Assembly: GCF_002196855.1 (NCBI RefSeq)
Contig: NZ_NIPW01000004.1
Coordinates: 186,001 to 250,000 of the forward strand
Direction: 5' to 3'
Length of the DNA: 64,000 bases
DNA from: Haematobacter genomosp. 1
GTDB lineage: Bacteria; Pseudomonadota; Alphaproteobacteria; Rhodobacterales; Rhodobacteraceae
Made by a program: the position numbers and the translations under genes. The notes under the pieces are model-generated. The model made no database searches and was not told the origin of the DNA. It was given only the letters and a program-made list of their open reading frames with translations. Of the stretch, positions 1 to 64,000 are shown piece after piece; positions within the stretch are counted from its first letter, which is position 1; every line of letters starts with the position of its first letter.

Positions 1-1
1 C

Positions 2-1153
2 TACAAATGCGCGCTGGTGCAGATCCCCTTTGGCGGCTCCAAGGGCGGGCTCTGCATCGACCCCCGCGAATGGGAGGAGCACGAGCTGGAGCGGATCACC
101 CGCCGCTTCGCCTACGAACTCATCAAGCGCGACCTCATCAATCCGTCCCAGAACGTCCCCGCCCCCGACATGGGCACGGGAGAGCGGGAGATGGCGTGGA
201 TCGCCGACCAGTATGCGCGGATGCATACCACCGACATCAACGCCGCCGCCTGTGTCACCGGCAAGCCTGTCCATGCGGGCGGTATTGCCGGGCGGGTGGA
301 GGCGACAGGGCGCGGCGTGCAATACGCGCTCCGTGAATTCTTCCGCTACCCGGAGGATGTGCGGCGCGCGCATCTCTCCGGCGGGCTGGACGGCAAGCGG
401 ATCATCGTCCAGGGCCTCGGCAACGTCGGCTTTCACGCCGCGCAGTTCCTGTCGCTGGAAGACGGCGCGAAGATCACCGGCATCATCGAGCGGGACGGTG
501 CGATCTATTCGGAAGACGGGCTGGACGTGCTTTCCGTCAAGGAGTGGATCAGCCGGCAGGGCGGCGTGAAGGGCTATCCCTTCGCAACCTTCATCAGCGA
601 CGGATCCAAGCTTCTGGAGACGGAGTGCGATATCCTGATCCCCGCCGCGATGGAGGGCGTCATCAATCTCGACAATGCCGCGCAGGTGAAAGCGCCCCTG
701 ATCGTCGAGGCTGCGAACGGCCCGATCACCGCGGGGGCGGACGAAATCCTTCGGCAGAAGGGCGTCGTGATCCTGCCCGACATGTATGCCAATGCCGGCG
801 GGGTCACGGTGTCCTATTTCGAATGGGTCGGGAACCTTTCGCACATCAAGTTCGGCCGGATGGAACGGCGGCAGGAGGAGGCGCGTCACCGTCTGCTCGT
901 CGATGAGCTTGAGCGGCTCGCCGCGGACAAGGGCCTGGACTGGACGCTGTCGCCCGGCTTCAAGGAGCAGTATCTCCGCGGCGCGGGAGAGATCGAGCAT
1001 GTGCGCTCGGGTCTCGATGACACGATGCGCGAGGCTTACCAGTCCATGCGCGAGATCTGGAACGGGCGCGGCGATGTGCATGATCTCCGCATGGCGGCCT
1101 ACATGGTCGCGATCGGGCGGGTCGCGACGGCCTATCGCTCCAAGGGTCTGTGA
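2..1153 (+). CDS. gdhA: Glu/Leu/Phe/Val dehydrogenase, 5' end cut by window
   Basis: NAD(P)-dependent oxidative deamination of glutamate (or reverse amination of 2-oxoglutarate). The reading frame is open from base 2 and 383 residues are visible; the true start lies upstream. The substrate/catalytic lysine segment reads QIPFGGSKGGL near the visible N-terminus, with Ser where many homologues have Ala. A Rossmann motif GLGNVG follows at about visible residue 140. The C-terminal half has the family's NAGGVTVSYFEW signature. Glutamate is the most likely substrate from overall similarity, but leucine or phenylalanine dehydrogenases share the fold, so the cofactor and substrate are inferred. A TetR-family gene faces it convergently 18 bp downstream. 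Confidence 0.9.
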   Translation, partial: YKCALVQIPFGGSKGGLCIDPREWEEHELERITRRFAYELIKRDLINPSQNVPAPDMGTGEREMAWIADQYARMHTTDINAAACVTGKPVHAGGIAGRVEATGRGVQYALREFFRYPEDVRRAHLSGGLDGKRIIVQGLGNVGFHAAQFLSLEDGAKITGIIERDGAIYSEDGLDVLSVKEWISRQGGVKGYPFATFISDGSKLLETECDILIPAAMEGVINLDNAAQVKAPLIVEAANGPITAGADEILRQKGVVILPDMYANAGGVTVSYFEWVGNLSHIKFGRMERRQEEARHRLLVDELERLAADKGLDWTLSPGFKEQYLRGAGEIEHVRSGLDDTMREAYQSMREIWNGRGDVHDLRMAAYMVAIGRVATAYRSKGL

Positions 1154-1171
1154 TCCTGCAAGGGCGGTAGT

Positions 1172-1780
1172 TCAGGAGTTGGGGGCGTTCATCGCCCCCA
1201 CTGTTCCATGGGCCAGCCCGGTGTAAAGCCGGGTGACGCCTTCCCTGCTCAACCGTCCGCCAGAGCGATACCAAGTGTTGACCCCTGTCAGCATCGCGAT
1301 GAGCGCAAGCGTGGTGACACGCGTATCGGCGATACGAAAGACCCCGGCCCTTACGCCTTCGGACAGGATCGCTTCCAGGGCATCCTCATATCGGCGGCGC
1401 AGGCCCTCTATCAGTGCGAAGTTCGCCGGCTCCAGACTGCGGAGTTCCATGTAGGAGACGAAAACCGCTTCCGGGCGGTCGAGGTTGAAACGCAGGTGGA
1501 ACGCGACGAAGGCATCGAGTCGCGCGCGGGGATCACTCCCAAAGGGCGCTTCCCTCTCCCAGGCAGAGAGGATGTCCTGCATATGCGTATGCATGAGGTC
1601 GAACAGCAGGGTCTGCTTGTCAGGAGTGTAGAGATAGAGTGCACCCGCCTGCACACCCACCTCCGCCGCGATCCGCCGCATGGAGACGGCGGCATAGCCT
1701 TCGGCCGCGAAAAGACGCAGCGCGGCATCCTGCAAACGCTGGCGGGTGATGTCGGATCGGGAACCTGTCGTGCGCGCCAT
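1172..1780 (-). CDS. TetR/AcrR family transcriptional regulator
   Basis: A 202-residue one-component repressor. The N-terminal helix-turn-helix covers roughly residues 10-55 (RLQDAALRLFAAEGY, then MRRIAAEVGV and GALYLYTPDK); the rest is a helical ligand-binding domain of unknown ligand. An upstream TTG (1816) would add 12 residues, but that extension runs straight through an 18-bp palindrome that looks like the operator. The ATG at 1780 is therefore chosen. It is not divergent from a clear enzyme or transporter gene, so its regulon cannot be named from context; autoregulation is the simplest inference. Confidence 0.9.
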   Translation of the reverse strand: MARTTGSRSDITRQRLQDAALRLFAAEGYAAVSMRRIAAEVGVQAGALYLYTPDKQTLLFDLMHTHMQDILSAWEREAPFGSDPRARLDAFVAFHLRFNLDRPEAVFVSYMELRSLEPANFALIEGLRRRYEDALEAILSEGVRAGVFRIADTRVTTLALIAMLTGVNTWYRSGGRLSREGVTRLYTGLAHGTVGAMNAPNS

Positions 1781-1793
1781 GCGTTCAGCCTTA

Positions 1794-1811
1794 ACTGAAC
1801 AATCGTTCAGT
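1794..1811. promoter_or_regulatory. Palindromic operator upstream of tetR-type gene
   Basis: Perfect 7-bp inverted repeat ACTGAAC / GTTCAGT separated by AATC, 14 bp upstream of the regulator's ATG. Size, symmetry and position fit a TetR-family operator, so binding by the adjacent regulator is inferred. Confidence 0.65.
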
Positions 1812-1830
1812 TCCAAGCCGATGCTGTGCC

Positions 1831-1928
1831 AGGTCTGCGTGGTCAGGTCTGCGTGGTCAGGTCTGCGTGGTCAGGTCTGCGCGGTCAGGTCTGCGCGGGC
1901 AGGTCTGCGCGGGCAGGTCTTCGCGATG
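1831..1928. repeat. 14-bp tandem repeat (minisatellite), about 7 copies
   Basis: Seven head-to-tail 14-bp units. Copies 1-3 are identical (AGGTCTGCGTGGTC), copy 4 changes T to C, copies 5-6 read AGGTCTGCGCGGGC, and copy 7 is degenerate. The gradient of variants from one end to the other fits slippage or unequal exchange. The 14-bp period is not a multiple of three. It lies between the TetR operator and the lipoprotein gene. Confidence 0.9.
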
Positions 1929-2094
1929 TCGGGCCGGTGCGTGGTCAGGCCGGCGCGATGACACGCCAATTCGCTGTCTGGCCGGCGGGATGGCAGACCG
2001 ATGCGCTGGAAGCGCGCTCGCCCTTCGGCTTGCACAGCCTTGCGGCCCATGCGACTCTGACACCGGCGCATGTGAAACCTTCCCGGAGAACGCC

Positions 2095-2358
2095 TTGCCA
2101 ATCCGCCCGCCCCTTCTGCTGGTTGCACTCGCCGCAGGCCTGCTTTCCGCGTGCAGCCCGCCGGATGCGCCCGAGATCCGCACATTGGGAAGCGCGGAGG
2201 CCAGGCGCGAGCCCTACCCGGAGATCGTGCCCACAGGCCCGCTGCTTGCGCAGGCAACAACGCGCGTCACCCCGGACGATACCGCTCAGGTGCAGGCGGC
2301 CGGAGCGGAGACTGCGCGCCGGGCGCGATTGCTGCAAAACCGCAACCTCGACCAATAG
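2095..2358 (+). CDS. Small lipoprotein of unknown function
   Basis: An 87-residue reading frame starting with TTG at 2095, preceded at a proper distance by a CGGAGA ribosome-binding site. The first 20 residues form a lipoprotein signal with lipobox LLSAC, so Cys is about residue 19 of the precursor. The mature part is short and polar, rich in Ala, Arg and Thr, with no recognisable domain. It precedes hom by 120 bp in the same direction. A longer frame from 1867 exists, but it would read through the tandem repeats and hide the signal peptide internally. Function unknown; probably outer- or inner-membrane anchored. Confidence 0.65.
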   Translation: MPIRPPLLLVALAAGLLSACSPPDAPEIRTLGSAEARREPYPEIVPTGPLLAQATTRVTPDDTAQVQAAGAETARRARLLQNRNLDQ

Positions 2359-2478
2359 CCCGATGCGCGAGGTGGATGTGCAGCGACGCCACGCCTCCGC
2401 CTGCGCATAAAGCGGGCGTTGCGGTAGCCTCTGCAAGCCGCTAACAGACGCGGGCTGGATTTTGCACTGGAGGATACC

Positions 2479-3765
2479 ATGACCACGCCCCTGCGCCTCG
2501 GCCTCGCCGGACTCGGCACCGTCGGCACCGGCGTGATCCGCATTATTCAGACGCATCCCGACCTCATTACGGCGCGCGCGGGGCGCCCGGTCACGATCTC
2601 CGCCGTTTCGGCGCGCGACCGCAAGCGCAACCGGGGCGTCGATCTCTCGGGTTACACCTGGGAGGATGATCCCGTGGCGCTGGCCCGCCGGGACGATGTG
2701 GATGTCGTGGTGGAAGTGATGGGCGGGTCCGATGGCCCCGCGAAGGCCGCGACCGAAGCGGCCATCGCCGCGGGCAAGGATGTCGTGACCGCAAACAAGG
2801 CTCTGCTCGCCCATCATGGTCAGGAACTGGCCAGGCAGGTGGAAGCCGCGGGAACGGCGCTCCGGTTCGAAGCGGCCGTCGCTGGCGGCATCCCCGTCAT
2901 CAAGGCACTGACCGAAGGCCTTGCGGGCAACGAGATCAAGCGCGTGATGGGCGTGATGAACGGCACCTGCAACTACATCCTGACCCGGATGGAAAGCGCG
3001 GGGCTCCCTTATGAGACGGTGTTCGAGGAGGCCCGCGCGCTCGGCTATCTGGAGGCGGATCCGAGCCTCGACGTGGATGGGATCGACGCGGGGCACAAGC
3101 TCTCGCTCCTCTCCGCCATCGCATTCGGAACCGAGGTGGACTTTGATTCGGTGGAGCTGGAAGGCATCGGCCAGATCTCCATCGACGACATCCGGCATGC
3201 CGGAAACCTCGGCTTCCGTATCAAGCTTCTGGGCGTGGCACAGATGACGGGCCGCGGGCTGGAGCAGCGGATGACGCCCTGCCTCGTCCCCGCGCAAAGC
3301 CCGCTGGGCCAGCTCGAGGGCGGCACCAACATGGTTGTGCTGGAGGGCGATGCCGTGGGCCAGATCGTACTCCGCGGCCCCGGCGCCGGCGAAGGGCCGA
3401 CCGCTTCCGCAGTCATGGGCGACGTGATCGACATTGCCCGCGGCGTGCGGATCCCGCCTTTCGGCCGCCCGGCAAGCAGCCTGACACACGCCATTCCGGC
3501 CAAGGCCGCCGTGCCTGCGCCCTACTACCTGCGCATGACGCTTCTGGACAAACCCGGCGCGCTGGCCCGGATTGCCACGCAACTGGGCGACGCGGGGATC
3601 TCCATCGACCGGATGCGCCAGTATGGGCATAGCGAGCCGACCGCGCCGGTCGTCATCGTCACCCATCGCACCATGCGCGATTCCATCGACGTGGCGCTCG
3701 CAGGATTCCGCGATACCGGCGTCGTCGTGGGCGAGCCCGTGGCCATCCGGATCGAGGCGGTCTGA
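2479..3765 (+). CDS. hom: Homoserine dehydrogenase
   Basis: Reduces L-aspartate semialdehyde to homoserine with NAD(P)H, the branch point to threonine, methionine and isoleucine. The 428 residues give the usual three-part monofunctional enzyme: Rossmann domain with GLAGLGTVGTG at residues 8-18, the catalytic domain containing AGGIPVIKAL and GVMNGTCNYI, and a C-terminal ACT domain from about residue 350 (YYLRMTLLDKPGALARI) for feedback control. It starts with ATG 8 bp after a GGAGGA site. A strong intrinsic terminator 32 bp downstream separates it from glpX. Confidence 0.97.
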   Translation: MTTPLRLGLAGLGTVGTGVIRIIQTHPDLITARAGRPVTISAVSARDRKRNRGVDLSGYTWEDDPVALARRDDVDVVVEVMGGSDGPAKAATEAAIAAGKDVVTANKALLAHHGQELARQVEAAGTALRFEAAVAGGIPVIKALTEGLAGNEIKRVMGVMNGTCNYILTRMESAGLPYETVFEEARALGYLEADPSLDVDGIDAGHKLSLLSAIAFGTEVDFDSVELEGIGQISIDDIRHAGNLGFRIKLLGVAQMTGRGLEQRMTPCLVPAQSPLGQLEGGTNMVVLEGDAVGQIVLRGPGAGEGPTASAVMGDVIDIARGVRIPPFGRPASSLTHAIPAKAAVPAPYYLRMTLLDKPGALARIATQLGDAGISIDRMRQYGHSEPTAPVVIVTHRTMRDSIDVALAGFRDTGVVVGEPVAIRIEAV

Positions 3766-3796
3766 AAGACCCCTTCCGCCGCCATGTCCTGCCGGC

Positions 3797-3830
3797 AAGG
3801 CTGCCTCTCCCCCGAGGCAGCCTTGTTTCT
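3797..3830 (+). terminator. Intrinsic terminator after hom
   Basis: Perfect 11-bp stem AAGGCTGCCTC / GAGGCAGCCTT with a six-base loop, followed by GTTTCT. It ends 60 bp before glpX, so glpX-recJ probably has its own promoter or depends on read-through. Confidence 0.85.
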
Positions 3831-3889
3831 GCGCCTGCACGGGGATAAACCAATGGCACCGAACAACGAACCGCAAGGGGACAGGCCGA

Positions 3890-4852
3890 ATGGCGAATGA
3901 TGTTGAGTTCCACGACCGCATGCTTTCTCTGGGCCTCGCCCGCGTGTCGGAGGCGGCGGCCATCGCGTCCGCCCATCTCGTCGGCAGGGGGGATGAGAAG
4001 GCCGCGGACCAGGCCGCCGTCAACGCCATGCGGAACCAGCTCAACATGCTCGACATCGCCGGGACGGTGGTGATCGGCGAGGGGGAGCGGGACGAGGCCC
4101 CGATGCTCTATATCGGCGAGAAAGTCGGCACCGGCAAAGGGCCGGCAGTTGACATCGCGCTCGACCCGCTCGAAGGCACGACGCTGACGGCGAAGGACAT
4201 GCCCAACGCGCTCACCGTGATCTCCATGGCGCCCGCGGGCACGCTTCTGCACGCGCCGGACACCTATATGGAGAAGCTCGCCATAGGCCCGGGCTATGAG
4301 ACGAACATCGTCACGCTCGCCATGTCGCCCACCGAACGGATCGAGCGGCTGGCGAAGGCGAAGGGCGGCAAGCCCTCCGACATCACCGCCTGCATCCTTG
4401 AGCGCGACCGCCATCAGGATCTCATCGCCGAGGTTCGTGCGACGGGCGCGGCGATCCGGCTCATCACGGACGGCGACGTTGCGGGGGTGATCCATTGCGC
4501 GACGCCCGGCAGCGGGATCGACATCTACATGGGCTCGGGCGGCGCGCCGGAAGGCGTTCTCGCCGCCTCTGCGCTCAAATGCCTGGGCGGTCAGTTCTAC
4601 GGGCGGCTGCTGTTCCGCAATGACGACGAAATCGGACGGGCGCGGAAGGCCGGGATCGACGACCTCGACCGCGTCTATCAGCGCGACGACCTTGTCACGG
4701 CCGACGTGATCTTCGCCGCTACCGGCGTGACGGACGGCAACCTCGTCCACGGGATCAAGCGCGAAATCGGCTTCATCACCACCGAAACCATCCTCATGCG
4801 GTCCAAGACCGGCTCCGTCCGCCGGATGAGCTACCGCAACCCGGTGAAGTGA
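3890..4852 (+). CDS. glpX: Fructose-1,6-bisphosphatase class II
   Basis: Hydrolyses fructose 1,6-bisphosphate to fructose 6-phosphate in gluconeogenesis; in some relatives also sedoheptulose 1,7-bisphosphatase of the Calvin cycle. The 320-residue length is normal for GlpX. Metal and substrate motifs are GEGERDEAPM at residues 63-72 and DPLEGTT about 25 residues later. The start is ATG 3890, after AAGGGG. The frame stays open far upstream, but that part is out of frame with hom and would cross the terminator. It overlaps recJ by four bases, which suggests translational coupling. Confidence 0.96.
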   Translation: MANDVEFHDRMLSLGLARVSEAAAIASAHLVGRGDEKAADQAAVNAMRNQLNMLDIAGTVVIGEGERDEAPMLYIGEKVGTGKGPAVDIALDPLEGTTLTAKDMPNALTVISMAPAGTLLHAPDTYMEKLAIGPGYETNIVTLAMSPTERIERLAKAKGGKPSDITACILERDRHQDLIAEVRATGAAIRLITDGDVAGVIHCATPGSGIDIYMGSGGAPEGVLAASALKCLGGQFYGRLLFRNDDEIGRARKAGIDDLDRVYQRDDLVTADVIFAATGVTDGNLVHGIKREIGFITTETILMRSKTGSVRRMSYRNPVK

Positions 4853-6606
4853 CCGACGCGGCGGCCCTCCTCCGCCCCGCCTTCCTTGGCGTCGAGCGGT
4901 CCGCGACCGGGCGGCGCTGGGTCGGTCCCGGGATAGAGGAGGACCGCCTCGCCGAAGCGATGACGCAGGCCACGCGCCTGCCTCTACCCCTCTGCCGGGT
5001 GCTTGTCCGGCAAGGGGTGACGGCCCAGGATGCCGCGCTTTACTGCGCCCCCGCACTCCGCGACCTGCTCCCCGATCCGCTCAGCCTCCGCGATATGGAG
5101 CTGGCCGCGCGGCGCTTTCTCGCCGCGCTGAAACGACGGGAGCGGATCGCCGTCTTTGCCGATTATGATGTGGATGGCGGCTCCTCCGCCGCGCTGCTCA
5201 TCACATGGCTGCGGCATTTCGGCCATCCCGCCACGCTCTACATTCCCGACCGGATCGAGGAAGGCTATGGCCCCAATCCGCCCGCGATGCGGAAATTGGC
5301 GGAGGGGCACGATCTCATCGTCTGCGTGGATTGCGGGACGCTGTCGCATGAGGCGATCTCTGCCGCCGCCGGGACGGATGTCGTGGTGCTCGATCACCAT
5401 CTCGGCGGTGAGACGTTGCCCGACGCGCTGGCCGTCGTGAACCCGAACCGGCAGGATGAGAGTGGCGATCTGAGCCACCTCTGCGCGGCCTCCGTCGTGT
5501 TCCTGATGCTGGTGGAGGCCAATCGCCAGCTCCGGGGCGAGGGCGTCAGCGGGCCGGACCTGATAGCCCTGCTCGATCTCGTGGCACTTGCTACGGTTGC
5601 CGACGTGGCGCCGCTTGTCGGCGTGAACCGGGCCTTTGTTCGACAGGGGTTGAAAGTCATGGGGCGGCGGGAGCGGACGGGGCTCACCGCGCTCGCCGAT
5701 GTCGCGCGGATGGACCAGGCCCCGACCCCCTATCACCTCGGCTTCCTGCTCGGCCCGCGCGTGAATGCGGGCGGGCGGATCGGCGCGGCCGATCTGGGGG
5801 CGCGGCTGCTTGCGACGGATGACCCGCATGAGGCAGAGGCGCTTGCCGCGCGGCTCGACGCGCTCAATACCGAGCGGCGGGACATCGAAGCCCGGGTGAG
5901 GGAAGCCGCCCTTGCCCAGGCCGAGGCGCGAGGACTTGACGGGCCGCTCGTCTGGGCCGCGGGCGAAGGCTGGCATCCCGGCGTGGTCGGTATCGTGGCA
6001 GCCCGCCTGAAGGAGGCGACCAACCGCCCCGCTGTCGTGATCGGGCTGAGTGCCGGAGAAGGCAAGGGATCGGGGCGGTCCATCGCGGGCGTCGATCTGG
6101 GCGCAGCGATTCATCGTGTCGCCTCGGAAAGGCTGCTGCTGCGCGGCGGTGGGCACAAAATGGCCGCTGGCCTGACGGTGGATCCCTCCCGCATGGAAGA
6201 GGCAATGGCGCGGCTGGGAGAGTTGCTGGCCCGTCAGGGTGCAGGAACGATGGGGCCGGCAGATCTGAAGCTGGATGGCCTTCTGACCTCCGGCGCGGCG
6301 ACGATCCAGATGATCGGGGAGATGGAAACCGCAGGGCCCTTTGGCGCGGGCGCCCCGGCCCCGAGATTCGCTTTTCCCGACCAGAGGGTGTCATCGGTGA
6401 AAGTCTTCGGCAACGGCCACATGCGCGTGCGGTTTTCTGACGGAACGGGAACGGTGGAGGGTATCGCCTTCAGCGCCGCGGGAACTGCTCTGGGAGATGC
6501 GCTGAAGGAAGGCTCCCGCCTGCATGTTGCGGGGCGTGTCGAAGTGGATGAATGGCAAGGGCGGCAGCGGGTGCAACTTCGCCTCGAAGATGTGGCCCAG
6601 CCATGA
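4849..6606 (+). CDS. recJ: Single-stranded-DNA-specific exonuclease RecJ
   Basis: 5'-3' ssDNA exonuclease used in recombination and mismatch or base-excision repair. The 585 residues contain the DHH-family core: DYDVDG near residue 105, the DHH motif in VVVLDHHLGG near residue 180, then the DHHA1 region with the glycine-rich GGGHKMAAG near residue 435, and a C-terminal OB-type domain. The start is GTG 4849 inside the glpX stop (GTGA overlap). glpX-recJ therefore reads as one unit. Slightly longer than E. coli RecJ, nothing missing. Confidence 0.95.
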   Translation: MTDAAALLRPAFLGVERSATGRRWVGPGIEEDRLAEAMTQATRLPLPLCRVLVRQGVTAQDAALYCAPALRDLLPDPLSLRDMELAARRFLAALKRRERIAVFADYDVDGGSSAALLITWLRHFGHPATLYIPDRIEEGYGPNPPAMRKLAEGHDLIVCVDCGTLSHEAISAAAGTDVVVLDHHLGGETLPDALAVVNPNRQDESGDLSHLCAASVVFLMLVEANRQLRGEGVSGPDLIALLDLVALATVADVAPLVGVNRAFVRQGLKVMGRRERTGLTALADVARMDQAPTPYHLGFLLGPRVNAGGRIGAADLGARLLATDDPHEAEALAARLDALNTERRDIEARVREAALAQAEARGLDGPLVWAAGEGWHPGVVGIVAARLKEATNRPAVVIGLSAGEGKGSGRSIAGVDLGAAIHRVASERLLLRGGGHKMAAGLTVDPSRMEEAMARLGELLARQGAGTMGPADLKLDGLLTSGAATIQMIGEMETAGPFGAGAPAPRFAFPDQRVSSVKVFGNGHMRVRFSDGTGTVEGIAFSAAGTALGDALKEGSRLHVAGRVEVDEWQGRQRVQLRLEDVAQP

Positions 6607-6653
6607 AAAAGGCGCGGGACCAAGCCCGCGCCAGCTTCTCCAAAGAGGTGATC

Positions 6654-6914
6654 CTATCGCGCTCCGCGAAACATTCGCGCCAGCGCGATAAGAATGCATG
6701 CGCCAATCACGCCAGCAACGAGATAGCCCAGCCATCCGCCAAAACCGACACCCAGGAAACCGAGCAAGAAACTGGCAACTGCCGCACCGACGATACCAAG
6801 TATGACGTTCAGAAAAACGCCTGTATCGCTTTTCATAAGGGCAGATGCGGCCCAACCGGCGATGCCGCCTATGATGATCGCTGCGATCCAGCCGACCTGA
6901 GCAGAACCTTCCAT
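6654..6914 (-). CDS. GlsB/YeaQ/YmgE family stress-response membrane protein
   Basis: An 86-residue, almost wholly hydrophobic and glycine-rich protein with three predicted membrane helices (about residues 5-24, 32-54 and 57-77). The GGIAGWAASALMK start and the GxxG pattern are typical of the transglycosylase-associated (YeaQ) family. Members are induced by general stress; no enzymatic role is proven. A TCCTCC-complement site lies just before the ATG. Together with the next gene it forms a pair of small envelope stress proteins. Confidence 0.9.
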   Translation of the reverse strand: MEGSAQVGWIAAIIIGGIAGWAASALMKSDTGVFLNVILGIVGAAVASFLLGFLGVGFGGWLGYLVAGVIGACILIALARMFRGAR

Positions 6915-6948
6915 CCATTCCTCCTAGCCTGAAGGGCGAGAATTCGGC

Positions 6949-6965
6949 GGTCTTTCACAAAGACC
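6949..6965. terminator. Short hairpin between two small stress genes
   Basis: Perfect 7-bp stem GGTCTTT / AAAGACC with loop CAC, in the 91-bp gap between the DUF883 gene and the GlsB-type gene. No uridine tract follows on either strand, so it may be an mRNA-stabilising or weak terminator structure. Confidence 0.35.
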
Positions 6966-7005
6966 GATCTGGCCGCCACGCAGATCGGAAGAGCCTGATC
7001 GGAGG

Positions 7006-7296
7006 TTACCAGTGATCTTCGGCGGAGGAACGGCCTGCAAGATACCCAAGGCCAAGGCAGGTCAGCGCCACGACCGACAGAACCGTCGCGGCGCTGCCCG
7101 GGTTCTCGCGGGCCACGTCACCCATGACGCGCGCCTGGGTGCGGAATTGCTTCGCCGCTACCTGCGCATGATCCTGCGCCACATCGTAAAACTCGTGTCC
7201 ACGCTCTGACAGATCGCCGCGCAGGCTTTGCAGCTGCTGCTGCAGGTCGGAAATCTGGCTCTCGATCGAGCGGCGGATATCATCGGTCTTGGTCAT
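7006..7296 (-). CDS. DUF883 (ElaB/YqjD-like) membrane protein
   Basis: A 96-residue protein with a long amphipathic, coiled-coil-like N-terminal two-thirds (SIESQISDLQQQLQSLRGDL) and one C-terminal membrane helix at about residues 69-88, ending in a short charged tail. This is the ElaB/YqjD/YgaM arrangement. E. coli members are stationary-phase, tail-anchored inner-membrane proteins that bind ribosomes. ATG 7296 is chosen because a TCAGGAG site lies 6 bp before it; an upstream in-frame start lacks one. Confidence 0.85.
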   Translation of the reverse strand: MTKTDDIRRSIESQISDLQQQLQSLRGDLSERGHEFYDVAQDHAQVAAKQFRTQARVMGDVARENPGSAATVLSVVALTCLGLGYLAGRSSAEDHW

Positions 7297-7374
7297 CGGC
7301 TTCTCCTGAGGGAGCATTTGTTCTGCGGGGCCAACGCAGAACACCGAAGACGGTTCCCGTCCCTTAGAGCGATT

Positions 7375-8319
7375 TCAGCGGCGGACGCGCGCCTCGATCA
7401 CCTTCCAGATCGCCTCCGCCGTATTCGTGCCGTCGAATCGCTCAAGTTCCTGGATCCCTGTCGGCGAGGTCAGATTGATTTCCGTGAGCCAGTCGCCGAT
7501 GACATCTATTCCCACGAAGATCTGCCCCTTCTCATGCAGGGTCGGCCCGATGGCCGCGCAAATCTCCCTGTCCCGCTCCGTCAGGGCGACTTTCTCCGGC
7601 CTGCCGCCGACATGCATGTTGGAACGTGTTTCCCCCGCCTGCGGCACCCGGTTGATCGCGCCGACCGGCTCTCCGTCCACAAGAATGATCCTCTTGTCAC
7701 CCTTCGCCACGGCGGGGAGGAATTTTTGGACGATCAGCGGCTCCCGCGAGAATCCCGTGAACAGCTCATAGAGCGAGGAGAGGTTCCGGTCATTCTCGTC
7801 CAGCCGGAACACCCCCGCGCCGCCATTGCCGTAGAGCGGCTTCAGGATGACATCCCCATGGTCTGCCTTGAAGGCCCGGATCGTGTCCAGATCGCGGGCA
7901 ATGGCGGTCGGCGGCGTCAGGTCGGGAAACTGGAGCACCAGCAGCTTTTCGGGCGCATTCCGCACCCAGAAGGGATCGTTGACCACCAGCGTTCCGGGAT
8001 GGATGAGGTCCAGCAGATGGGTCGTGGTGATATAGGCCATGTCGAAGGGCGGATCCTGCCGGAGCCAGACCACGTCGAAGTCGGAAAGCCGTACATCCTC
8101 CAGATCGCCAAGCGTGAAGTGATCACCCTTCACGCGGCGAACCGTAAGGGGATACCCCTTCGCCCTGACCTCTCCCTCCCGGAAGTAGAGTTTGTCCGGG
8201 GTATAATAGAACAGCCGGTGACCGCGCTTCTGCGCCTCCTCCGCAATGCGGAAGGTGCTGTCCGCATCGATGTTGACCGGACCGATCGGGTCCATCTGGA
8301 TGGCGACGTTCAGGGTCAT
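7375..8319 (-). CDS. gshB: Glutathione synthetase
   Basis: ATP-dependent ligation of gamma-glutamylcysteine and glycine to glutathione in the cytoplasm. At 314 residues it is the size of E. coli GshB. It starts [12 protein letters not shown], the typical N-terminus, and carries the ATP-grasp features [15 protein letters not shown] around residue 150 and the C-terminal [14 protein letters not shown] metal/ATP site. It is the third gene of rsmI-yraN-gshB on the minus strand, 66 bp after yraN. Start ATG 8319 is preceded by GGGAGA. Confidence 0.96.
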
Positions 8320-8385
8320 GCCTGTCTCCCGAGAAGCTTCTGCCCCTGAATGACGCAAGCCCGGCTGCGATGCAATCGGCCCGCC

Positions 8386-8739
8386 TCAGGCCATCAGCGC
8401 GTTTTGCAGCGTTTCGACACGACCCGTGGCATCCACGAGCGCAACGTCGAAGCGGGAAGGAGAGGACAGGCCCGCTGGCAAATGCGAAAGGTATTCCTCC
8501 GCCGCGCGCAGCAGCCGCATGCTCTGCCGGGGTCCAAGACGTTCGGCTGCGCGCGCGATGGTCGCCGCCCTTTTCACCTCGACGAAAATCACGTCCTCCC
8601 CCTGCTGGAAGATAAGGTCGATCTCTCCCGCACGCCCGCGCCAGCGTTCTGCAAGGCAGCGTGCGCCCAGCTGACTATAATGCCGAAGGACAGAAGCCTC
8701 CGCCGCCAGCCCCGAGTGATATCGCGTTGCGCCGTCCAT
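8386..8739 (-). CDS. yraN: UPF0102 (YraN) family nuclease-like protein
   Basis: A 117-residue protein with the PD-(D/E)xK-like core of the UPF0102 family: RGRAGEIDLIF then DVIFVEVKRA, i.e. the E-x-D and E-V-K residues of an endonuclease-like active site. Its biochemical activity is not established in the family. ATG 8739 is one base beyond the rsmI stop codon, so the two are coupled. An upstream frame extension overlaps rsmI and is ignored. The rsmI-yraN pairing next to an lpoA-like gene matches the E. coli rsmI/lpoA-yraN neighbourhood. Confidence 0.9.
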   Translation of the reverse strand: MDGATRYHSGLAAEASVLRHYSQLGARCLAERWRGRAGEIDLIFQQGEDVIFVEVKRAATIARAAERLGPRQSMRLLRAAEEYLSHLPAGLSSPSRFDVALVDATGRVETLQNALMA

Positions 8740-8740
8740 G

Positions 8741-9613
8741 CTAATCCTTGCTCTCTCCCTGCAGTGTGAGCGCCGTCTGATAGACATCGCGTCGCGGCAG
8801 ATTGAATCTCGCGGCAACTTCCGCAGCGGCATCCTTCACCCGCAGACGCCCCAAAGCCTCCCGCAATGCTTCCTCCACCGCCGCCGGGTCTGCCTGCCCC
8901 TCGCCGGGCCGGTCGACCAGAACCACGACTTCCCCCTTTACATCCCGCCCGGCGAAAGCCGCCTCCAGCTCCTCCAACGTGCCCCGGCTCACCTCCTCGA
9001 ACCTCTTGGTGAGTTCGCGACAGACGACCGCCTGCCGATCTCCTCCCCATGATGCGCTCAGTTCCCCTAACAATCGGTGAACGCGCTTGGGAGATTCATA
9101 GAAAATCACCGTCGCGGCGATGTCGGAGAGGCCTGCCAGCGCCCTCTGCCGCGGGCCGCCCTGCTGGGGAAGAAAACCTGCAAACAGGAACCGGTCGCTG
9201 GGCAGGCCGGAGACGGTCAGCGCCGCGAGCACTGCCGACGGGCCGGGTGCAGAGGTGACGGTGAATCCCTCCACAATCGCGGCACGGCCAAGCTGGAAGC
9301 CCGGATCGGCAACCAGCGGTGTCCCTGCTTCCGAAGCATACGCCACCGATTTCCCCTCCCCCAGCGCCCGAAGCAGGCGCGGCCGCGCAACCTCTCCGTT
9401 GTGGTCGTGATAGGCGACGAGCGGCCTGTCGCCCAGCGGGATGCCATGGATCTCCATCAGGTGCCGCAGGGTCCGGGTATCCTCCGCCGCCAGAACATCC
9501 GCCGTGGCCAGAATATCGAGCGCGCGCAAGGTGATATCCCGCGCGGCACCGATCGGCGTCGCAATGAAGTACAGGCCGGGGGCGAGCGGCCCCCTTTCGC
9601 CGATGGAATGCAT
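8741..9613 (-). CDS. rsmI: 16S rRNA (cytidine1402-2'-O)-methyltransferase RsmI
   Basis: SAM-dependent ribose methylation of C1402 in the ribosomal P site. The 290 residues have the tetrapyrrole-methylase fold: GLYFIATPIGAARDIT near the N-terminus, the AEDTRTLRHL motif, SEAGTPLVADPG and TSAPGPSAVLAAL. The frame continues far upstream without a stop, but the family N-terminus and the divergent lipoprotein gene place the start at ATG 9613. The gene is divergent from the LpoA-like gene with about 114 bp between starts. Confidence 0.96.
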   Translation of the reverse strand: MHSIGERGPLAPGLYFIATPIGAARDITLRALDILATADVLAAEDTRTLRHLMEIHGIPLGDRPLVAYHDHNGEVARPRLLRALGEGKSVAYASEAGTPLVADPGFQLGRAAIVEGFTVTSAPGPSAVLAALTVSGLPSDRFLFAGFLPQQGGPRQRALAGLSDIAATVIFYESPKRVHRLLGELSASWGGDRQAVVCRELTKRFEEVSRGTLEELEAAFAGRDVKGEVVVLVDRPGEGQADPAAVEEALREALGRLRVKDAAAEVAARFNLPRRDVYQTALTLQGESKD

Positions 9614-9727
9614 CTTTGCCGCCTTCTGTTTACTTATGCGCCGGCCCCACCTAGCATTTCCGTGAGGTCGCCCTAGACTTCGCTTGAACGCCCGGTCCAA
9701 CGGGCCGTCAGCCAGAGGGATAGCCGC

Positions 9728-10924
9728 ATGACCGACGCCGTGACACGTCGCCCGTTTTTCACCCGCCCGATCGGTATCCGCAACCTCTTCCGCAGCGCAA
9801 CCGGTCTTCTGGCGGCAGGAGCGCTTGCGGCCTGCGCGCCGACCGGCAATGTGAGTCGCGGCACCATCAACCCCTCTCAGCCGGTGCAGGTCGCCCTCCT
9901 TCTGCCGCAGAGCGCGAATGCGAGCGACCGGCTGGTTGCACAGAACCTCGAAAACGCGGCGCGTCTGGCCATCGCGGATCTTCAGGGGGTAAGTATCGAT
10001 CTGCGGGTCTATGACACGGCGGGCAGCCCGACGCAGGCCTCCGCCATGGCGCTCCGGGCCGCGGATGAAGGCGCGAAGATCATTCTGGGGCCGATCCATG
10101 CGCAGGATGCCAACGCTGCGGGAAGCGCCGTTGCCTCTCGCGGGATAAACGTGCTCAGCTTCTCCAACAATTCCGATATCGCGGGCGGAAACGTCTTCGT
10201 TCTGGGCCAGACATTCGCCAATTCCGCCGATCGGCTGATGCGGTTCGCGGCCGGTCAGGGCCGTCGCGACATCGTCGTGGTGAGCGATCCTGACGCCTCC
10301 GGTCAGGTGGGGCGTCGGGCGATCGAAACGGCCGCCGCCGCCAATGGCATCCGCGTCGCCGGCGCCGAGAGCTATGAACTGTCGCAGCAGGGCGTGACGG
10401 CCGCCGCGCCGAATATCGCCACCACCGTGCGCAATACCGGCGCGAGCGGCGTGTTCTTTACCGCGGGGACGGCGGGCGCCCTGCCCATGCTGACGCAGCT
10501 TCTGCGCGACAACGGCATCGACCCCAATGTCACCGCTTTCTATGGCCTGACGCGTTGGGACGTTCCGGCAAGTGCGGTTACCACGCCATCGCTTCAGGGT
10601 GGCTATTTCGCTGTACCCGATCCCGCCATCACGGCGCAGTTCAATGCCCGTTATGCCGGGGCCTATGGCGCCGCACCTCATCCGCTGGCCGCACTGGCCT
10701 ATGACGGGATCGCCGCCATCGGTGCCGCTGTTCGTTCGGGCCGGGCGGATCCGCTGGGCCGGGCCTCTCTGACCCAGCCTTCCGGCTTCGTCGGTGCGAA
10801 TGGCGTCTTCCGATTCACCGCAGACGGCAGTAACCAAAGGGCATTGGCTGTTGCGCAACTCCGCGACAACAGGGTCGAAGTGGTGGAAAATGCCCCCAGA
10901 AGCTTCAGCGGTGCCGGTTCCTGA
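9728..10924 (+). CDS. LpoA-like lipoprotein, penicillin-binding protein activator
   Basis: A 398-residue protein with an N-terminal lipoprotein signal (lipobox LAAC at about residues 33-36) followed by a type I periplasmic-binding-protein fold of the leucine/isoleucine/valine (Peripla_BP_6) family. It corresponds to the C-terminal domain of LpoA, the outer-membrane activator of PBP1A in gammaproteobacteria. The divergent rsmI-yraN context matches E. coli lpoA. It lacks the N-terminal TPR domain of E. coli LpoA. A role activating the PBP1A encoded at 19629-22148 is inference; an amino-acid-binding role is possible. GlnD overlaps its 3' end. Confidence 0.8.
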   Translation: MTDAVTRRPFFTRPIGIRNLFRSATGLLAAGALAACAPTGNVSRGTINPSQPVQVALLLPQSANASDRLVAQNLENAARLAIADLQGVSIDLRVYDTAGSPTQASAMALRAADEGAKIILGPIHAQDANAAGSAVASRGINVLSFSNNSDIAGGNVFVLGQTFANSADRLMRFAAGQGRRDIVVVSDPDASGQVGRRAIETAAAANGIRVAGAESYELSQQGVTAAAPNIATTVRNTGASGVFFTAGTAGALPMLTQLLRDNGIDPNVTAFYGLTRWDVPASAVTTPSLQGGYFAVPDPAITAQFNARYAGAYGAAPHPLAALAYDGIAAIGAAVRSGRADPLGRASLTQPSGFVGANGVFRFTADGSNQRALAVAQLRDNRVEVVENAPRSFSGAGS

Positions 10925-13703
10925 CGCGGCGGCGACGCCGGAAAACGATACCACGGCTGCGGCGCTGATCCTGCCGGACGCCGCTCTGTTCGACGCCGAG
11001 GCGGTGCTGGAGCAGATCGATACCGAGATCGCCGGTCTGGAGGCGCCCGATGCGCGGGCCCTTCGCGCCGTCGCTGTCGCCCGGATCGGCGCGGAACGTC
11101 AGCGCGGCTTCAACGCGATCAGGGAAGCATTTCTGGCGAAACCGCTGGATTCCGACATTACTGTCGCTTCCATAAGCTGGCTGACCGATCAGGTCGTACG
11201 GACAGTGCTGGAGGTGGTGCGGCGCCACCTTCTGCCCGCCGAAAGTCTGGATTATCGGAAGGTCACGCTGCTTGCGGTGGGGGGCTACGGACGCGGGGAA
11301 ATGGCCCCCTTCTCGGATGTGGACCTGCTGTTCCTGACACCCGATGCGGAGAATGGGCCGGTCAAGACCTTGATCGAATCCATGCTCTACATCCTGTGGG
11401 ATCTGAAGCTGAAGGTCGGGCACGCCAGCCGCTCCATCGCCGAATGTCTGAGCCAGGCGCGGGAGGACATCACCGTCCGGACCGCCCTGCTGGAGGAGCG
11501 CTACATCACCGGCGACAAGGGGCAGGCCAAGACGCTCCACAGCCGGTTGCGCAAGGAGCTTTTCTCCCGCACAGCCGCAGAATTCGTGGAAGCCAAGCTC
11601 GCCGAACGGGCGGAGCGGCACAAGCGGCAGGGCCAGCGCTACATGCTGGAGCCCAATGTGAAGGAGGGCAAGGGCGGCCTGCGTGACCTCCAGACGCTCT
11701 ACTGGATCGCGAAATACGTGACGGGCGTGGAGGAGGTGTCCGATCTCGTCGGGCTCGGCCTCATCACAGCGGATGAGTTCGCGGCGTTCGACCGGGCGGA
11801 GCGGTTTCTGTGGGCGGTGCGCTGCCACCTGCACTACCTAACGGGCCGCGCGACGGACCAGTTGACGTTCGACCTGCAACTGGAGGTGGCCCCCCGCATG
11901 GGCTATCAGGACGGCGCGGGGCGGCGGGCGGTCGAGTTCTTCATGCAGGACTACTTCCGCCACGCGACCAAGGTGGGCGAACTCACGCGTATCTTTCTGA
12001 CGGCGCTCGAGGCACGGCATGTCAAGACGACGCCCGTCACCGTAGGGCTGTTCCGGCGTCCGAAACGGCTGCATGAGGGCTATGTCCTCCGCCACAACCG
12101 CATCGCCGTCGCCGATGAGAAGGCGTTCCTGTCGGACAAGCTGAACCTGCTGCGGATTTTCGAGGAGGGCCTGCGGACGGGCCACCTGATCCACCCCGAC
12201 GCCATGCGGCTTGTCGCCGCGCATCTCGACCTGATCGACGAGGACATGCGTCAGGACAGGGAGGCGAACCGCATCTTCCTCGACCTTCTGCTGAAGCACG
12301 GCAACCCGGAGCGGAGCCTGCGCCGGATGAACGAACTCGGCGTCGTGGCGGCCTTCATGCCGGAGTTCGAGCCGATCGTGGCGATGATGCAGTTCAACGT
12401 CTATCACCATTACACGGTGGACGAGCACACCATCCAATGCATCTCGACCCTCGCGATGATAGAGCGGGGGGAGCTGGCGCGCGAACTGCCGCTCGCCACG
12501 CATATCATGGCCGAAGGCACCGTGAACCGCCGGGTGATTTATGTGGCGCTGCTGCTGCACGACATCGGCAAGGGCCGGCCGGAGGATCACTCCATCCTCG
12601 GCGCGCAGATCGCCCGGCGCGTGGCGCCGCGGCTGGGGCTGAACGCGGAGGAGTCGGAGCTGGTCGAATGGCTGGTCCGCAACCACCTCGTCATGTCGGA
12701 CGCAGCGCAGAAACGCGACCTTTCCGATCCGCGCACGGTACGGGATTTTGCCCGGACAGTGCGGTCCCGGCGGCGGCTCGACCTGCTCTACCTGCTCACC
12801 TGCTGCGACATCATCGGCGTGGGTCCCGGCACCTGGAACAACTGGAAGGCCATGCTGCTCGACCGGCTCTACCGGGAGACGGCGACCGTGCTGGACATGG
12901 GGCTGGAGGCCGCGCACCGCCCCCACCGGGAGGCGGAGGCGAAACGGGCGCTCCGTGCCGCGCTCTCCGACTGGGACCGGAAGGACCTGCGGGCAGAGAC
13001 GCAGAGGCACTACGGACCCTACTGGCAGGGACTGCCGCTCGACACGCAGGTGGTGTTCGCCCACCTGCTCCGCGGTATCCGGGATGACGAGATTCGCATC
13101 GACCTCACCCCGGATCAGGACCGGGACGCGACCCGTGTCTGCTTTGCCCTCGCCGATCATCCCGGCATCTTCGCCCGGCTGGCGGGGGCGCTGGCGCTTG
13201 TCGGGGCGAATGTGGTCGATGCCCGCACCTTCACCTCCAAGGACGGTTACGCCACTGCGGCCTTCTGGGTGCAGGATGCCGAAGGCGCGCCCTATGATCC
13301 CGGCAAGCTGCCGCGCCTGCGCAACATGATCGAGCGGACGCTGAAGGGTGAGGTCGTCGCCCGCGAGGCACTGAAGGATCGCGACAAGGTGAAGAAGCGG
13401 GAACGCGGATTTCATTTCCCGACCGCGATCACCATCGACAACGACGGATCGGAAATCTACACCATCGTGGAGGTGGATACGCGCGACCGTCCGGGCCTGC
13501 TCTACGATCTCGCGCGGACCTTCGCCTCCAACAACATCTACATCGCCTCGGCGCAGATCGCGACCTATGGCGCGCAGGTCGTGGACACCTTCTACGTGAA
13601 AGACATGTTCGGTCTGAAAATCCATTCTCGGCAGCGCGCCGAGGCGCTGGAAAAGAAACTCCGCCAGGCGGTGGACGAAGGGGCAGAGAGGGCGCGCAGC
13701 TAG
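10890..13703 (+). CDS. glnD: [Protein-PII] uridylyltransferase/uridylyl-removing enzyme
   Basis: Glutamine sensor that uridylylates and deuridylylates PII. The 937 residues show, in order: nucleotidyltransferase domain with GGYGRGEMAPFSDVD near residue 130, the GlnD-specific helical region, an HD hydrolase domain with HDIGKGR near residue 555, and two C-terminal ACT domains (ADHPGIFARLAGAL and TRDRPGLLYDLARTF). ATG 10890 gives a family-like length and overlaps the upstream gene by 35 bp; GTG 10911 is an alternative. murJ follows after one base. GlnE at 32481-35258 acts downstream in the same cascade. Confidence 0.96.
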   Translation: MPPEASAVPVPDAAATPENDTTAAALILPDAALFDAEAVLEQIDTEIAGLEAPDARALRAVAVARIGAERQRGFNAIREAFLAKPLDSDITVASISWLTDQVVRTVLEVVRRHLLPAESLDYRKVTLLAVGGYGRGEMAPFSDVDLLFLTPDAENGPVKTLIESMLYILWDLKLKVGHASRSIAECLSQAREDITVRTALLEERYITGDKGQAKTLHSRLRKELFSRTAAEFVEAKLAERAERHKRQGQRYMLEPNVKEGKGGLRDLQTLYWIAKYVTGVEEVSDLVGLGLITADEFAAFDRAERFLWAVRCHLHYLTGRATDQLTFDLQLEVAPRMGYQDGAGRRAVEFFMQDYFRHATKVGELTRIFLTALEARHVKTTPVTVGLFRRPKRLHEGYVLRHNRIAVADEKAFLSDKLNLLRIFEEGLRTGHLIHPDAMRLVAAHLDLIDEDMRQDREANRIFLDLLLKHGNPERSLRRMNELGVVAAFMPEFEPIVAMMQFNVYHHYTVDEHTIQCISTLAMIERGELARELPLATHIMAEGTVNRRVIYVALLLHDIGKGRPEDHSILGAQIARRVAPRLGLNAEESELVEWLVRNHLVMSDAAQKRDLSDPRTVRDFARTVRSRRRLDLLYLLTCCDIIGVGPGTWNNWKAMLLDRLYRETATVLDMGLEAAHRPHREAEAKRALRAALSDWDRKDLRAETQRHYGPYWQGLPLDTQVVFAHLLRGIRDDEIRIDLTPDQDRDATRVCFALADHPGIFARLAGALALVGANVVDARTFTSKDGYATAAFWVQDAEGAPYDPGKLPRLRNMIERTLKGEVVAREALKDRDKVKKRERGFHFPTAITIDNDGSEIYTIVEVDTRDRPGLLYDLARTFASNNIYIASAQIATYGAQVVDTFYVKDMFGLKIHSRQRAEALEKKLRQAVDEGAERARS

Positions 13704-13704
13704 A

Positions 13705-15249
13705 ATGCGGCAGATACGCCTGCTGCACGGCTTCCTGACCGTCGGATTCTGGACCTTTGCCAGCCGGTTGCTCGGCTTCATCCGCGACGTGATCATCGCC
13801 GCCTATCTGGGTTCCGGCCCGGTGGCAGAGGCGTTTCTGGTCGCCTTCTCCCTGCCCAACATGTTCCGTCGGATCTTTGCCGAGGGCGCGTTCAACACCG
13901 CCTTCGTGCCGATCTTCGCCAAGAAGATCGAGGCGGGGGAGGATGCGAAGGGGTTCGCACAGGACGCTTTCTCCGGCCTTGCCTCCGTTCTGATCGTGCT
14001 CACGATGATCGCTCATGTGGCGATGCCGTGGCTGGTGCTGGCGATGGCATCCGGTTTCAAGGGCGATGAGCGGTTCGATATCGCCGTGACCTTCGGGCGC
14101 ATCTGCTTCCCCTATATCCTGCTGATCTCGCTCACCGCGATGCTGTCGGGAGTGCTGAATGCGACGGGGCGCTTCGCCGTCGCGTCCATGGCGCCCGCGG
14201 TGCTGAACATCGTCTTCCTGATCGCTTTCGGCCTGTCCATCCACTACGGCTGGGAGATGGGCCTGACGCAGAGCTGGGCCACGCCGGTCGGGGGGGTGCT
14301 GCAACTCCTGCTGGTCTGGCATGCGGCGCGGAAGGAAGGGTATTCCATGCGTCTGTCATGGCCGCGGCTGTCGCCCGACATGCGGCGGCTGGTGCGTGTG
14401 GCGATGCCCGCCGTGTTCGCGGGCGGGATCGTGCAGATCAACCTCGTCGTCGGGCGGCAGGTCGCCTCCTATTACGACGGGGCTATCGCGTGGCTATCCA
14501 ATGCCGACCGCATCTATCAGCTTCCGCTCGGCGTCGTCGCGGCGGCGGTCGGCGTGGTGTTGACGGCGGAGCTTTCGCGCAGGCTCCGCGCCGGTGATAT
14601 CGGCGGCAGCCGTACCGCCTATAACCGCGCATGGGAATTTTCGCTGTTCCTGACCCTGCCCGCCGCCGTGGCACTCATCGTCATCGCCGGGCCGATCATC
14701 AGCGTGATCTTCGAGCGGGGGCAATATACGGCTGCGGACTCGGCAAATACCGCGCTGGCCCTGATCGTCTATGGTGCCGGACTGCCGGCCTTCACGCTTC
14801 AGAAGGTGCTCCAGCCGGTGTTCTACGCGCGGGAGGATACGCGCCGCCCCTTCCATTACGCCATCGTGGCCATGGTCGTGAACGCGCTGCTCGCCTTTGG
14901 CCTGTCCTACTGGCTGGGCTTCATCGCGGCGGCCATCGGCACGACGATCGCCTCATGGGCGATGGTGTTCCAGCTCTGGTGGGGATCCCGCAGCATGGGC
15001 GAGGCCGTCCGCTTCGACCCGCGGTTCCTGAAGAACCTTGTGCGTATCCTGATCGCCTCGGCGGTGATGGGCCTGTTCCTTTGGGGGGCGGCGCAGGTGC
15101 TGGATGGCATGCTCACGCAGAAGGGCACGCGGGTGCTCGCGCTGTTCATCCTTTGCGGCGCGGGAATGGCGGTCTACTTCGTCACCGCCATCGTGCTCGG
15201 AGTCATGAAGCTCGCCGACCTGCTCAGGATGGTTCGCCGTCAGCGCTGA
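13705..15249 (+). CDS. murJ: Lipid II flippase MurJ
   Basis: Flips lipid-linked peptidoglycan precursor across the inner membrane. The 514-residue protein is strongly hydrophobic with about 14 helices. It has the MviN N-terminus (TFASRLLGFIRDVIIAAYLG) and the conserved NMFRRIFAEGAFNTAFVP segment. It is coupled to glnD (one-base gap) and ends 10 bp inside the 3' end of the convergent rhomboid gene. The glnD-murJ-trpS order is common in Rhodobacterales. Confidence 0.97.
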   Translation: MRQIRLLHGFLTVGFWTFASRLLGFIRDVIIAAYLGSGPVAEAFLVAFSLPNMFRRIFAEGAFNTAFVPIFAKKIEAGEDAKGFAQDAFSGLASVLIVLTMIAHVAMPWLVLAMASGFKGDERFDIAVTFGRICFPYILLISLTAMLSGVLNATGRFAVASMAPAVLNIVFLIAFGLSIHYGWEMGLTQSWATPVGGVLQLLLVWHAARKEGYSMRLSWPRLSPDMRRLVRVAMPAVFAGGIVQINLVVGRQVASYYDGAIAWLSNADRIYQLPLGVVAAAVGVVLTAELSRRLRAGDIGGSRTAYNRAWEFSLFLTLPAAVALIVIAGPIISVIFERGQYTAADSANTALALIVYGAGLPAFTLQKVLQPVFYAREDTRRPFHYAIVAMVVNALLAFGLSYWLGFIAAAIGTTIASWAMVFQLWWGSRSMGEAVRFDPRFLKNLVRILIASAVMGLFLWGAAQVLDGMLTQKGTRVLALFILCGAGMAVYFVTAIVLGVMKLADLLRMVRRQR

Positions 15250-15932
15250 CGGATAAGGGCGAGCGCCCGGCGCCAGCCGCCGGGGCAAACCACGAAGGAC
15301 AGTCCGAATCCCGTGGCAAAACCCGACAGGTCCGCCACCCATTCGTTGGAGCCGCCGAACAGCGCCCCAAAGAGGAGCTGGATACCCAGCAGCGTCCCGA
15401 TCAACCCGAATGCCCGCAGGCGCCCCGACCCCTGCCCCGCTGCCCGCACCCAGAGCAGGAAGGTGAATGCTCCGATCAGCCCGTAAACCGCCGGATATCC
15501 GCCCACAAGCCAGGCCGGATCGTCAAGCAGCAGCCCGAAGACCAGCGCCCCCATGATGGCGGAGCCGAAGAACACAGCCAGCACCGCGACTGTGGAGAAT
15601 ACCTCCCCCACCATCTTGCCAAGCGCGAGGATGAAGACGAATACGAACATCATATGCGTGAACGACGCGTGGAAGAACGGATAGGTCACGAACCGGATCA
15701 TCTGCTCGGCCGGATAGAAGTGGTTTGCCACCATCCAGTCGAAGATCTGGCCCGAGAACCCGAACCGCTGGATCGCTTCCACCCGCCAGGTAAAACCCAG
15801 CCCGCCGCCGACGATCCCCCGATCCGCGAGGCTGAGCAGCAGTTCTATGGCGGCGACGGGGCCTGCAAGCACCCAGACGACGAATGGCAGGGGATTGAGC
15901 GGGGAGCGGTCTGGATCGTGCATGTCCGGCAT
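15240..15932 (-). CDS. Rhomboid-family membrane protein, catalytic residues lost
   Basis: A 230-residue protein with a six-helix rhomboid layout. The loop-helix-2 segment HASFTHMMFV (residues 88-97) keeps both His but has Val97 where the oxyanion Asn is expected. The GxSG motif position reads GGYPAVYG (144-151), placing Tyr146 at the nucleophile Ser and Pro147 at Gly. The helix-6 His position is Asp201 (ADLSGF). The fold is recognisable but all three catalytic positions are replaced, so it should be a pseudoprotease. ATG 15932 and ATG 15923 are alternative starts, neither with a good ribosome site. It is convergent with murJ and divergent from trpS. Confidence 0.85.
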   Translation of the reverse strand: MPDMHDPDRSPLNPLPFVVWVLAGPVAAIELLLSLADRGIVGGGLGFTWRVEAIQRFGFSGQIFDWMVANHFYPAEQMIRFVTYPFFHASFTHMMFVFVFILALGKMVGEVFSTVAVLAVFFGSAIMGALVFGLLLDDPAWLVGGYPAVYGLIGAFTFLLWVRAAGQGSGRLRAFGLIGTLLGIQLLFGALFGGSNEWVADLSGFATGFGLSFVVCPGGWRRALALIRQR

Positions 15933-15998
15933 TCTGTTGACGCGATGATGGGCCAGCGATAAGCCGACCGGACCATATAATCCAGACGGAGAAAAATC

Positions 15999-17039
15999 AT
16001 GACCGAGCCGGTCCAAACGCCTCGTGTCTTCCCGCAACGGGTGTTCTCGGGGATCCAACCCTCGGGCAACCTGCAACTGGGCAACTATCTCGGCGCGTTG
16101 AAACGCTTCGCCGCCGCTCAGGACAACGGGATCGAGACGATCTATTGCATCGTGGACATGCATGCGATCACCGTCTGGCAGGATCCGGCCGACCTCACCC
16201 GCGCGACGCGGGAACTGGCGGCGGGCTTCATCGCCTCCGGCGTGGACCCGGAGCGTTCCATCCTGTTCAACCAGAGCCAGGTTGTCGGTCATGCTCAGCT
16301 CGCCTGGATCTTCGATTGCGTCGCACGGCTCGGCTGGATGAACCGGATGACCCAGTTCAAGGACAAGGCAGGCAAGAATGCCGAAGCCGTGTCGCTCGGG
16401 CTGTTCGCCTATCCCGCGCTGATGGCCGCCGACATCCTGCTCTACCACGCCACGCATGTTCCCGTCGGCGAGGATCAGAAGCAGCATGTGGAACTGACCC
16501 GGGACATCGCGGCCAAGTTCAACCATGACTACGGCGTCGATTTCTTCCCGATGCCGGAACCGGTGATCGAGGGCGCCGCGACGCGGGTGATGAGCCTGCG
16601 TGACGGGTCGAAGAAGATGTCGAAATCCGACCCGTCCGACATGAGCCGCATCAACCTGACGGACGATGCCGACACCATCGCCAGCAAGATCCGCAAGGCC
16701 CGCACGGATGCCGAGCCGCTGCCGGAAACGCTGGAGGGGCTGAAGGACCGGCCGGAGGCGCGCAACCTCGTCAACATCTACGCGGCCCTCGCCGACACCA
16801 GCCCGGAGGCCGTGGTGGCGGAGTTCTCGGGTCAGGGCTTCGGCGCGTTCAAGCCGGCGCTCGCGGATCTGGCCGTCGCGCAACTCACCCCGATCTCGGG
16901 CGAAATGCGGCGTCTCACCTCCGACCCGGCGGAGATCGACCGGATCCTCGCCCGCGGGGCGGAACGCGCCAACGCCATCGCCGCGCCCGTCATCGACCAA
17001 ACCTATGATATCGTCGGCATGATCCGGGGCGTGCGATGA
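15999..17039 (+). CDS. trpS: Tryptophanyl-tRNA synthetase
   Basis: Charges tRNA-Trp. The 346 residues are of bacterial TrpRS type, with the HIGH-equivalent in [12 protein letters not shown] at about residues 23-34 and a KMSKS loop in [10 protein letters not shown] near residue 205. The middle has the family [16 protein letters not shown] segment. ATG 15999 follows GGAG. The stop overlaps the ATG of ectC by four bases, an unusual partner for trpS. Confidence 0.97.
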
Positions 17040-17422
17040 TCGTCAGGTCTCTGGACGACGTGATCTCCGGCCCGAACCATGCAACTGGTCCGGGCTGGGA
17101 AAGCCGGCGCATCCTGCTGAAACCGGACGGCATGGGCTTCTCCCTCCACGACACGCTGGTGAAGGAGGGGGAGGAGTTGCATCTGGAATACAAGCACCAC
17201 CTGGAAGCCAACTATTGCATCGCCGGGGAGGGCGAGGTGACGGAGGTGGCAACCGGGCGGACCTGGCCTATACGGCCCGGCACGCTCTATGCCCTCGACC
17301 GGAATGACGCGCATGTGCTGCGGGCGACAAAGGGCGATCTGCGGCTGGTCTGCGTGTTCAACCCTCCCCTCTCCGGCAATGAGCGCCACCGCGAGGACGG
17401 AAGCTACGCGCCGGAGGAATAG
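17036..17422 (+). CDS. ectC: L-ectoine synthase
   Basis: Cyclises N-gamma-acetyl-2,4-diaminobutyrate to ectoine, a compatible solute. The 128-residue cupin matches EctC in length. The iron ligands reported for Paenibacillus lautus EctC (Glu57, Tyr85, His93) fall at exactly those positions here (HHLEANY, GTLYALD, DAHVLR). It starts with ATG inside the trpS stop, implying translational coupling. No ectA, ectB, ectD, ask or ectR is present in the window, so the substrate must come from genes elsewhere, from uptake, or the protein is a solitary EctC with another role. Confidence 0.92.
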
Positions 17423-18000
17423 CCCGCTTGGGTCGTGTCGCAACCCGGTTCCGGCGGGATGTGCAGGGGAATGCTGTCTCCTCCGTGATCAACCGCCTCC
17501 TCGGCGCGCGCTGATGGCCTGAAGCTGGCCTCAGGATGGAGATCTACATCGCTGCTGTAGGGATGCGCTTTCTAACCGCCTTCGCCTGGTGACAGGACGG
17601 TCACCGTCTCCGCGGTCCTCGATTGCGGGATGCGTGTGAGCATTTTGATCGCTCGGGAATCGAAGGGAATCTCCGCTCCCGGCATTTGGTCAGGGGCTGC
17701 CTCCCCTCCGCCACGGTCAAACGCGAGTCCTGGCACTGACTGTCGCATGCTGCGCGGCCATCCCAACGCCGCCGCCATAGGATGCATCCCTGATCTGGAT
17801 GCCGTCTAGCCCGACATTGCTCCGCGTAGGCCCACGATGGAAGGCCCTTCCACTTCCATTCCCCGACAGGACCAGGATCGGTCGCACCGGTTGCAAACCC
17901 TTCGGTAGATATGAGGCCGCCTCTTCCCCTTCCTGCTGGCGACAGGACGCGCGCCGCGCTAGGAGGCTGGCGGCATCCTGCCTTACAGAAGGAGACATCC
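17423..18000. other. 578-bp region without a convincing gene
   Basis: Between ectC and the RidA gene. Short frames occur on both strands, but none has a ribosome site plus a recognisable protein, and codon usage is unlike the neighbours. It contains a small inverted repeat GGTGAC / GTCACC at about 17588-17605 and, near its end, the AAGGAG ribosome site of the RidA gene. It could be a remnant of decayed sequence; nothing more can be said. Confidence 0.5.
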
Positions 18001-18351
18001 ATGTCCGATATCACCCGTCTCGAAACCGGCGCCCGCATGAGCGAGGCGGTCGTCTACAACGGCCTGATCTTCCTTGCCGGGCAGATCGGCGCGCCGGGAA
18101 CCAGCGTCCGTGAACAGACGGAGGCCGCTCTCGCCGAGGTTGACCGCCTTCTGGCCGCCGCGGGTTCGGACAAGACCCGCATCCTCTCCGCGCAGATCTG
18201 GCTCGCGGACATCGCCGATTTCGCCGAGATGAACGCAGTTTGGGATGCCTGGGTCGCGCCCGGCCATACGCCTGCTCGTGCGACGGGCGAGTCGAAACTG
18301 GCCGCGCCGGATTACAAGGTCGAGGTCATCGTGGTTGCCGCCGCGAAGTAA
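18001..18351 (+). CDS. RidA (YjgF/UK114) family protein
   Basis: A 116-residue trimer-forming family member; RidA proteins hydrolyse reactive enamine/imine intermediates released by PLP enzymes. The YNGLIFLAGQIG start of the beta-core and the C-terminal PARATGESKL segment, with the Arg that in active members binds the substrate carboxylate, are present. ATG 18001 has AAGGAG 6 bp upstream. It looks like the divergent Rid subgroup rather than archetypal RidA, so activity is inferred. It stands alone, convergent with prfB. Confidence 0.9.
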   Translation: MSDITRLETGARMSEAVVYNGLIFLAGQIGAPGTSVREQTEAALAEVDRLLAAAGSDKTRILSAQIWLADIADFAEMNAVWDAWVAPGHTPARATGESKLAAPDYKVEVIVVAAAK

Positions 18352-18426
18352 CTGCCGCATGAACCGGCTCGGGTGCCGCAGAACGTGACGCCCGAGCCCA
18401 CGCAGGAGCGGTCTCTACGGCAGGGT

Positions 18427-19554
18427 TCAGACCTCGGCGTTGGCTTCCGCACGGCTCTTGCCAGCCACGTCCATCGCGAGCGTCGCCGCCATGAACTGAT
18501 CCAGATCCCCATCCAGAACGCCCTGCGTGTCCGAGGTTTCCACCCCTGTGCGCAGATCCTTCACCATCTGGTAGGGCTGCAGCACATAGGAACGGATCTG
18601 GTTGCCCCAACCGGCATCGCCCTTGTTTTCATGCGCAGCGTTGATGGCCGCGTTCCGCTTGTCGAGTTCGAGCTGATAGAGGCGCGCGCGAAGGGCGTTC
18701 ATCGCCGCTTCCCGGTTCTGGTGCTGCGACTTCATGGAGGAAGTCACGACGATATTGGTGGGCAGGTGGGTGATGCGCACGGCGGAATCGGTGGTGTTGA
18801 CGTGCTGGCCGCCCGCGCCGGAGGAACGATAGGTATCGATGCGGATATCACGGTCGGGGATGTCGATCTCGATATTCTCGTCCACGACCGGATAGACCCA
18901 GACGGAACTGAACGAGGTATGCCGCCGGGCGGCGGAGTCATAGGGCGAAATCCGCACGAGGCGATGCACGCCGGACTCGGACTTCAGCCAGCCATAGGCA
19001 TTGTGGCCGGAAATCCTGTAGGCGACGGAGCGGATGCCCGCCTCCTCCCCCGGCGTCTCGGCGATCATTTCGACGGTATAACCCTTCTTCTCCGCCCAGC
19101 GGACATACATCCGCGCGAGCATGGAGGCCCAGTCGCAGCTTTCCGTTCCGCCCGCCCCCGCGTTGATCTCAAGGAAGGTGTCGTTGCCGTCGGCTTCTCC
19201 GTCCAGCAGCGCCTCCAGCTCCTTCTCCGCCGCAGTCTCCTTCAGGGAGCGGAGCGCGGCTTCGGCTTCGCGCACGACCTCATCGTCGCCCTCGGCCTCA
19301 CCGAGTTCGATCAGTTCGACATTGTCGTTCAGATCGCGGTCGATGCTGTCGTAATTGGACACCGCGTCCAGCAGCGACTGCCGCTCCCGCATCAGCTTCT
19401 GCGCGCGCGCGGGATCGCCCCACAGCTCGGGATCCTCGATGATGGCGTTGAATTCTTCAAGCCGGTGCTTCGCGGTTTCGCCGTCCATGCGCTGCCACAG
19501 CAGCTTCAGGCTCTTGCGGATGCTCTCGACAAGGTTCTGGGCCTCAGCGCGCAT
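18427..19554 (-). CDS. prfB: Peptide chain release factor 2
   Basis: Releases polypeptides at UGA and UAA. The 375 residues contain the GGQ motif in [14 protein letters not shown]. The codon-recognition tripeptide region reads SPYDS where E. coli RF2 has SPF, a conservative Phe-to-Tyr change. The whole gene is in one frame, so there is no sign of the programmed +1 frameshift and in-frame UGA that autoregulate E. coli prfB. Start ATG 19554 follows AAGGAGG. It lies 74 bp downstream of the PBP1A gene on the same strand. Confidence 0.96.
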
Positions 19555-19628
19555 GGGTCTGCCTCCTTCGGATCAGGCCGGGGTGATACCCTCTTGCTCG
19601 GCTCAGGGCAAGCGGGCGCCAGCAGCGG

Positions 19629-22148
19629 TCAGTAAAGCCCGCCCGAGGACATGGTGCCGAAATCCGCCTTTTTCGGAATGACGCGAATCTCTCCCGTCGA
19701 GGTGCGGACCTGTGTGCCCTCATCCGTCTCGCCACGCCCGAAGAGCGGCAGGTTCTGACCCATGGCAAAGCCGCCGTCCACATAGACGCCGATCCCCATG
19801 CTCTCCGTCCCGTCGCGGAAGTATTCGGCGATCACGTTGTCGCCCGTCGCATCGGCAGGAAGCGGAGCACCGGAAAAGCGGTCGATCTTGACGAAATGCC
19901 CGCCCGGCGGCACCGCGAAATCAGAGCCGCCGAAACGTTTGACCGCCTCCTCCATGAACGCCTGGAACACCGGCACGCACAGCGTTCCGCCATAGGCGGA
20001 GGAGCCAAGCGTCCGTGGCTGGTCGTAGCCCATGTAACAGCCCGCCACGATGTTGGAGGTATAGCCGATGAACCACACGTCCTTTGCGTCGTTCGTCGTC
20101 CCCGTCTTGCCCGCCACGGGAACCCGCAGCCGCACGCCGGAGCCGGAGCCGCGCTGGATGACCCCCTGCAGCATCGACGTGACCTGATAGGCCGTCACCG
20201 GGTCCATCACCTGCTCATTGTGCGAGACGACGTTCGGGGCGACGCCGGGCGCAAGATAGGGGCTGTCGCAATCCGCACAATCGCGCTGGTCATGGCGGTA
20301 GATCGTCTTGCCGAACCGATCCTGCACACGGTCCACCAGCGTCGGTTCTACCCGCTCGCCCCCGTTGGCAAGCATCGCATAGGCGGAGATCATCTTGAAA
20401 AGCGTGGTCTCCTGCGCGCCGAGCGCGTTGGCCAGCAGGGGTTGCAGCGGGGCGTAGATGCCGAAGCGGTCGGCATATTCCGCAACCCGCGCCATGCCGA
20501 TCTCCTGCGCGAGCCGGACTGTCATCAGGTTGCGCGACTGTTCGATCCCCGTCCGCATGGGCGTCGGGCCATAGTATTTGTTGGACGAGTTCTTGGGCCG
20601 CCAGATGCCCTGCGGCGTGTTCACCTCGATGGGAGCGTCCACGATGATCGTGGCCGGGGTGTAGCCCTCGTCCAGCGCGGCGGCATAGACGAACGGCTTG
20701 AAGGAGGAGCCCGGCTGGCGCATCGCCTGCGTGGCGCGGTTGAAAACCGAATCCTGATAGGAGAAGCCGCCCTGCATGGCCAGCACGCGGCCCGTGCTCA
20801 CATCCATCGCCATGAAGGCGCCCTGCACCTCCGGCACCTGCCGGAGCGACCAGTCTCCGTTGCTTCCCTTGCGGACCAGAACCACGTCGCCCACATCGAC
20901 GAGATCGGCGGGCACCTTGGCCTTCTGAGCCAGCCTGCCGTTCGAGATGAGCTTCCGCGCCCATGTGACATCGCTGGCCGGAACCGTCCCGGTGCTCTCC
21001 TCACCCTGAATGCCGATGGTCGCGGCGGATTTGTCGAGCGAGAGCACCACCGCCGGATACCAGCCGTCGATGTCGCGCGGCACGTCGGTGGAGGCCAGCG
21101 CGGCGCGCCAGCTCTTCTCATCTCTCAGCGCCTCGGCGGGAAGGGTCTTGCCCGTGCCCCGCCAGACACCGCGGCTGCGGTCGAACTTCTCCAGCCCCTC
21201 GCGCAGCGACTCGGCGGCAAGATGCTGAAGCGGCGGGTCGATCGTCGCCCGGATGGCGAGACCGCCGCCGAAGAACTCCTGCGTCCCGAAGGTGGAGGAC
21301 AGCTGGCGGCGGATTTCGTCGGTGAAGTAGTCGCGGGGCGGCAGGCTCTCCCGGAACGCGGGATAGTCGCCGTTCTGCACGGACCTGAGCGGCTCCGCGA
21401 GAGCGGCGTCGCGGGTGGCCGCGTCGATATAGCCGTTCTGGAACATCTCCCGGATAACGTAATTCCGCCGCTGGGTCAGCCGTTCCTTCGCCCGGACAGG
21501 ATGGTAGGAGGACGGAGCCTGCGGCAGCGACGCGAGAAAAGCCGCCTCGTCCACCGAAAGCTGGCCCAGCGTCTTGTTGAAATAGGTCTGGGCGGCGGCG
21601 GCAACCCCATAGGCATTCTGGCCCAGGAAAATCTCGTTCAGGTAGAGTTCGAGGATCTTGTCCTTCGACAGCGTTTCCTCCAGCCGGGTGGCGAGGATCA
21701 GTTCCTTGATCTTCCGCTCCCCCGTCCGGTCGCCCGAGAGCAGGAAGTTCTTCATCACCTGCTGCGTGATGGTGGACGCCCCCCGCACGTTCTGGCCACG
21801 CGAGGCGATGGCCTGCCAGGCGGCGGCGACGATGCCCCGGGTGTCGAACCCGTGGTGATGGTAGAAGTTCTTGTCCTCGGCGGAGATGAACGCCTGCTTG
21901 ACGATATCCGGGATCTCGTCGATCGGGGCGAAGATGCGGCGCTCCTCGGCGAATTCGTCGATCATGCGGCCTTCGCCGGAATAGACACGGCTGATGGTCG
22001 GCGGCGTATACTGGGCAAGCTGCTCGTGGTTCGGCAGATCGCGGGAATAGCTCCAGAACACCCCCCCGATAAGGAGCGCACCAAAGACCAGCGCCAGCGT
22101 AATAAGACTGAACACCGTCCCGAAGAATGAGAATATCGCCCTGAGCAC
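19629..22148 (-). CDS. mrcA: Penicillin-binding protein 1A, transglycosylase/transpeptidase
   Basis: Bifunctional class A PBP that polymerises and cross-links peptidoglycan. The 839 residues comprise a short cytoplasmic tail, one N-terminal membrane helix (about residues 8-30), a GT51 domain with EDKNFYHHHGFD and RGASTITQQVMKN, an OB-like insert, and a transpeptidase domain with SSFK in PGSSFKPFVYAA and KTGTTN near the C-terminus. GTG 22148 is chosen because a GAGGG site precedes it and the hydrophobic segment then begins at once; the in-frame extension upstream is atypical. It follows the amidase gene by 118 bp. Confidence 0.96.
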   Translation of the reverse strand: MLRAIFSFFGTVFSLITLALVFGALLIGGVFWSYSRDLPNHEQLAQYTPPTISRVYSGEGRMIDEFAEERRIFAPIDEIPDIVKQAFISAEDKNFYHHHGFDTRGIVAAAWQAIASRGQNVRGASTITQQVMKNFLLSGDRTGERKIKELILATRLEETLSKDKILELYLNEIFLGQNAYGVAAAAQTYFNKTLGQLSVDEAAFLASLPQAPSSYHPVRAKERLTQRRNYVIREMFQNGYIDAATRDAALAEPLRSVQNGDYPAFRESLPPRDYFTDEIRRQLSSTFGTQEFFGGGLAIRATIDPPLQHLAAESLREGLEKFDRSRGVWRGTGKTLPAEALRDEKSWRAALASTDVPRDIDGWYPAVVLSLDKSAATIGIQGEESTGTVPASDVTWARKLISNGRLAQKAKVPADLVDVGDVVLVRKGSNGDWSLRQVPEVQGAFMAMDVSTGRVLAMQGGFSYQDSVFNRATQAMRQPGSSFKPFVYAAALDEGYTPATIIVDAPIEVNTPQGIWRPKNSSNKYYGPTPMRTGIEQSRNLMTVRLAQEIGMARVAEYADRFGIYAPLQPLLANALGAQETTLFKMISAYAMLANGGERVEPTLVDRVQDRFGKTIYRHDQRDCADCDSPYLAPGVAPNVVSHNEQVMDPVTAYQVTSMLQGVIQRGSGSGVRLRVPVAGKTGTTNDAKDVWFIGYTSNIVAGCYMGYDQPRTLGSSAYGGTLCVPVFQAFMEEAVKRFGGSDFAVPPGGHFVKIDRFSGAPLPADATGDNVIAEYFRDGTESMGIGVYVDGGFAMGQNLPLFGRGETDEGTQVRTSTGEIRVIPKKADFGTMSSGGLY

Positions 22149-22266
22149 TCGGTTCGTCCCTCGCTGCCTGAACGGGCTCTTATATGTCGCCGGGGCCCTG
22201 GGGTCAAAATAGCACAGGCCCCCAACCATGGCGACCGGGCGTCACTTTGCCGCGAGGGGGTCCGTG

Positions 22267-23445
22267 TCACCTGCGGCGAAGAACCGCCGCAACCGCATCA
22301 TCCTGCTGCCAGACCGCGAGCCCCGTGGCTATGGCCTCCGCCATCCGCGCCCGCCAATCCGCGTTGGCAATGCGCGCGAAATCGGCGGGATTGGAGAGAT
22401 AGCCCAATTCGATGAGCACCGAGGGCATGCTTGGCGATTTCAGCACGGAGAAGCCCGCCGCGCGCCGGGGCGTCTTGTAAAGCGGCCCCGCCCCCGACCC
22501 GATAGCGGCAACCAGCGCGTCGGCCAGATGCTCCGCCCGTGGCCCGGTATCGGTCCGCGCCAGATCGACCAGCACCCGCGCGATACGGTCGTCGTGGCCA
22601 TTCAGGTTCACCCCTGCGAGAATGTCCGTCCGGTCGTGCCGCTCCGCAAGCGCGGCCGAGGCCCGGTCTGAGGCCGCGCTTGAAAGGGTATATACGGTCG
22701 CACCGCTCGCCTGCCCCTCTGCCAGCGCATCGGCGTGAAGAGACAGGAACACATCCGCTCCTGCCGCATGGGCGCGGCTGATGCGTGTCTCCAGCGGCAC
22801 GAAGACATCTTCCTCTCGCGTGAGGCCGACGGTGAAACCCGCGGCCTCCAGCACCTCGCGAAGTTCCATCGCAAAGGCAAGCATAAGACGCGCCTCGTTC
22901 GTGCCGCCATGCTCCGCGCCGGGGTCAATGCCGCCGTGGCCCGGGTCCAGCATCACGTAGGCAGCGGCGGGGGCGCGGGGCAGCGGGGCGGTTTGCGTGG
23001 GCCCGACCGCATCCGGTCGCGCGGCGGCGGCAAAGACGTCCGCCCCCGCCGGTGAAAGGCGCAGCCGAAGCACCGGATCGGCAGGTGAAAGGACTGCCCC
23101 CGTCACCACCCGCGGACGATCGAGCGTGAGCACCAGCCGCGCCCATCCGTTCCCCGCCTTTTCCACCCGTGCATCCCGCAGCCCGCCCGCGATCAGCCCT
23201 TGCGGATCGAAGGCGGAGAGATCGGCATCGTTCAACTCCACGACCAGTCGGGGGGGATCGGCGCGCAGCGTGAGCCGATAAGGCACCGCCCTGTCCAGCG
23301 CCAGCGCCAGCCGCAGCTCCCACCACCCGGCCTGCGCATGGGACCGGCTCGCGTCGATACGGGCAGGCGCCGCTGCAACCGGGAGGGACGGCAGGCAAAA
23401 CAGGAACAACAGCGCGGCCAGCGCGCGGACGAGGGGGTGATGCAT
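22267..23445 (-). CDS. amiC: N-acetylmuramoyl-L-alanine amidase (Amidase_3)
   Basis: Cleaves the MurNAc-L-Ala bond of peptidoglycan in the periplasm. The 392 residues have a Sec signal peptide (cleavage after about residue 25), an AMIN domain (about 30-130) for septal targeting, and a zinc amidase domain with DPGHGGIDPGA, LSLHADA and the catalytic Glu in VLIELGYLSN. It is upstream of PBP1A on the same strand, so synthetic and lytic wall enzymes are probably co-transcribed. The symbol follows the AMIN plus Amidase_3 architecture; AmiA/B/C assignment is not certain. Confidence 0.93.
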   Translation of the reverse strand: MHHPLVRALAALLFLFCLPSLPVAAAPARIDASRSHAQAGWWELRLALALDRAVPYRLTLRADPPRLVVELNDADLSAFDPQGLIAGGLRDARVEKAGNGWARLVLTLDRPRVVTGAVLSPADPVLRLRLSPAGADVFAAAARPDAVGPTQTAPLPRAPAAAYVMLDPGHGGIDPGAEHGGTNEARLMLAFAMELREVLEAAGFTVGLTREEDVFVPLETRISRAHAAGADVFLSLHADALAEGQASGATVYTLSSAASDRASAALAERHDRTDILAGVNLNGHDDRIARVLVDLARTDTGPRAEHLADALVAAIGSGAGPLYKTPRRAAGFSVLKSPSMPSVLIELGYLSNPADFARIANADWRARMAEAIATGLAVWQQDDAVAAVLRRR

Positions 23446-23489
23446 ATGGCTCTCCGGGCGTCTCGCGCGCCCTCGACCCCGAGGCTAAC

Positions 23490-24659
23490 CTATCGCGCAA
23501 GCGTCGGAAATCCCTCTCTTTCCGCCATGAAAACCGTAAGGCGGCGCAGGCCCTCCCGAATATCCTCCGTGGCGCGGGCATAGGAAAACCGCAGCGTCTG
23601 CGCGCCGCGCACCGGATCGAAGTCCAGACCCGGCGTCACGGCGACGCCTGCCTTTTCCAGAATTTCGGCGGCAAAGGCCAGGCTGTCCGATGTCATCTCC
23701 GACACATCGGCATAGATGTAGAAGGCGCCGTCCGGCGGGGCGATCCGGGTGAACCCGGCCCTCGGCAATCCCTCCAGCAGCAGTCTCCGGTTCTCGGCAT
23801 AGACGGCGAGATTTCCGTCCAGTTCCGTCCGGCACCCGAGAGCGCCCAGAGCCGCCACCTGACTGGCGTGAGACGGGCAGATGAACATGTTCTGGGCCAG
23901 CCGCTCCACCAGCCGCACATGGTCCGGCGGAACCACCATCCAGCCAATCCGCCAACCGGTCATGGAGAAATATTTGGAGAAGGAGTTGATGACATAGACA
24001 TCATCCGAAATCTCCAGCGCGCTGACCGCCGGCGCTTCGTACTGGATCCCGTGATAGATCTCGTCGGAAATGAAGGCGGTGCCGGAGCGGGCGCAGATGT
24101 CTATCAGCTGCGCCAGCGAGTCGCGGTCCAGCATGGTGCCCGAAGGGTTGCCGGGCGAGGCCACGATCATCCCCGCCAGATCGCCTGCACGGCGGATATC
24201 CTCCGGCACCGGCTGATAGCGGTTTTCCAGCGCGGTCTGAACGCCCACAGGCTCCAGTGACAGCGCGCGGAGGATCTGACGGTATGAGGGGTAGCCGGGC
24301 TCCGTCACGCCGACGCGCTCCCCCGCATCGAAGAGCGCGGAGAAGGCCAGCAGGAACGCGCCCGAGGAGCCCGCCGTCACCACGACCCGCTCAGGGTCAA
24401 GCTCGATGCCGTACCAGTCATGATAAAGCCGCGCGATGCCCGCGCGGAGAGCCGGCAACCCCAGCGCCACCGTATATCCCAATGCGTCGCTCTCCAGCGC
24501 CCCACGCAGCGCATCCCTTGCGCCACGCGGGGCGGGCGTTCCCGGCTGGCCCACTTCCATGTGGATGATGTGGCGGCCCGCCGCTTCGGCCCGCCGCGCG
24601 GCTTCCATCACATCCATCACGATGAAGGGATCCACCTGTCCCCGCCTTGAACTCCGCAT
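23490..24659 (-). CDS. Class I/II pyridoxal-phosphate aminotransferase
   Basis: A 389-residue fold-type I aminotransferase. The PLP lysine lies in NSFSKYFSMTGWRIGW, with the arginine-containing GWRIGW typical of aspartate-aminotransferase-like enzymes. VASPGNPSGT and SDEIYHG are the other family motifs. Start ATG 24659 has TAAGGAGGGA upstream; an earlier in-frame ATG at 24725 has none. The amino-acid substrate cannot be read from sequence. It is divergent from the DsbA-like gene. Confidence 0.92.
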   Translation of the reverse strand: MRSSRRGQVDPFIVMDVMEAARRAEAAGRHIIHMEVGQPGTPAPRGARDALRGALESDALGYTVALGLPALRAGIARLYHDWYGIELDPERVVVTAGSSGAFLLAFSALFDAGERVGVTEPGYPSYRQILRALSLEPVGVQTALENRYQPVPEDIRRAGDLAGMIVASPGNPSGTMLDRDSLAQLIDICARSGTAFISDEIYHGIQYEAPAVSALEISDDVYVINSFSKYFSMTGWRIGWMVVPPDHVRLVERLAQNMFICPSHASQVAALGALGCRTELDGNLAVYAENRRLLLEGLPRAGFTRIAPPDGAFYIYADVSEMTSDSLAFAAEILEKAGVAVTPGLDFDPVRGAQTLRFSYARATEDIREGLRRLTVFMAEREGFPTLAR

Positions 24660-24787
24660 CGCTCCCTCCTTATGATGGCCGCATACCGACGGCGTCGTTG
24701 TCCGCCGCGGCATTGGGTGGGTCAAGGCCCGTTCCGCCGTGAAGAGAGCCGCCCGAGACCCTATTTCCGCTGTTCAAGGAACCCCAG

Positions 24788-25543
24788 ATGCCCCTGCCCC
24801 TTCGCCGCCTCGCGCTCGGTGCGCTGCTCGCCCTCGGAACCGCGATGCCGGCCGCCGCGTTCGACATCAAGTCAATGACGGCAGAGGAGAAGGCCGCCTT
24901 CGGCGCCGCCGTCCGTGACTATCTGATGGAGCACCCGGATGTGCTGATCGACATGTCGCAGGCGCTCGAATCCCAGCAATACGCCCAGCAGGCACAGGCG
25001 GATATCAAGATGCTGAAGGACAACCACGACGCAATCTACGACGACGGCTACTCCTGGGTCGGCGGCAATCCAGCGGGCGATGTCACTGTGGTCGAATTCA
25101 TGGACTACCGGTGCGGCTACTGCCGGAAAGCCAATCCAGAGGTGGAGGAACTGATCCGCGCCGATGGAAACATCCGTTTCATCCTGAAGGAATTTCCCAT
25201 TCTGGGCGAGGCGTCCCTCACCTCTTCCAAATTCGCGATCGCGGTCAAGAACCTCGGGGGGGATGCCGCCTACAAGACGGCGCATGACACCCTCATGGAG
25301 CTCAGGGGCGAGCCGACGGAAGCGACGCTGGCCGATCTTGCCAAGAAGCTTGGCCTCGATGCCGCCAAGGTAAAGGCCGAAATGGAGTCGCCGGAAGTGA
25401 CGGCCGTCATCCAGAAGAACCACGATCTGGCGGAAGCCCTGCAAATTCAGGGCACCCCGATGTTCGTGATCGGCGACACGCTCGTCCGCGGCTATGTTCC
25501 GATTGATGGAATGCGGAAGATCGTGGCTGACGCCCGCGGCTAA
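24788..25543 (+). CDS. DsbA-family thiol:disulfide interchange protein
   Basis: A periplasmic oxidoreductase of 251 residues with a Sec signal (cleavage after about residue 24), a helical N-terminal segment of about 70 residues, then a thioredoxin fold with active site Cys109-Gly-Tyr-Cys112 and the cis-Pro loop in IQGTPMFVIG. The extra N-terminal helices resemble ScsC/BdbD-type or Com1-like proteins, which may oligomerise and isomerise disulfides. The start ATG follows AAGGAACC. No dsbB partner is adjacent. Confidence 0.93.
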   Translation: MPLPLRRLALGALLALGTAMPAAAFDIKSMTAEEKAAFGAAVRDYLMEHPDVLIDMSQALESQQYAQQAQADIKMLKDNHDAIYDDGYSWVGGNPAGDVTVVEFMDYRCGYCRKANPEVEELIRADGNIRFILKEFPILGEASLTSSKFAIAVKNLGGDAAYKTAHDTLMELRGEPTEATLADLAKKLGLDAAKVKAEMESPEVTAVIQKNHDLAEALQIQGTPMFVIGDTLVRGYVPIDGMRKIVADARG

Positions 25544-25594
25544 GCTCTCGCGATGGCCGTGGTTCGGGCAAGAGCGCCGAGCCGCGGCAGGCGG

Positions 25595-26737
25595 CTATTC
25601 CGCGGCAGTGGCCGTGACAGCTTCCTCATCCTCACGCGCTCTGATCTCTTCTGCGCGCTGCTCCACAAGTCCGACGATATGGTCCACCATTTCATCGTTC
25701 GACATGCGGTGGGATTGCTTGCCCGCCATATAGACCATGCCGTTTCCGGCCCCACCCCCGGTAAAACCGATGTCGGTCATCAGCGCCTCACCCGGACCAT
25801 TGACGACACAGCCGATGATGGAGAGCGACATGGAGGTGGTCACGTGGGCCAGCCGCTCCTCCAGCTTCGCTACGGTTTCGATCACGTTGAATCCCTGACG
25901 CGCACATGAAGGGCACGAGATGATCGTGACGCCCCGGTGGCGCAGCCCCAGCGATTTCAGGATGTCGTAACCGACCTTCACCTCCTCGACCGGATCGGCG
26001 GAGAGCGACACCCGGATCGTATCGCCGATCCCCATCCAGAGCAGGTTTCCCAACCCGATCGCGGATTTGATCGTACCGGACATCAGCCCGCCCGCTTCGG
26101 TAATGCCGAGGTGGATCGGGCAATCCGTCACCTCACCGATTGCCTGATAGGCGGCGGCGGCAAGGAACACGTCCGACGCCTTCACCGAGATCTTGAATTC
26201 GTGGAAGTCGTTGTCCTGAAGAAGCTTGATGTGATCCATGCCGGATTCGACCATCGCATCCGGGCACGGCTCGCCGTATTTCTCCAGCAGATGCCGCTCG
26301 AGCGAGCCGGCGTTCACACCGATGCGAATGGAGCACCCATGATCGCGGGCCGCCCGCACCACCTCCCGCACCCGCTCGGCCGAACCGATATTGCCGGGAT
26401 TGATGCGCAGACAGGCGGCCCCCGCCTCCGCCGCTTCGATGGCACGCTTGTAGTGGAAATGGATGTCCGCAACGATCGGCACCGGGCTTTCACGCACAAT
26501 GTCCCGCAGCGCCGCGGTCGACTCGGCATCCGGGGTGGAGACGCGCACGATGTCCGCACCCACGGCGGCAGCACGGTTGATCTGGTCGAGCGTTCCGGCG
26601 ACATCGGTCGTCAGCGTATTCGTCATTGTCTGCACCGAGATCGGTGCATCCCCTCCGACGAGGACGGAGCCCACGCGGATCTGGCGTGATTTGCGGCGGT
26701 AGATGTTGCGCCAGGGGCGCACATGGTTGAGCGACAT
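25595..26737 (-). CDS. ispG: 4-hydroxy-3-methylbut-2-enyl-diphosphate synthase
   Basis: Converts MEcPP to HMBPP in the MEP isoprenoid pathway using a [4Fe-4S] cluster. The 380 residues end in a cluster-binding domain with CPSC in [11 protein letters not shown] and a third Cys in [13 protein letters not shown]. The N-terminal TIM barrel contains [21 protein letters not shown] 26737 is preceded by GAGAGGAGAG. It follows rodZ with a 50-bp gap, a common arrangement in this order. Confidence 0.97.
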
Positions 26738-26787
26738 TCTGCTCTCCTCTCGCACCCCTAGATAGCTGCACCAGGATGGGTCGGCAA

Positions 26788-27984
26788 CTACTCGGTCGCC
26801 TCCGCCATGGCGACGACCTTCGCAAGCGCGGGATCCTTTGCAAGATCGGCCACCTGGAAGCTGGTTTTCAACGCATCGGGAGAGAGCTTCACATTCTTGA
26901 CAACCTGCGCGCCGGGGGCGGCAGGTCCATAAGTCTCACCGTTCACCGCGAAATAGACGGCCCCGGAATTGCCGGCACGGAGCGTCGCCGGTTCTTCGCT
27001 TTGGGGAAGCGGGAAGCGTTCGCCTGCGTCCAGTATCTTCTCAAGGATGATCGTGCCATTCGACGCCTGCACGCGAACCCAAGCCGGACGTACGGCAATG
27101 ATCGCCACCTCCGGCGCTGCTGCGGCAACGACCTGCGGCAAGGCGACTTCGGGCATTTGCATCGGGATGGGCAAGGGGAGCGCGGCTTCCGCAAGTTCCA
27201 CGGGAGCGCTGTGCGCAAGAATGCCGGTGGTCGCGGGATCGATGGCGGCAATCGGCCCGTCCCGGCTTTCGATAACCGGAACGTCCAGCGCCTGCGGACG
27301 GTAGAGCCGGTCGAAGGCTTCGGGCGATGGCCGCACCGGATCAAGCACGGCGGAATCGGCCGTCACCAGCGGCTCAACGCCCGCCAGCGGGTCAAGCTCC
27401 GCCGTCACACCGGGCGACTGGTCCACCGGAGAAAGCTGCACGCGCTGGATCTGTTGGAGCACGGACCAGCCACCATACCCCAACCCGGCGATGAGCCCGA
27501 CCAGCACCAGAACGGAGCCGATCGCCCGCGGTTCGACATGGCTGAAAACGCTCTGCTTGCGCGGCAGGAATTTGGGGTTCGGATCGGCCAGCGGATCGCG
27601 ATATTCCTTGCGAGCCTTCCGCAGGGGAAGCGGGGCCGGGCCGCGGAGGCTCGACGCTTCCGCAGACATGCCATGCGCCACGGTGAAGTTCGCCTCGGTG
27701 CAGAATCGCTGAAAGGTCTGATCCGGGTCCATTCCCAGATAGCGCGCATAGGAACGGACGTATCCGGCGATGAAGCTCGGCGCCTCGAACGCGGATGCGT
27801 CTGTATTCTCTATTGCCGCGATATATGTCGCCTTGATCCGCAATTCACGTTGGACATCCAACAGCGATTTGCCCAGCGTCGCGCGCTCTCCGCGCATGAT
27901 GTCGCCGAGCTTCAGATCGAAGTCGTCAAAACCCTTGGGTCTGCCCACGTCCCCCACCGGGAGTGAAGACCTCCGCCCGATCAT
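26788..27984 (-). CDS. rodZ: RodZ-like helix-turn-helix membrane protein
   Basis: A cell-shape protein that links MreB to the periplasm. The 398 residues comprise a cytoplasmic HTH_25 domain (about 25-95; [30 protein letters not shown]), one membrane helix at about residues 152-172, a long Ala/Pro-rich periplasmic linker, and a C-terminal DUF4115 domain ([17 protein letters not shown]). The order and sizes fit RodZ. It is upstream of ispG. The assignment rests on architecture, not on a measured MreB interaction. Confidence 0.88.
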
Positions 27985-28104
27985 GCGCTCTGCCCCATGC
28001 CCTAAAACCTGCTGCCCCAGGTCGATTCGCCTCGCACAGGATGACTTCGACCTTTTGATTATCTCTTAACACAGGACAAGGGGTTTTGCATTAAGGGAAC
28101 ATCT

Positions 28105-29328
28105 TCAGGCAGAAAGTTCGGCGCGATTCAGCGCGCAATGGGACCAGAGCGCATCCATCGCACGAACAAGCTGATCCATATCCGCCGCGGAATGGACCGG
28201 GGATGGCGTGAAGCGCAGCCGCTCCGTCCCGCGTGGAACGGTGGGGAAGTTGATTGGCTGAACGTAAATGCCGAAATCCTCCAGCAGATGATCCGACAGC
28301 ATCTTGCAGTGCCGCGGATCGCCGACCAGCACCGGCACGATGTGGGAGCCGTTGTCCATCACCGGCATGCCCAGCCCGCGCAGGCGCAGCTTCAGCGCCG
28401 CCGCTTTCGCCTGATGGAGATCGCGCCGTGCCTGATCGCCCTTCAGGTGCCGCACGGAAGCCGCGGCCCCCGCCGCGACGACGGGGGGCAGCGAAGTGGT
28501 GAAGATGAACCCCGGCGCATAGGACCGCACCGCGTCGGCCATCTTCGCAGAGGTCGCGATATACCCGCCAAAGACGCCGAAAGCCTTGCCGAGAGTGCCG
28601 TTGATGATGTCGATCCGATGCGCGAGCCCGTCACGCTCCGTCACGCCGCCGCCGCGCCGGCCATACATGCCGACGGCATGGACCTCATCGATATAGGTCA
28701 GCGCGCCGAATTCCTCCGCCAGATCACAGATCCCGCCGATAGGACCGAAGTCGCCATCCATCGAATAGACGGATTCAAAGGCGATCAGGACGGGCCGCCC
28801 CTTCTCGACCTTCTCCAGCAACGCACGCAGATGGGCCAGATCATTATGACGGAACACGTGACGCTCGCACCGGGCATTGCGGATGCCCTGGATCATGGAG
28901 GCATGGTTCAGCTCGTCCGACAGGATGACCAGGCCCGGAAACAGCGTGGAAAGCGTGGAAAGCGTCGTGTCGTTGGCCACATAGGCGGAGGAGAATACCA
29001 GCGCCGCTTCCTTGCCGTGCAGATCGGCAAGCTCGGCTTCCAGCATCCGGTGATAGACCGTGGATCCCGAGATGTTGCGTGTGCCGCCCGAACCCGCCCC
29101 GGTCTCCTCAAGCGCCGCATGCATCGCATCCAGCACGGCGGGATGTTCCCCCATGCCGAGGTAGTCGTTGCCGCACCAGACGGTGATATCCTTCTTCGAC
29201 CCGTCAGGCCGCGTCCAGACCGCTTTCGGGAACTGACCCTTCCGACGCTCGATGTCGATGAAGGTCCGGTAGCGGCCTTCGGTGTGCAGATGGCCGAGGG
29301 CTTCGTCGAGGGCCAGTTCGTAATTCAT
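28105..29328 (-). CDS. hemA: 5-aminolevulinate synthase
   Basis: Condenses glycine and succinyl-CoA to 5-aminolevulinate, the first step of tetrapyrrole synthesis by the C4 pathway. The 407 residues match Rhodobacter HemA in length, and the PLP lysine falls at Lys248 (NGTLGKAFG), the position known in Rhodobacter. ATG 29328 follows GGGAG. A plausible sigma70 promoter and a leader hairpin lie upstream, so regulation at or after transcription is possible. The co-oriented secreted-protein gene ends 160 bp before it. Confidence 0.97.
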
Positions 29329-29357
29329 CCGTCGCTCCCTGGCGGCTTGCTTGGGCA

Positions 29358-29375
29358 GGGCGGCCGGGGCCGCCC
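29358..29375. promoter_or_regulatory. Hairpin in the hemA leader
   Basis: Perfect inverted repeat GGGCGGCC / GGCCGCCC with a two-base centre, 30 bp upstream of the hemA ATG and within the transcript expected from the promoter at 29418-29446. It could slow ribosome loading or transcription. On the plus strand it is followed by a T-rich stretch, but no plus-strand gene ends there. Confidence 0.45.
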
Positions 29376-29417
29376 GTCTCTTTCTCAGAACGATCCGGGT
29401 GCGCCGGACCGTCTTCC

Positions 29418-29446
29418 ACCAAAATCCCCGACTCGCCTCCTGTCAA
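29418..29446 (-). promoter_or_regulatory. Candidate sigma70 promoter of hemA
   Basis: TTGACA (29446-29441, minus strand) and TTTGGT (29423-29418) separated by 17 bp. The -35 is consensus and the -10 weak. It predicts a start near 29411 and a leader of about 83 bases before the hemA ATG. Confidence 0.45.
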
Positions 29447-29467
29447 CCGCCGGTGGCTTGCCGGCGG
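29447..29467 (-). terminator. Hairpin after the secreted-protein gene
   Basis: CCGCCGG / CCGGCGG with a seven-base loop, 22 bp beyond the stop codon of the 29489-30067 gene and directly abutting the hemA -35. No uridine run follows, so factor-independent termination is uncertain. The same arms recur at 45003-45023. Confidence 0.35.
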
Positions 29468-29488
29468 CCAGACTTTGGTCGGAGAGGC

Positions 29489-30067
29489 TCAATCTGCCAG
29501 AAGCACGCGGCAGTCTCCCGCACCGCCTTTTGCGGCACAGTCCTGAACGGCCTTTTCGCGCGCTCCGGCTCCGGTTGCAATGGCCCAGTGCCCGGTCTCA
29601 AGCGACCCAGCCAGCGCCTTCGGCGCCTTGGCGGGCAGATAATCCTGTTCGAATCCCGCCGTCGCATCGGTGGAAAGCTGTACCGGCCGACCCTTCGTCC
29701 AGCCCACTGGAAGGATGTCCCCCACAAGGACGCAGGGCTTCGAACCCTTCTTGCGCCGCGCGTTGCAGGCGGCCAGCGCGGCCTCCCGCGCAGGCTCGAC
29801 CGCGTGATAATTCGCAGCGGCGAAGGTCGCTTCCGACATCAACCCTTCGTCCGGCGACAAGGCCACGGCACCATAATATTTCTGCGTGGCAGCAACTTGC
29901 TCCAACACCTTGATGTCGCTGGAGGAAAGGAAAGGTTGCGCGCCGATGGACGCCTGAGCTCCCTTTGGGGAGAACAGCGCCCCCTTCGCGACCGCACCAT
30001 CCACCGGCCCTGCCGCAGCAGCACCGGCAACGAGCGTCAGGGCCGCCGCCATGATCCAGATCCGCAT
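29489..30067 (-). CDS. Secreted protein of unknown function beside hemA
   Basis: A 192-residue protein with a Sec signal peptide (about residues 1-21, cleavage at AAAAG). The mature part has two related segments, each with an YYGAVAL- or HWAIAT-type strand followed by Ala-rich helix and a Cys pair (LAACNARRKKGSKPC and VQDCAAKGGAGDC). This resembles the DUF4189-type pattern, but I cannot assign it firmly. Four cysteines suggest two disulfides in the periplasm. ATG 30067 follows GGAGAAGG. It is divergent from the M20 peptidase. Confidence 0.75.
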   Translation of the reverse strand: MRIWIMAAALTLVAGAAAAGPVDGAVAKGALFSPKGAQASIGAQPFLSSSDIKVLEQVAATQKYYGAVALSPDEGLMSEATFAAANYHAVEPAREAALAACNARRKKGSKPCVLVGDILPVGWTKGRPVQLSTDATAGFEQDYLPAKAPKALAGSLETGHWAIATGAGAREKAVQDCAAKGGAGDCRVLLAD

Positions 30068-30165
30068 CCGCCTTCTCCATCCTTGGGGAAACTCTGCCGG
30101 GGTCGTCTCTGGACAGGGCTGATATGCCTGATAGGCTCCGTCCGCAATCGGAAGGAGATACTCCC

Positions 30166-31548
30166 ATGTCACTCGATCAGGACAGGCTGGACGAGGTGCT
30201 CGCCCGCGTGGACGCGCAGTTGCCGGATTCGCTCGACCGCCTCATGGAACTGCTGCGCATCCCGTCGATCTCCACCGACCCGGCCTTCGCGGGCGATTGC
30301 AACCGCGCGGCGGACTGGCTGGTGGATGAGCTGACAGCGATCGGCTTCGAGGCGTCCAAGCGGTCCACGCCCAAGCATCCCATGGTCGTGGCGCATTCGG
30401 GGAGCACCGGTCCGCACCTGCTGTTCTACGGTCATTACGATGTGCAACCCGTTGATCCGCTGAATCTGTGGGACCGGGACCCCTTCGATCCCCAGCTTGA
30501 GGACACGCCTGCAGGCAAGGTCATCCGCGGACGCGGTTCGGCGGATGACAAGGGGCAGCTCATGACCTTTGTCGAGGCCTGCCGCGCCTGGAAGGCGGTG
30601 ACGGGAACGCTGCCGGGTCGCCTGACGATCTTCTTCGAGGGGGAGGAGGAATCCGGCTCCCCCTCTCTCGTTCCGTTCATGAAGGAGAACGCGGAGGAGC
30701 TGAAGGCGGACATCGCGCTCATCTGCGACACGGGCATGTTCGGCGACACGCCCGCCATCGTGACCCAGCTTCGCGGGCTGGTCGGGCAGGAGGTGATCCT
30801 GACCGGCGCGGACAAGGATCTCCACTCCGGTTCCTTCGGCGGTATCGCGATCAACCCGATCCGGGTTCTGGCGGGTATCATCGCCGGACTGCATGACGAA
30901 AACGGCCGCATCACCCTGCCCGGCTTTTATGACGGCGTGCCGGAACTGTCGGACGAGATGCGGGCCCAGTGGCAGCGGCTCGCCTTCGACAGTGCGGACT
31001 TTCTGGGACAGGTCGGCCTGTCGGTGCCCGCGGGCGAGACGGACCGAACCCCGCTGGAGATGATCTGGTCCCGCCCCACCTGCGAGGTCAACGGCATCTC
31101 CGGCGGTTACGAAGGCGCCGGTTTCAAGACGGTCCTGCCGTCAAAGGCCTCCGCCAAGATCAGCTTCCGTCTGGTCGGCACGCAGGATCCGAAGAAGATC
31201 GCAGCGGCGTTTCAGGATTACGTCCGCTCCCGCCTTCCAGCGGATGTGAAGGTGGAGTTCAAGGATCACTCCGCCTCTGCCGCGAGCCAGGTGCAGATCT
31301 CCAACCCCGCGTTCGAGAAGGCGCGCCGTGCCCTGTCGGACGAATGGGAAATCCCTGCCGCCTATATCGGCGCGGGCGGGTCCATTCCGATTGCGGGATA
31401 TTTCCAGCACATCCTGCACACCGATCCAATGCTCATCGGCTTTGGCAAGGATGACGACCAGATCCATTCGCCGAATGAGAAATATGACCTTGAGAGCTAT
31501 CACAAGGGCATCAGAAGCTGGGTGAGAATACTTTCAGCCCTTACCTGA
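30166..31548 (+). CDS. M20/M25/M40 family metallopeptidase (dipeptidase)
   Basis: A 460-residue zinc exopeptidase. Metal-binding and catalytic motifs are FYGHYDVQPVDP (His and Asp), GRGSADDKGQ (bridging Asp) and FEGEEESGSPS (the Glu-Glu pair), then a dimerisation domain and a C-terminal metal His near IAGYFQHI. The arrangement fits cytosolic non-specific dipeptidases or carnosinase-like enzymes of the M20 family; the substrate is not determined. ATG 30166 has GAAGGAG 9 bp upstream. A 12-bp stem hairpin follows and separates it from the convergent mazG. Confidence 0.92.
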   Translation: MSLDQDRLDEVLARVDAQLPDSLDRLMELLRIPSISTDPAFAGDCNRAADWLVDELTAIGFEASKRSTPKHPMVVAHSGSTGPHLLFYGHYDVQPVDPLNLWDRDPFDPQLEDTPAGKVIRGRGSADDKGQLMTFVEACRAWKAVTGTLPGRLTIFFEGEEESGSPSLVPFMKENAEELKADIALICDTGMFGDTPAIVTQLRGLVGQEVILTGADKDLHSGSFGGIAINPIRVLAGIIAGLHDENGRITLPGFYDGVPELSDEMRAQWQRLAFDSADFLGQVGLSVPAGETDRTPLEMIWSRPTCEVNGISGGYEGAGFKTVLPSKASAKISFRLVGTQDPKKIAAAFQDYVRSRLPADVKVEFKDHSASAASQVQISNPAFEKARRALSDEWEIPAAYIGAGGSIPIAGYFQHILHTDPMLIGFGKDDDQIHSPNEKYDLESYHKGIRSWVRILSALT

Positions 31549-31560
31549 CAGGAACTTACG

Positions 31561-31593
31561 TGGCGAAGGTGAAGTCGCACCTCACCTTCGCCA
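31561..31593. terminator. Bidirectional hairpin between M20 peptidase and mazG
   Basis: Perfect 12-bp stem TGGCGAAGGTGA / TCACCTTCGCCA with a nine-base loop, placed exactly in the 53-bp gap between convergent stop codons. It lacks long T runs but can fold in both transcripts. Confidence 0.55.
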
Positions 31594-31601
31594 ATCCGAT
31601 G

Positions 31602-32426
31602 CTACGATTTTTCCGCGCGTTTGGCTTCGGTCCAGAGGGCTTCCATCTCCTCCAGCGTCGCGTCCTCCGGGCGGCGGCCGTCGCGCGCGAGGCCCGCCTC
31701 TATCGCGGCGAAGCGCCGGGTAAACTTGGCGTTCGCCGCCCGCAGCGCCGCCTCCGGGTCCACCTTCAGGTGACGGGCGAGATTGGCCATGACGAAGAGC
31801 AGGTCGCCGAACTCCTCCTCCACCTCACGCTGGCCGAGTTCGGCCCGCGCCTCCACCAGTTCGCGCGATTCCTCCGCCAGCTTCGCCAGAACATCCTCCG
31901 CCGATGTCCAGTCGAAGCCGACGCGGGCCGCGCGCTTTTGCAGCTTCACCGCGCGGAGCAGCGCAGGCAGGCCGAGTGCCACACCGTCCAGCACCCCCGT
32001 CTCCGCACGGGCGCTGCGTTCGGCGGCCTTCACGCGCTCCCATTCAACAGTCTGGGCATCCGCCGTCCTTTCCGGGTCGGGCGTGTCGAAGACATGCGGA
32101 TGGCGGGCGACCATCTTGTCCGCGATGGATGTCACCACGTCGCCGAAATCGAAAAGACCCCGCTCCCCGGCCATCTGCGCATGAAACACGGATTGAAAGA
32201 GCAGATCCCCGAGTTCGCCCTTCAACTCCCCCCACGCCTGCCGTTCGATCGCATCGGCGACCTCGTAGGCTTCCTCTATGGTATAAGGGGCGATGGTGGC
32301 GAAATCCTGCTCCAGATCCCAGGCACAGCCCGTCTCCGGGTCGCGCAGCCGCCGCATGATTTCCAGCAGTCGCGGCATGCCCCCTTTCGGGTCTGCCACC
32401 AGCCGGTTGCTCGCTTCACGGTCCAT
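31602..32426 (-). CDS. mazG: Nucleoside triphosphate pyrophosphohydrolase MazG
   Basis: Hydrolyses NTPs/dNTPs to the monophosphate and PPi, cleaning damaged nucleotides and in E. coli lowering ppGpp. The 274 residues carry two MazG domains: IEEAYEVADAIE with GELGDLLFQSVFHAQ in the first, and EESRELVEARAE with EEEFGDLLFVMANLARH in the second, supplying the Mg-binding Glu/Asp sets. ATG 32426 is preceded by GGAGGG. It lies 54 bp after glnE on the same strand. Confidence 0.95.
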   Translation of the reverse strand: MDREASNRLVADPKGGMPRLLEIMRRLRDPETGCAWDLEQDFATIAPYTIEEAYEVADAIERQAWGELKGELGDLLFQSVFHAQMAGERGLFDFGDVVTSIADKMVARHPHVFDTPDPERTADAQTVEWERVKAAERSARAETGVLDGVALGLPALLRAVKLQKRAARVGFDWTSAEDVLAKLAEESRELVEARAELGQREVEEEFGDLLFVMANLARHLKVDPEAALRAANAKFTRRFAAIEAGLARDGRRPEDATLEEMEALWTEAKRAEKS

Positions 32427-32480
32427 CCTGACCCTCCGGTAACGCTGATGCACCGGGCATAGCCAGAACGGCAGGGCCTC

Positions 32481-35258
32481 TCAACCCAGCACGCGATCGG
32501 CAACGGCAGCGGCCTCCGCCGCCCGATGCTGAAGCTCCCCTGCCAGCGCCTCCAGCGATTCGGCGCCGGTTTCGCGCAGCAGGAACTCCATCCCGCCGGC
32601 TCCGACGGTCGTGGGATCAAGCGGCCCGTCCGTCAGCAGCCGCGCCGCCGCGACCAGCCGCCAGCACAGCCGGTAGGAGGCGAGCACCGCCTCCGCCTCC
32701 TCTCGCGACAGAACGCCGGTGCGCCGTCCGGCAAGGACCTGCGTTTCCACCCGCCGCGCCGGATCACCGGCAAGCAGGGCGCAGGTCTGGGCCAGAAGCT
32801 CCATGTCCTGCAACCGCCCCCGGCCGAGCTTCCCGTCCCACATGCTGCCGGGCTTGGCTTCCTGCAACCGGATACGCATGGCCTGCACATCGGCCCGCAC
32901 GGTCTCGCCGCCCGACTTCTCCACCAGCAGCTCCCGGCGGAAGTTCTCGACATCCAGCGCCAGTTCCTCCGCGCCCGCCAGAACGCGGGCGCGGGTCTGG
33001 GCGAGGTGTTCCCATGTCCATGCCTCCGTCCGCTGATAGTCGCGGAAGGCGCCGAGGGAGGTCGCGACAGGCCCCGCCCGCCCGGACGGGCGAAGCCGCA
33101 TGTCCACCTCGTAGAGATGCCCCTCCGCCGTGGGCGCGGAATGCGCGGTGAGCAGCGCCTGCGTCAGGCGGGCGTAGTAGGTGCGGGCGGCAAGCGGCTT
33201 CGGCCCCTCCGACATCTCCACCCCCGCCGCGTCATAAATGACGATAAGGTCGAGATCGGAGGCCGCATTGAGCCGCCCCGCGCCGAGGGAACCCATGCCC
33301 ATCAGGACAGCCCCCCTGCCCGGCATCGGGCCGTGGCGGCGGGCGAATTCCGCCGTTCCGAACTCCCAGACGGCCGAAACGACCGCCTCCGCCAGTTCGG
33401 CGTATTGCCGCCCCGATTCAAAGGCGTCGATCAGGGCGCGAAGGTGATGAACGCCGATGCGGAAATGCCATTCCTTCATCCAGCGGCGCGCGGCATCCAG
33501 CTGCCGCTCATAGTCGGTCTCCGTGCCCACCCGCGCCACCAGATCCGCGCGGAGCGCCGCCACCCCCGGCCAGGGAGAGAAGAAGCTGCCGCCGATCACC
33601 GCGTCCAGCACCGTCGCGTTCCGCGAAAGGTATGCCGCCAGACGCGGGGCCGTCGCACAGATGTCCACGATCAGATCGACCAGCGTCGGATTCGCCTCAA
33701 AGAGGGAGAAGACCTGAACCCCGGCGGGCAGACCCCGCAGGAAGCCGTCGAACCGGCCCAACGCCTCCTCGGGATGGGCGGCCCGCTGCATGCGGGAGAG
33801 GATCTCGGGCCGAATCCGGGCGAAAAGCTCACGCGCGCGGGTGGAGCGAAGGGCCGGATAGGCAGGCCAGCCATCCACCACCGCTTGCGCCTGCGGGCTG
33901 AGGGCGGGGCCGCTCGCCGGGGCGGAGGGGGTGAAGAAATCGCCCGTCAGGTCCACGACCTCGTTCAGCCGGGCGGAGAGTCCCGCCCGAAATTCTTCCG
34001 TATCGCCCGATCCGCAGAAGCGGGCCAGCCGGTCGAACCCCTCCGCCGTGGCGGGCAGATCATGGGTCTGCGCGTCGTTGATCATCTGGAGCCGGTGCTC
34101 CACTTCCCGGTGATCGCGATAGAGCGCACACAGCCGGTCGGCCGCCGTCTCCGGTATCCAGCCTTTCGCGGCTAGTGCGGCCAGCGCGGCTTCCGTGCCG
34201 CGCACACGCAGATCCGGGTCACGCCCCCCGGCGATGAGCTGGCGCGTCTGGGCAAAGAACTCGATCTCCCGGATGCCACCCGTCCCGAGCTTCAGGTTCC
34301 GCCCCTCCAGCGCCAGCGGCCCGCCGAGGCCCCGGTGATCCCGGATGCGCTGGCGCATCTCCTGAATGTCCTGCACCGCCGCGAAGTCGAGGCTCTTGCG
34401 CCAGACGAAGGGCCGAAGCGCCTCCAGATACCGCTCGCCTGCCGCGATGTCGCCGGCGCAGGGGCGGGCCTTGATATGGGCCGCCCGCTCCCATGTGCGG
34501 CCCACGCTTTCGTAATATCCCAGCGCCGCTCCGGCAGAGATGCAGACCGGCGTCACCGAGGCATCCGGGCGGAGCCTGAGATCGGTGCGGAACACGTAGC
34601 CGTCCTGTGTGGCATCGGAAAGCAGCGAGGTCATCCGCCGTGTGGCGCGGATGAAGGCCATGCGCGCCTCCGCCGCCTCGGCGCCGGGGAAGCGGTCGTC
34701 GTCGAACAGGCATATGAGGTCGATATCGGAGGAATAATTGAGCTCCCCCGCCCCGGTCTTCCCCATGGCGAGCACGAACATGCCCGCGCCCGAGGCCTCG
34801 TCGCCCGGCGTGGCGCCCGGAATGCGGCCCCGGCGGATCTCGTCCGCCACGGCGCTGCGGACCGAGGCCTGCACGGCATGGTCGGAAAGCGCGGTGAGCG
34901 CGCCCGTGACTTCGGCGAGCGTCCAGATACCGCCCAGATCGCACAGCGCAACCAGCAGGGCCACCCGTCGTTTCGCTTGCCGCAACGCCGCTGCCAGCCC
35001 CGCTCCACCCGCAATGCCCGCGGCTTCGACGGCGGAAAGCTCTGCCGCCAGCACTTCCTCCGGCTCTGCATGGGCGACCGTGTCGAACCAGAGCGCCTCC
35101 CGCTTGAGCAGGCCCGCCAGATAGGGGCTGCACCCAGCGGTGCCTTCGATCAGGCGGGACAGCGGTTCCGGCAGGCCCGCGAAACCGGCGGCCACATCGG
35201 CGCCGCGATCAGGGTCATAGGGCAAGGGGAAGCGGTTTATGCGGTCGGCAATGCTCAT
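32481..35258 (-). CDS. glnE: Glutamine synthetase adenylyltransferase/adenylyl-removing enzyme
   Basis: Adenylylates and deadenylylates glutamine synthetase according to PII state. The 925 residues hold two nucleotidyltransferase domains separated by helical regions: the N-terminal removing domain (GKTGAGELNYSSDIDLIC) and the C-terminal adenylyltransferase domain (MGSLGAGRLNAASDLDL). Length and order match E. coli GlnE. ATG 35258 is preferred to 35279 on protein alignment; neither has a strong ribosome site. It complements GlnD in the same window and is divergent from the YbaK gene. Confidence 0.96.
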   Translation of the reverse strand: MSIADRINRFPLPYDPDRGADVAAGFAGLPEPLSRLIEGTAGCSPYLAGLLKREALWFDTVAHAEPEEVLAAELSAVEAAGIAGGAGLAAALRQAKRRVALLVALCDLGGIWTLAEVTGALTALSDHAVQASVRSAVADEIRRGRIPGATPGDEASGAGMFVLAMGKTGAGELNYSSDIDLICLFDDDRFPGAEAAEARMAFIRATRRMTSLLSDATQDGYVFRTDLRLRPDASVTPVCISAGAALGYYESVGRTWERAAHIKARPCAGDIAAGERYLEALRPFVWRKSLDFAAVQDIQEMRQRIRDHRGLGGPLALEGRNLKLGTGGIREIEFFAQTRQLIAGGRDPDLRVRGTEAALAALAAKGWIPETAADRLCALYRDHREVEHRLQMINDAQTHDLPATAEGFDRLARFCGSGDTEEFRAGLSARLNEVVDLTGDFFTPSAPASGPALSPQAQAVVDGWPAYPALRSTRARELFARIRPEILSRMQRAAHPEEALGRFDGFLRGLPAGVQVFSLFEANPTLVDLIVDICATAPRLAAYLSRNATVLDAVIGGSFFSPWPGVAALRADLVARVGTETDYERQLDAARRWMKEWHFRIGVHHLRALIDAFESGRQYAELAEAVVSAVWEFGTAEFARRHGPMPGRGAVLMGMGSLGAGRLNAASDLDLIVIYDAAGVEMSEGPKPLAARTYYARLTQALLTAHSAPTAEGHLYEVDMRLRPSGRAGPVATSLGAFRDYQRTEAWTWEHLAQTRARVLAGAEELALDVENFRRELLVEKSGGETVRADVQAMRIRLQEAKPGSMWDGKLGRGRLQDMELLAQTCALLAGDPARRVETQVLAGRRTGVLSREEAEAVLASYRLCWRLVAAARLLTDGPLDPTTVGAGGMEFLLRETGAESLEALAGELQHRAAEAAAVADRVLG

Positions 35259-35351
35259 GGCGCGAAGGTGCTTCGGCAACCGGTCCGGGTCAACCGGCTT
35301 GTGGGAGCGGGGAGGAGCCGCGATAGTCGCGCGACACGAAGGGAGACAGTC

Positions 35352-35822
35352 ATGAGCAAGAGCCTCGCACGGGTGGTGGCCGCCCTCGAAGCCGCCGGAG
35401 TGGCGACGGAGGTCAAGGAGATGGCGGCGGAGACGCGCACCGCCGAACAGGCCGCTGCCGCCGCTGGCTGCACACCGGACCAGATCGCCAAATCGATCAT
35501 CTTCCGGGGTGTGGAAAGCGGTGAGGTGCTGCTGTTCCTGACCGCCGGCGGCAACCGGGTATCGGATGAGAAAGCCTCCTCTCTGGCCGGTGAGCCGCTG
35601 GGCAAGGCCGATGCTGCGCTGATCCGGGAGCGGACGGGTTTCGCCATCGGCGGCGTATCACCCGTCGGGCACCTGCTGCCGGTGCGGAGCTTTCTCGACC
35701 CCCGCCTGATGGCGTTCGAGCAGGTCTGGGCCGCTGCCGGCACGCCCCGCCACATCTTCGCCATCAACCCGGAGGTGCTGGTGAAAGTGACGGGCGCGGA
35801 AGTCGCGGATTTCGTCCTCTGA
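35352..35822 (+). CDS. YbaK/EbsC-family aminoacyl-tRNA deacylase
   Basis: A 156-residue trans-editing domain of the prolyl-tRNA synthetase insertion (INS) superfamily. The family lysine is in QIAKSIIFRG and the substrate loop in GGVSPVGH, followed by VRSFLDPRL and PRHIFAINPEVLVKVT. Relatives deacylate mischarged Cys-, Ala- or Ser-tRNA; which one cannot be told here. ATG 35352 follows GGGAGA. It is monocistronic and followed within 20 bp by the first of two operator-like palindromes. Confidence 0.9.
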   Translation: MSKSLARVVAALEAAGVATEVKEMAAETRTAEQAAAAAGCTPDQIAKSIIFRGVESGEVLLFLTAGGNRVSDEKASSLAGEPLGKADAALIRERTGFAIGGVSPVGHLLPVRSFLDPRLMAFEQVWAAAGTPRHIFAINPEVLVKVTGAEVADFVL

Positions 35823-35840
35823 CGACAGCGTGAAGGGCTG

Positions 35841-35861
35841 AATGTAAATTAGTTTCACATT
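35841..35861. promoter_or_regulatory. 21-bp palindromic operator, site 1
   Basis: AATGTAAA / TTCACATT around a five-base centre; the arms match the second site with one mismatch. It lies just upstream of a candidate -35 (TTGACC at 35866). The centre-to-centre distance to site 2 is 58 bp. Confidence 0.55.
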
Positions 35862-35865
35862 CCTC

Positions 35866-35894
35866 TTGACCGGGAGGGGATGAGTGACGATCTT
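35866..35894 (+). promoter_or_regulatory. Candidate promoter of the DUF2852 gene
   Basis: TTGACC at 35866-35871 and GATCTT at 35889-35894 with 17 bp between. The -10 is poor. The two palindromes flank it, one just upstream of the -35 and one at the expected start point, which suggests a regulated promoter. Confidence 0.35.
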
Positions 35895-35898
35895 TCCC

Positions 35899-35919
35899 AA
35901 TGTGAAAAGCCTTCACATT
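35899..35919. promoter_or_regulatory. 21-bp palindromic operator, site 2
   Basis: Perfect 8-bp arms AATGTGAA / TTCACATT with centre AAGCC. It sits 18 bp before the DUF2852 ATG, at the expected transcription start. The TGTGA-N7-TCACA core resembles but is one base longer than a CRP site (N6). The binding protein is unknown. Confidence 0.65.
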
Positions 35920-35937
35920 AAGACAGGAGACCCGAAG

Positions 35938-36360
35938 ATGACGGCAATCACCGCTTGGCCCTCCGCGGCCGGGGACTGGCTCGACCAACGGGGCAAGGGT
36001 GCGTGGATCGCCGCGATGATCCTCGGCTTCATCCTGTTTTGGCCCGCGGGCCTTGCCCTTCTCGCTTACATGATATGGAGCAAACGCATGTTCAGATGTT
36101 CTGGCGCCGACAACTTCCGTGAGCGTATCCGCGAAAAGCATGCGGCCTATCGCTATGGCTTCCGCACCTCGGGCAATACGGCGTTCGACGCCTACAAGGC
36201 AGATACCCTGCGCCGGCTAGAGGATGAGCAGAAAGCGTTCGAAGACTTCCTCGCCCGCCTGCGCGAGGCCAAGGACAAGTCCGAGTTCGATCAGTTCATG
36301 GACGAACGCGCCCGTGTCGCCCGCGCCCCGCGCGAGGATGAGCAGAACGAGAACGTCTGA
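35938..36360 (+). CDS. DUF2852 family membrane protein
   Basis: A 140-residue protein with a Trp-rich start, one membrane helix at about residues 22-44 (GFILFWPAGLALLAYM), and a charged cytoplasmic tail containing a stretch of likely coiled coil (RLEDEQKAFEDFLARL). The pattern matches DUF2852, an alphaproteobacterial family without known function. ATG 35938 has CAGGAGA upstream; an in-frame ATG at 35884 precedes the second operator and would place that palindrome in coding sequence, so it is rejected. Two operator-like palindromes suggest tight control. Confidence 0.82.
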   Translation: MTAITAWPSAAGDWLDQRGKGAWIAAMILGFILFWPAGLALLAYMIWSKRMFRCSGADNFRERIREKHAAYRYGFRTSGNTAFDAYKADTLRRLEDEQKAFEDFLARLREAKDKSEFDQFMDERARVARAPREDEQNENV

Positions 36361-36391
36361 GCCTCTTTTTCCACTGGGCGGGAATACCCAG

Positions 36392-36415
36392 ATGAAGGTC
36401 GTCCGCGACCTTCAT
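36392..36415. terminator. Strong hairpin between DUF2852 and RDD genes
   Basis: Perfect 10-bp stem ATGAAGGTCG / CGACCTTCAT with loop TCCG. A smaller stem CTGGG / CCCAG lies just before it. No T run follows, so it may stabilise the upstream transcript 3' end rather than terminate. Confidence 0.5.
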
Positions 36416-36464
36416 CGCACGGCCCTTCCTGCGGCCCCACCCCATAACCGGAGCCATTGACGAG

Positions 36465-36935
36465 ATGACCATGACCAGCACCGACGACACCTTCTTCGCG
36501 CGGGGCCTTCCCGATCCGGCGACAGAGGGCGCCTTCTACCGCGACGTGGCCGTCAAGCGCTTCATCGCCTGGGGTGTCGATGTGGCAATCATCGCGCTCA
36601 TCACGGCGATCCTTGTGCCGCTCACCGCGTTCACGGCGCTCTTCTATCTCGTCGGGCTTTATATGGTGGTGGCCTTTCTCTACCGCTGGATCGGGCTGAC
36701 ACGTAAATCCGCGACAATCGGGCAGCGACTCGTTTCTCTGGAGTTTCGCACCTTCCGCGGCGAACGGCTCGATGCGTTGACGGCGTTTCTGCACGTGCTC
36801 GGCTATACCGTGTCATGGAGCTTCGGCCTTCCGCAGCTCATCTCCATCGCCACGATGTTGATAACACCCAAGGGCCAGAGCCTTACGGACATGCTGCTCG
36901 GCACTGCGGCGATCAACAGGGCCGCCCGCTTCTGA
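36465..36935 (+). CDS. RDD family membrane protein
   Basis: A 156-residue protein with three hydrophobic segments (about residues 35-58, 60-77 and 108-130). The RDD signature is partly visible in YRDVAVKRFIAWGVD and RKSATIGQRLVSLEF. The family is widespread; some members are Na+/H+ antiporter-like, but no function can be assigned here. ATG 36465 and ATG 36471 are both possible starts. It follows the DUF2852 gene in the same direction after the hairpin. Confidence 0.85.
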   Translation: MTMTSTDDTFFARGLPDPATEGAFYRDVAVKRFIAWGVDVAIIALITAILVPLTAFTALFYLVGLYMVVAFLYRWIGLTRKSATIGQRLVSLEFRTFRGERLDALTAFLHVLGYTVSWSFGLPQLISIATMLITPKGQSLTDMLLGTAAINRAARF

Positions 36936-37108
36936 CCTCTCCCCCCAAAGACTGTCGCAAGATGGTCATGAAGGCCCTTGGCGATTGCCGGGGGCCTTGT
37001 TAACGTTGGAACAAGGCCCATATCAGACCAGTTCAGCTACCGGCGGATGCCGACGCCAGCACTCCCTCCCCCTGACGCTTGCCGAGCCAGCCGACGATGG
37101 ACAAATAG

Positions 37109-37945
37109 ATGCGCCACACGCTTCCGATCGTTCCGCAGTTCTATGTCACTGCCCCGCAACCCTGCCCGTATCTGGACGGCAGGATGGAGCGCAAGTTGTT
37201 CACGGCGCTGCAGGGAGATCAGGCGGAACGCCTGAACGACGCTTTGTCGAAACAGGGCTTCCGCCGCTCGCAGAACGTGCTTTACCGCCCCTCCTGCACA
37301 GAATGCTCCGCCTGCTACTCCGCGCGGATCAGGGTTGCTGACTTCACCCCGTCGAAGAGCCAGAAGCGCGCGCTCCGCCGCAACGCCGACCTGCGCCGGG
37401 AGGCCACAAGCCCCTGGGCCACGGAGGAGCAGTTCGCCCTGTTCCGCCGTTATCTCGACAGTCGCCATTCGGATGGCGGCATGGCGGATATGGACGTGCT
37501 GGAATTCGCCGCAATGATCGAGGAGACGCCGATCCGCTCCCGGCTGGTGGAGTATTCCGCCGATCCCGAGCCGGGCGAGCGTCGCCGCAGGCTCACCGCC
37601 GTCTGCCTGACCGACATCCTCGATGACGGGGTGTCGATGGTCTATTCCTTCTACGAACCGGCGCGGATCTCCGATTCGCTGGGGACTTACGTGATTCTCG
37701 ACCATGTGGAGATCGCGCGGGAGGCGGGTCTTCCCTATGTCTATCTGGGCTACTGGGTGCCCGGCAGCCGGAAGATGGGCTACAAGGCGAACTTCGACGC
37801 GCTCGAGGTCTATATCGGCGGCCGCTGGCAGCCCATCGGTGATCCCGAAGATTACAGCAGCGATACCCACCCGCTCTCTGTCGATCCGATCGCAGAGCAG
37901 GTGGCCAAGATCAGCCTGCCTGATACCCGGCCCACCCGCGGCTAG
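37109..37945 (+). CDS. bpt: Aspartate/glutamate leucyltransferase (arginyltransferase family)
   Basis: Transfers Leu from tRNA to N-terminal Asp or Glu of proteins, marking them for ClpS/ClpAP degradation. At 278 residues it has the N-terminal cysteines CPYLDGR and [12 protein letters not shown], and the C-terminal acyltransferase region with [17 protein letters not shown]. Bacterial proteins of this kind are usually Bpt rather than the eukaryotic ATE1; leucine specificity is inferred from family. It is convergent with the HerA-like gene, with 11 bp between stops. Confidence 0.92.
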
Positions 37946-37956
37946 GGGCGCGCTCT

Positions 37957-39483
37957 TCAGCGCCCCTTGAACAGCCCTCCCAGAATGCCCCGCACCAACG
38001 CCTGCCCCGAGCGTCCGCCCAGTTGGCGCGCAAAGGATTTCGCAAAGGCCTCCACGACGGAATCGCTATTGCTCCGCCGCGGCGCGGGAGAGGGCTTCCG
38101 CCCCTGTCCCGCGGTCGAGCCGCCATACCGCTGGCCCGAATTGAACTCCCGATCCTCTTGCGGGGCGGGAGCCTCCGCCGCCTTGGCGGAGCGCGCCGCC
38201 AGAATTTCAGCCGCCGATTCCCGGTCGATGAGGCGGTCGTATTTACCCGCAACCGGCGAAGCGGCCAGCACCTCCGCCCTTTCCTCGTCCGTGATCGCGC
38301 CCAGACGGGAAACCGGCGGGCGGATCAACGTCCGTTCCACCATTCCCGGCGCGCCCTTCGCCTCCAGAAAGGAGGTGACAGCCTCGCCCGTGGCGACTTC
38401 CTTGATCGCGCTTTCGGTGTCGAAGCGCGGGTTGGGACGGTAGGTCTCCGCCGCGCGGCGCAGGGCCTTCTGATCGCGGGCGGTGAAAGCGCGAAGCGCG
38501 TGCTGCACCCTGTTGCCAAGCTGACCGAGGATCGTCTCCGGCACGTCGTCGGGGTTCTGCGTGATGAAATAGACGCCGACGCCCTTGGACCGGATCAGGC
38601 GCGACACCTGCTCCACCTTGGCCACAAGCGCCTTGGGCGCACCGTCGAACAGCAGATGCGCCTCGTCGAAGAAGAACACGAGCCGGGGTTTGTCAGGGTC
38701 GCCGATCTCGGGCAGCTCCTCGAACAATTCGGAGAGCAGCCACAGCAGGAAGGTCGCGTAGAGCCGCGGCGAGTTCATGAGCTGATCCGCCGCCAATATG
38801 TTGATCTGCCCCCGACCGTCCGGTGCGGTCGTCATCAGATCTGCCAGCTGAAGGGCCGGTTCCCCGAACAGTTTGGTCCCGCCTTCATTGTCCAGCACCA
38901 GCAGACGCCGCTGGATCGCTCCGACGGAGGCCGTGGTGACATTGCCGTAGCGACCGGAAATCTCCGTTGCATTCTCGGACAGGAACTGAAGCATCGCCTT
39001 CAGGTCGGCGAGATCGAGCAGCGCCAGTCCCTCATCGTCCGAGATACGGAAGGCGATGTTCAGCACCCCCTCCTGCGCCTCGGTGAGGTCGAGCAGCCGC
39101 GACAGCAGCAATGGTCCCATCTCCGCCACGGTCGTGCGGATAGGGTGCCCCTTCCGGCCGAAAATATCCCAGAAGGTCACGGGATAGCCGCGGTAGTGGA
39201 AATCGCTGTAGCCGATCTGCGCGGCGCGGGCGGTGAACGCGGCATGTGTGGGCGCGTCCTCCCGCCCTGGAAAGGCGATGCCGGAAAGATCGCCCTTCAC
39301 ATCGGCCATGATGACGGGAACGCCCGCATCGGAAAATCCTTCGGCAAGGATCTGGAGCGTGACCGTCTTGCCCGTTCCCGTCGCGCCTGCGATCAGACCG
39401 TGACGGTTGCCGTACTTCAGAAGAAGGCTCTGGGGCTGGTCATGCTCCTCCCCCCCGCCACCGACGAAGATCGCATCGCTCAT
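37957..39483 (-). CDS. HerA-like (DUF853/YjgR) ATPase
   Basis: A 508-residue P-loop ATPase of the FtsK-HerA superfamily. The Walker A motif is GATGTGKTVTLQ at about residues 32-43, Walker B RLVFFFDEAHLLF near residue 250, and a sensor ITQNPDDVPE near 300. The C-terminal tail is low complexity and basic. The YjgR/DUF853 family has no established role. The start ATG 39483 has GGGAGAAG upstream. It is divergent from the small RNA candidate and ialB. Confidence 0.9.
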   Translation of the reverse strand: MSDAIFVGGGGEEHDQPQSLLLKYGNRHGLIAGATGTGKTVTLQILAEGFSDAGVPVIMADVKGDLSGIAFPGREDAPTHAAFTARAAQIGYSDFHYRGYPVTFWDIFGRKGHPIRTTVAEMGPLLLSRLLDLTEAQEGVLNIAFRISDDEGLALLDLADLKAMLQFLSENATEISGRYGNVTTASVGAIQRRLLVLDNEGGTKLFGEPALQLADLMTTAPDGRGQINILAADQLMNSPRLYATFLLWLLSELFEELPEIGDPDKPRLVFFFDEAHLLFDGAPKALVAKVEQVSRLIRSKGVGVYFITQNPDDVPETILGQLGNRVQHALRAFTARDQKALRRAAETYRPNPRFDTESAIKEVATGEAVTSFLEAKGAPGMVERTLIRPPVSRLGAITDEERAEVLAASPVAGKYDRLIDRESAAEILAARSAKAAEAPAPQEDREFNSGQRYGGSTAGQGRKPSPAPRRSNSDSVVEAFAKSFARQLGGRSGQALVRGILGGLFKGR

Positions 39484-39640
39484 TGCCGCTTCTCCCGCTG
39501 CCTGCCGCGAGCCTACCGGGTTCGCGCATTACTTCAACACTCGTCAACGGGGGTGTATTTCATCTTTGTGGAGGAGCTGTGCATTGAGCGTATATTTTAT
39601 GCATATGCTTCAAATCCGTCACCTGATCGTCATGAAACCG

Positions 39641-39669
39641 TTGACGCTACCCGGCCGAATTCGTAGCTT
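39641..39669 (+). promoter_or_regulatory. Promoter of candidate small RNA
   Basis: TTGACG at 39641-39646 and TAGCTT at 39664-39669 with a 17-bp spacer. It predicts initiation near 39676. Confidence 0.5.
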
Positions 39670-39675
39670 CAGCTG

Positions 39676-39738
39676 CAATAAGTCGGTCGAGGTCCGACAG
39701 GGAAAAGGAGAGGGGTTCCTGCGGGAGCCCCTTTTCTT
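39676..39738 (+). ncRNA. Candidate small RNA upstream of ialB
   Basis: About 63 bases between a sigma70-like promoter and a strong terminator. It folds into a 5' stem (GTCGG / CCGAC, 39682-39698), a purine-rich single-stranded segment containing AAAAGGAGAG, and the terminator hairpin. No reading frame of useful length fits inside. It could be an independent trans-acting RNA or an attenuated leader of ialB, whose ATG is about 105 bases further on. No family match could be checked. Confidence 0.5.
39711..39738 (+). terminator. Intrinsic terminator of the small RNA candidate
   Basis: AGGGGTTCC / GGAGCCCCT (nine pairs, one G-U) with loop TGCG, followed by TTTCTTT. A classic Rho-independent terminator on the plus strand, not at the end of any protein gene. 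Confidence 0.85.
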
Positions 39739-39841
39739 TCATAAACAACACCGTGCGAAGCCCGCCGATATCCCGATTTTTCCTGACAGACCGCTCTGCC
39801 CGTGGTAGATCGCGCTGATCGAGCCAGTAACGGAACGTCTC

Positions 39842-40477
39842 ATGTCGAACTTGCCCAAGCGCCTTGCTCTTGCCGCAGCCGTGGCGCTCGCCCCGGCGAT
39901 CGTCTTTGCGCAGGACACGGCGACCCAGCCGCAAACCCCCGCTCCTGCCGCACCGGCTCCGGCGCAGCAAGCCGCGCCCAGCAACCAACTGGTGACCGGC
40001 GCAGAGAATGCCGCTGTCAACCAGCCCTATATCGCCGCGACGCATGGCGACTGGCAGATGCGCTGCGTCAAGACGGAGAACGGCAAGGATCCCTGCCAAC
40101 TCTACCAGCTTCTGAAGGATGAGCAGGGCAACAATGTGGCCGAGTTCAGCCTGTTCGCGCTGCCTCCGGGCCAGCAGGCCGCCGCAGGCGCGACGATCAT
40201 CACGCCGCTGGAAACGCTCCTGACCCAGCAGGTCAGCTTCCAGATCGACAGCGCCCCGGTGAAGCACTATCCCTTCGGCTGGTGCGCACCCGTCGGCTGC
40301 ATCGCGCGGGTGGGTTTCACCTCTGCCGAAGTCGATGCGCTGAAAAAGGGCAATGCCGCGATGATGACCATCGTCCCGGTCGCCGCACCCGACCACAAGG
40401 TCAATCTGAAAGTGTCGCTGAAGGGCTTTACCGCCGGCTATGACGCGGTGAGCAAGGCAAATGCCGACAATCAGTGA
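39842..40477 (+). CDS. Invasion-associated locus B (IalB) family protein
   Basis: A 211-residue periplasmic protein with a Sec signal (cleavage after about residue 23), a Pro/Ala/Gln-rich linker (residues 25-50) and an IalB domain (THGDWQMRCVK, CQLYQLLKDEQGN, FGWCAPVGCIARVGF). Four cysteines in the domain probably pair. In Bartonella IalB aids erythrocyte invasion, but free-living alphaproteobacteria carry several paralogues of unknown role. It stands alone, followed by a stable UUCG hairpin. Confidence 0.9.
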   Translation: MSNLPKRLALAAAVALAPAIVFAQDTATQPQTPAPAAPAPAQQAAPSNQLVTGAENAAVNQPYIAATHGDWQMRCVKTENGKDPCQLYQLLKDEQGNNVAEFSLFALPPGQQAAAGATIITPLETLLTQQVSFQIDSAPVKHYPFGWCAPVGCIARVGFTSAEVDALKKGNAAMMTIVPVAAPDHKVNLKVSLKGFTAGYDAVSKANADNQ

Positions 40478-40500
40478 TCGGCTCCCGATCCGCTGATCCG

Positions 40501-40520
40501 CGGGCGCCTTCGGGCGCCCG
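40501..40520. terminator. Hairpin with UUCG loop between ialB and fabF-like gene
   Basis: CGGGCGCC / GGCGCCCG closing a TTCG tetraloop in the gap between convergent genes. The very stable C(UUCG)G loop fits the end of the ialB transcript; no T run follows. Confidence 0.55.
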
Positions 40521-40542
40521 TCGCATTCAGACTTGCCGCATT

Positions 40543-41751
40543 TCAGACCCGCCGCAGCGCCAGAACGGCATTCATGCCCCCGAAAGCGAAGGCGTTGGAT
40601 AGCACCACATCCACCTGTGCATCACGCGCGACATTCGGCACCACGTCGAGCGCGCATTCCGGGTCCGGCTCTTCATAGCCGATCGTCGGGGCGATGATGC
40701 CGTCGCGCAGCGCCATGATGCAGGCCAGTAGTTCCACGGCGCCCGTGCCGCCGATAAGGTGGCCGTGCATGGACTTGGTGGAGGAGATCATCAGCCGATC
40801 CGCGTGATGGCCAAAGACATCGGCAACCGCTGCGCATTCCGTCTTGTCATTCGCCGCCGTTCCGGTGCCATGGGCGTTGATGTAGCCCACCTCCTCCGGG
40901 TTCAGCCGCGCATCGCGCAGCGCACCCAGCATCGCCCGCTCCGCACCGTGCTTGGAGGGCATGACAATATCCGCAGCGTCGGACGTCATCGAAAATCCGA
41001 TCACTTCTGCAAGAATATCCGCACCCCGCAGGCGCGCGTGCTCATAGTCTTCAAAGACGAAGACAGCCGCGCCCTCCCCCTGCACCATGCCGCTGCGGTT
41101 GGCGGAGAACGGGCGGCAGGCGTCCTTCGACATCACGCGCAACCCCTCCCATGCCTTGATGCCGCCGAAGCACAGCATGGATTCCGACCCTCCCGTGACG
41201 ATGGCCCGCGCGGCACCGGAGCGGATCATCCAGAACGCCGTGCCCATCGCATGGTTGGAGGATGCACAGGCCGTGGCGACCGTGAACGACGGTCCCTTCA
41301 GGTTCCATTCCATCGATACATGGGCGGCGGCTGCGTTGTTCATCAGTTTCGGTACGACGAAGGGATGAACGCGGTTCTTCCCCTCCTCATAGACGGCCCG
41401 GTAATTCTCGTCCCAGGTGTTCACACCCCCGCCGGCAGTGCCGAGGATGACACCTGCTTCATGGGAAAGCTGGCCCTCGAACACCAGCCCGGACTGCCCT
41501 ATGGCCTGCTTTGCCGCGAGCAGCGTGAACTGGGTGAAGCGGTCATAGAGCGCGATCTGCTGGCGATTGAAGATCGTCTCGGGATCCCAGTCGTGCACCT
41601 GCCCGCCGATACGGATGGACAACCGTTCCTGGTCCCGGAGGGAAAGCGGGCCAATGCCCGAACGTCCCTCCCGAAAGGCCGCCAGCGTCTGGACGACATC
41701 ATGGCCGAGCGCGTTGATCGTTCCCGCCCCGGTGATCGCGACGCGGTTCAT
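40543..41751 (-). CDS. Beta-ketoacyl-ACP synthase (FabF-like)
   Basis: Elongating condensing enzyme of 402 residues. The catalytic triad is Cys162 (ATACASSNHA), His294 (NAHGTGT) and His329 (KSMHGHLIGGTG), as in KAS II. Its ATG overlaps the stop of the adjacent acyl carrier protein gene, and lpxD lies just before that. Housekeeping fabF normally sits with acpP-fabG, so this copy probably elongates an acyl chain on the dedicated ACP for a lipid A or other envelope lipid. The specific product is inference. Confidence 0.9.
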   Translation of the reverse strand: MNRVAITGAGTINALGHDVVQTLAAFREGRSGIGPLSLRDQERLSIRIGGQVHDWDPETIFNRQQIALYDRFTQFTLLAAKQAIGQSGLVFEGQLSHEAGVILGTAGGGVNTWDENYRAVYEEGKNRVHPFVVPKLMNNAAAAHVSMEWNLKGPSFTVATACASSNHAMGTAFWMIRSGAARAIVTGGSESMLCFGGIKAWEGLRVMSKDACRPFSANRSGMVQGEGAAVFVFEDYEHARLRGADILAEVIGFSMTSDAADIVMPSKHGAERAMLGALRDARLNPEEVGYINAHGTGTAANDKTECAAVADVFGHHADRLMISSTKSMHGHLIGGTGAVELLACIMALRDGIIAPTIGYEEPDPECALDVVPNVARDAQVDVVLSNAFAFGGMNAVLALRRV

Positions 41752-42017
41752 GCAGTCTTCTGCGTGCGAACCAGCTCCCGCACCGCCGCAACCACGGAAG
41801 CGACGGAGGAGATATCGAATTCACTGGAGGCCGGATCATTCGCGTTGAAGGGAACGGAGATATCGAACGCCTCTTCTATGGCGAAGATGGCCTCAACCAG
41901 CCCCAGGCTGTCGATCCCCAGGTCAGCGGGCGAACTTTCCAGCGCGACCTCCGAGGGCGCCAGCACCGCCTGTTCTGCAAGGATAGCGACGACCGTATCC
42001 TGAACATTGTCAGACAT
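41748..42017 (-). CDS. Acyl carrier protein, dedicated
   Basis: An 89-residue carrier with the phosphopantetheine Ser37 in DLGIDSLGLVEAIF. It is more divergent than housekeeping AcpP (no acidic helix II consensus, PFNANDPASSEFD after it) and is not obviously AcpXL. ATG 42017 is chosen because GAGGAGG lies at correct spacing; upstream in-frame starts are too close to or inside that site. It overlaps the FabF-like gene by four bases and follows lpxD by 27 bp. Confidence 0.9.
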   Translation of the reverse strand: MSDNVQDTVVAILAEQAVLAPSEVALESSPADLGIDSLGLVEAIFAIEEAFDISVPFNANDPASSEFDISSVASVVAAVRELVRTQKTA

Positions 42018-42044
42018 GCGCATCCTCCTCAAAGCCGGGAATTT

Positions 42045-43136
42045 CTACTCGCTGCCGTCCAGCTTTGAAACCCGTTTCTGAAGGTCTGCAAACTGTTGAG
42101 CCATTCTGGGCAGCCGGCGGACGGCCTTGTTGATCTCGAGCTGCGTCTCCATCTTGACGGCCGGAGTACCCATCAGCACGCGCCCCGCAGGCGCATTGGT
42201 GAAGATCCGCGCAGCACCGCCCGCGATCACGTCGTCTCCGATGAAGATGTTGTCGTTGACGCCCACGCCCCCGCCAAGCACGACACGGTTGCCGATCTTC
42301 ACCGATCCCGCCACGCCCACCATGCCGCAGAGCAGGCAATCCTCACCGATCTGGCAATTGTGGCCGACCTGAACGAGGTTGTCGATCTTCGTGCCATTGC
42401 CGACACGCGTGGCGCGGATGGTGCCGCGATCCACGCAGGCGTTGCAGCCGACCTCCACGTCATCGCCGATTTCCACCCCGCCGACGGAGCTGATGCGCGT
42501 CCATTTCTGAGCATGGATCTCGCCGCGATGGCCGGGCGTCTCGCGTACTTCCTCCACTCCCGATTTCTCTGGCGTGACGAAGGAAAAACCGTCCCCACCG
42601 ATCACGCAACCCGGATTGCCGATGAAACGGTCGCCGATGGTAACCCGATGCGCGATGCGGACGCCCGCCTGCAGCAGCGCATCATCCCCGATGGTACTGC
42701 CTTCCCCAACAAAGACCTGCGGCGCAATCCGCGCCCGCGCGCCGATACGCACCCCGCGCCCGATATATGCAAACGGGCCGATGGCCGCGTCGGCCCCGAT
42801 CTCCGCCTCGGGGTGAACGTAGGCAAGCGGATGGATGCCCGGCTCGATCCCCGGGCCGGGGTCGAGATAGCCGGTGAGCCGCGACATGGCATAGCGCGGG
42901 CGCGTGACGAAAATCGCCGCGTCGAGACCCAGCGATTCCCAATCCGCATCCGCCCAGAGGATCGCGGCCCGCGCGTGACCCTTTACCAGCCCGTCGGCGT
43001 ATTTCGGGTCCATTGCGACGGCCAGCTGATCTGCCCGCGCCTCCTGCGGCTCGGCGACGCCGGAGATACGGATTTCCCCGTCGCCCTCAACCCGCGCGTC
43101 CAGCGCAGCCGCGATTTCCGTGACGGTATGGTCCAT
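42045..43136 (-). CDS. lpxD: UDP-3-O-acylglucosamine N-acyltransferase
   Basis: Adds the N-linked 3-hydroxyacyl chain from ACP in lipid A biosynthesis. The 363 residues have an N-terminal uridine-binding domain and a left-handed beta-helix of hexapeptide repeats from about residue 100 to 330. The catalytic His is in NLVQVGHNCQIGED. The start is ATG 43136 after GGGGAGA. Unlike the usual bamA-lpxD-fabZ-lpxA cluster, here it heads an operon with an ACP and a KAS, so it may be a second LpxD with its own chain preference. Confidence 0.93.
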   Translation of the reverse strand: MDHTVTEIAAALDARVEGDGEIRISGVAEPQEARADQLAVAMDPKYADGLVKGHARAAILWADADWESLGLDAAIFVTRPRYAMSRLTGYLDPGPGIEPGIHPLAYVHPEAEIGADAAIGPFAYIGRGVRIGARARIAPQVFVGEGSTIGDDALLQAGVRIAHRVTIGDRFIGNPGCVIGGDGFSFVTPEKSGVEEVRETPGHRGEIHAQKWTRISSVGGVEIGDDVEVGCNACVDRGTIRATRVGNGTKIDNLVQVGHNCQIGEDCLLCGMVGVAGSVKIGNRVVLGGGVGVNDNIFIGDDVIAGGAARIFTNAPAGRVLMGTPAVKMETQLEINKAVRRLPRMAQQFADLQKRVSKLDGSE

Positions 43137-43174
43137 GCGCAAGTCTCCCCGGGCGCCGGTCGCCTGGTCGGGAT

Positions 43175-44869
43175 CTAACCCTGAACGCCCGGCAGTGCCA
43201 CCCCAGCCTTTTCCAGAGCCGCGGCGATCTTTCCATCCCGCCCGTAAACATCGGCGCGATAGACGATGTGGCCCTGTTCATCCGAAAAGGCGGTCCGATA
43301 GTCGAGATGGATGGGTACGGGCTCCTTCAGGCGGATGGTCGTCTCCTTGCCGGTGGCCAGCACACGCTGAAACCGGCCCTCCGGGTCGCTCTCCTGCACG
43401 GAGAGAAGCGCATAGGCGAAGTCGAAAGGATCGGCCAGCCGGATGCAACCGTGGGAAAAGGCCCTGACATCCTTGCCGAACAAGGATTTCGAAGGTGTAT
43501 CATGCAGATAGATGTTATACCTGTTGGGGAACATGAACTTCACCAATCCCAGCGCATTGTCATCTCCCGGTGCTTGCCGGATGCGGTACGGGAAGTTCTG
43601 GGGTGTGAACTGGGTGAAGTCCACGGCATCCCGCGGGATCACATTGCCCGCCCTGTCCACCACGTCCAGATGCGCAACGGCGTTGGGGTTCTTCTGCAAC
43701 TTCGGCAGATACTCCCTGATGGAGATGGAGCGCGGCACGTTCCAGCGCGGATTGACCACCATGAATTGCATCATGTCGGAGAATTCCGGCGTTTCATGAT
43801 CCGGCTCGGCCTTGCCGACCACGGAACGAGTGGAGAAGGTCACGCGGCCATTTTCAACGATCTTCACCTGAAAGTCGGCGATATTGACCCAGATATGCCG
43901 CCGCCCCCGGTCGAAGTTCGACCATCTTTCACGCTCCAACGCGGCGAGAACGGCTGAAAGCTTGCCGGTGGAATTCCGGTTGAGTTCCTGCAACGTGACA
44001 CGTCCCGCGACTCCATCGGCGTTGAGGCCGCGGTCCTGCTGAAAGCGCTTCACCGCCTCCCGAAGCCGCGCATCATAGCTCTGCCCGTCGCCCGCCGGAT
44101 AACCCAGGACCGTCAACCGGTGCGCCAGCGCAACGACATCCGGCCCAGCCTGCCCGGGCTTCAGTACATCCGCGGTGATGACGGGACCGGATGGGTGGGA
44201 AAGCATCGCCTCCAGACGGGCTTTTTCCCGGAGCAGCGCGGCATATTCGGCACTGTGCGGGGGGAGCGACGCAAGGAACCGCGCGGGCGCCTCGGCGGCG
44301 ATGCCCTCCATCAAGTCCAGCACCTCGGGGCGGTGCACCTGCCGGACGATGCCGGGGTCGATCCGCGCGGGCGTCAGCACCCCACTGCTCACATCCCGCG
44401 CATAGGACAGGAAGGCACGGGTCATCGCGGCCTCCAGCAGACCCCGGTCACGCTCGCCCAGCACTTCGTGAAACTGCCGCACCAGCCCTTCGGCATCATA
44501 GCGCCGCTCCGGCAGGCCCTGCGCCCCGGCCTCCGCCAGCGCACCGAAGAAGGCGGCCCGCCGCGGTGCATCCTCTCCCCCCGTCCAGACCGGGGCCCAG
44601 TCCCGCCGCGCGTAGAAACCGACAAGCGTCTCATCCCCCGCCAATGCATCGGACAGGGTGCGGGCAAAGACGGTCGAGGGCACGGGCAGCAATTCAGCCG
44701 GCGGCTCGAGCGGCGACATCGCCACCGGCGCTCCGGGCAGGACTACGGGCGTGACCATTGCCTCCTGGGCGAATGCGGGCGAGAGCGCGGCGCACAACCA
44801 GAGCGCGACCATCGCGGAGCGGCCCGACGCCCCCCTGCGACCCAAGGCGAAGCAGGTTGCGCGGTTCAT
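43175..44869 (-). CDS. L,D-transpeptidase with peptidoglycan-binding domain
   Basis: A 564-residue periplasmic YcbB-type enzyme. It has a signal peptide (about 1-33), a scaffold domain, a peptidoglycan-binding helical domain (GQSYDARLREAVKRFQQ, about residues 265-310), and a YkuD catalytic domain with Cys475 in SHGCIRL. It forms 3-3 cross-links or anchors proteins to peptidoglycan. ATG 44869 is selected over a far upstream start because the signal peptide begins there. It is divergent from the DUF882 gene and upstream of the lpxD operon. Confidence 0.93.
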   Translation of the reverse strand: MNRATCFALGRRGASGRSAMVALWLCAALSPAFAQEAMVTPVVLPGAPVAMSPLEPPAELLPVPSTVFARTLSDALAGDETLVGFYARRDWAPVWTGGEDAPRRAAFFGALAEAGAQGLPERRYDAEGLVRQFHEVLGERDRGLLEAAMTRAFLSYARDVSSGVLTPARIDPGIVRQVHRPEVLDLMEGIAAEAPARFLASLPPHSAEYAALLREKARLEAMLSHPSGPVITADVLKPGQAGPDVVALAHRLTVLGYPAGDGQSYDARLREAVKRFQQDRGLNADGVAGRVTLQELNRNSTGKLSAVLAALERERWSNFDRGRRHIWVNIADFQVKIVENGRVTFSTRSVVGKAEPDHETPEFSDMMQFMVVNPRWNVPRSISIREYLPKLQKNPNAVAHLDVVDRAGNVIPRDAVDFTQFTPQNFPYRIRQAPGDDNALGLVKFMFPNRYNIYLHDTPSKSLFGKDVRAFSHGCIRLADPFDFAYALLSVQESDPEGRFQRVLATGKETTIRLKEPVPIHLDYRTAFSDEQGHIVYRADVYGRDGKIAAALEKAGVALPGVQG

Positions 44870-45002
44870 GGCTGGCCCCTCGTTATACGGCTCTTGAAAC
44901 CACATGCGGGGAAATCGCGGCCGCTGTCCACCGCCTGCCCCGTCCAACCCCGCACCTGTCACGGAAAAGCCATAGGCCAGACCTCGCGCGCCCTCTGGCC
45001 GA

Positions 45003-45033
45003 CCGCCGGGAGGATTCCGGCGGCATTCCGCCG
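45003..45033. promoter_or_regulatory. Alternative hairpins between L,D-transpeptidase and DUF882 genes
   Basis: Three arms: CCGCCGG (45003-45009), CCGGCGG (45017-45023) and CCGCCG (45028-45033). The middle arm can pair with either neighbour, giving two mutually exclusive hairpins. It lies in the 302-bp divergent region, about 135 bases from each start codon. No other gene is present in this gap. Confidence 0.35.
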
Positions 45034-45171
45034 ATGGTTGAAAAACCCGCCCGTGCTCGCGGAACTACAGCTTGGTCGATAGCACGGATGATGCCATAAA
45101 ACGCTGGCTGGCAACGACCGGCGGCAGCGGCGCAAGACCGCGGTATTCAACAACGAGCGACGGGACAGGCA

Positions 45172-45741
45172 ATGAGCGACATCGAGCCGAAAGGCATTTC
45201 GCGGCGCGGCCTTATGCGCGTCTTCGCGGCGACCACGCTGGTCGCGGCGCCTACTTACGCCAACGCCTTCGGCTTTTTGCGGGGCGCGGGCGACGTGCGG
45301 CGAATCAGCATGTATTCCGGCCGCACCGGGGAAAGCATCGACACGATCTATTGGGTCGAGGGGCAGTATGTTCCCGAAGCGCTGGCGGAAATCACGCATT
45401 TCATGCGCGACTGGCGTAACAACCAGAAGATCACCATCGACCCGCGCAACGTGGACATCATGGCCGCGTCGCACCGGCTGATGGACGTGTCAGAGCCCTA
45501 CATGCTGCTCTCCGGCTACCGTTCGCCGCAGACCAACAACATGTTGCGGCGGCAGAGCAGCGGCGTGGCAAAGAACTCCCTTCATCTCAAGGGAATGGCG
45601 GCGGACCTACGGCTCAAGTCCCGTTCCGTCTCCCAGATGGCGCGCGCGGCGAAAGCCTGTGCGGCTGGCGGCGTCGGCACCTACTCCCGCTCCAACTTCG
45701 TCCATATGGATTGCGGAACGGTGCGCACCTGGGGCGCCTGA
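45172..45741 (+). CDS. DUF882 (YcbK-like) peptidase, Tat-exported
   Basis: A 189-residue protein with a twin-arginine signal (SRRGLMRVF, then a hydrophobic stretch ending ANA). The M15-like metallopeptidase fold shows HLKGMAADLRL (His and Asp zinc ligands) and the C-terminal FVHMDCG (His). YcbK/MepK relatives are murein DD/LD-endopeptidases; E. coli MepK cuts the 3-3 cross-links made by L,D-transpeptidases. The divergent partner is an L,D-transpeptidase, so opposing synthesis and cleavage of the same cross-link is a reasonable inference. Confidence 0.9.
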   Translation: MSDIEPKGISRRGLMRVFAATTLVAAPTYANAFGFLRGAGDVRRISMYSGRTGESIDTIYWVEGQYVPEALAEITHFMRDWRNNQKITIDPRNVDIMAASHRLMDVSEPYMLLSGYRSPQTNNMLRRQSSGVAKNSLHLKGMAADLRLKSRSVSQMARAAKACAAGGVGTYSRSNFVHMDCGTVRTWGA

Positions 45742-45850
45742 CACCGATCCTGTCGACAGAACGATGCGCCGGCGGCCCCACGGGTGCGCCGGCATCGTCT
45801 TTTTCGTCGCCTGGTCGGCCCACCCGTCGTTGCGGCCTGCTCCGCCCCGT

Positions 45851-46960
45851 TCAGCGCGGCAGTTCGTCGGCGATGAGGCGCGTGACCACGGCAGGATCTA
45901 TATCGTCGGCAACGAAAGCCCGCCCGATATCGTGGGCGAGGATGAACCGCAGCCGACCGTCCACCACCTTCTTGTCCTGACCCATGAGAGTGACCAGCCG
46001 TTCGGCCCCCGGCAGTTCGCCCGGAATGTCGGACAGCGACGTCTTCATCCCCATCGCCTGAAGATGGGCGCGCACCCGCCCCGGCAGCTCCTGCGCGCAA
46101 AGGCCGAGTCGCGCAGACAGGTCGAAGGCCAGTGCACAGCCGATGGCCACCGCCTCGCCATGCAGCAGCCGGTCGGAATAACCGGTCGCGGCCTCGAGCG
46201 CATGGGCGAAGGTATGCCCGAGGTTCAGCAGCGCACGGTCTCCCTCCTCCGTCTCGTCACGCTCCACGATGCGGGCTTTCATCTCCACCGACCGGACGAC
46301 CGCCTTTTGCCGGAGGGCGCGATCACCGGCGGCGAGACGGGTGCCCTCCACCTCCAGCCAGTCAAAGAAGATCGGATCGCCGAGAAGGCCGTATTTCACC
46401 ACCTCGCCATAGCCGGCCAGAAAGTCCCGCGGAGGCAGCGTCGCCAGCGCACCGGTATCGGCAAGGACGAGGCTCGGCTGGTGGAAGGCGCCGACAAGGT
46501 TCTTGCCCTGCACCGTGTTGATCCCGGTCTTGCCGCCCACCGAGCTGTCCACCTGCGCCAGCAGCGACGTCGGGATCTGCACGAAACGCACGCCCCGGCG
46601 CAGCACGGCGGCGGCGAAGCCCGCCAGATCGCCGATGACCCCACCGCCAAGCGCGATGACAATGTCCCGCCGCTCCACCTTCGCCTCAAGCAGCCACTCC
46701 ACGGCGCGGGTGAACTGCGGCCAGCCCTTGGTCGATTCGCCGGGAGGGAGTATGAGCGAGGTCATCTCGATCCCGGCTTTGGCCAAGCCCTGCCCCAGCG
46801 TCTCCAGATGCAGCGCCGCCACGTTTTCGTCCGTGATGACCGCCACGCGGGGGCGACGGAGGAGATCCCAGATCTCCTCACCCGCCCGGGCGATGAGACC
46901 GCCTCCGATTCGCACCTCATAGGCGCGATCACCGAGATCGACGTGAACGGTTTCCATCAT
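45851..46960 (-). CDS. aroB: 3-dehydroquinate synthase
   Basis: Second step of the shikimate pathway, converting DAHP to 3-dehydroquinate with NAD+ and a divalent metal. The 369 residues contain the NAD-binding ALGGGVIGDLAGFAAA segment near residue 105, GGKTGINTVQGKN, and the metal residues in YGEVVKYGLL and NLGHTFAHALE. Its start overlaps the aroK stop by four bases; an ATG one codon later is equally possible. Confidence 0.97.
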   Translation of the reverse strand: MMETVHVDLGDRAYEVRIGGGLIARAGEEIWDLLRRPRVAVITDENVAALHLETLGQGLAKAGIEMTSLILPPGESTKGWPQFTRAVEWLLEAKVERRDIVIALGGGVIGDLAGFAAAVLRRGVRFVQIPTSLLAQVDSSVGGKTGINTVQGKNLVGAFHQPSLVLADTGALATLPPRDFLAGYGEVVKYGLLGDPIFFDWLEVEGTRLAAGDRALRQKAVVRSVEMKARIVERDETEEGDRALLNLGHTFAHALEAATGYSDRLLHGEAVAIGCALAFDLSARLGLCAQELPGRVRAHLQAMGMKTSLSDIPGELPGAERLVTLMGQDKKVVDGRLRFILAHDIGRAFVADDIDPAVVTRLIADELPR

Positions 46961-47505
46961 TTCCTCTGCAAAACGTCGGGACGGGTCGCAAGCGCTTCGA
47001 TCAACCGTCCGGTCATGTCCTCGATGGAGCGGCCCTGCGCGCTTTCCACCATCAGCTCCGCCTGTGCGTAATGCGGCTCGCGCGCGCGATGCATCTCACC
47101 CAGGGTGGCCCGCGGATCAGCGGTCCGCAGCAGCGGACGATGCGTCCGGTGCCGCACGCGCGACCAGAGCAGATCGGCGTCCGCCTTCAGCCAGACCGAC
47201 ACGGCGCGCTCCGCAATCACCCGGCGATTCTCCTCCGACAGAAAGGCCCCGCCCCCTGTGGAAAGCACACCCGCGGGGCGTTCATCTATGAGGCGGCCGA
47301 TCACCTGCGATTCCTTCCTGCGAAAGAACGGCTCCCCGTCACGCTCGAATATCTCCGCGATGGTCCGGTCGGCCGCTTTCACGATCTCCTCGTCCGAATC
47401 GCGGAACCGGACCCCGAGCGCACGCGCCAGAGACTGGCCGACCGCCGTCTTCCCCGCGCCCATCATGCCGACGAGCACCACCGTCTTGTTGAGCCGCCAG
47501 GTCAC
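46957..47505 (-). CDS. aroK: Shikimate kinase
   Basis: Phosphorylates shikimate with ATP. The 182-residue form starts with GTG 47505 after GGAAGG. The Walker A motif is GMMGAGKTAVG near residue 15, substrate residues are in RDSDEEI and GEPFFRRKE, and the GGGAFL turn follows. A longer in-frame extension would overlap the promoter region of the divergent 45-residue gene and is not supported. aroK-aroB opposite xerD is typical of Rhodobacterales. Confidence 0.95.
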   Translation of the reverse strand: MTWRLNKTVVLVGMMGAGKTAVGQSLARALGVRFRDSDEEIVKAADRTIAEIFERDGEPFFRRKESQVIGRLIDERPAGVLSTGGGAFLSEENRRVIAERAVSVWLKADADLLWSRVRHRTHRPLLRTADPRATLGEMHRAREPHYAQAELMVESAQGRSIEDMTGRLIEALATRPDVLQRK

Positions 47506-47673
47506 TCCCCCGCCTTCCGCGTTCCCGTATTCCGCCTCACGAAATCTTTGCGCCTGAATGGCGTGAACTCGCGCGGAAAGCCAGTTATAATCCGCATCAA
47601 CCCGGCATAAGACCGGGCGCATAGCCGGATCCGCCCCCGGATCGGCGCCGGACGAGAGCAGGAACAGAATCCC

Positions 47674-47811
47674 ATGACCATCCTTCTGAAGACCGTCGCG
47701 GTCATCCTCATCCTCGGCTTTCTCGGCCTCGTCGGCTGGTCCTACCTGCCGGGATCGCTGACCCCGTTGCAGGCACAGGTCACACAGCCGGTGACGCTGA
47801 ATGTCGATTGA
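47674..47811 (+). CDS. 45-residue single-helix membrane protein
   Basis: A short frame from ATG 47674 (weak CAGGAAC site) to TGA 47809-47811. Residues 4-25 are a strong membrane helix (LLKTVAVILILGFLGLVGW); the tail is short and polar. Its last 11 bases overlap the start of the next gene in another frame, indicating translational coupling. It is divergent from aroK by 168 bp. Position, ribosome site and coupling argue that it is real, though no family is recognised. Confidence 0.6.
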   Translation: MTILLKTVAVILILGFLGLVGWSYLPGSLTPLQAQVTQPVTLNVD

Positions 47812-49339
47812 GATACGGCGCCTGCCGCTCATCGCCATGCTTGCCCTGACGGCAGCGCTTCCCGCCCGGGCAGAGCAGCCGCTCTCGGCGATCGACTGGC
47901 TCTCCCAGAGCGTCTCCCGTCCGCCGGCTCCGCCCGTGACCGATCAGCCCCGGCCCGCGGCTCCGGTGGAGATCGGCGTCGCGCCGCTGCCGGGCACCAA
48001 TGCCGACGCCGCCGGTCTGGTCGATGCGGATCGGGCGGAACTGCCGCGGGATTTCTGGGGGATCACACCCTCCGCCGAACTCGCGCGGTTGATCGCGGCC
48101 CAGCCGGTCGATGCGCTGCCGGCCGCGAATGAGACGTTGTTCCGCATCCTTCTGGCCGAGCTGAACCCGCCGGTCGATTCCGATGGCAACGCGGCGCTGT
48201 TCCTTGCCCGGATCGACAAGCTGATGGACCTCGGCGCGACGGAGCAGGCGCTGGCCTTGCTCGACCGCGAAGGCGCCGATACGCCGCAGAGCTTCCGCCG
48301 CTGGTTCGAGCTTTCGTTGCTGGCAGGACAGGAGGACCGTACCTGCCCGGAGATGCTGAGCCACCCTTCGCTCGCGCCGGGGCTGGCCGCGCGTGTCTTT
48401 TGCCTCGGTCGCGGGGAGGACTGGGCCGCAGCGATGACCACGTTGCAGGCGGGCCTCGCGCTGGGGGAGATCGACGCCTATGACGGAGAGCTGCTGACCC
48501 GTTTCCTCGAACCGGAAATGGCAGAGGAAAGCGCCCCGCTCGCGCCGCCCTCCCGCCCGACGCCGCTGCAATGGCGGCTGTTCGAGGCGGTGGGCGAGGC
48601 CATCCCCTCCGGCTCGCTGCCGCTGGCCTTCGCCACCGCCGATCTGCGCAACAACACCGGATGGAAGGCGCGTATCGAGGCCGGCGAGCGTCTCGCCCGG
48701 ACGGGTGCGCTCGACCCGAATGCCCTCCATGGCCTTTACACGGAGCAGCGCGCCGCGGCCTCCGGCGGGGTCTGGGACCGGGTGCGGATCGTGCAGCAGC
48801 TCGACACCGCCCTCACGGAAGCCGAGGCAGGCGATACCGGCCCGCTCTCGCTCATTCTTCCGCAGGGGTGGGATCTGCTTGCGCAGAGCGAGCTGGAGGT
48901 GCCGCTGTCCGCCATGTTCGGCGACCGCGTGGTTGCCCTGACACTGGAGGGCGAGGCTGCGGCGACGGCTTACCGCATGGGCCTGCTCACCGATGCCTAT
49001 GCCAAGAACGCCCGGGTCCGCGCGCCGGACGGCGCAATGGAGGCTTTCCTGAAAGGCGTGGCCGCGGGCAGCCTGCGTGGTGTCGTCCCGCCGGACCGTA
49101 TGGCGGGCGCGGTCCGCGACGGGCTGCGCGCCGACGCGGTTCCCGCCGACCTGAAGGGGATGCTCGATTGGCAAAGGCGCGGCGAGGCCGTGATGAATGC
49201 CCTCCTGCGGGTTCGCGCGGGGGCGAGCGGCGATCTTCGGGCGGTAACGGAAGGGTTGGCCACGCTCCGCGCCGTGGGGTTGGAGGACGACGCGCGGCGG
49301 ATCGGGCTGCAGCTCATTCTGCTGGATCGCCGGGGATGA
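47801..49339 (+). CDS. Conserved exported protein of unknown function
   Basis: A 512-residue protein with a Sec signal (cleavage about residue 24, PARAEQ). The mature part begins with a Pro-rich linker (PPAPPVTDQPRPAAP), then a long all-helical, Ala/Leu-rich domain with repeated 30-40 residue helix pairs, reminiscent of TPR-like or antiparallel-helix arrays. Two cysteines around residues 186 and 202 may form a disulfide. No catalytic motif is visible. It is coupled to the small membrane protein before it and overlaps the xerD start by four bases, so the three form one unit. Confidence 0.85.
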   Translation: MSIEIRRLPLIAMLALTAALPARAEQPLSAIDWLSQSVSRPPAPPVTDQPRPAAPVEIGVAPLPGTNADAAGLVDADRAELPRDFWGITPSAELARLIAAQPVDALPAANETLFRILLAELNPPVDSDGNAALFLARIDKLMDLGATEQALALLDREGADTPQSFRRWFELSLLAGQEDRTCPEMLSHPSLAPGLAARVFCLGRGEDWAAAMTTLQAGLALGEIDAYDGELLTRFLEPEMAEESAPLAPPSRPTPLQWRLFEAVGEAIPSGSLPLAFATADLRNNTGWKARIEAGERLARTGALDPNALHGLYTEQRAAASGGVWDRVRIVQQLDTALTEAEAGDTGPLSLILPQGWDLLAQSELEVPLSAMFGDRVVALTLEGEAAATAYRMGLLTDAYAKNARVRAPDGAMEAFLKGVAAGSLRGVVPPDRMAGAVRDGLRADAVPADLKGMLDWQRRGEAVMNALLRVRAGASGDLRAVTEGLATLRAVGLEDDARRIGLQLILLDRRG

Positions 49340-50322
49340 ACGGCAAGCCCGCCCGACTCACCTTGATGGAGCGCTGGATCTCCGCCTTTCTGGAGGCCGA
49401 GGCGGCAGAGCGCGACGCGGCCCGGAACACGCGTCTCGCCTACGGACGGGATCTGAAGGATTTTGCGGGCTGGCTCGCGCGGCGAGAGCTGGACTTTCTG
49501 ACCGCGGGCCGCACCGATGTGGAGGACTATCTCGTCTTCTGCGAGGCGCAGGGCCTGTCCCGCGCCACCCGCGCGCGGCGGCTGGCCGCGATCCGTCAGC
49601 TTTACCGTTTCGCCGTCGATGACGGTCTGCGCGAGGATCACCCTGCCATCCGCATCACAGGCCCCGGCCGGGATCAGCGTCTGCCCGGCACCCTCAGCGT
49701 GGCGGAGGTGGAGCGGCTGCTCGACGCCGCACGCGGTTTCGGCAAGACGGAGGGGGAGCGGCTCCGCAACGCCTGCCTCATGGAAGTGCTCTATGCGACG
49801 GGGATGCGCGTCTCGGAGCTGGTGAGTCTGCCCGTTTCCGGTGCCCGTGGCGATCCGCGGATGCTGCTGGTCCGCGGCAAGGGTGGGCGGGAGCGGATGG
49901 TGCCGCTCTCCACCCCCGCACGGGAGGCGCTGATCACCTGGCTCGCCCACCGCGACGCAGGGGAGGAAAGCGAGAGGCTGGCGGGCCGTGCGCCCTCCCG
50001 CTACCTGTTCCCCTCCTTCGGGCGCGAAGGGCACCTGACACGGATCCATTTCCACACGCTCATCAAGCGGTTCGCCGTGGCGGCGGGCGTCGATCCCGCT
50101 CAGGTCACGCCTCACACGCTTCGCCACGCCTTCGCCACCCATCTGCTGGAGCGCGGGGCTGACCTGCGGGTGATCCAGACCCTGCTCGGCCATGCCGACC
50201 TCGCCACCACGGAGATCTATACGCATGTGGTGGAGGAGCGGCTGAAGGAACTGGTCCTGACCCGCCATCCGCTCGCCCGGACAGCCGGGGATCCCCCCCC
50301 GGCCGAAGCGGACGACGACTGA
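49336..50322 (+). CDS. xerD: Tyrosine recombinase XerD
   Basis: Site-specific recombinase resolving chromosome dimers at dif with XerC and FtsK. The 328 residues have an N-terminal SAM-like DNA-binding domain and the full catalytic set: Arg158 (GMRVSEL), Lys182 (GKGGRER), His260 and Arg263 (PHTLRHAF), His286 (LLGHAD) and Tyr295 (EIYTHV). ATG 49336 lies in the stop of the preceding gene. XerD rather than XerC follows from the position next to aroK; a phage integrase is unlikely because no other mobile genes are present. Confidence 0.92.
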   Translation: MNGKPARLTLMERWISAFLEAEAAERDAARNTRLAYGRDLKDFAGWLARRELDFLTAGRTDVEDYLVFCEAQGLSRATRARRLAAIRQLYRFAVDDGLREDHPAIRITGPGRDQRLPGTLSVAEVERLLDAARGFGKTEGERLRNACLMEVLYATGMRVSELVSLPVSGARGDPRMLLVRGKGGRERMVPLSTPAREALITWLAHRDAGEESERLAGRAPSRYLFPSFGREGHLTRIHFHTLIKRFAVAAGVDPAQVTPHTLRHAFATHLLERGADLRVIQTLLGHADLATTEIYTHVVEERLKELVLTRHPLARTAGDPPPAEADDD

Positions 50323-50422
50323 CAGGACAATGCGCGCCAAGGGAAGGCGGCCCACGAACGGCGCGCGATCAGGCTGCAAACCGGACCGCGTTGCCGGGAT
50401 CATCGGGCCGGTCTGCCGGTAT

Positions 50423-50473
50423 CGATCAGATCACCATCCCGATCAGATCACCATCCCGATCAGATCACCGCCT
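50423..50473. repeat. 17-bp tandem repeat, three copies
   Basis: Three direct copies of CGATCAGATCACCATCC (the third diverging at its end), at 50423, 50440 and 50457. The third copy covers the stop and last codons of the ThDP enzyme gene, so the array looks like duplication of that gene's 3' end. Confidence 0.85.
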
Positions 50474-52070
50474 CGATCAGGAACGGACCTTCGCGCGACA
50501 GGGCGGCGCGGAGCGCGGCACTGAAGGCTTTCGGCGTCTCCACCCGTGCGCCCTCCACACCCAAGCCCGCCGCCAGCGTCACCCAGTCGATATCGGGATT
50601 GCCCAGATCGAGCATCCGCGTGGCATTCACGCCCGGCGCGCCGGCGCCGACATTCGCAAGTTCCCCCCGCAGAATGGCATATTCGCGATTGGCATAGATG
50701 ATGTTGACGATGTTCAGCCGCTCCCGCGCCTGCGTCCACAAGGCCTGAACGGTGTACATGCCGCTGCCATCCGCCTGCATGGCGATCACCTTCCGCCCCG
50801 GCGCACCGATGGCGGCCCCGGTCGCCATCGGAAGACCCTCGCCGATGGCACCGCCGGTTAACGCAAGCAGGTCATGCGGCGCGGCGGAGGCCGTCAGCGG
50901 AGCGATCTCCGCCCCCGAGGTGATCGCCTCGTTGATGATGACGGCGCCTTCGGGCAGCAGCGCGCCGACCGCCTGTGCAATCGCGCGCGGGGTCAGCGCA
51001 CCGTCATCCTCCGGCAGAGCAGGCGGAGAGAACGGAGAGAGCTTCGCCCGCGCGGACGCCGGGAGCGAGAGGGCGCTCGCAACGCCCTCCAGCGCCTCCA
51101 GCATGTCCTGACCGGGTTCGGCGAGGGTGAGCACCTCGCAGCCCGGCGGCACGAGGCTCCCCGGCTTGCCAGGATAGGCGAAGAAGGCGACCGGCGCACG
51201 TGCGCCGACGAGGATCATCACCTCCACCCCTTCCACTGCCTTCAGAGCGAGATCGACCGGATAGGGCCTGCATGGGATATCCACCCGCCCCGCCCCGCGC
51301 GCGATGCGGCGGTTCGACTGTTCGGCCATCAGCCGCGCACCCGTCGCCTCGGCGATACGTCCGGCGGCCTCCAGCGGATCGGCCAGCAGCGCGCTGTCAC
51401 CAAGGAGCAAAAGCACCTTCTTGCCGCTGCGAAGGGCACGGCCAGCGGCTTCTACCGCGGCGGAGGGAACGCGCGGGCGGCGCGGCGCGGCAGGTGTCAC
51501 AAGGGCCGCGTCAGACGGCCCCCAGGCCACGTCCGCCGGCAGGATCAGCGTGGCGATACCGCCCGGCTCTCCCCGCGCGGCAACGATCGCATCGGCTGTA
51601 TCGCGGGAAACGGTGCCGTGGCTGACCCGGCGCACCCAGTTCGACATGGGCCGCGCGAGGCTGTCGATATCGCTGGTGAGCGGCGCATCAAGGGCGAGGT
51701 GATAGCCCGCGTGATCCCCCACGACGTTGATCATCGGCGTGCGCGCCCGACGCGCGTTGTGCAGGTTGGCCAGCCCGTTCGCGAGCCCCGGCCCGGTATG
51801 AAGCAATGTCGTGGCCGGTTTGCCGGCCATACGGGCATATCCGTCCGCGGCGCCCGTCACCACGCCTTCGAACAGGCCGAGCACGCAGCGCATCGCCGGT
51901 TTGCGGTCAAGCGCGGCCACGAAATGCATTTCCGATGTGCCGGGGTTGGCAAAGCAGGTATCGACCCCGGCTGCCAGAAGCGTGTCGCAGAGACTGTCCG
52001 CCCCCGTGCTGCCGGGTTTACCCTCTGCCGAAAGGCGCTGCGCAGCATCCTTCATCTCCGGCCTGTCCAT
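50460..52070 (-). CDS. Thiamine-diphosphate enzyme, acetolactate-synthase-like
   Basis: A 536-residue three-domain ThDP enzyme. The catalytic Glu is in NPGTSEMHF near residue 45. The cofactor-binding motif reads QADGSGMYT and ends about 30 residues later at IIYANREY, so Ala replaces the first Gly of the usual GDG. It matches a group often labelled acetolactate synthase large subunit, but related decarboxylases (benzoylformate type) cannot be excluded, and no small regulatory subunit is adjacent. ATG 52070 follows AGGAG. It is divergent from the aminomutase gene. Confidence 0.85.
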   Translation of the reverse strand: MDRPEMKDAAQRLSAEGKPGSTGADSLCDTLLAAGVDTCFANPGTSEMHFVAALDRKPAMRCVLGLFEGVVTGAADGYARMAGKPATTLLHTGPGLANGLANLHNARRARTPMINVVGDHAGYHLALDAPLTSDIDSLARPMSNWVRRVSHGTVSRDTADAIVAARGEPGGIATLILPADVAWGPSDAALVTPAAPRRPRVPSAAVEAAGRALRSGKKVLLLLGDSALLADPLEAAGRIAEATGARLMAEQSNRRIARGAGRVDIPCRPYPVDLALKAVEGVEVMILVGARAPVAFFAYPGKPGSLVPPGCEVLTLAEPGQDMLEALEGVASALSLPASARAKLSPFSPPALPEDDGALTPRAIAQAVGALLPEGAVIINEAITSGAEIAPLTASAAPHDLLALTGGAIGEGLPMATGAAIGAPGRKVIAMQADGSGMYTVQALWTQARERLNIVNIIYANREYAILRGELANVGAGAPGVNATRMLDLGNPDIDWVTLAAGLGVEGARVETPKAFSAALRAALSREGPFLIEAVI

Positions 52071-52257
52071 TCCCTGCTCCTTCTCCCCTTGTCGCCGCCA
52101 AACCCGACAGCGAGTCGGCGGCATCCTAGACCGGGGAGGGTGAAAGATCCCATAGCGGAGCGTGCGCTGTCACGGCTTTATCCGGGCGGGGCCGGATACT
52201 TGCCTTTGGAAGCCGACGGGAGGATAAGCTCTGCCCTTTCCAGACAGGTCCGCACCG

Positions 52258-53352
52258 ATGTCCTCCCGCCCTGCCCGCGCGCTCACCACCCTGGCCGATC
52301 TTAGCAGCGAAGGGCTGATCCCCGAAGCTTTGGAGGCGCCCCTGGCTCCGGTGGCGGAGGCGTTCCGCATCCGTCTTACCCCCGCCGTGCAACAATCGCT
52401 GGGCGAGACGGCGGCGCCAGGGGTGGCGCTGCAGTATGTGCCCACGACGGCAGAGCTGACCATCCGGCCGGAGGAACTGGCCGACCCCATAGGCGATGCG
52501 GCCCACAGCCCGGTAAAGGGGCTCACGCACCGCTACCCCGACCGGGTCATCCTCCACATCACCCAGACCTGCGAGGTCTATTGCCGTTTCTGCTTCCGAC
52601 GGGAGGCGGTGGGCGGCGCCGGCACCTTGACCGAGGCGGAGGTGGAGGCGGCGCTGGCCTATGTGGCCCAGCATCCGGCGATCTGGGAAGTGATCCTGAC
52701 GGGGGGCGACCCGATGGTCCTGTCCGCCCGGCGCATCGGGCAGATCCTCTCCCGCATCGCCGCTATCCCGCATGTGGAGATCATCCGCTTCCACACCCGC
52801 GTTCCCGTGGTGGCCCCGGAACGGATCGACGACGCCCTGCTCGGCGCGTTGAAGATCCGGCCTCAGGTCATGGTCGTCGTCCATACAAACCACCCGGCTG
52901 AGATGACCGCGGAGGCGGCGGGTGCGCTCTCTCGCCTTGCGGGCGCGGGGATCGTCCTACGGTCGCAGAGCGTCCTGCTCCGCGGCGTGAACGACGATGC
53001 CGACACGCTGGAGGCCCTGTTCCGCGGGCTGGTCCGCAACCGGGTGCAGCCCTACTACCTCCACCATTGCGACCTTGCACGCGGCACGGGGCATTTCCGC
53101 ACGACGATAGGCGAGGGGCAGAAGCTGATGGCGGAGCTGCGCGGGCGGCTCTCCGGTCACTGCCTGCCGATCTACGTGCTCGACATTCCCGGCGGCTACG
53201 GCAAGGTGCCGATCGGACCGGGCTATGTCGCGGAAGGCGCGGAACCGGGACGCCATGTCGTGACGGACCCGAAGGGCGGGGAGCACGACTATCGCGATCC
53301 GCCCCGTCTGGCGGAGCCGGCTCCGGCAGAATGCCCGTCCCCTATCGGCTGA
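52258..53352 (+). CDS. Lysine 2,3-aminomutase-family radical SAM protein (EpmB-like)
   Basis: A 364-residue radical SAM/PLP enzyme. The cluster motif CEVYCRFC (CxxxCxxC) is near residue 107, and the PLP lysine lies in DIPGGYGK near residue 320. The length is close to EpmB (342) rather than clostridial KAM (416), so beta-lysine formation for elongation factor P modification is a reasonable guess, but efp and epmA are not in the window. The start ATG is preceded by a weak purine-rich site. It is convergent with the ugp operon. Confidence 0.88.
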   Translation: MSSRPARALTTLADLSSEGLIPEALEAPLAPVAEAFRIRLTPAVQQSLGETAAPGVALQYVPTTAELTIRPEELADPIGDAAHSPVKGLTHRYPDRVILHITQTCEVYCRFCFRREAVGGAGTLTEAEVEAALAYVAQHPAIWEVILTGGDPMVLSARRIGQILSRIAAIPHVEIIRFHTRVPVVAPERIDDALLGALKIRPQVMVVVHTNHPAEMTAEAAGALSRLAGAGIVLRSQSVLLRGVNDDADTLEALFRGLVRNRVQPYYLHHCDLARGTGHFRTTIGEGQKLMAELRGRLSGHCLPIYVLDIPGGYGKVPIGPGYVAEGAEPGRHVVTDPKGGEHDYRDPPRLAEPAPAECPSPIG

Positions 53353-53355
53353 CGG

Positions 53356-53368
53356 CCCCTGAAAGGGG
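53356..53368. terminator. Small hairpin between aminomutase and ugpC
   Basis: CCCCT / AGGGG with loop GAA exactly in the 16-bp gap between convergent stop codons. The stem is short and lacks T runs, so termination is uncertain. Confidence 0.35.
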
Positions 53369-54442
53369 TCAGGGTTCGCGGCGGCGGCCGGTCTCGCTGT
53401 CGAAGAAATGGGCCTCGCCCGGCGCGGCAGCAATACGGAGCCTGTCCCCTTCCGCCACGCGCGTATGCCCGGGAAGCCGCACGACGAAGCCGGGCACCTC
53501 CGGCCCCGCACCCGGCAGGCGCGCGTGGACATAGGCATCCGCCCCCAGCGTCTCCACGGCAAAGGCGGTGACATCGAGACCTGGCGCATCCTCCCCCACC
53601 AGCCGCACATGTTCCGGCCGGAGACCAAAGGTCAGCGGACCGGCAGGCACGGTGTCGGCCAGCGGCAGAAGGCCACCGCCGGGAAGCTGCACACCACCCG
53701 CGGCAGCAGTCCCGGGCAGGAGGTTCATTGCGGGCGAGCCGATGAAACCCGCGACGAAAGCCGTGGCCGGCCTGTCATAGATCGCCATGGGGGTGTCGAT
53801 CTGCTCCGCCACACCGGCATTCATCACGATCAGACGGTCGGCCAACGTCATCGCCTCAACCTGATCGTGGGTGACGTATAGCGTGGTGGTGTTGACGGTG
53901 CGCTGCAACTCCTTGATCTGCAGGCGCATCTGAACGCGCAGCTTTGCATCGAGGTTGGAAAGCGGCTCATCCAGCAGGAAGGCCGCCGGATCGCGCACCA
54001 GCGCCCGCCCCATCGCGACGCGCTGCCGTTGACCGCCCGACAACTGGCGCGGCTTGCGGTCAAGATACGGCTCCAGCTCCAGCATCTTCGCGGCGCGGCT
54101 CACACGCTCCGCGATCTCCGCCTTCGACAGCCCAGCGATCTTCAGCCCGTAAGCCATATTGTCCCGCACGCTCATATGCGGATAGAGCGCGTAGTTCTGG
54201 AACACCATGGCGATGTCCCGCTCCCGCGGTTCCAGATCGTTGACGACACGGCCGTCGATGGAAACGGTGCCGCCCGTGATCCTCTCCAGTCCAGCGACCA
54301 TGCGCAGCAGCGTGGACTTGCCGCAGCCGGAAGGGCCGACGATCACGATGAACTCGCCATCCGCGATGTCGATTGAGACACCATGGATGACCTCCTGCGG
54401 CCCGTAGGATTTGCGCAGGTCGGATAGGGTGATGCGGGCCAT
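53369..54442 (-). CDS. ugpC: sn-Glycerol-3-phosphate ABC transporter, ATP-binding protein
   Basis: The 357-residue ATPase of the importer. Walker A is GPSGCGKST near residue 37, the signature [15 protein letters not shown] near 135, Walker [15 protein letters not shown] near 155, and the H-loop in [12 protein letters not shown]-terminal TOBE-type domain ([11 protein letters not shown]) fits the MalK/UgpC group. The longer frame upstream is read-through antisense to nothing useful; ATG 54442 shares one base with the ugpE stop (TAATG). Confidence 0.93.
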
Positions 54443-55302
54443 TATTTCTCCGTCTCGACGAGGCCCTTCACGAACCACCGCTGCATCAGCACGACCACGA
54501 GGATCGGAGGCAGCATGGCCAGGACCGCGGTCACCATCACAAGGTGCCAGGGGGTATCCGCATCGGCGAAGGAGATCATCTTCCTCAGCGCGATAACGAT
54601 GGTGTTCATGTCGTTGGAATTCGTCACCAGCAGCGGCCAGAGATACTGGGTCCAGCCGTAGATGAACAGGATGACGAACAACGCGGCGATATTGGTATAG
54701 GAAAGCGGCAGCAGGATATCCTTGAAGAAGCGCCACGGCCCGGCGCCATCCACCCGAGCGGCCTCCAGCAATTCGTTCGGGATGGTCATGAAGAATTGCC
54801 GGAACAGCAGCGTCGCTGTGGCGGAAGCGATGAGCGGCAGGATCAGCCCGGCATAGGTGTCGATCAGGTTGAGGTCCACCATCACCTTGTAGGTAGGCAG
54901 AATCCGCACCTCCACCGGAAGCATCAAGGTGATGAAAATCACCCAGAAGCACACCATGCGCAGCGGGAAGCGGAAGAACACGATGGCATAGGCGGAGGCG
55001 AGCGAGATCACGATCTTGCCAATCGCGATACCCAGAGCCACCACGGTGGTGTTGAACAGCAGCCACCCCACGCTGACCCCGCCGATGCGCGAAACCCCGC
55101 CCGACAGCGCGTCACGGTAGTTCTCCACCGCTTCCGGCCCCGGAACAAGAGGCAGCGGCGGGCGAAGGATCGTCATCAGAGAATGCGTGGAGGCGACCCA
55201 GACGTAATAGATCGGGAACGCCACGACCGCGACGGCCAGGATCATCCACAGATGCGCCCAGGCGCGGGATCGGGGGGTGGAGCCTACCGGTTCCTCAACC
55301 AT
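54442..55302 (-). CDS. ugpE: sn-Glycerol-3-phosphate ABC transporter, permease UgpE
   Basis: A 286-residue permease with six membrane helices and the MalG-type EAA loop [19 protein letters not shown] near residue 180 that contacts the ATPase. ATG 55302 follows GGAGGG and overlaps ugpA by eight bases. It pairs with UgpA to form the membrane channel. Confidence 0.93.
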
Positions 55303-56176
55303 AGTGAACCCTCCGTTCGATGTAGCGGAACTGGAAGGCGGTCAGCGCGATGACGATCACCATGAGGATCACCGATTGCGCAGCCGAAGAGCCGAGCTGA
55401 AGGTTGACGAAGCCGTCGTTGTAAACCTTGTAAACCAGCGTCTCCGTCGCCTTGCCTGGCCCGCCGCCCGTTACGGCATGGATGATGCCGAAGGTATCGA
55501 ACAGCGCATAGACCGTGTTGACCACCAGCAGGAAGAAGGTCGTGGGCGCCAGAAGCGGAAAGACGATCGTCCAGAACCGCCGTATGGGACGCGCGCCGTC
55601 GATGGCTGCGGCCTCCAGCAGCGAGCGGGGAATCGCCTGGAGCCCCGCCACGAAGAACAGGAAATTGTAGCTGACCTGCTTCCAGCTCGCCGCCGCGACG
55701 ACAAGCGTCATCGCCTGTCCGCCGTTCAGCAGCGGATCCCAGTGCAGGCCCATCTGCCGGAGCGGCCAGGCGAGCGTGCCGAAGGAGGGGTTGAACATGA
55801 AAAGCCACAGCATCCCGGCAATTGCCGGGGCGACCGCATAGGGCCAGATCATCATGGTTCGATAGAAGCCCCGGCCCCGCACGACCTTCTCCGCCTGCAC
55901 GGCAAGGAGCAGCGCGATGCCCATCGACAGGAATGCCGTTGCCACGGAAAATACCGCGGTCACCTTCAGGCTGTTCAGGTAGGCGGGATCGGACAGCACC
56001 CTGCGGAAGTTCGCAAAGCCCACGAAGGTGGTTTTCAGCCCGAAGGGATCCTCGCGCAGCATGGACTGCCAGAGCGCCTGTCCGGCCGGCCAGTAGAAGA
56101 AGATCGCGGTTATGACGAGTTGCGGAAGGACCAGCAAGAGGGGCAGCAGCCGGTGGGGAAAGACGACCCTGTTCAT
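55295..56176 (-). CDS. ugpA: sn-Glycerol-3-phosphate ABC transporter, permease UgpA
   Basis: A 293-residue permease of the MalF type with six helices and the EAA motif [17 protein letters not shown] near residue 195. The start ATG 56176 has GGAG about 8 bp upstream. It is second in ugpB-A-E-C and lies 55 bp after ugpB. Confidence 0.93.
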
Positions 56177-56231
56177 TCAGGACTCCGGTAAGGTCCGCCC
56201 GCCGCCGGACGGACCCGCTTCATTTACGCGC

Positions 56232-57530
56232 TCAGTTGCCCAGCGCCTGACGGATCGCGGCATTGCCCCGCTCGACGGCATTATCGAGCGCCTGTTGCGC
56301 CGTCTGCTGACCGGCGAGCATCTTCTCGAACTCCTCGTTCTCGATGTCGCGGACCTGCGGCAGGTTGACCAGACGAACGCCCTTGGAATTCTCCGTCGGA
56401 GCCTTGCCCATCATCTGCAGGATCGGCGTCTCCCGGCCGGGATTCTTGTCATAGAAGCCGCTGGCCTTCGTCGCCTCATAGGCTTTCAGCGTCACCGGCA
56501 GGTAGCCCGAAGTCTGATGCAGGTATTCCTGCACCTCCGTCTGCGACAGGTACTGGAAGAAGGCCGCGACGCCCTTGTAGATTTCATCAGACTTGCCGCC
56601 CATCACCCACAGGCTCGCCCCGCCGGGTGTCGTGTTCTGCGGTGCTCCGGGCGCATCGCTGTCATAGGGCAGCTGACCGATGCCGTAGTTCATGCCCGAT
56701 TTGACGATATCTCCGAGCCCGCCCGAAGATTCGGTCAGGATCCCGCATTCGCCGGACAGGAAGATCTGCTTGGCCTCCGATGTCCGCCCACCGTAGCGGA
56801 ACGCCCCTTCCTTGGCGAGATCGGCGATCGCCTGGAAGTGGTTCACGTAGATCGGCGCGTTGATCTTGAGTTCCACGTCCGAACCGGCAAGCCCGTTTTC
56901 ATTGGTGCCGAAGGAGACGTTGTTCCAGGCCGCAAAATTCTCGGTATGAATCCAGGTGAGCCAAGTGGAGGTATAACCACAGGGCGCGGCCCCGGAAGCC
57001 TTGATCTTGCGCGCAGCGTCCCAGACTTCGTTCCATGTCTTCGGCGGCGCGTTCGGATCCAGCCCGGCTTTCTCGAACACGTCCTTGTTGTAGTAGAGGA
57101 TGGGCGAGGAGGAGTTGTAGGGGAAGGACAGCATCGTCCCGTCGGGCTTGGAATAATAGGCCACGATCCCCGGCAGGTATTGCGATTTGTCGAATGCCGC
57201 GCCCGCATCCGTCAGAACATCCGCCACCGGCTTGATCGCGCCTTCTGCGGCCATCATGACGCCCGTTCCGACGTCGAACACCTGAATGATGTCAGGGGAC
57301 TGACCAGCCCGGAAGGCGGCAATGCCGGCGTTCAGCGTCTCGGGATAGGTGCCCTTGAATACCGGCTGGAGTTCGTAATCGGACTGTGAGGCATTGAAAT
57401 CGCTGGCGATCTTGTTGACCACTTCCGAGTTCGCGCCCGTCATCGCATGCCACCAGCTGATCTGGGTCTTGGCCTCGACGCTCAACGGGACGAGGGCGAT
57501 CGTCGCTGCGAGAATTGCCTTCAGTGTCAT
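56232..57530 (-). CDS. ugpB: sn-Glycerol-3-phosphate-binding periplasmic protein
   Basis: A 432-residue solute-binding protein with a Sec signal (cleavage after about residue 20). The UgpB N-terminus ISWWHAMTG, the VFKGTYPETL segment, and VGTGVMMAAEGAI are family marks of glycerol-3-phosphate/glycerophosphodiester binding. ATG 57530 has AGGAGG upstream. A candidate promoter 340 bases upstream implies a long leader with a nested hairpin. Substrate identity is by family; other phosphoglycerol or sugar ligands are possible because the neighbouring regulator is RpiR type. Confidence 0.92.
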   Translation of the reverse strand: MTLKAILAATIALVPLSVEAKTQISWWHAMTGANSEVVNKIASDFNASQSDYELQPVFKGTYPETLNAGIAAFRAGQSPDIIQVFDVGTGVMMAAEGAIKPVADVLTDAGAAFDKSQYLPGIVAYYSKPDGTMLSFPYNSSSPILYYNKDVFEKAGLDPNAPPKTWNEVWDAARKIKASGAAPCGYTSTWLTWIHTENFAAWNNVSFGTNENGLAGSDVELKINAPIYVNHFQAIADLAKEGAFRYGGRTSEAKQIFLSGECGILTESSGGLGDIVKSGMNYGIGQLPYDSDAPGAPQNTTPGGASLWVMGGKSDEIYKGVAAFFQYLSQTEVQEYLHQTSGYLPVTLKAYEATKASGFYDKNPGRETPILQMMGKAPTENSKGVRLVNLPQVRDIENEEFEKMLAGQQTAQQALDNAVERGNAAIRQALGN

Positions 57531-57720
57531 TCGGAGGACCTCCTGGGATTCGGTACACGCGGGCTTACGGAAAAGACATGGCAGGTTTGTGAAAACCCGT
57601 CCGGCAAGCGGCATCTGTCAGGAGGGGATGGTTCGATGACACCAGAAAGCGCCACGGCTCTGCTATGCCGGGCGTGTCCATCAGTCATCTGCGCGAGGGG
57701 GACACCCGCAAGGGAGTGAA

Positions 57721-57769
57721 CCCCGGCACCGGAGGGGGCCATTGGCCCACACCTCAAACGGTGCCGGGG
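57721..57769. promoter_or_regulatory. Nested inverted repeat in the ugpB leader
   Basis: Outer perfect 10-bp arms CCCCGGCACC (57721-57730) and GGTGCCGGGG (57760-57769) enclose a second stem GGGCC-ATT-GGCCC (57736-57748). It would form a two-tier RNA structure in the leader of ugpB or the region upstream of rpiR. No T run follows on either strand. The rest of 57531-58051 holds no convincing gene. Confidence 0.5.
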
Positions 57770-57852
57770 AAGCAGACCGGCCACGGCGACCTCCCCAACC
57801 GCGCGTAGCCGGCGAACAACGCCCCGAACCATCCCTCCCCTGGCTGGTGCGT

Positions 57853-57866
57853 GGAACGTTTGTTCT
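57853..57866. promoter_or_regulatory. Degenerate GGAA-N6-TTC operator at ugpB start point
   Basis: GGAA-CGTTTG-TTCT, one mismatch from the GGAA-N6-TTCC palindrome near rpiR. It overlaps the transcription start predicted from the ugpB promoter, a position suited to repression. Confidence 0.4.
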
Positions 57867-57872
57867 GCAGTA

Positions 57873-57901
57873 AACATGACAATTCGTTCCAAACCTGTCA
57901 A
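57873..57901 (-). promoter_or_regulatory. Candidate promoter of the ugp operon
   Basis: On the minus strand, TTGACA (57901-57896) and CATGTT (57878-57873) with 17 bp between. It predicts a start near 57866 and a leader of about 335 bases before ugpB. Confidence 0.45.
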
Positions 57902-58001
57902 TAGAGAAAGCGGCGGAGCGTATATATGCCCGATATTTGTGCATATATGGACTACAATGCATTAAAAATCGGGAAATCGGCGCTGGTGAGGCACCCTGAA
58001 A

Positions 58002-58017
58002 TGGAATATATATTCCA
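58002..58017. promoter_or_regulatory. Perfect 16-bp palindrome upstream of rpiR-type gene
   Basis: TGGAATAT / ATATTCCA with no spacer, 34 bp before the regulator's ATG. It contains GGAA-N6-TTCC, the consensus reported for the RpiR-family IolR of Sinorhizobium meliloti, so it is a good candidate operator for the adjacent RpiR protein. Confidence 0.7.
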
Positions 58018-58051
58018 AAATCCATCCTGATACCGCTCACATTTAAAGTTC

Positions 58052-58867
58052 ATGCCCAAGAAGACAGATACCCAGCCCGCCTCAGCCTTTGCTCCCCCCG
58101 GCGATATCGACACGCTCCGGGAACATCTCCGCGCGAGAGAATCACGCCTGCCCCGTCGTCTCGGAGAGGTGGCAGCCTTTGCCCTTACAAAGCCGGAGGA
58201 AATGGCGCTGGGCACGACGGCAGAGATCGCGCGGGCGGCGGGGGTGCAGCCCTCCACTCTGGTGCGATTTGCCCAGACACTTGGTTATGAGGGGTTCAGC
58301 GACATGCAGGCCGTCTTCCGCCGCCCCTATCTGCAGAAGCCGCAGGCACCCGTCGCCACGGGTACGCTGGGCGGTTTCCTCGATGCGGCCGCCCGCTCCG
58401 TAGAATCGGCCCGCCAGTCCATCACCGAGGAGCGGTTCGAGACGGCGGTGGACCTGCTGGCCCGGGCGGAGACCATCTTTCTGATCGCCCGCCGCCGCGC
58501 CTTCCCCATCGCCAGCAGCATGGCCTACACCTTCGGCCGGATGAAAATCCGCTCGCAGCTCATTGGGACCGCACAGGGGATCGAGGATGAGATGCTGGAC
58601 CTTGCCCGGCCCGGAGACGCGGCGCTGGTGGTGAGCTTCTGGCCCTATTCGCGCGATGCGGTGCACCAGACACGCAGCCTCCGGGAACGCGGTCTGCCCA
58701 TCATTGCGCTGACGGACGGGCCAGACAGCCCCGTTGCCGCGCTCGCCCGTGTATCCCTCATGCTGACGGAAGCGGAGCATGAGGGGTTGCGGCTGCTCTC
58801 AGGCAGCATAGCCGTCGCAACGGCGATAACGGCGGCGGTGGCCGAACGGCGGGGGATCAGCGAGTGA
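58052..58867 (+). CDS. MurR/RpiR family transcriptional regulator
   Basis: A 271-residue regulator with an N-terminal RpiR helix-turn-helix (about residues 30-105; TTAEIARAAGVQPSTLVRFAQTLGYEGF) and a C-terminal SIS domain (about 125-255; IFLIARRRAFPIASSMAY, ALVVSFWPYSRDAV) that binds a phosphosugar. It is divergent from ugpBAEC across a 520-bp region with palindromes, so it probably controls the transporter, itself or both in response to a phosphorylated compound. The ribosome site before ATG 58052 is weak. Confidence 0.92.
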   Translation: MPKKTDTQPASAFAPPGDIDTLREHLRARESRLPRRLGEVAAFALTKPEEMALGTTAEIARAAGVQPSTLVRFAQTLGYEGFSDMQAVFRRPYLQKPQAPVATGTLGGFLDAAARSVESARQSITEERFETAVDLLARAETIFLIARRRAFPIASSMAYTFGRMKIRSQLIGTAQGIEDEMLDLARPGDAALVVSFWPYSRDAVHQTRSLRERGLPIIALTDGPDSPVAALARVSLMLTEAEHEGLRLLSGSIAVATAITAAVAERRGISE

Positions 58868-59028
58868 GGTTTGCCTCTCCCTGACCGGAGCCGCGCTCCC
58901 AGGCATGGCCACCTCCCGCAGAGCAGGACGCGGGTTTCGCCTGCAGCCACGGTCGAAGGCCGGCCAACCAGCACTGTCGGAACCCCTGCCCGCCGATCCG
59001 CTCTGCCGAAGCAGGACAACCCGTCTTG

Positions 59029-59553
59029 TCAGACCGGCGACAGGCCCGCGCGAAAGCGGCGCATGTTTGCCTGATAGCTTTCCGCGCTCCTGTCCAGCCG
59101 GGCGCGGGCTTCCTCGTCCAACGGGCGGATGATGCGCCCAGGAGCCCCCATCACAAGACTGCCGTCCGGGATCTCCTTGCCCTCCGGGATGAGAGCACCT
59201 GCGCCGATAAGACAGTGCCGCCCGATGCGCGCCCCGTTCAGGATTGTCGCGCCCATGCCGATGAGGGTGGAATCGCCAATGGTGCAGCCATGCAGCATGG
59301 CCTTGTGACCGATGGTGCAGTTTCGCCCGATGCTCAGTGGAAAGCCGATGTCGGTATGGCAAACCACGTTCTCCTGCACATTGGAGCCTTCGCCCACCGT
59401 GATGCGCTCGTTGTCGCCCCGCAGGACAGCACCGAACCAGACGGAGCCCCCGTCCTCGATCAGCACATCGCCGATGAGCACCGCTGTCGGCGCGATCCAG
59501 TAGTCTCCGCTTGGCGGCACCTGTGGTGCCACGCCATCCAGCGCATAGATCAT
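59029..59553 (-). CDS. Gamma-class carbonic anhydrase family protein
   Basis: A 174-residue left-handed beta-helix protein of the YrdA/PaaY type. The three zinc-binding His lie in CHTDIG, IGHKAML and LHGCTIG, around residues 66-90. The hexapeptide repeats cover residues 20-140, and a C-terminal helix closes the trimer. Carbonic anhydrase activity varies in this group, so CO2 hydration is not certain. ATG 59553 has GGGAGAGGG upstream. It lies 14 bp downstream of gmk and may be co-transcribed. Confidence 0.92.
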
Positions 59554-59567
59554 GTCCCTCTCCCTTT

Positions 59568-60269
59568 TCAGCCCTTGTTGCGGTGGGTGAATTCCTCATT
59601 CAGACCGCGCACGAATCCCACCAGACCCCTCCGCCGCTTCCGTTCCAGCCGCTCCGCCGTGACGATGGCGCGCAGTTCCTCCTCAGCCGCGTCGATGTCA
59701 CGGTTGATGAGCACATAGTCATATTCCGACCAGCGGCTGATCTCATCCAGACTGCGTGCCATGCGCCCGGAGATGACCTCGTCAGGATCCTGACCGCGCC
59801 CGCGGAGCCGCTGCTCAAGCTCCTTGATGGACGGCGGAAGGATGAAGACGGAGACGACATCCTCCCCCAACCCGGAGTTGCGAATCTGCTGTCCTCCCTG
59901 CCAGTCAACGTCGAACAGCATGTCCCTGCCCTGCGAAAGCGCGGCCTCCACCGGCCCTCGGGGGGAACCATAGAGGTTCCCGAAGACTTCCGCATGCTCA
60001 AGCATCTCGCCCGCGGCCACCATCGCTTCGAATTCATCCCGCGTGCGGAAGAAGTATTCCCGCCCCTCGACCTCTCCCGGTCGCGGGGGGCGCGTAGTTG
60101 CGGAGACGGAAAATCCGATGGTCGGATCCCAGGTTGTCAATCGCTTCGACAGGGTCGATTTGCCCGCGCCGGAGGGCGAGGACAGGATGAGCAGGATGCC
60201 GCGACGCGCGATGCTGCGCCCTCCCGGATCATCGGAGAGCAGAACTTGCGTCGGTATCTCAGGCGGCAT
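59568..60269 (-). CDS. gmk: Guanylate kinase
   Basis: Phosphorylates GMP to GDP with ATP. The P-loop is [10 protein letters not shown] near residue 30, followed by the GMP-binding [16 protein letters not shown] and the lid region [15 protein letters not shown]. The 233 residues include an N-terminal extension of about 20 residues relative to E. coli; the ATG 60269 start has AAAAGG before it, but a shorter form is possible. It is divergent from the PAS-domain gene. Confidence 0.95.
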
Positions 60270-60399
60270 GGGTTAACCTTTTGTTCACTTTTCGCTGCCG
60301 CCCTGCGGCAAACAGCGGTATTAAAGTTTCGGTAAGGACGCTGACTGCGCTTGGCAACAACCAACCCGTCAACGCGCCGTGGTTTGGAGTACGAGTGTC

Positions 60400-60999
60400 A
60401 TGAGTAACATCCGCATGGACGGGGTCGAGAGCGATCCCGTCCATCTTATCCGCATGGCTTGGGAAAAGGCTTGCCGGGAACTTCCTGTTCATGGATTGCC
60501 GCCCCGGTCCGCCCTTGCGGGGACGGCCATTGCCGGCGCGCTCCACGCCTGTTTCCTGCTGACCCGCGATGCCGCCTGGGGCTGGCGTTTCCGCTACGCG
60601 GGAAGGAGCCTGTCCGCCCTCACCGGAGAGGAGCCCGAACGCCTCCCTTTCGGCGCGATCTTTGAACCGGGCACACGCGGGCGTATCGCCGCCTGCCTCG
60701 AAGCCGTGACGAGCGACCGGGCACGCGCCGAACTCTCCCTCACCGAAGGCGGGTGCGAGCGGCGCATGGTGCTCCTCCCGCTTGCCCCGGACGCCGCCGG
60801 TCGCCCGCTCATCCTCGGCGCAATTCAGAGCGTCGCCGGGAACCGGAGGCCTGCGGCGAATGGCACTCCGCTCCTGAGCCTCGGCACCATGCGCCTTGTC
60901 CCGGCGGAGGAAAGCAAGGTCATACGCGTGACATTCGGGCGACCGATTCCCTGCGCACGCCCTGATGGGGCGGACGGCCTTTACACCCGCCGCTCGTGA
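60400..60999 (+). CDS. PAS-domain protein (PAS_5-like)
   Basis: A 199-residue cytoplasmic protein with no signal or membrane segment. Residues 15-160 resemble the alphaproteobacterial PAS_5 family (PRSALAGTAIAGALHACFLL, RYAGRSLSALTGEEPERLPF). Such proteins lack an output domain and their ligands and partners are unknown. ATG 60400 follows a GGAG site. It is upstream of sodB, which probably has its own promoter. Confidence 0.78.
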   Translation: MSNIRMDGVESDPVHLIRMAWEKACRELPVHGLPPRSALAGTAIAGALHACFLLTRDAAWGWRFRYAGRSLSALTGEEPERLPFGAIFEPGTRGRIAACLEAVTSDRARAELSLTEGGCERRMVLLPLAPDAAGRPLILGAIQSVAGNRRPAANGTPLLSLGTMRLVPAEESKVIRVTFGRPIPCARPDGADGLYTRRS

Positions 61000-61038
61000 G
61001 GCCATGCGGAACCCGGGCGGGAGGAAAGCTGTTCTTCC

Positions 61039-61067
61039 TTGACCTTGCCGGCGGCACGCGCCTTATT
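61039..61067 (+). promoter_or_regulatory. Candidate promoter of sodB
   Basis: TTGACC at 61039-61044 and CTTATT at 61062-61067 with a 17-bp spacer; the expected start is about 30 bases before the sodB ATG. Confidence 0.45.
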
Positions 61068-61104
61068 CCTGCTGCCGATCACCAAAGCGCGAGAGGAGTC
61101 TTCG

Positions 61105-61707
61105 ATGGCTTTCACACTTCCCGATCTTCCCTATGCCCATGATGCGCTCGCATCCCTCGGCATGTCCAAGGAGACGCTCGAGTTCCACCACGACATCCAC
61201 CACAAGGCCTATGTCGATAACGGCAACAAGCTGATTGCGGGGACCGAGTGGGAGTCCAAACCGCTCGAAGACATCGTGAAGGGCACCTATCAGGCCGGTG
61301 CCGTCGCGCAGTCGGGGATCTTCAACAATGCCTCGCAGCACTGGAACCACATCCTGTTCTGGGAAGTCATGGGTCCGGGCGAGGACAAGAAGATTCCGGG
61401 CGAGCTTGAAAAGGCGCTGACGGAAGCCTTCGGCTCCGTCGCCAAGTTCAAGGAAGAATTCGCCGCCGCGGGGGCCGGACAGTTCGGTTCCGGCTGGTCC
61501 TGGCTGGTCAAGGATGCCGATGGCGGCCTGAAGATCACCAAGACCGAGAACGGGGTGAACCCGCTCTGCTTCGGCCAGACGGCTCTGCTGGGCTGCGACG
61601 TGTGGGAACATTCCTACTACATCGACTTCCGCAACAAGCGGCCTGCCTACCTCACCAACTTCCTCGACAAGCTGGTGAACTGGGAAAACGTGGCCTCCCG
61701 TCTCTGA
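61105..61707 (+). CDS. sodB: Superoxide dismutase [Fe]
   Basis: Disproportionates superoxide in the cytoplasm. The 200 residues carry metal ligands His28, His82, Asp165 and His169 (LEFHHD, QHWNHI, DVWEHSYY). Gln78 in the ASQHWNH segment corresponds to the FeSOD-type Gln69 of E. coli, and the MnSOD-type distal Gln is absent, so iron or cambialistic use is favoured. ATG 61105 follows GAGAGGAG. A strong terminator lies 69 bp downstream. Confidence 0.96.
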   Translation: MAFTLPDLPYAHDALASLGMSKETLEFHHDIHHKAYVDNGNKLIAGTEWESKPLEDIVKGTYQAGAVAQSGIFNNASQHWNHILFWEVMGPGEDKKIPGELEKALTEAFGSVAKFKEEFAAAGAGQFGSGWSWLVKDADGGLKITKTENGVNPLCFGQTALLGCDVWEHSYYIDFRNKRPAYLTNFLDKLVNWENVASRL

Positions 61708-61775
61708 GGTCAGCATCGACCCCGACTTTCAGCCGGTAGCGTTGGAACGTATCGGGACGTCGGACAAGCAACCCG

Positions 61776-61805
61776 GCCCCCGCGCTCCAAGGCGCGGGGG
61801 CTTTC
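61776..61805 (+). terminator. Intrinsic terminator after sodB
   Basis: Perfect 10-bp stem GCCCCCGCGC / GCGCGGGGGC with a six-base loop and TTTCC after it, in the sodB-rarD gap. It insulates rarD from sodB transcription. Confidence 0.85.
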
Positions 61806-61825
61806 CACTGTGAGGAACCGGAGCC

Positions 61826-62746
61826 ATGCCGGACAGTCAGCGCGGCCTTATCGCCGTCATTTCCAGCAGCGTGATCTGGGGGGTGCTCGGGCTTTACTAC
61901 AAGCTGCTGTCCCATGTCCCGGCGCTGGAGATCCTCTCTCACCGGACGCTCTGGTCGGTCGTGTTCTTCGGCGCCATCCTTGCGGTGCAGGGTCGGCTCC
62001 CCGCCCTTCGGCGCGCGATGACCTCGCGGGAAGGTGGGCTCATCCTTTTCGGCGCGCTGATGATGGGCGTGAACTGGTTCGTCTATATCCTGTCGATCCA
62101 GATCGGCCACGCGCTCGAATCGAGCCTTGGCTACTACATCTTTCCGATGGTCGCGGTCCTGATCGGGCTGGTGGTGTTCCATGAACGCCTATCATGGCTT
62201 CAATGGATCGCCGTCGCACTGGCGGCGACGGGGGTTCTGACGCTGACCATCGGCCTTGGGGTGGCGCCGTGGTTCTCGCTCGCCATCGCGGTGAGCTTCG
62301 GGCTTTACGGGCTCGCCAAGAAGAAGATCACCGCCGATGCCACGGTCTCCGTGACGGCGGAGGTGATGTTTCTGGCCCCGCTAGCGCTGGTCTGGCTGAT
62401 CCTGCCGCATACGGAGGTTCCGGGGGCGGAGCATTTCGGCTCGGATTGGCGCACGACGCTTCTGCTGATCGGGACAGGGCCGCTCACCGCGATTCCGCTG
62501 ATGCTGTTCACCTACGCCTCCCGGCGCATCCCGATGTCAACGCTGGGCGTCGTGCAGTATATCAACCCGACCATCCAGTTCTTCATCGCGACACTGGCGT
62601 TCGGGGAGCCGTTTACCCACGCGCACGCATTGGCCTTCCCGATGATCTGGCTGGCCGTGCTGATCTATATCGTCGCCCTCCGCCGTCAGGCGAGCGCGGC
62701 GCGCAAACTGGCGGCGAGCCTTGGCACATCTGGCACTACCGTGTAG
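61826..62746 (+). CDS. rarD: EamA-family transporter RarD
   Basis: A 306-residue permease of the drug/metabolite transporter superfamily with ten membrane helices in two EamA repeats. RarD-type marks are the SSSVIWGVLGLYYKLL start and the HRTLWSVVFF segment. Substrate unknown; E. coli RarD is named from chloramphenicol sensitivity. ATG 61826 follows GAGGAACCGGAG. Its last 61 bases overlap the 3' end of the convergent LOG gene. Confidence 0.93.
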   Translation: MPDSQRGLIAVISSSVIWGVLGLYYKLLSHVPALEILSHRTLWSVVFFGAILAVQGRLPALRRAMTSREGGLILFGALMMGVNWFVYILSIQIGHALESSLGYYIFPMVAVLIGLVVFHERLSWLQWIAVALAATGVLTLTIGLGVAPWFSLAIAVSFGLYGLAKKKITADATVSVTAEVMFLAPLALVWLILPHTEVPGAEHFGSDWRTTLLLIGTGPLTAIPLMLFTYASRRIPMSTLGVVQYINPTIQFFIATLAFGEPFTHAHALAFPMIWLAVLIYIVALRRQASAARKLAASLGTSGTTV

Positions 62747-63243
62747 AAGTCGCGGATTTCCGCGCCCGCAAAACCCTCGTCGATCAACTGGTCGATGAGC
62801 CGGGCCAGCGGATCCCAGAAACCCTCGACATTGAGGATGAAGATCGGCTTGTCGTGAAGCTTGAGGTAGCGCCATGTCAACACCTCAAAGAACTCGTCAA
62901 GCGTGCCGATACCGCCCGGCAGGACGACCACAGCATCCGAGTTCTGGTACATCACCGTCTTGCGTTCATGCATGTTCGACGTGACGATATAGGTGGACAG
63001 GTCGCGCTTGCCGACCTCCCACTTCACCAGATGCTCCGGGATCACGCCGAAGGTTTCCGCCCCCGCCATCTGCGCCGCGCGCGCCACTTCCCCCATCAGG
63101 CCAACGTCGCCCGCGCCATAGACGAGCCGCCAGTTCTGCTCGGCCAGCATGCGGCCCATCTCGGCCGCGGTCGTCGCATAAGGCGCGCGCGTTCCGGGAC
63201 GGGCGCCGCAGAAGACGCAGACGGATTTTTCGGGCCGGGCCAT
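62686..63243 (-). CDS. LOG family protein (nucleoside 5'-monophosphate phosphoribohydrolase-like)
   Basis: A 185-residue Rossmann-fold protein (TIGR00730 type) with the PGGIGTLDEFFE motif at about residues 108-119 and the nucleotide-binding LVYGAGDVGLMG near residue 40. Plant and bacterial LOG proteins release free cytokinin bases from nucleotide precursors; many bacterial members have AMP or GMP activity instead, so the substrate is open. ATG 63243 starts MARPEKSV. It is convergent with and overlaps rarD. Confidence 0.92.
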   Translation of the reverse strand: MARPEKSVCVFCGARPGTRAPYATTAAEMGRMLAEQNWRLVYGAGDVGLMGEVARAAQMAGAETFGVIPEHLVKWEVGKRDLSTYIVTSNMHERKTVMYQNSDAVVVLPGGIGTLDEFFEVLTWRYLKLHDKPIFILNVEGFWDPLARLIDQLIDEGFAGAEIRDFYTVVPDVPRLAASLRAALA

Positions 63244-63523
63244 GACATCGCTCCGTGAAGGTGGCTTTTCGCCGCTGTTCCTAGGGTGTCGCCTCGCGGC
63301 TCGCAAGGCCGGGGGCTTTGGCAGGTCATGCGCGCCAGGGTCCGCGCAGAGCCAGTTGGGTCGCCGGGGCGAGCCTCGGCCTCCGGCCCATGGGCGCGAA
63401 CCTTGGGGAAAGTGGCGCTATCCCAGAGGAGCAGGGGTGACCCCACGTGTGGCAGGCCCGGTGCCTCTGGCCTTCCGGCGCCCGGTCCGCTAGTGTCGCC
63501 ACCCTTCCAGACGGAAACCCCCC

Positions 63524-64000
63524 ATGTCCCATACACCAGAAACGATGAGCGAAAGCCGCAGCGCGTGGCGCACGATCCGGCGTGTGGCGCCCTATCTGTG
63601 GCCGGAGAATACGCCGTGGGTCCGGCGGCGCGTCGTCATCGCGATGGCGATCCTCGTACTGGCCAAGCTCATCTCGGTCGTGGTGCCGTTCTTCTACAAG
63701 GCGGCAGTGGACAGCCTGTCGCACGAGGTGACGGGACCGCTCGGCATGCTTGGGCTGGGCGCAGTGGGCCTGACGGTCGCCTATGGTGTAGCGCGGCTCA
63801 TGTCGGACGGTTTCGAGGAGTTGCGCGACGCGATCTTCGCCAAGGTCGGGATGCGCGCGCTGCACGGCCTCGCCATGGAGACGTTCGAACATATCCACCG
63901 GCTGTCCATGCGCTATCACATCACCCGGCGCACCGGTGCACTGTCCCGCGTGATGGAGCGGGGGGTGAAGAGCATCGACTTCCTGCTGCGCTTCATGCTG
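63524..64000 (+). CDS. Atm1-type ABC transporter, 3' end cut by window
   Basis: The frame is open from ATG 63524 to the window end (159 codons). The N-terminal transmembrane domain of a half-transporter is visible: an amphipathic start (WRTIRRVAPYLW), helices at about residues 36-56 and 74-92, and the coupling-helix region FEHIHRLSMRYHITRRTG characteristic of the Atm1/heavy-metal exporter group. The ATPase domain lies beyond the window. Relatives export glutathione persulfide or metal-glutathione conjugates; the gshB at 7375 makes the carrier but is far away. Confidence 0.85.
   Translation, partial: MSHTPETMSESRSAWRTIRRVAPYLWPENTPWVRRRVVIAMAILVLAKLISVVVPFFYKAAVDSLSHEVTGPLGMLGLGAVGLTVAYGVARLMSDGFEELRDAIFAKVGMRALHGLAMETFEHIHRLSMRYHITRRTGALSRVMERGVKSIDFLLRFML

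Follow-up and report, generated by a model that had tools for sequence, protein, structure and literature searches.

Ectoine utilization clusters combine an Ehu importer and an EnuR/MocR regulator with EutABCDE. On the biosynthetic side, passages on ectoine synthase (EctC) place its iron on Glu57, Tyr84/85 and His92/93 and describe a mechanism in which an amine, assisted by the iron, attacks the amide carbonyl and water is lost (PMC6344544). EctC proteins encoded without ectA and ectB, usually called orphans, made up 145 of 582 EctC sequences in one published survey, in parts of which their function is called unresolved; the orphan ectC of Pseudomonas syringae B728a is discussed there as well (PMC5924519). 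The solitary ectC of Haematobacter that we describe here shares with these orphans the lack of ectAB but differs in lying behind trpS and, from many others of its kind, in being canonical at residues 21 and 38.

The window, by which we mean the whole 64,000-nucleotide stretch of DNA analyzed here, carries on its forward strand a trpS gene for a 346-residue tryptophanyl-tRNA synthetase (15999..17039, +; TIGR00233 323.9 bits against a cut-off of 176.75, PF00579 238.9 bits), and directly behind it a solitary ectC encoding a 128-residue iron cupin of the ectoine synthase family (17036..17422, +), which is recognized by PF06339, NF009806 and four solved chains. In agreement with the preliminary description, which had placed the start of ectC inside the trpS stop, the ATG at 17036-17038 overlaps the TGA at 17037-17039 in an ATGA (17036..17039, +), and the identical overlap occurs in H. 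massiliensis and H. missouriensis. Such overlaps are ordinary in the window, where they join 3 of 25 same-strand neighbor pairs called by a home-made gene caller that misses genes in GC-rich stretches, and we therefore reject any special status for this one. Upstream of trpS, translations inspected by eye reveal a rhomboid-like stretch on the opposite strand and a murJ-like ORF. A match to the type-P5 twister ribozyme (Rfam Twister-P5) at 15258-15314 (+) reached 23.6 bits against a gathering threshold of 37.6 and was dismissed on that ground as probably due to chance. Downstream, 578 nt (17423..18000) separate ectC from the next forward gene, which encodes a RidA-family (L-PSP) protein (18001..18351, +; PF01042 86.1 bits; start picked by eye within an ORF at 17911). 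By eye, this gap is weakly conserved among the three Haematobacter species, and a simple scan of it found no promoter-like or terminator-like site; the RidA-family gene is probably a separate unit.

From this arrangement we infer that ectC is co-transcribed with trpS and hence made constitutively. Because the gene sits behind a housekeeping gene, its expression is likely constitutive rather than salt-driven, and to this extent the earlier proposal that EctC levels follow TrpRS and not salt finds support; the part of it that reads meaning into trpS as the partner does not (see below). A salt-induced promoter inside trpS had been named as one observation that would speak against such control, and a scan of 15800-18100 for sigma-70-type promoters, the one promoter type it covers, returned no promoter-like site.

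Over residues 1-127 the Haematobacter protein exceeds the family cut-offs by a wide measure (PF06339 179.3 bits, cut-off 27; NF009806 178.2, cut-off 128), and the four solved chains that it matches are all L-ectoine synthases (5onn/5ono/5onm and 5bxx), with an E-value of 1.7e-38 against the P. lautus structure. The iron ligands Glu57, Tyr85 and His93, whose conservation had been noted from the sequence, are present at those exact positions, and the other active-site residues we tested are canonical too. Thus, the P. lautus substrate and product residues Trp21, Ser23, Arg25, Thr40, Tyr52, Glu57 and Phe106 are retained, P. lautus Asn38 is replaced by a His shared by 36 of the 37 canonical sequences in the comparison, and W21, S23, R25, H38, T40, Y52, H55, E57, Y85, H93, C106, F108, E116 and H118 of the Haematobacter protein each equal the commonest canonical residue. 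Many solitary EctC proteins deviate at positions 21 and 38. At position 21, the 49 solitary rows, which include the duplicates L067 (of L003) and L088 (of L007), comprise 24 with Trp, 14 with Gly, 10 with Phe and one with Leu; the rows with Gly have a Trp a few residues earlier, a shift that has been noted for some orphan EctC proteins (in passages of PMC6344544). Haematobacter EctC retains Trp21. It is 98% identical to its homologues in H. massiliensis (L002) and H. missouriensis (L003), and among the three species the gene has a dN/dS of 0.024-0.027 at a dS of 0.37-0.64 (our own Nei-Gojobori script), below the 0.062-0.075 of trpS in the same species. The gene is thus under strong purifying selection and has been retained. 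Compared with canonical EctC as represented by P. lautus, the Haematobacter protein shares the family, the metal ligands and almost every substrate and product contact, whereas its gene lies in a housekeeping operon, falls into a separate tree group and belongs to a genome in which ectA and ectB stay below cut-off.

That last point rests on profile searches of the whole assembly (4,202,463 bases in 81 contigs, listed completeness 100). EctC gave a single match at E <= 0.001. The best genome-wide scores for EctA (25.7 bits against 120.6), EctB (239.7 against 552.2) and the diaminobutyrate aminotransferase model (264.9 against 401.6) were all below cut-off, so that the absence of ectA and ectB first remarked on for the neighborhood extends to the genome, and no second, complete ectABC was found elsewhere to set beside this well-conserved copy. 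The ectoine hydrolase EutD likewise stayed below cut-off genome-wide (38.2 bits against 613), leaving the EutD catabolic route without a match above threshold. For ectoine uptake, raised earlier alongside the pathway genes, our search covered EhuB, which remained below cut-off across the genome (69.5 bits against 190.9). EctD had no match in the Haematobacter genome; this absence is weak because the EctD model was also silent in every control genome. The EctA search does work, since in a Rhodobacteraceae sample of 394 genomes the same model scores above its cut-off in 103. EctC does so in 127 of the 394, and when the two lists were crossed by hand, 102 genomes had both, one had EctA only and 25, Haematobacter included, had EctC without EctA. 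The Haematobacter gene is therefore an orphan in the usual sense, an EctC-family gene without ectAB, and not part of a bona fide ectABC cluster; we found no evidence for ectoine as its product.

To place the protein among its relatives, we examined two EctC trees, in neither of which P. syringae EctC is a row. In the first, which has 142 rows, few columns for that number and many open forks, the window protein belongs to a 27-row group in which all 27 members are solitary (support 89/85). Most ectAB-linked proteins, 65 of 81, fall together with one solitary row in a 66-row group (99/99), and the remaining 16, of which L196 stands next to five solitary rows, are spread over other groups. In the second tree, the window protein shares a group with the EctC proteins of the importer-amidase-ectC plasmids described below, and again all members are solitary (23 of 23; 91/84). 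Support for both groups is moderate, and solitary here means that BLAST found no EctA or EctB within the stretch examined, which for some loci is a short contig: L230, scored solitary, has an annotated ectB about 6 kb from ectC, and L228, also scored solitary, has an EctA-like acetyltransferase whose 63 bits miss the threshold used. As judged from these sequences, Haematobacter ectC appears to be an intact stand-alone member of the EctC family, and a recent ectABC relic is unlikely because the gene belongs to an all-solitary group. Since that group stands apart from the ectAB-linked EctC proteins of its own family, gain of ectC behind trpS is likelier than survival from a family ectABC.

The preliminary description regarded coupling to a tRNA synthetase gene as an odd context. 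We reject trpS as a meaningful partner, as the pairing was seen only in Haematobacter: among the best 30 of 58 trpS loci, the window's own included, ectC follows trpS in three, all from Haematobacter, and trpS occurs in nine of 183 ectC-bearing stretches (many with only 1.5 kb of flank), all nine being copies of the three Haematobacter genomes. Relatives within the 27-row group occupy unrelated operons, and no single neighbor gene accounts for all of its members. Five solitary ectC genes of Rhodobacteraceae lie in the spc ribosomal operon between rpmD (L30) and rplO (L15), with ectC near position 8001 of each locus (L069, L071, L075, L080 and L086) and both ribosomal proteins confirmed by Pfam; in the second tree all five fall into one nine-row EctC group. 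These five proteins carry Phe or Leu in place of Trp21. Elsewhere in the group, ectC lies behind gatC-gatA (L009), a HerA-like helicase gene (L012), plsY (L079), an amidohydrolase-family gene (L068 and L093), an OCD-family gene (L091), an amidase gene (L007) or a glutamine-synthetase-type gene (L006), and some ectC genes are apparently alone. These placements can be read simply as insertions behind housekeeping genes; trpS fits that pattern, and its link to ectC seems to reflect a chance local insertion.

A recurrent setting emerges among the relatives instead. An amidase-family gene lies directly upstream of ectC in nine of 68 solitary loci, three of the 68 being Haematobacter, and in none of 21 ectAB-linked loci; the nine include the GatA of Amylibacter and five plasmid loci that share one tree group and are thus not independent. 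The other 59 solitary loci lack a directly upstream amidase, and the Haematobacter ectC locus has neither amidase nor importer adjoining, its directly upstream gene being trpS. Searches with five amidase queries, covering about 816 kb (solitary) and 243 kb (ectAB-linked) of flank beyond 2 kb, found no further amidase ORF in the examined stretches save in a duplicate of the Roseobacter locus; because the queries were taken from these same loci, distant amidases elsewhere may be missed. The ectC-linked amidase subfamily is closest to the model NF005460, with a score below its cut-off. An amidase gene also immediately precedes two very divergent EctC genes (L095 and L096), but it is of another subfamily.

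Plasmid-borne EctC proteins of Burkholderia, Caballeronia, Shinella, Rhizobium and Streptomyces are 53-65% identical to the window protein, and of 121 matched plasmid records we examined 15. Five of these have the amidase directly upstream, namely Burkholderia multivorans (L217), Caballeronia (L218), Shinella zoogloeoides (L219) and two Rhizobium plasmids (L221 and L222); the amidase gene ends within about 60 nt of ectC and in L221 overlaps it. Another Shinella (L220) has acnA in the place of the amidase, L227 and L229 are ectABC clusters, and the other seven, the unannotated L223 among them, are of other kinds. Before the amidase, both Rhizobium plasmids carry annotated ehuB, ehuC and ehuD together with an ATP-binding gene, with ehuA annotated in one, and EhuB of the Rhizobium sp. 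WYJ-E13 cluster scores above cut-off (225.8 against 190.9). In the corresponding place B. multivorans and Shinella zoogloeoides have an amino-acid-type ABC protein below curated cut-offs, and Caballeronia has a branched-chain substrate-binding protein. Caballeronia and Rhizobium sp. WYJ-E13 have MocR-type regulators with GntR and aminotransferase domains near ectC, and R. bangladeshense has a protein annotated in similar terms there. The plasmid of Rhizobium sp. WYJ-E13 also has a RidA gene near ectC, perhaps by coincidence. In Roseobacter SK209-2-6 a EutA-like gene (249.6 bits against a cut-off of 318), an amidase gene and ectC are consecutive. These relatives thus share with ectoine utilization clusters the Ehu-type importers, the MocR-type regulators and, once, a EutA-like gene; they differ in that the three annotated amidase plasmid stretches have no annotated EutD or EutE and carry an amidase and EctC instead. 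None of these genes adjoins Haematobacter ectC.

One further relative is a fusion protein. In Acetobacter garciniae (L008:10001-10879), an EctC 61% identical to that of the window is fused in frame to an L-2-amino-thiazoline-4-carboxylate (ATC) hydrolase domain (PF14196), which by its name opens a C=N-containing ring, and the second tree places this fusion next to the amidase-linked plasmids (99/60). The domain is absent from Haematobacter EctC and has no significant BLAST match in the window; among the loci then examined it occurs only in the fusion itself. The titles and abstract openings that we searched contain no mention of an amidase–ectC link.

Other solitary EctC proteins occur in different surroundings. 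Those of Streptomyces and Rhizobium gallicum (L015, L224 and L228) are surrounded by genes for an AMP-ligase, a carrier protein or TrpA/TrpF-like proteins, in clusters of biosynthetic appearance. An EctC-like domain also occurs in phage genomes: in Mycobacterium phage Gaia (L232:2938-3837) and Pseudoalteromonas phage XCL1123 (L233:2935-3865), an annotated 'ectoine synthase/ParB multidomain protein', encoded by one gene or a split pair, comes after an annotated PAPS reductase gene. Some alphaproteobacterial genomes (G507, G773, G698 and G728; loci L207, L208, L209 and L210) have four to six EctC-like matches each, several of which are two or more EctC-like stretches within one open frame.

Our best explanation, offered tentatively and with a little less than an even chance of being right, is that Haematobacter carries an intact, selected, solitary EctC that is co-transcribed with trpS and interconverts an amide and a cyclic amidine in a salvage or ring-opening role. 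The Fe(II) held by Glu57, Tyr85 and His93 would polarize an amide carbonyl or the carbon of a ring C=N, and loss or gain of water would then convert a linear N-acyl (or primary) amide into a cyclic amidine or back. Since EctAB-dependent synthesis of N-gamma-acetyl-diaminobutyrate seems closed to this cell, the substrate would be acquired or arise as a side product, and the opened amide might be handed to an amidase. We favor salvage or ring opening over osmotic ectoine synthesis because in some relatives importer and amidase genes precede ectC, an operon that would fit import of a cyclic amidine, its opening and cleavage of the resulting amide. For Haematobacter itself the catabolic reading stands one step further removed, as it shares the protein but not the arrangement, and its nearest non-Haematobacter relatives by path (L072, L193 and L004) have no amidase neighbor. 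That a clade of orphan EctC proteins including that of Haematobacter works mainly in salvage or catabolism, opening an imported or endogenous cyclic amidine whose amide an amidase then cleaves, we consider unlikely. Published passages bear on the chemistry in both directions. The Halomonas elongata enzyme hydrolyzes homoectoine and DL-DHMICA, and EctC interconverts glutamine and its cyclized form ADPC in vitro with an equilibrium that favors hydrolysis of ADPC to glutamine (PMC5924519), and the ectoine reaction is described as reversible in crude extracts of Halorhodospira halochloris, although purified H. elongata EctC was unable to run it in reverse on ectoine (PMC3187862). Hydrolysis of ectoine by the purified enzyme is called negligible in published passages (PMC3187862, PMC5924519, PMC6344544), and the reaction with ectoine practically irreversible (PMC6344544). 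A catabolic role would therefore need a different cyclic substrate or a strong pull from a partner.

The gene might instead encode an ordinary forward ectoine synthase that draws N-gamma-ADABA from other organisms and provides stress protection without ectAB, as proposed for P. syringae. The active site, equal to canonical EctC at every position tested, suits such a role, and in passages of PMC5924519 P. syringae B728a is reported to make ectoine under salt stress when host leaves are added and its orphan ectC to yield ectoine in an H. elongata ectC mutant. The same source describes import of N-gamma-ADABA by P. syringae with no ectoine seen, however, and a second one calls the enzyme only partially active (PMC3979721). 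In Haematobacter, EhuB is below cut-off genome-wide and the coupling to trpS gives no reason for salt control, and the amidase paired with some close relatives might destroy N-gamma-ADABA rather than supply it; we regard forward synthesis as possible but doubtful. The biosynthetic-looking clusters described above raise a different prospect, that the protein combines the EctC fold with a substrate of quite another kind, and the many solitary EctC proteins that differ at positions 21 and 38 speak in its favor. Haematobacter EctC is canonical at both sites, and the Streptomyces proteins belong to a group that does not include it, so that for this protein the idea is distinctly improbable.

It is also conceivable that solitary ectC genes owe their placement beside translation genes to an enzyme whose substrate is a metabolite connected with aminoacylation or glutamine, as would be the case if EctC cleared ADPC, an activity for which the in vitro interconversion offers a precedent (in the passages of PMC5924519 cited above). 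The 27-row group contains at least three separate translation-linked placements, counted by eye on gene lists with Pfam run on selected genes: trpS in three Haematobacter species, rpmD-ectC-rplO in five loci, and gatC-gatA-ectC, where GatC and the GatA amidase family were identified. Yet the five spc loci belong to one EctC group and need not be independent, and other members follow herA-like, plsY, amidohydrolase, OCD and glutamine-synthetase-type genes, so that the pattern is accounted for equally well by constitutive expression; we hold a link to translation to be quite unlikely. A decaying remnant of a lost ectABC that survived by chance behind trpS, one option suggested in print for orphan EctC (in parts of PMC3979721 and PMC6344544), is extremely improbable. 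We reject decay for this gene given a dN/dS of about 0.025 among the three species, alongside active-site residues that are canonical at the positions tested, and we reject descent from the family's own ectABC because the group in which it falls is all solitary and does not contain the family's ectAB-linked EctC.

The case also illustrates why ectC by itself should not be read as evidence of ectoine production. The interest of Haematobacter ectC lies in the group to which it belongs, one of intact orphan EctC proteins found partly in a recurrent, catabolic-looking setting. The importer-amidase-ectC arrangement, together with the EctC-hydrolase fusion, provides a concrete and testable lead on orphan EctC function, and Haematobacter EctC, a small protein with canonical active-site residues, is suited to testing it. 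If the salvage or ring-opening reading is true, ectoine-like compounds could be used by a second route alongside that of EutD/EutE.
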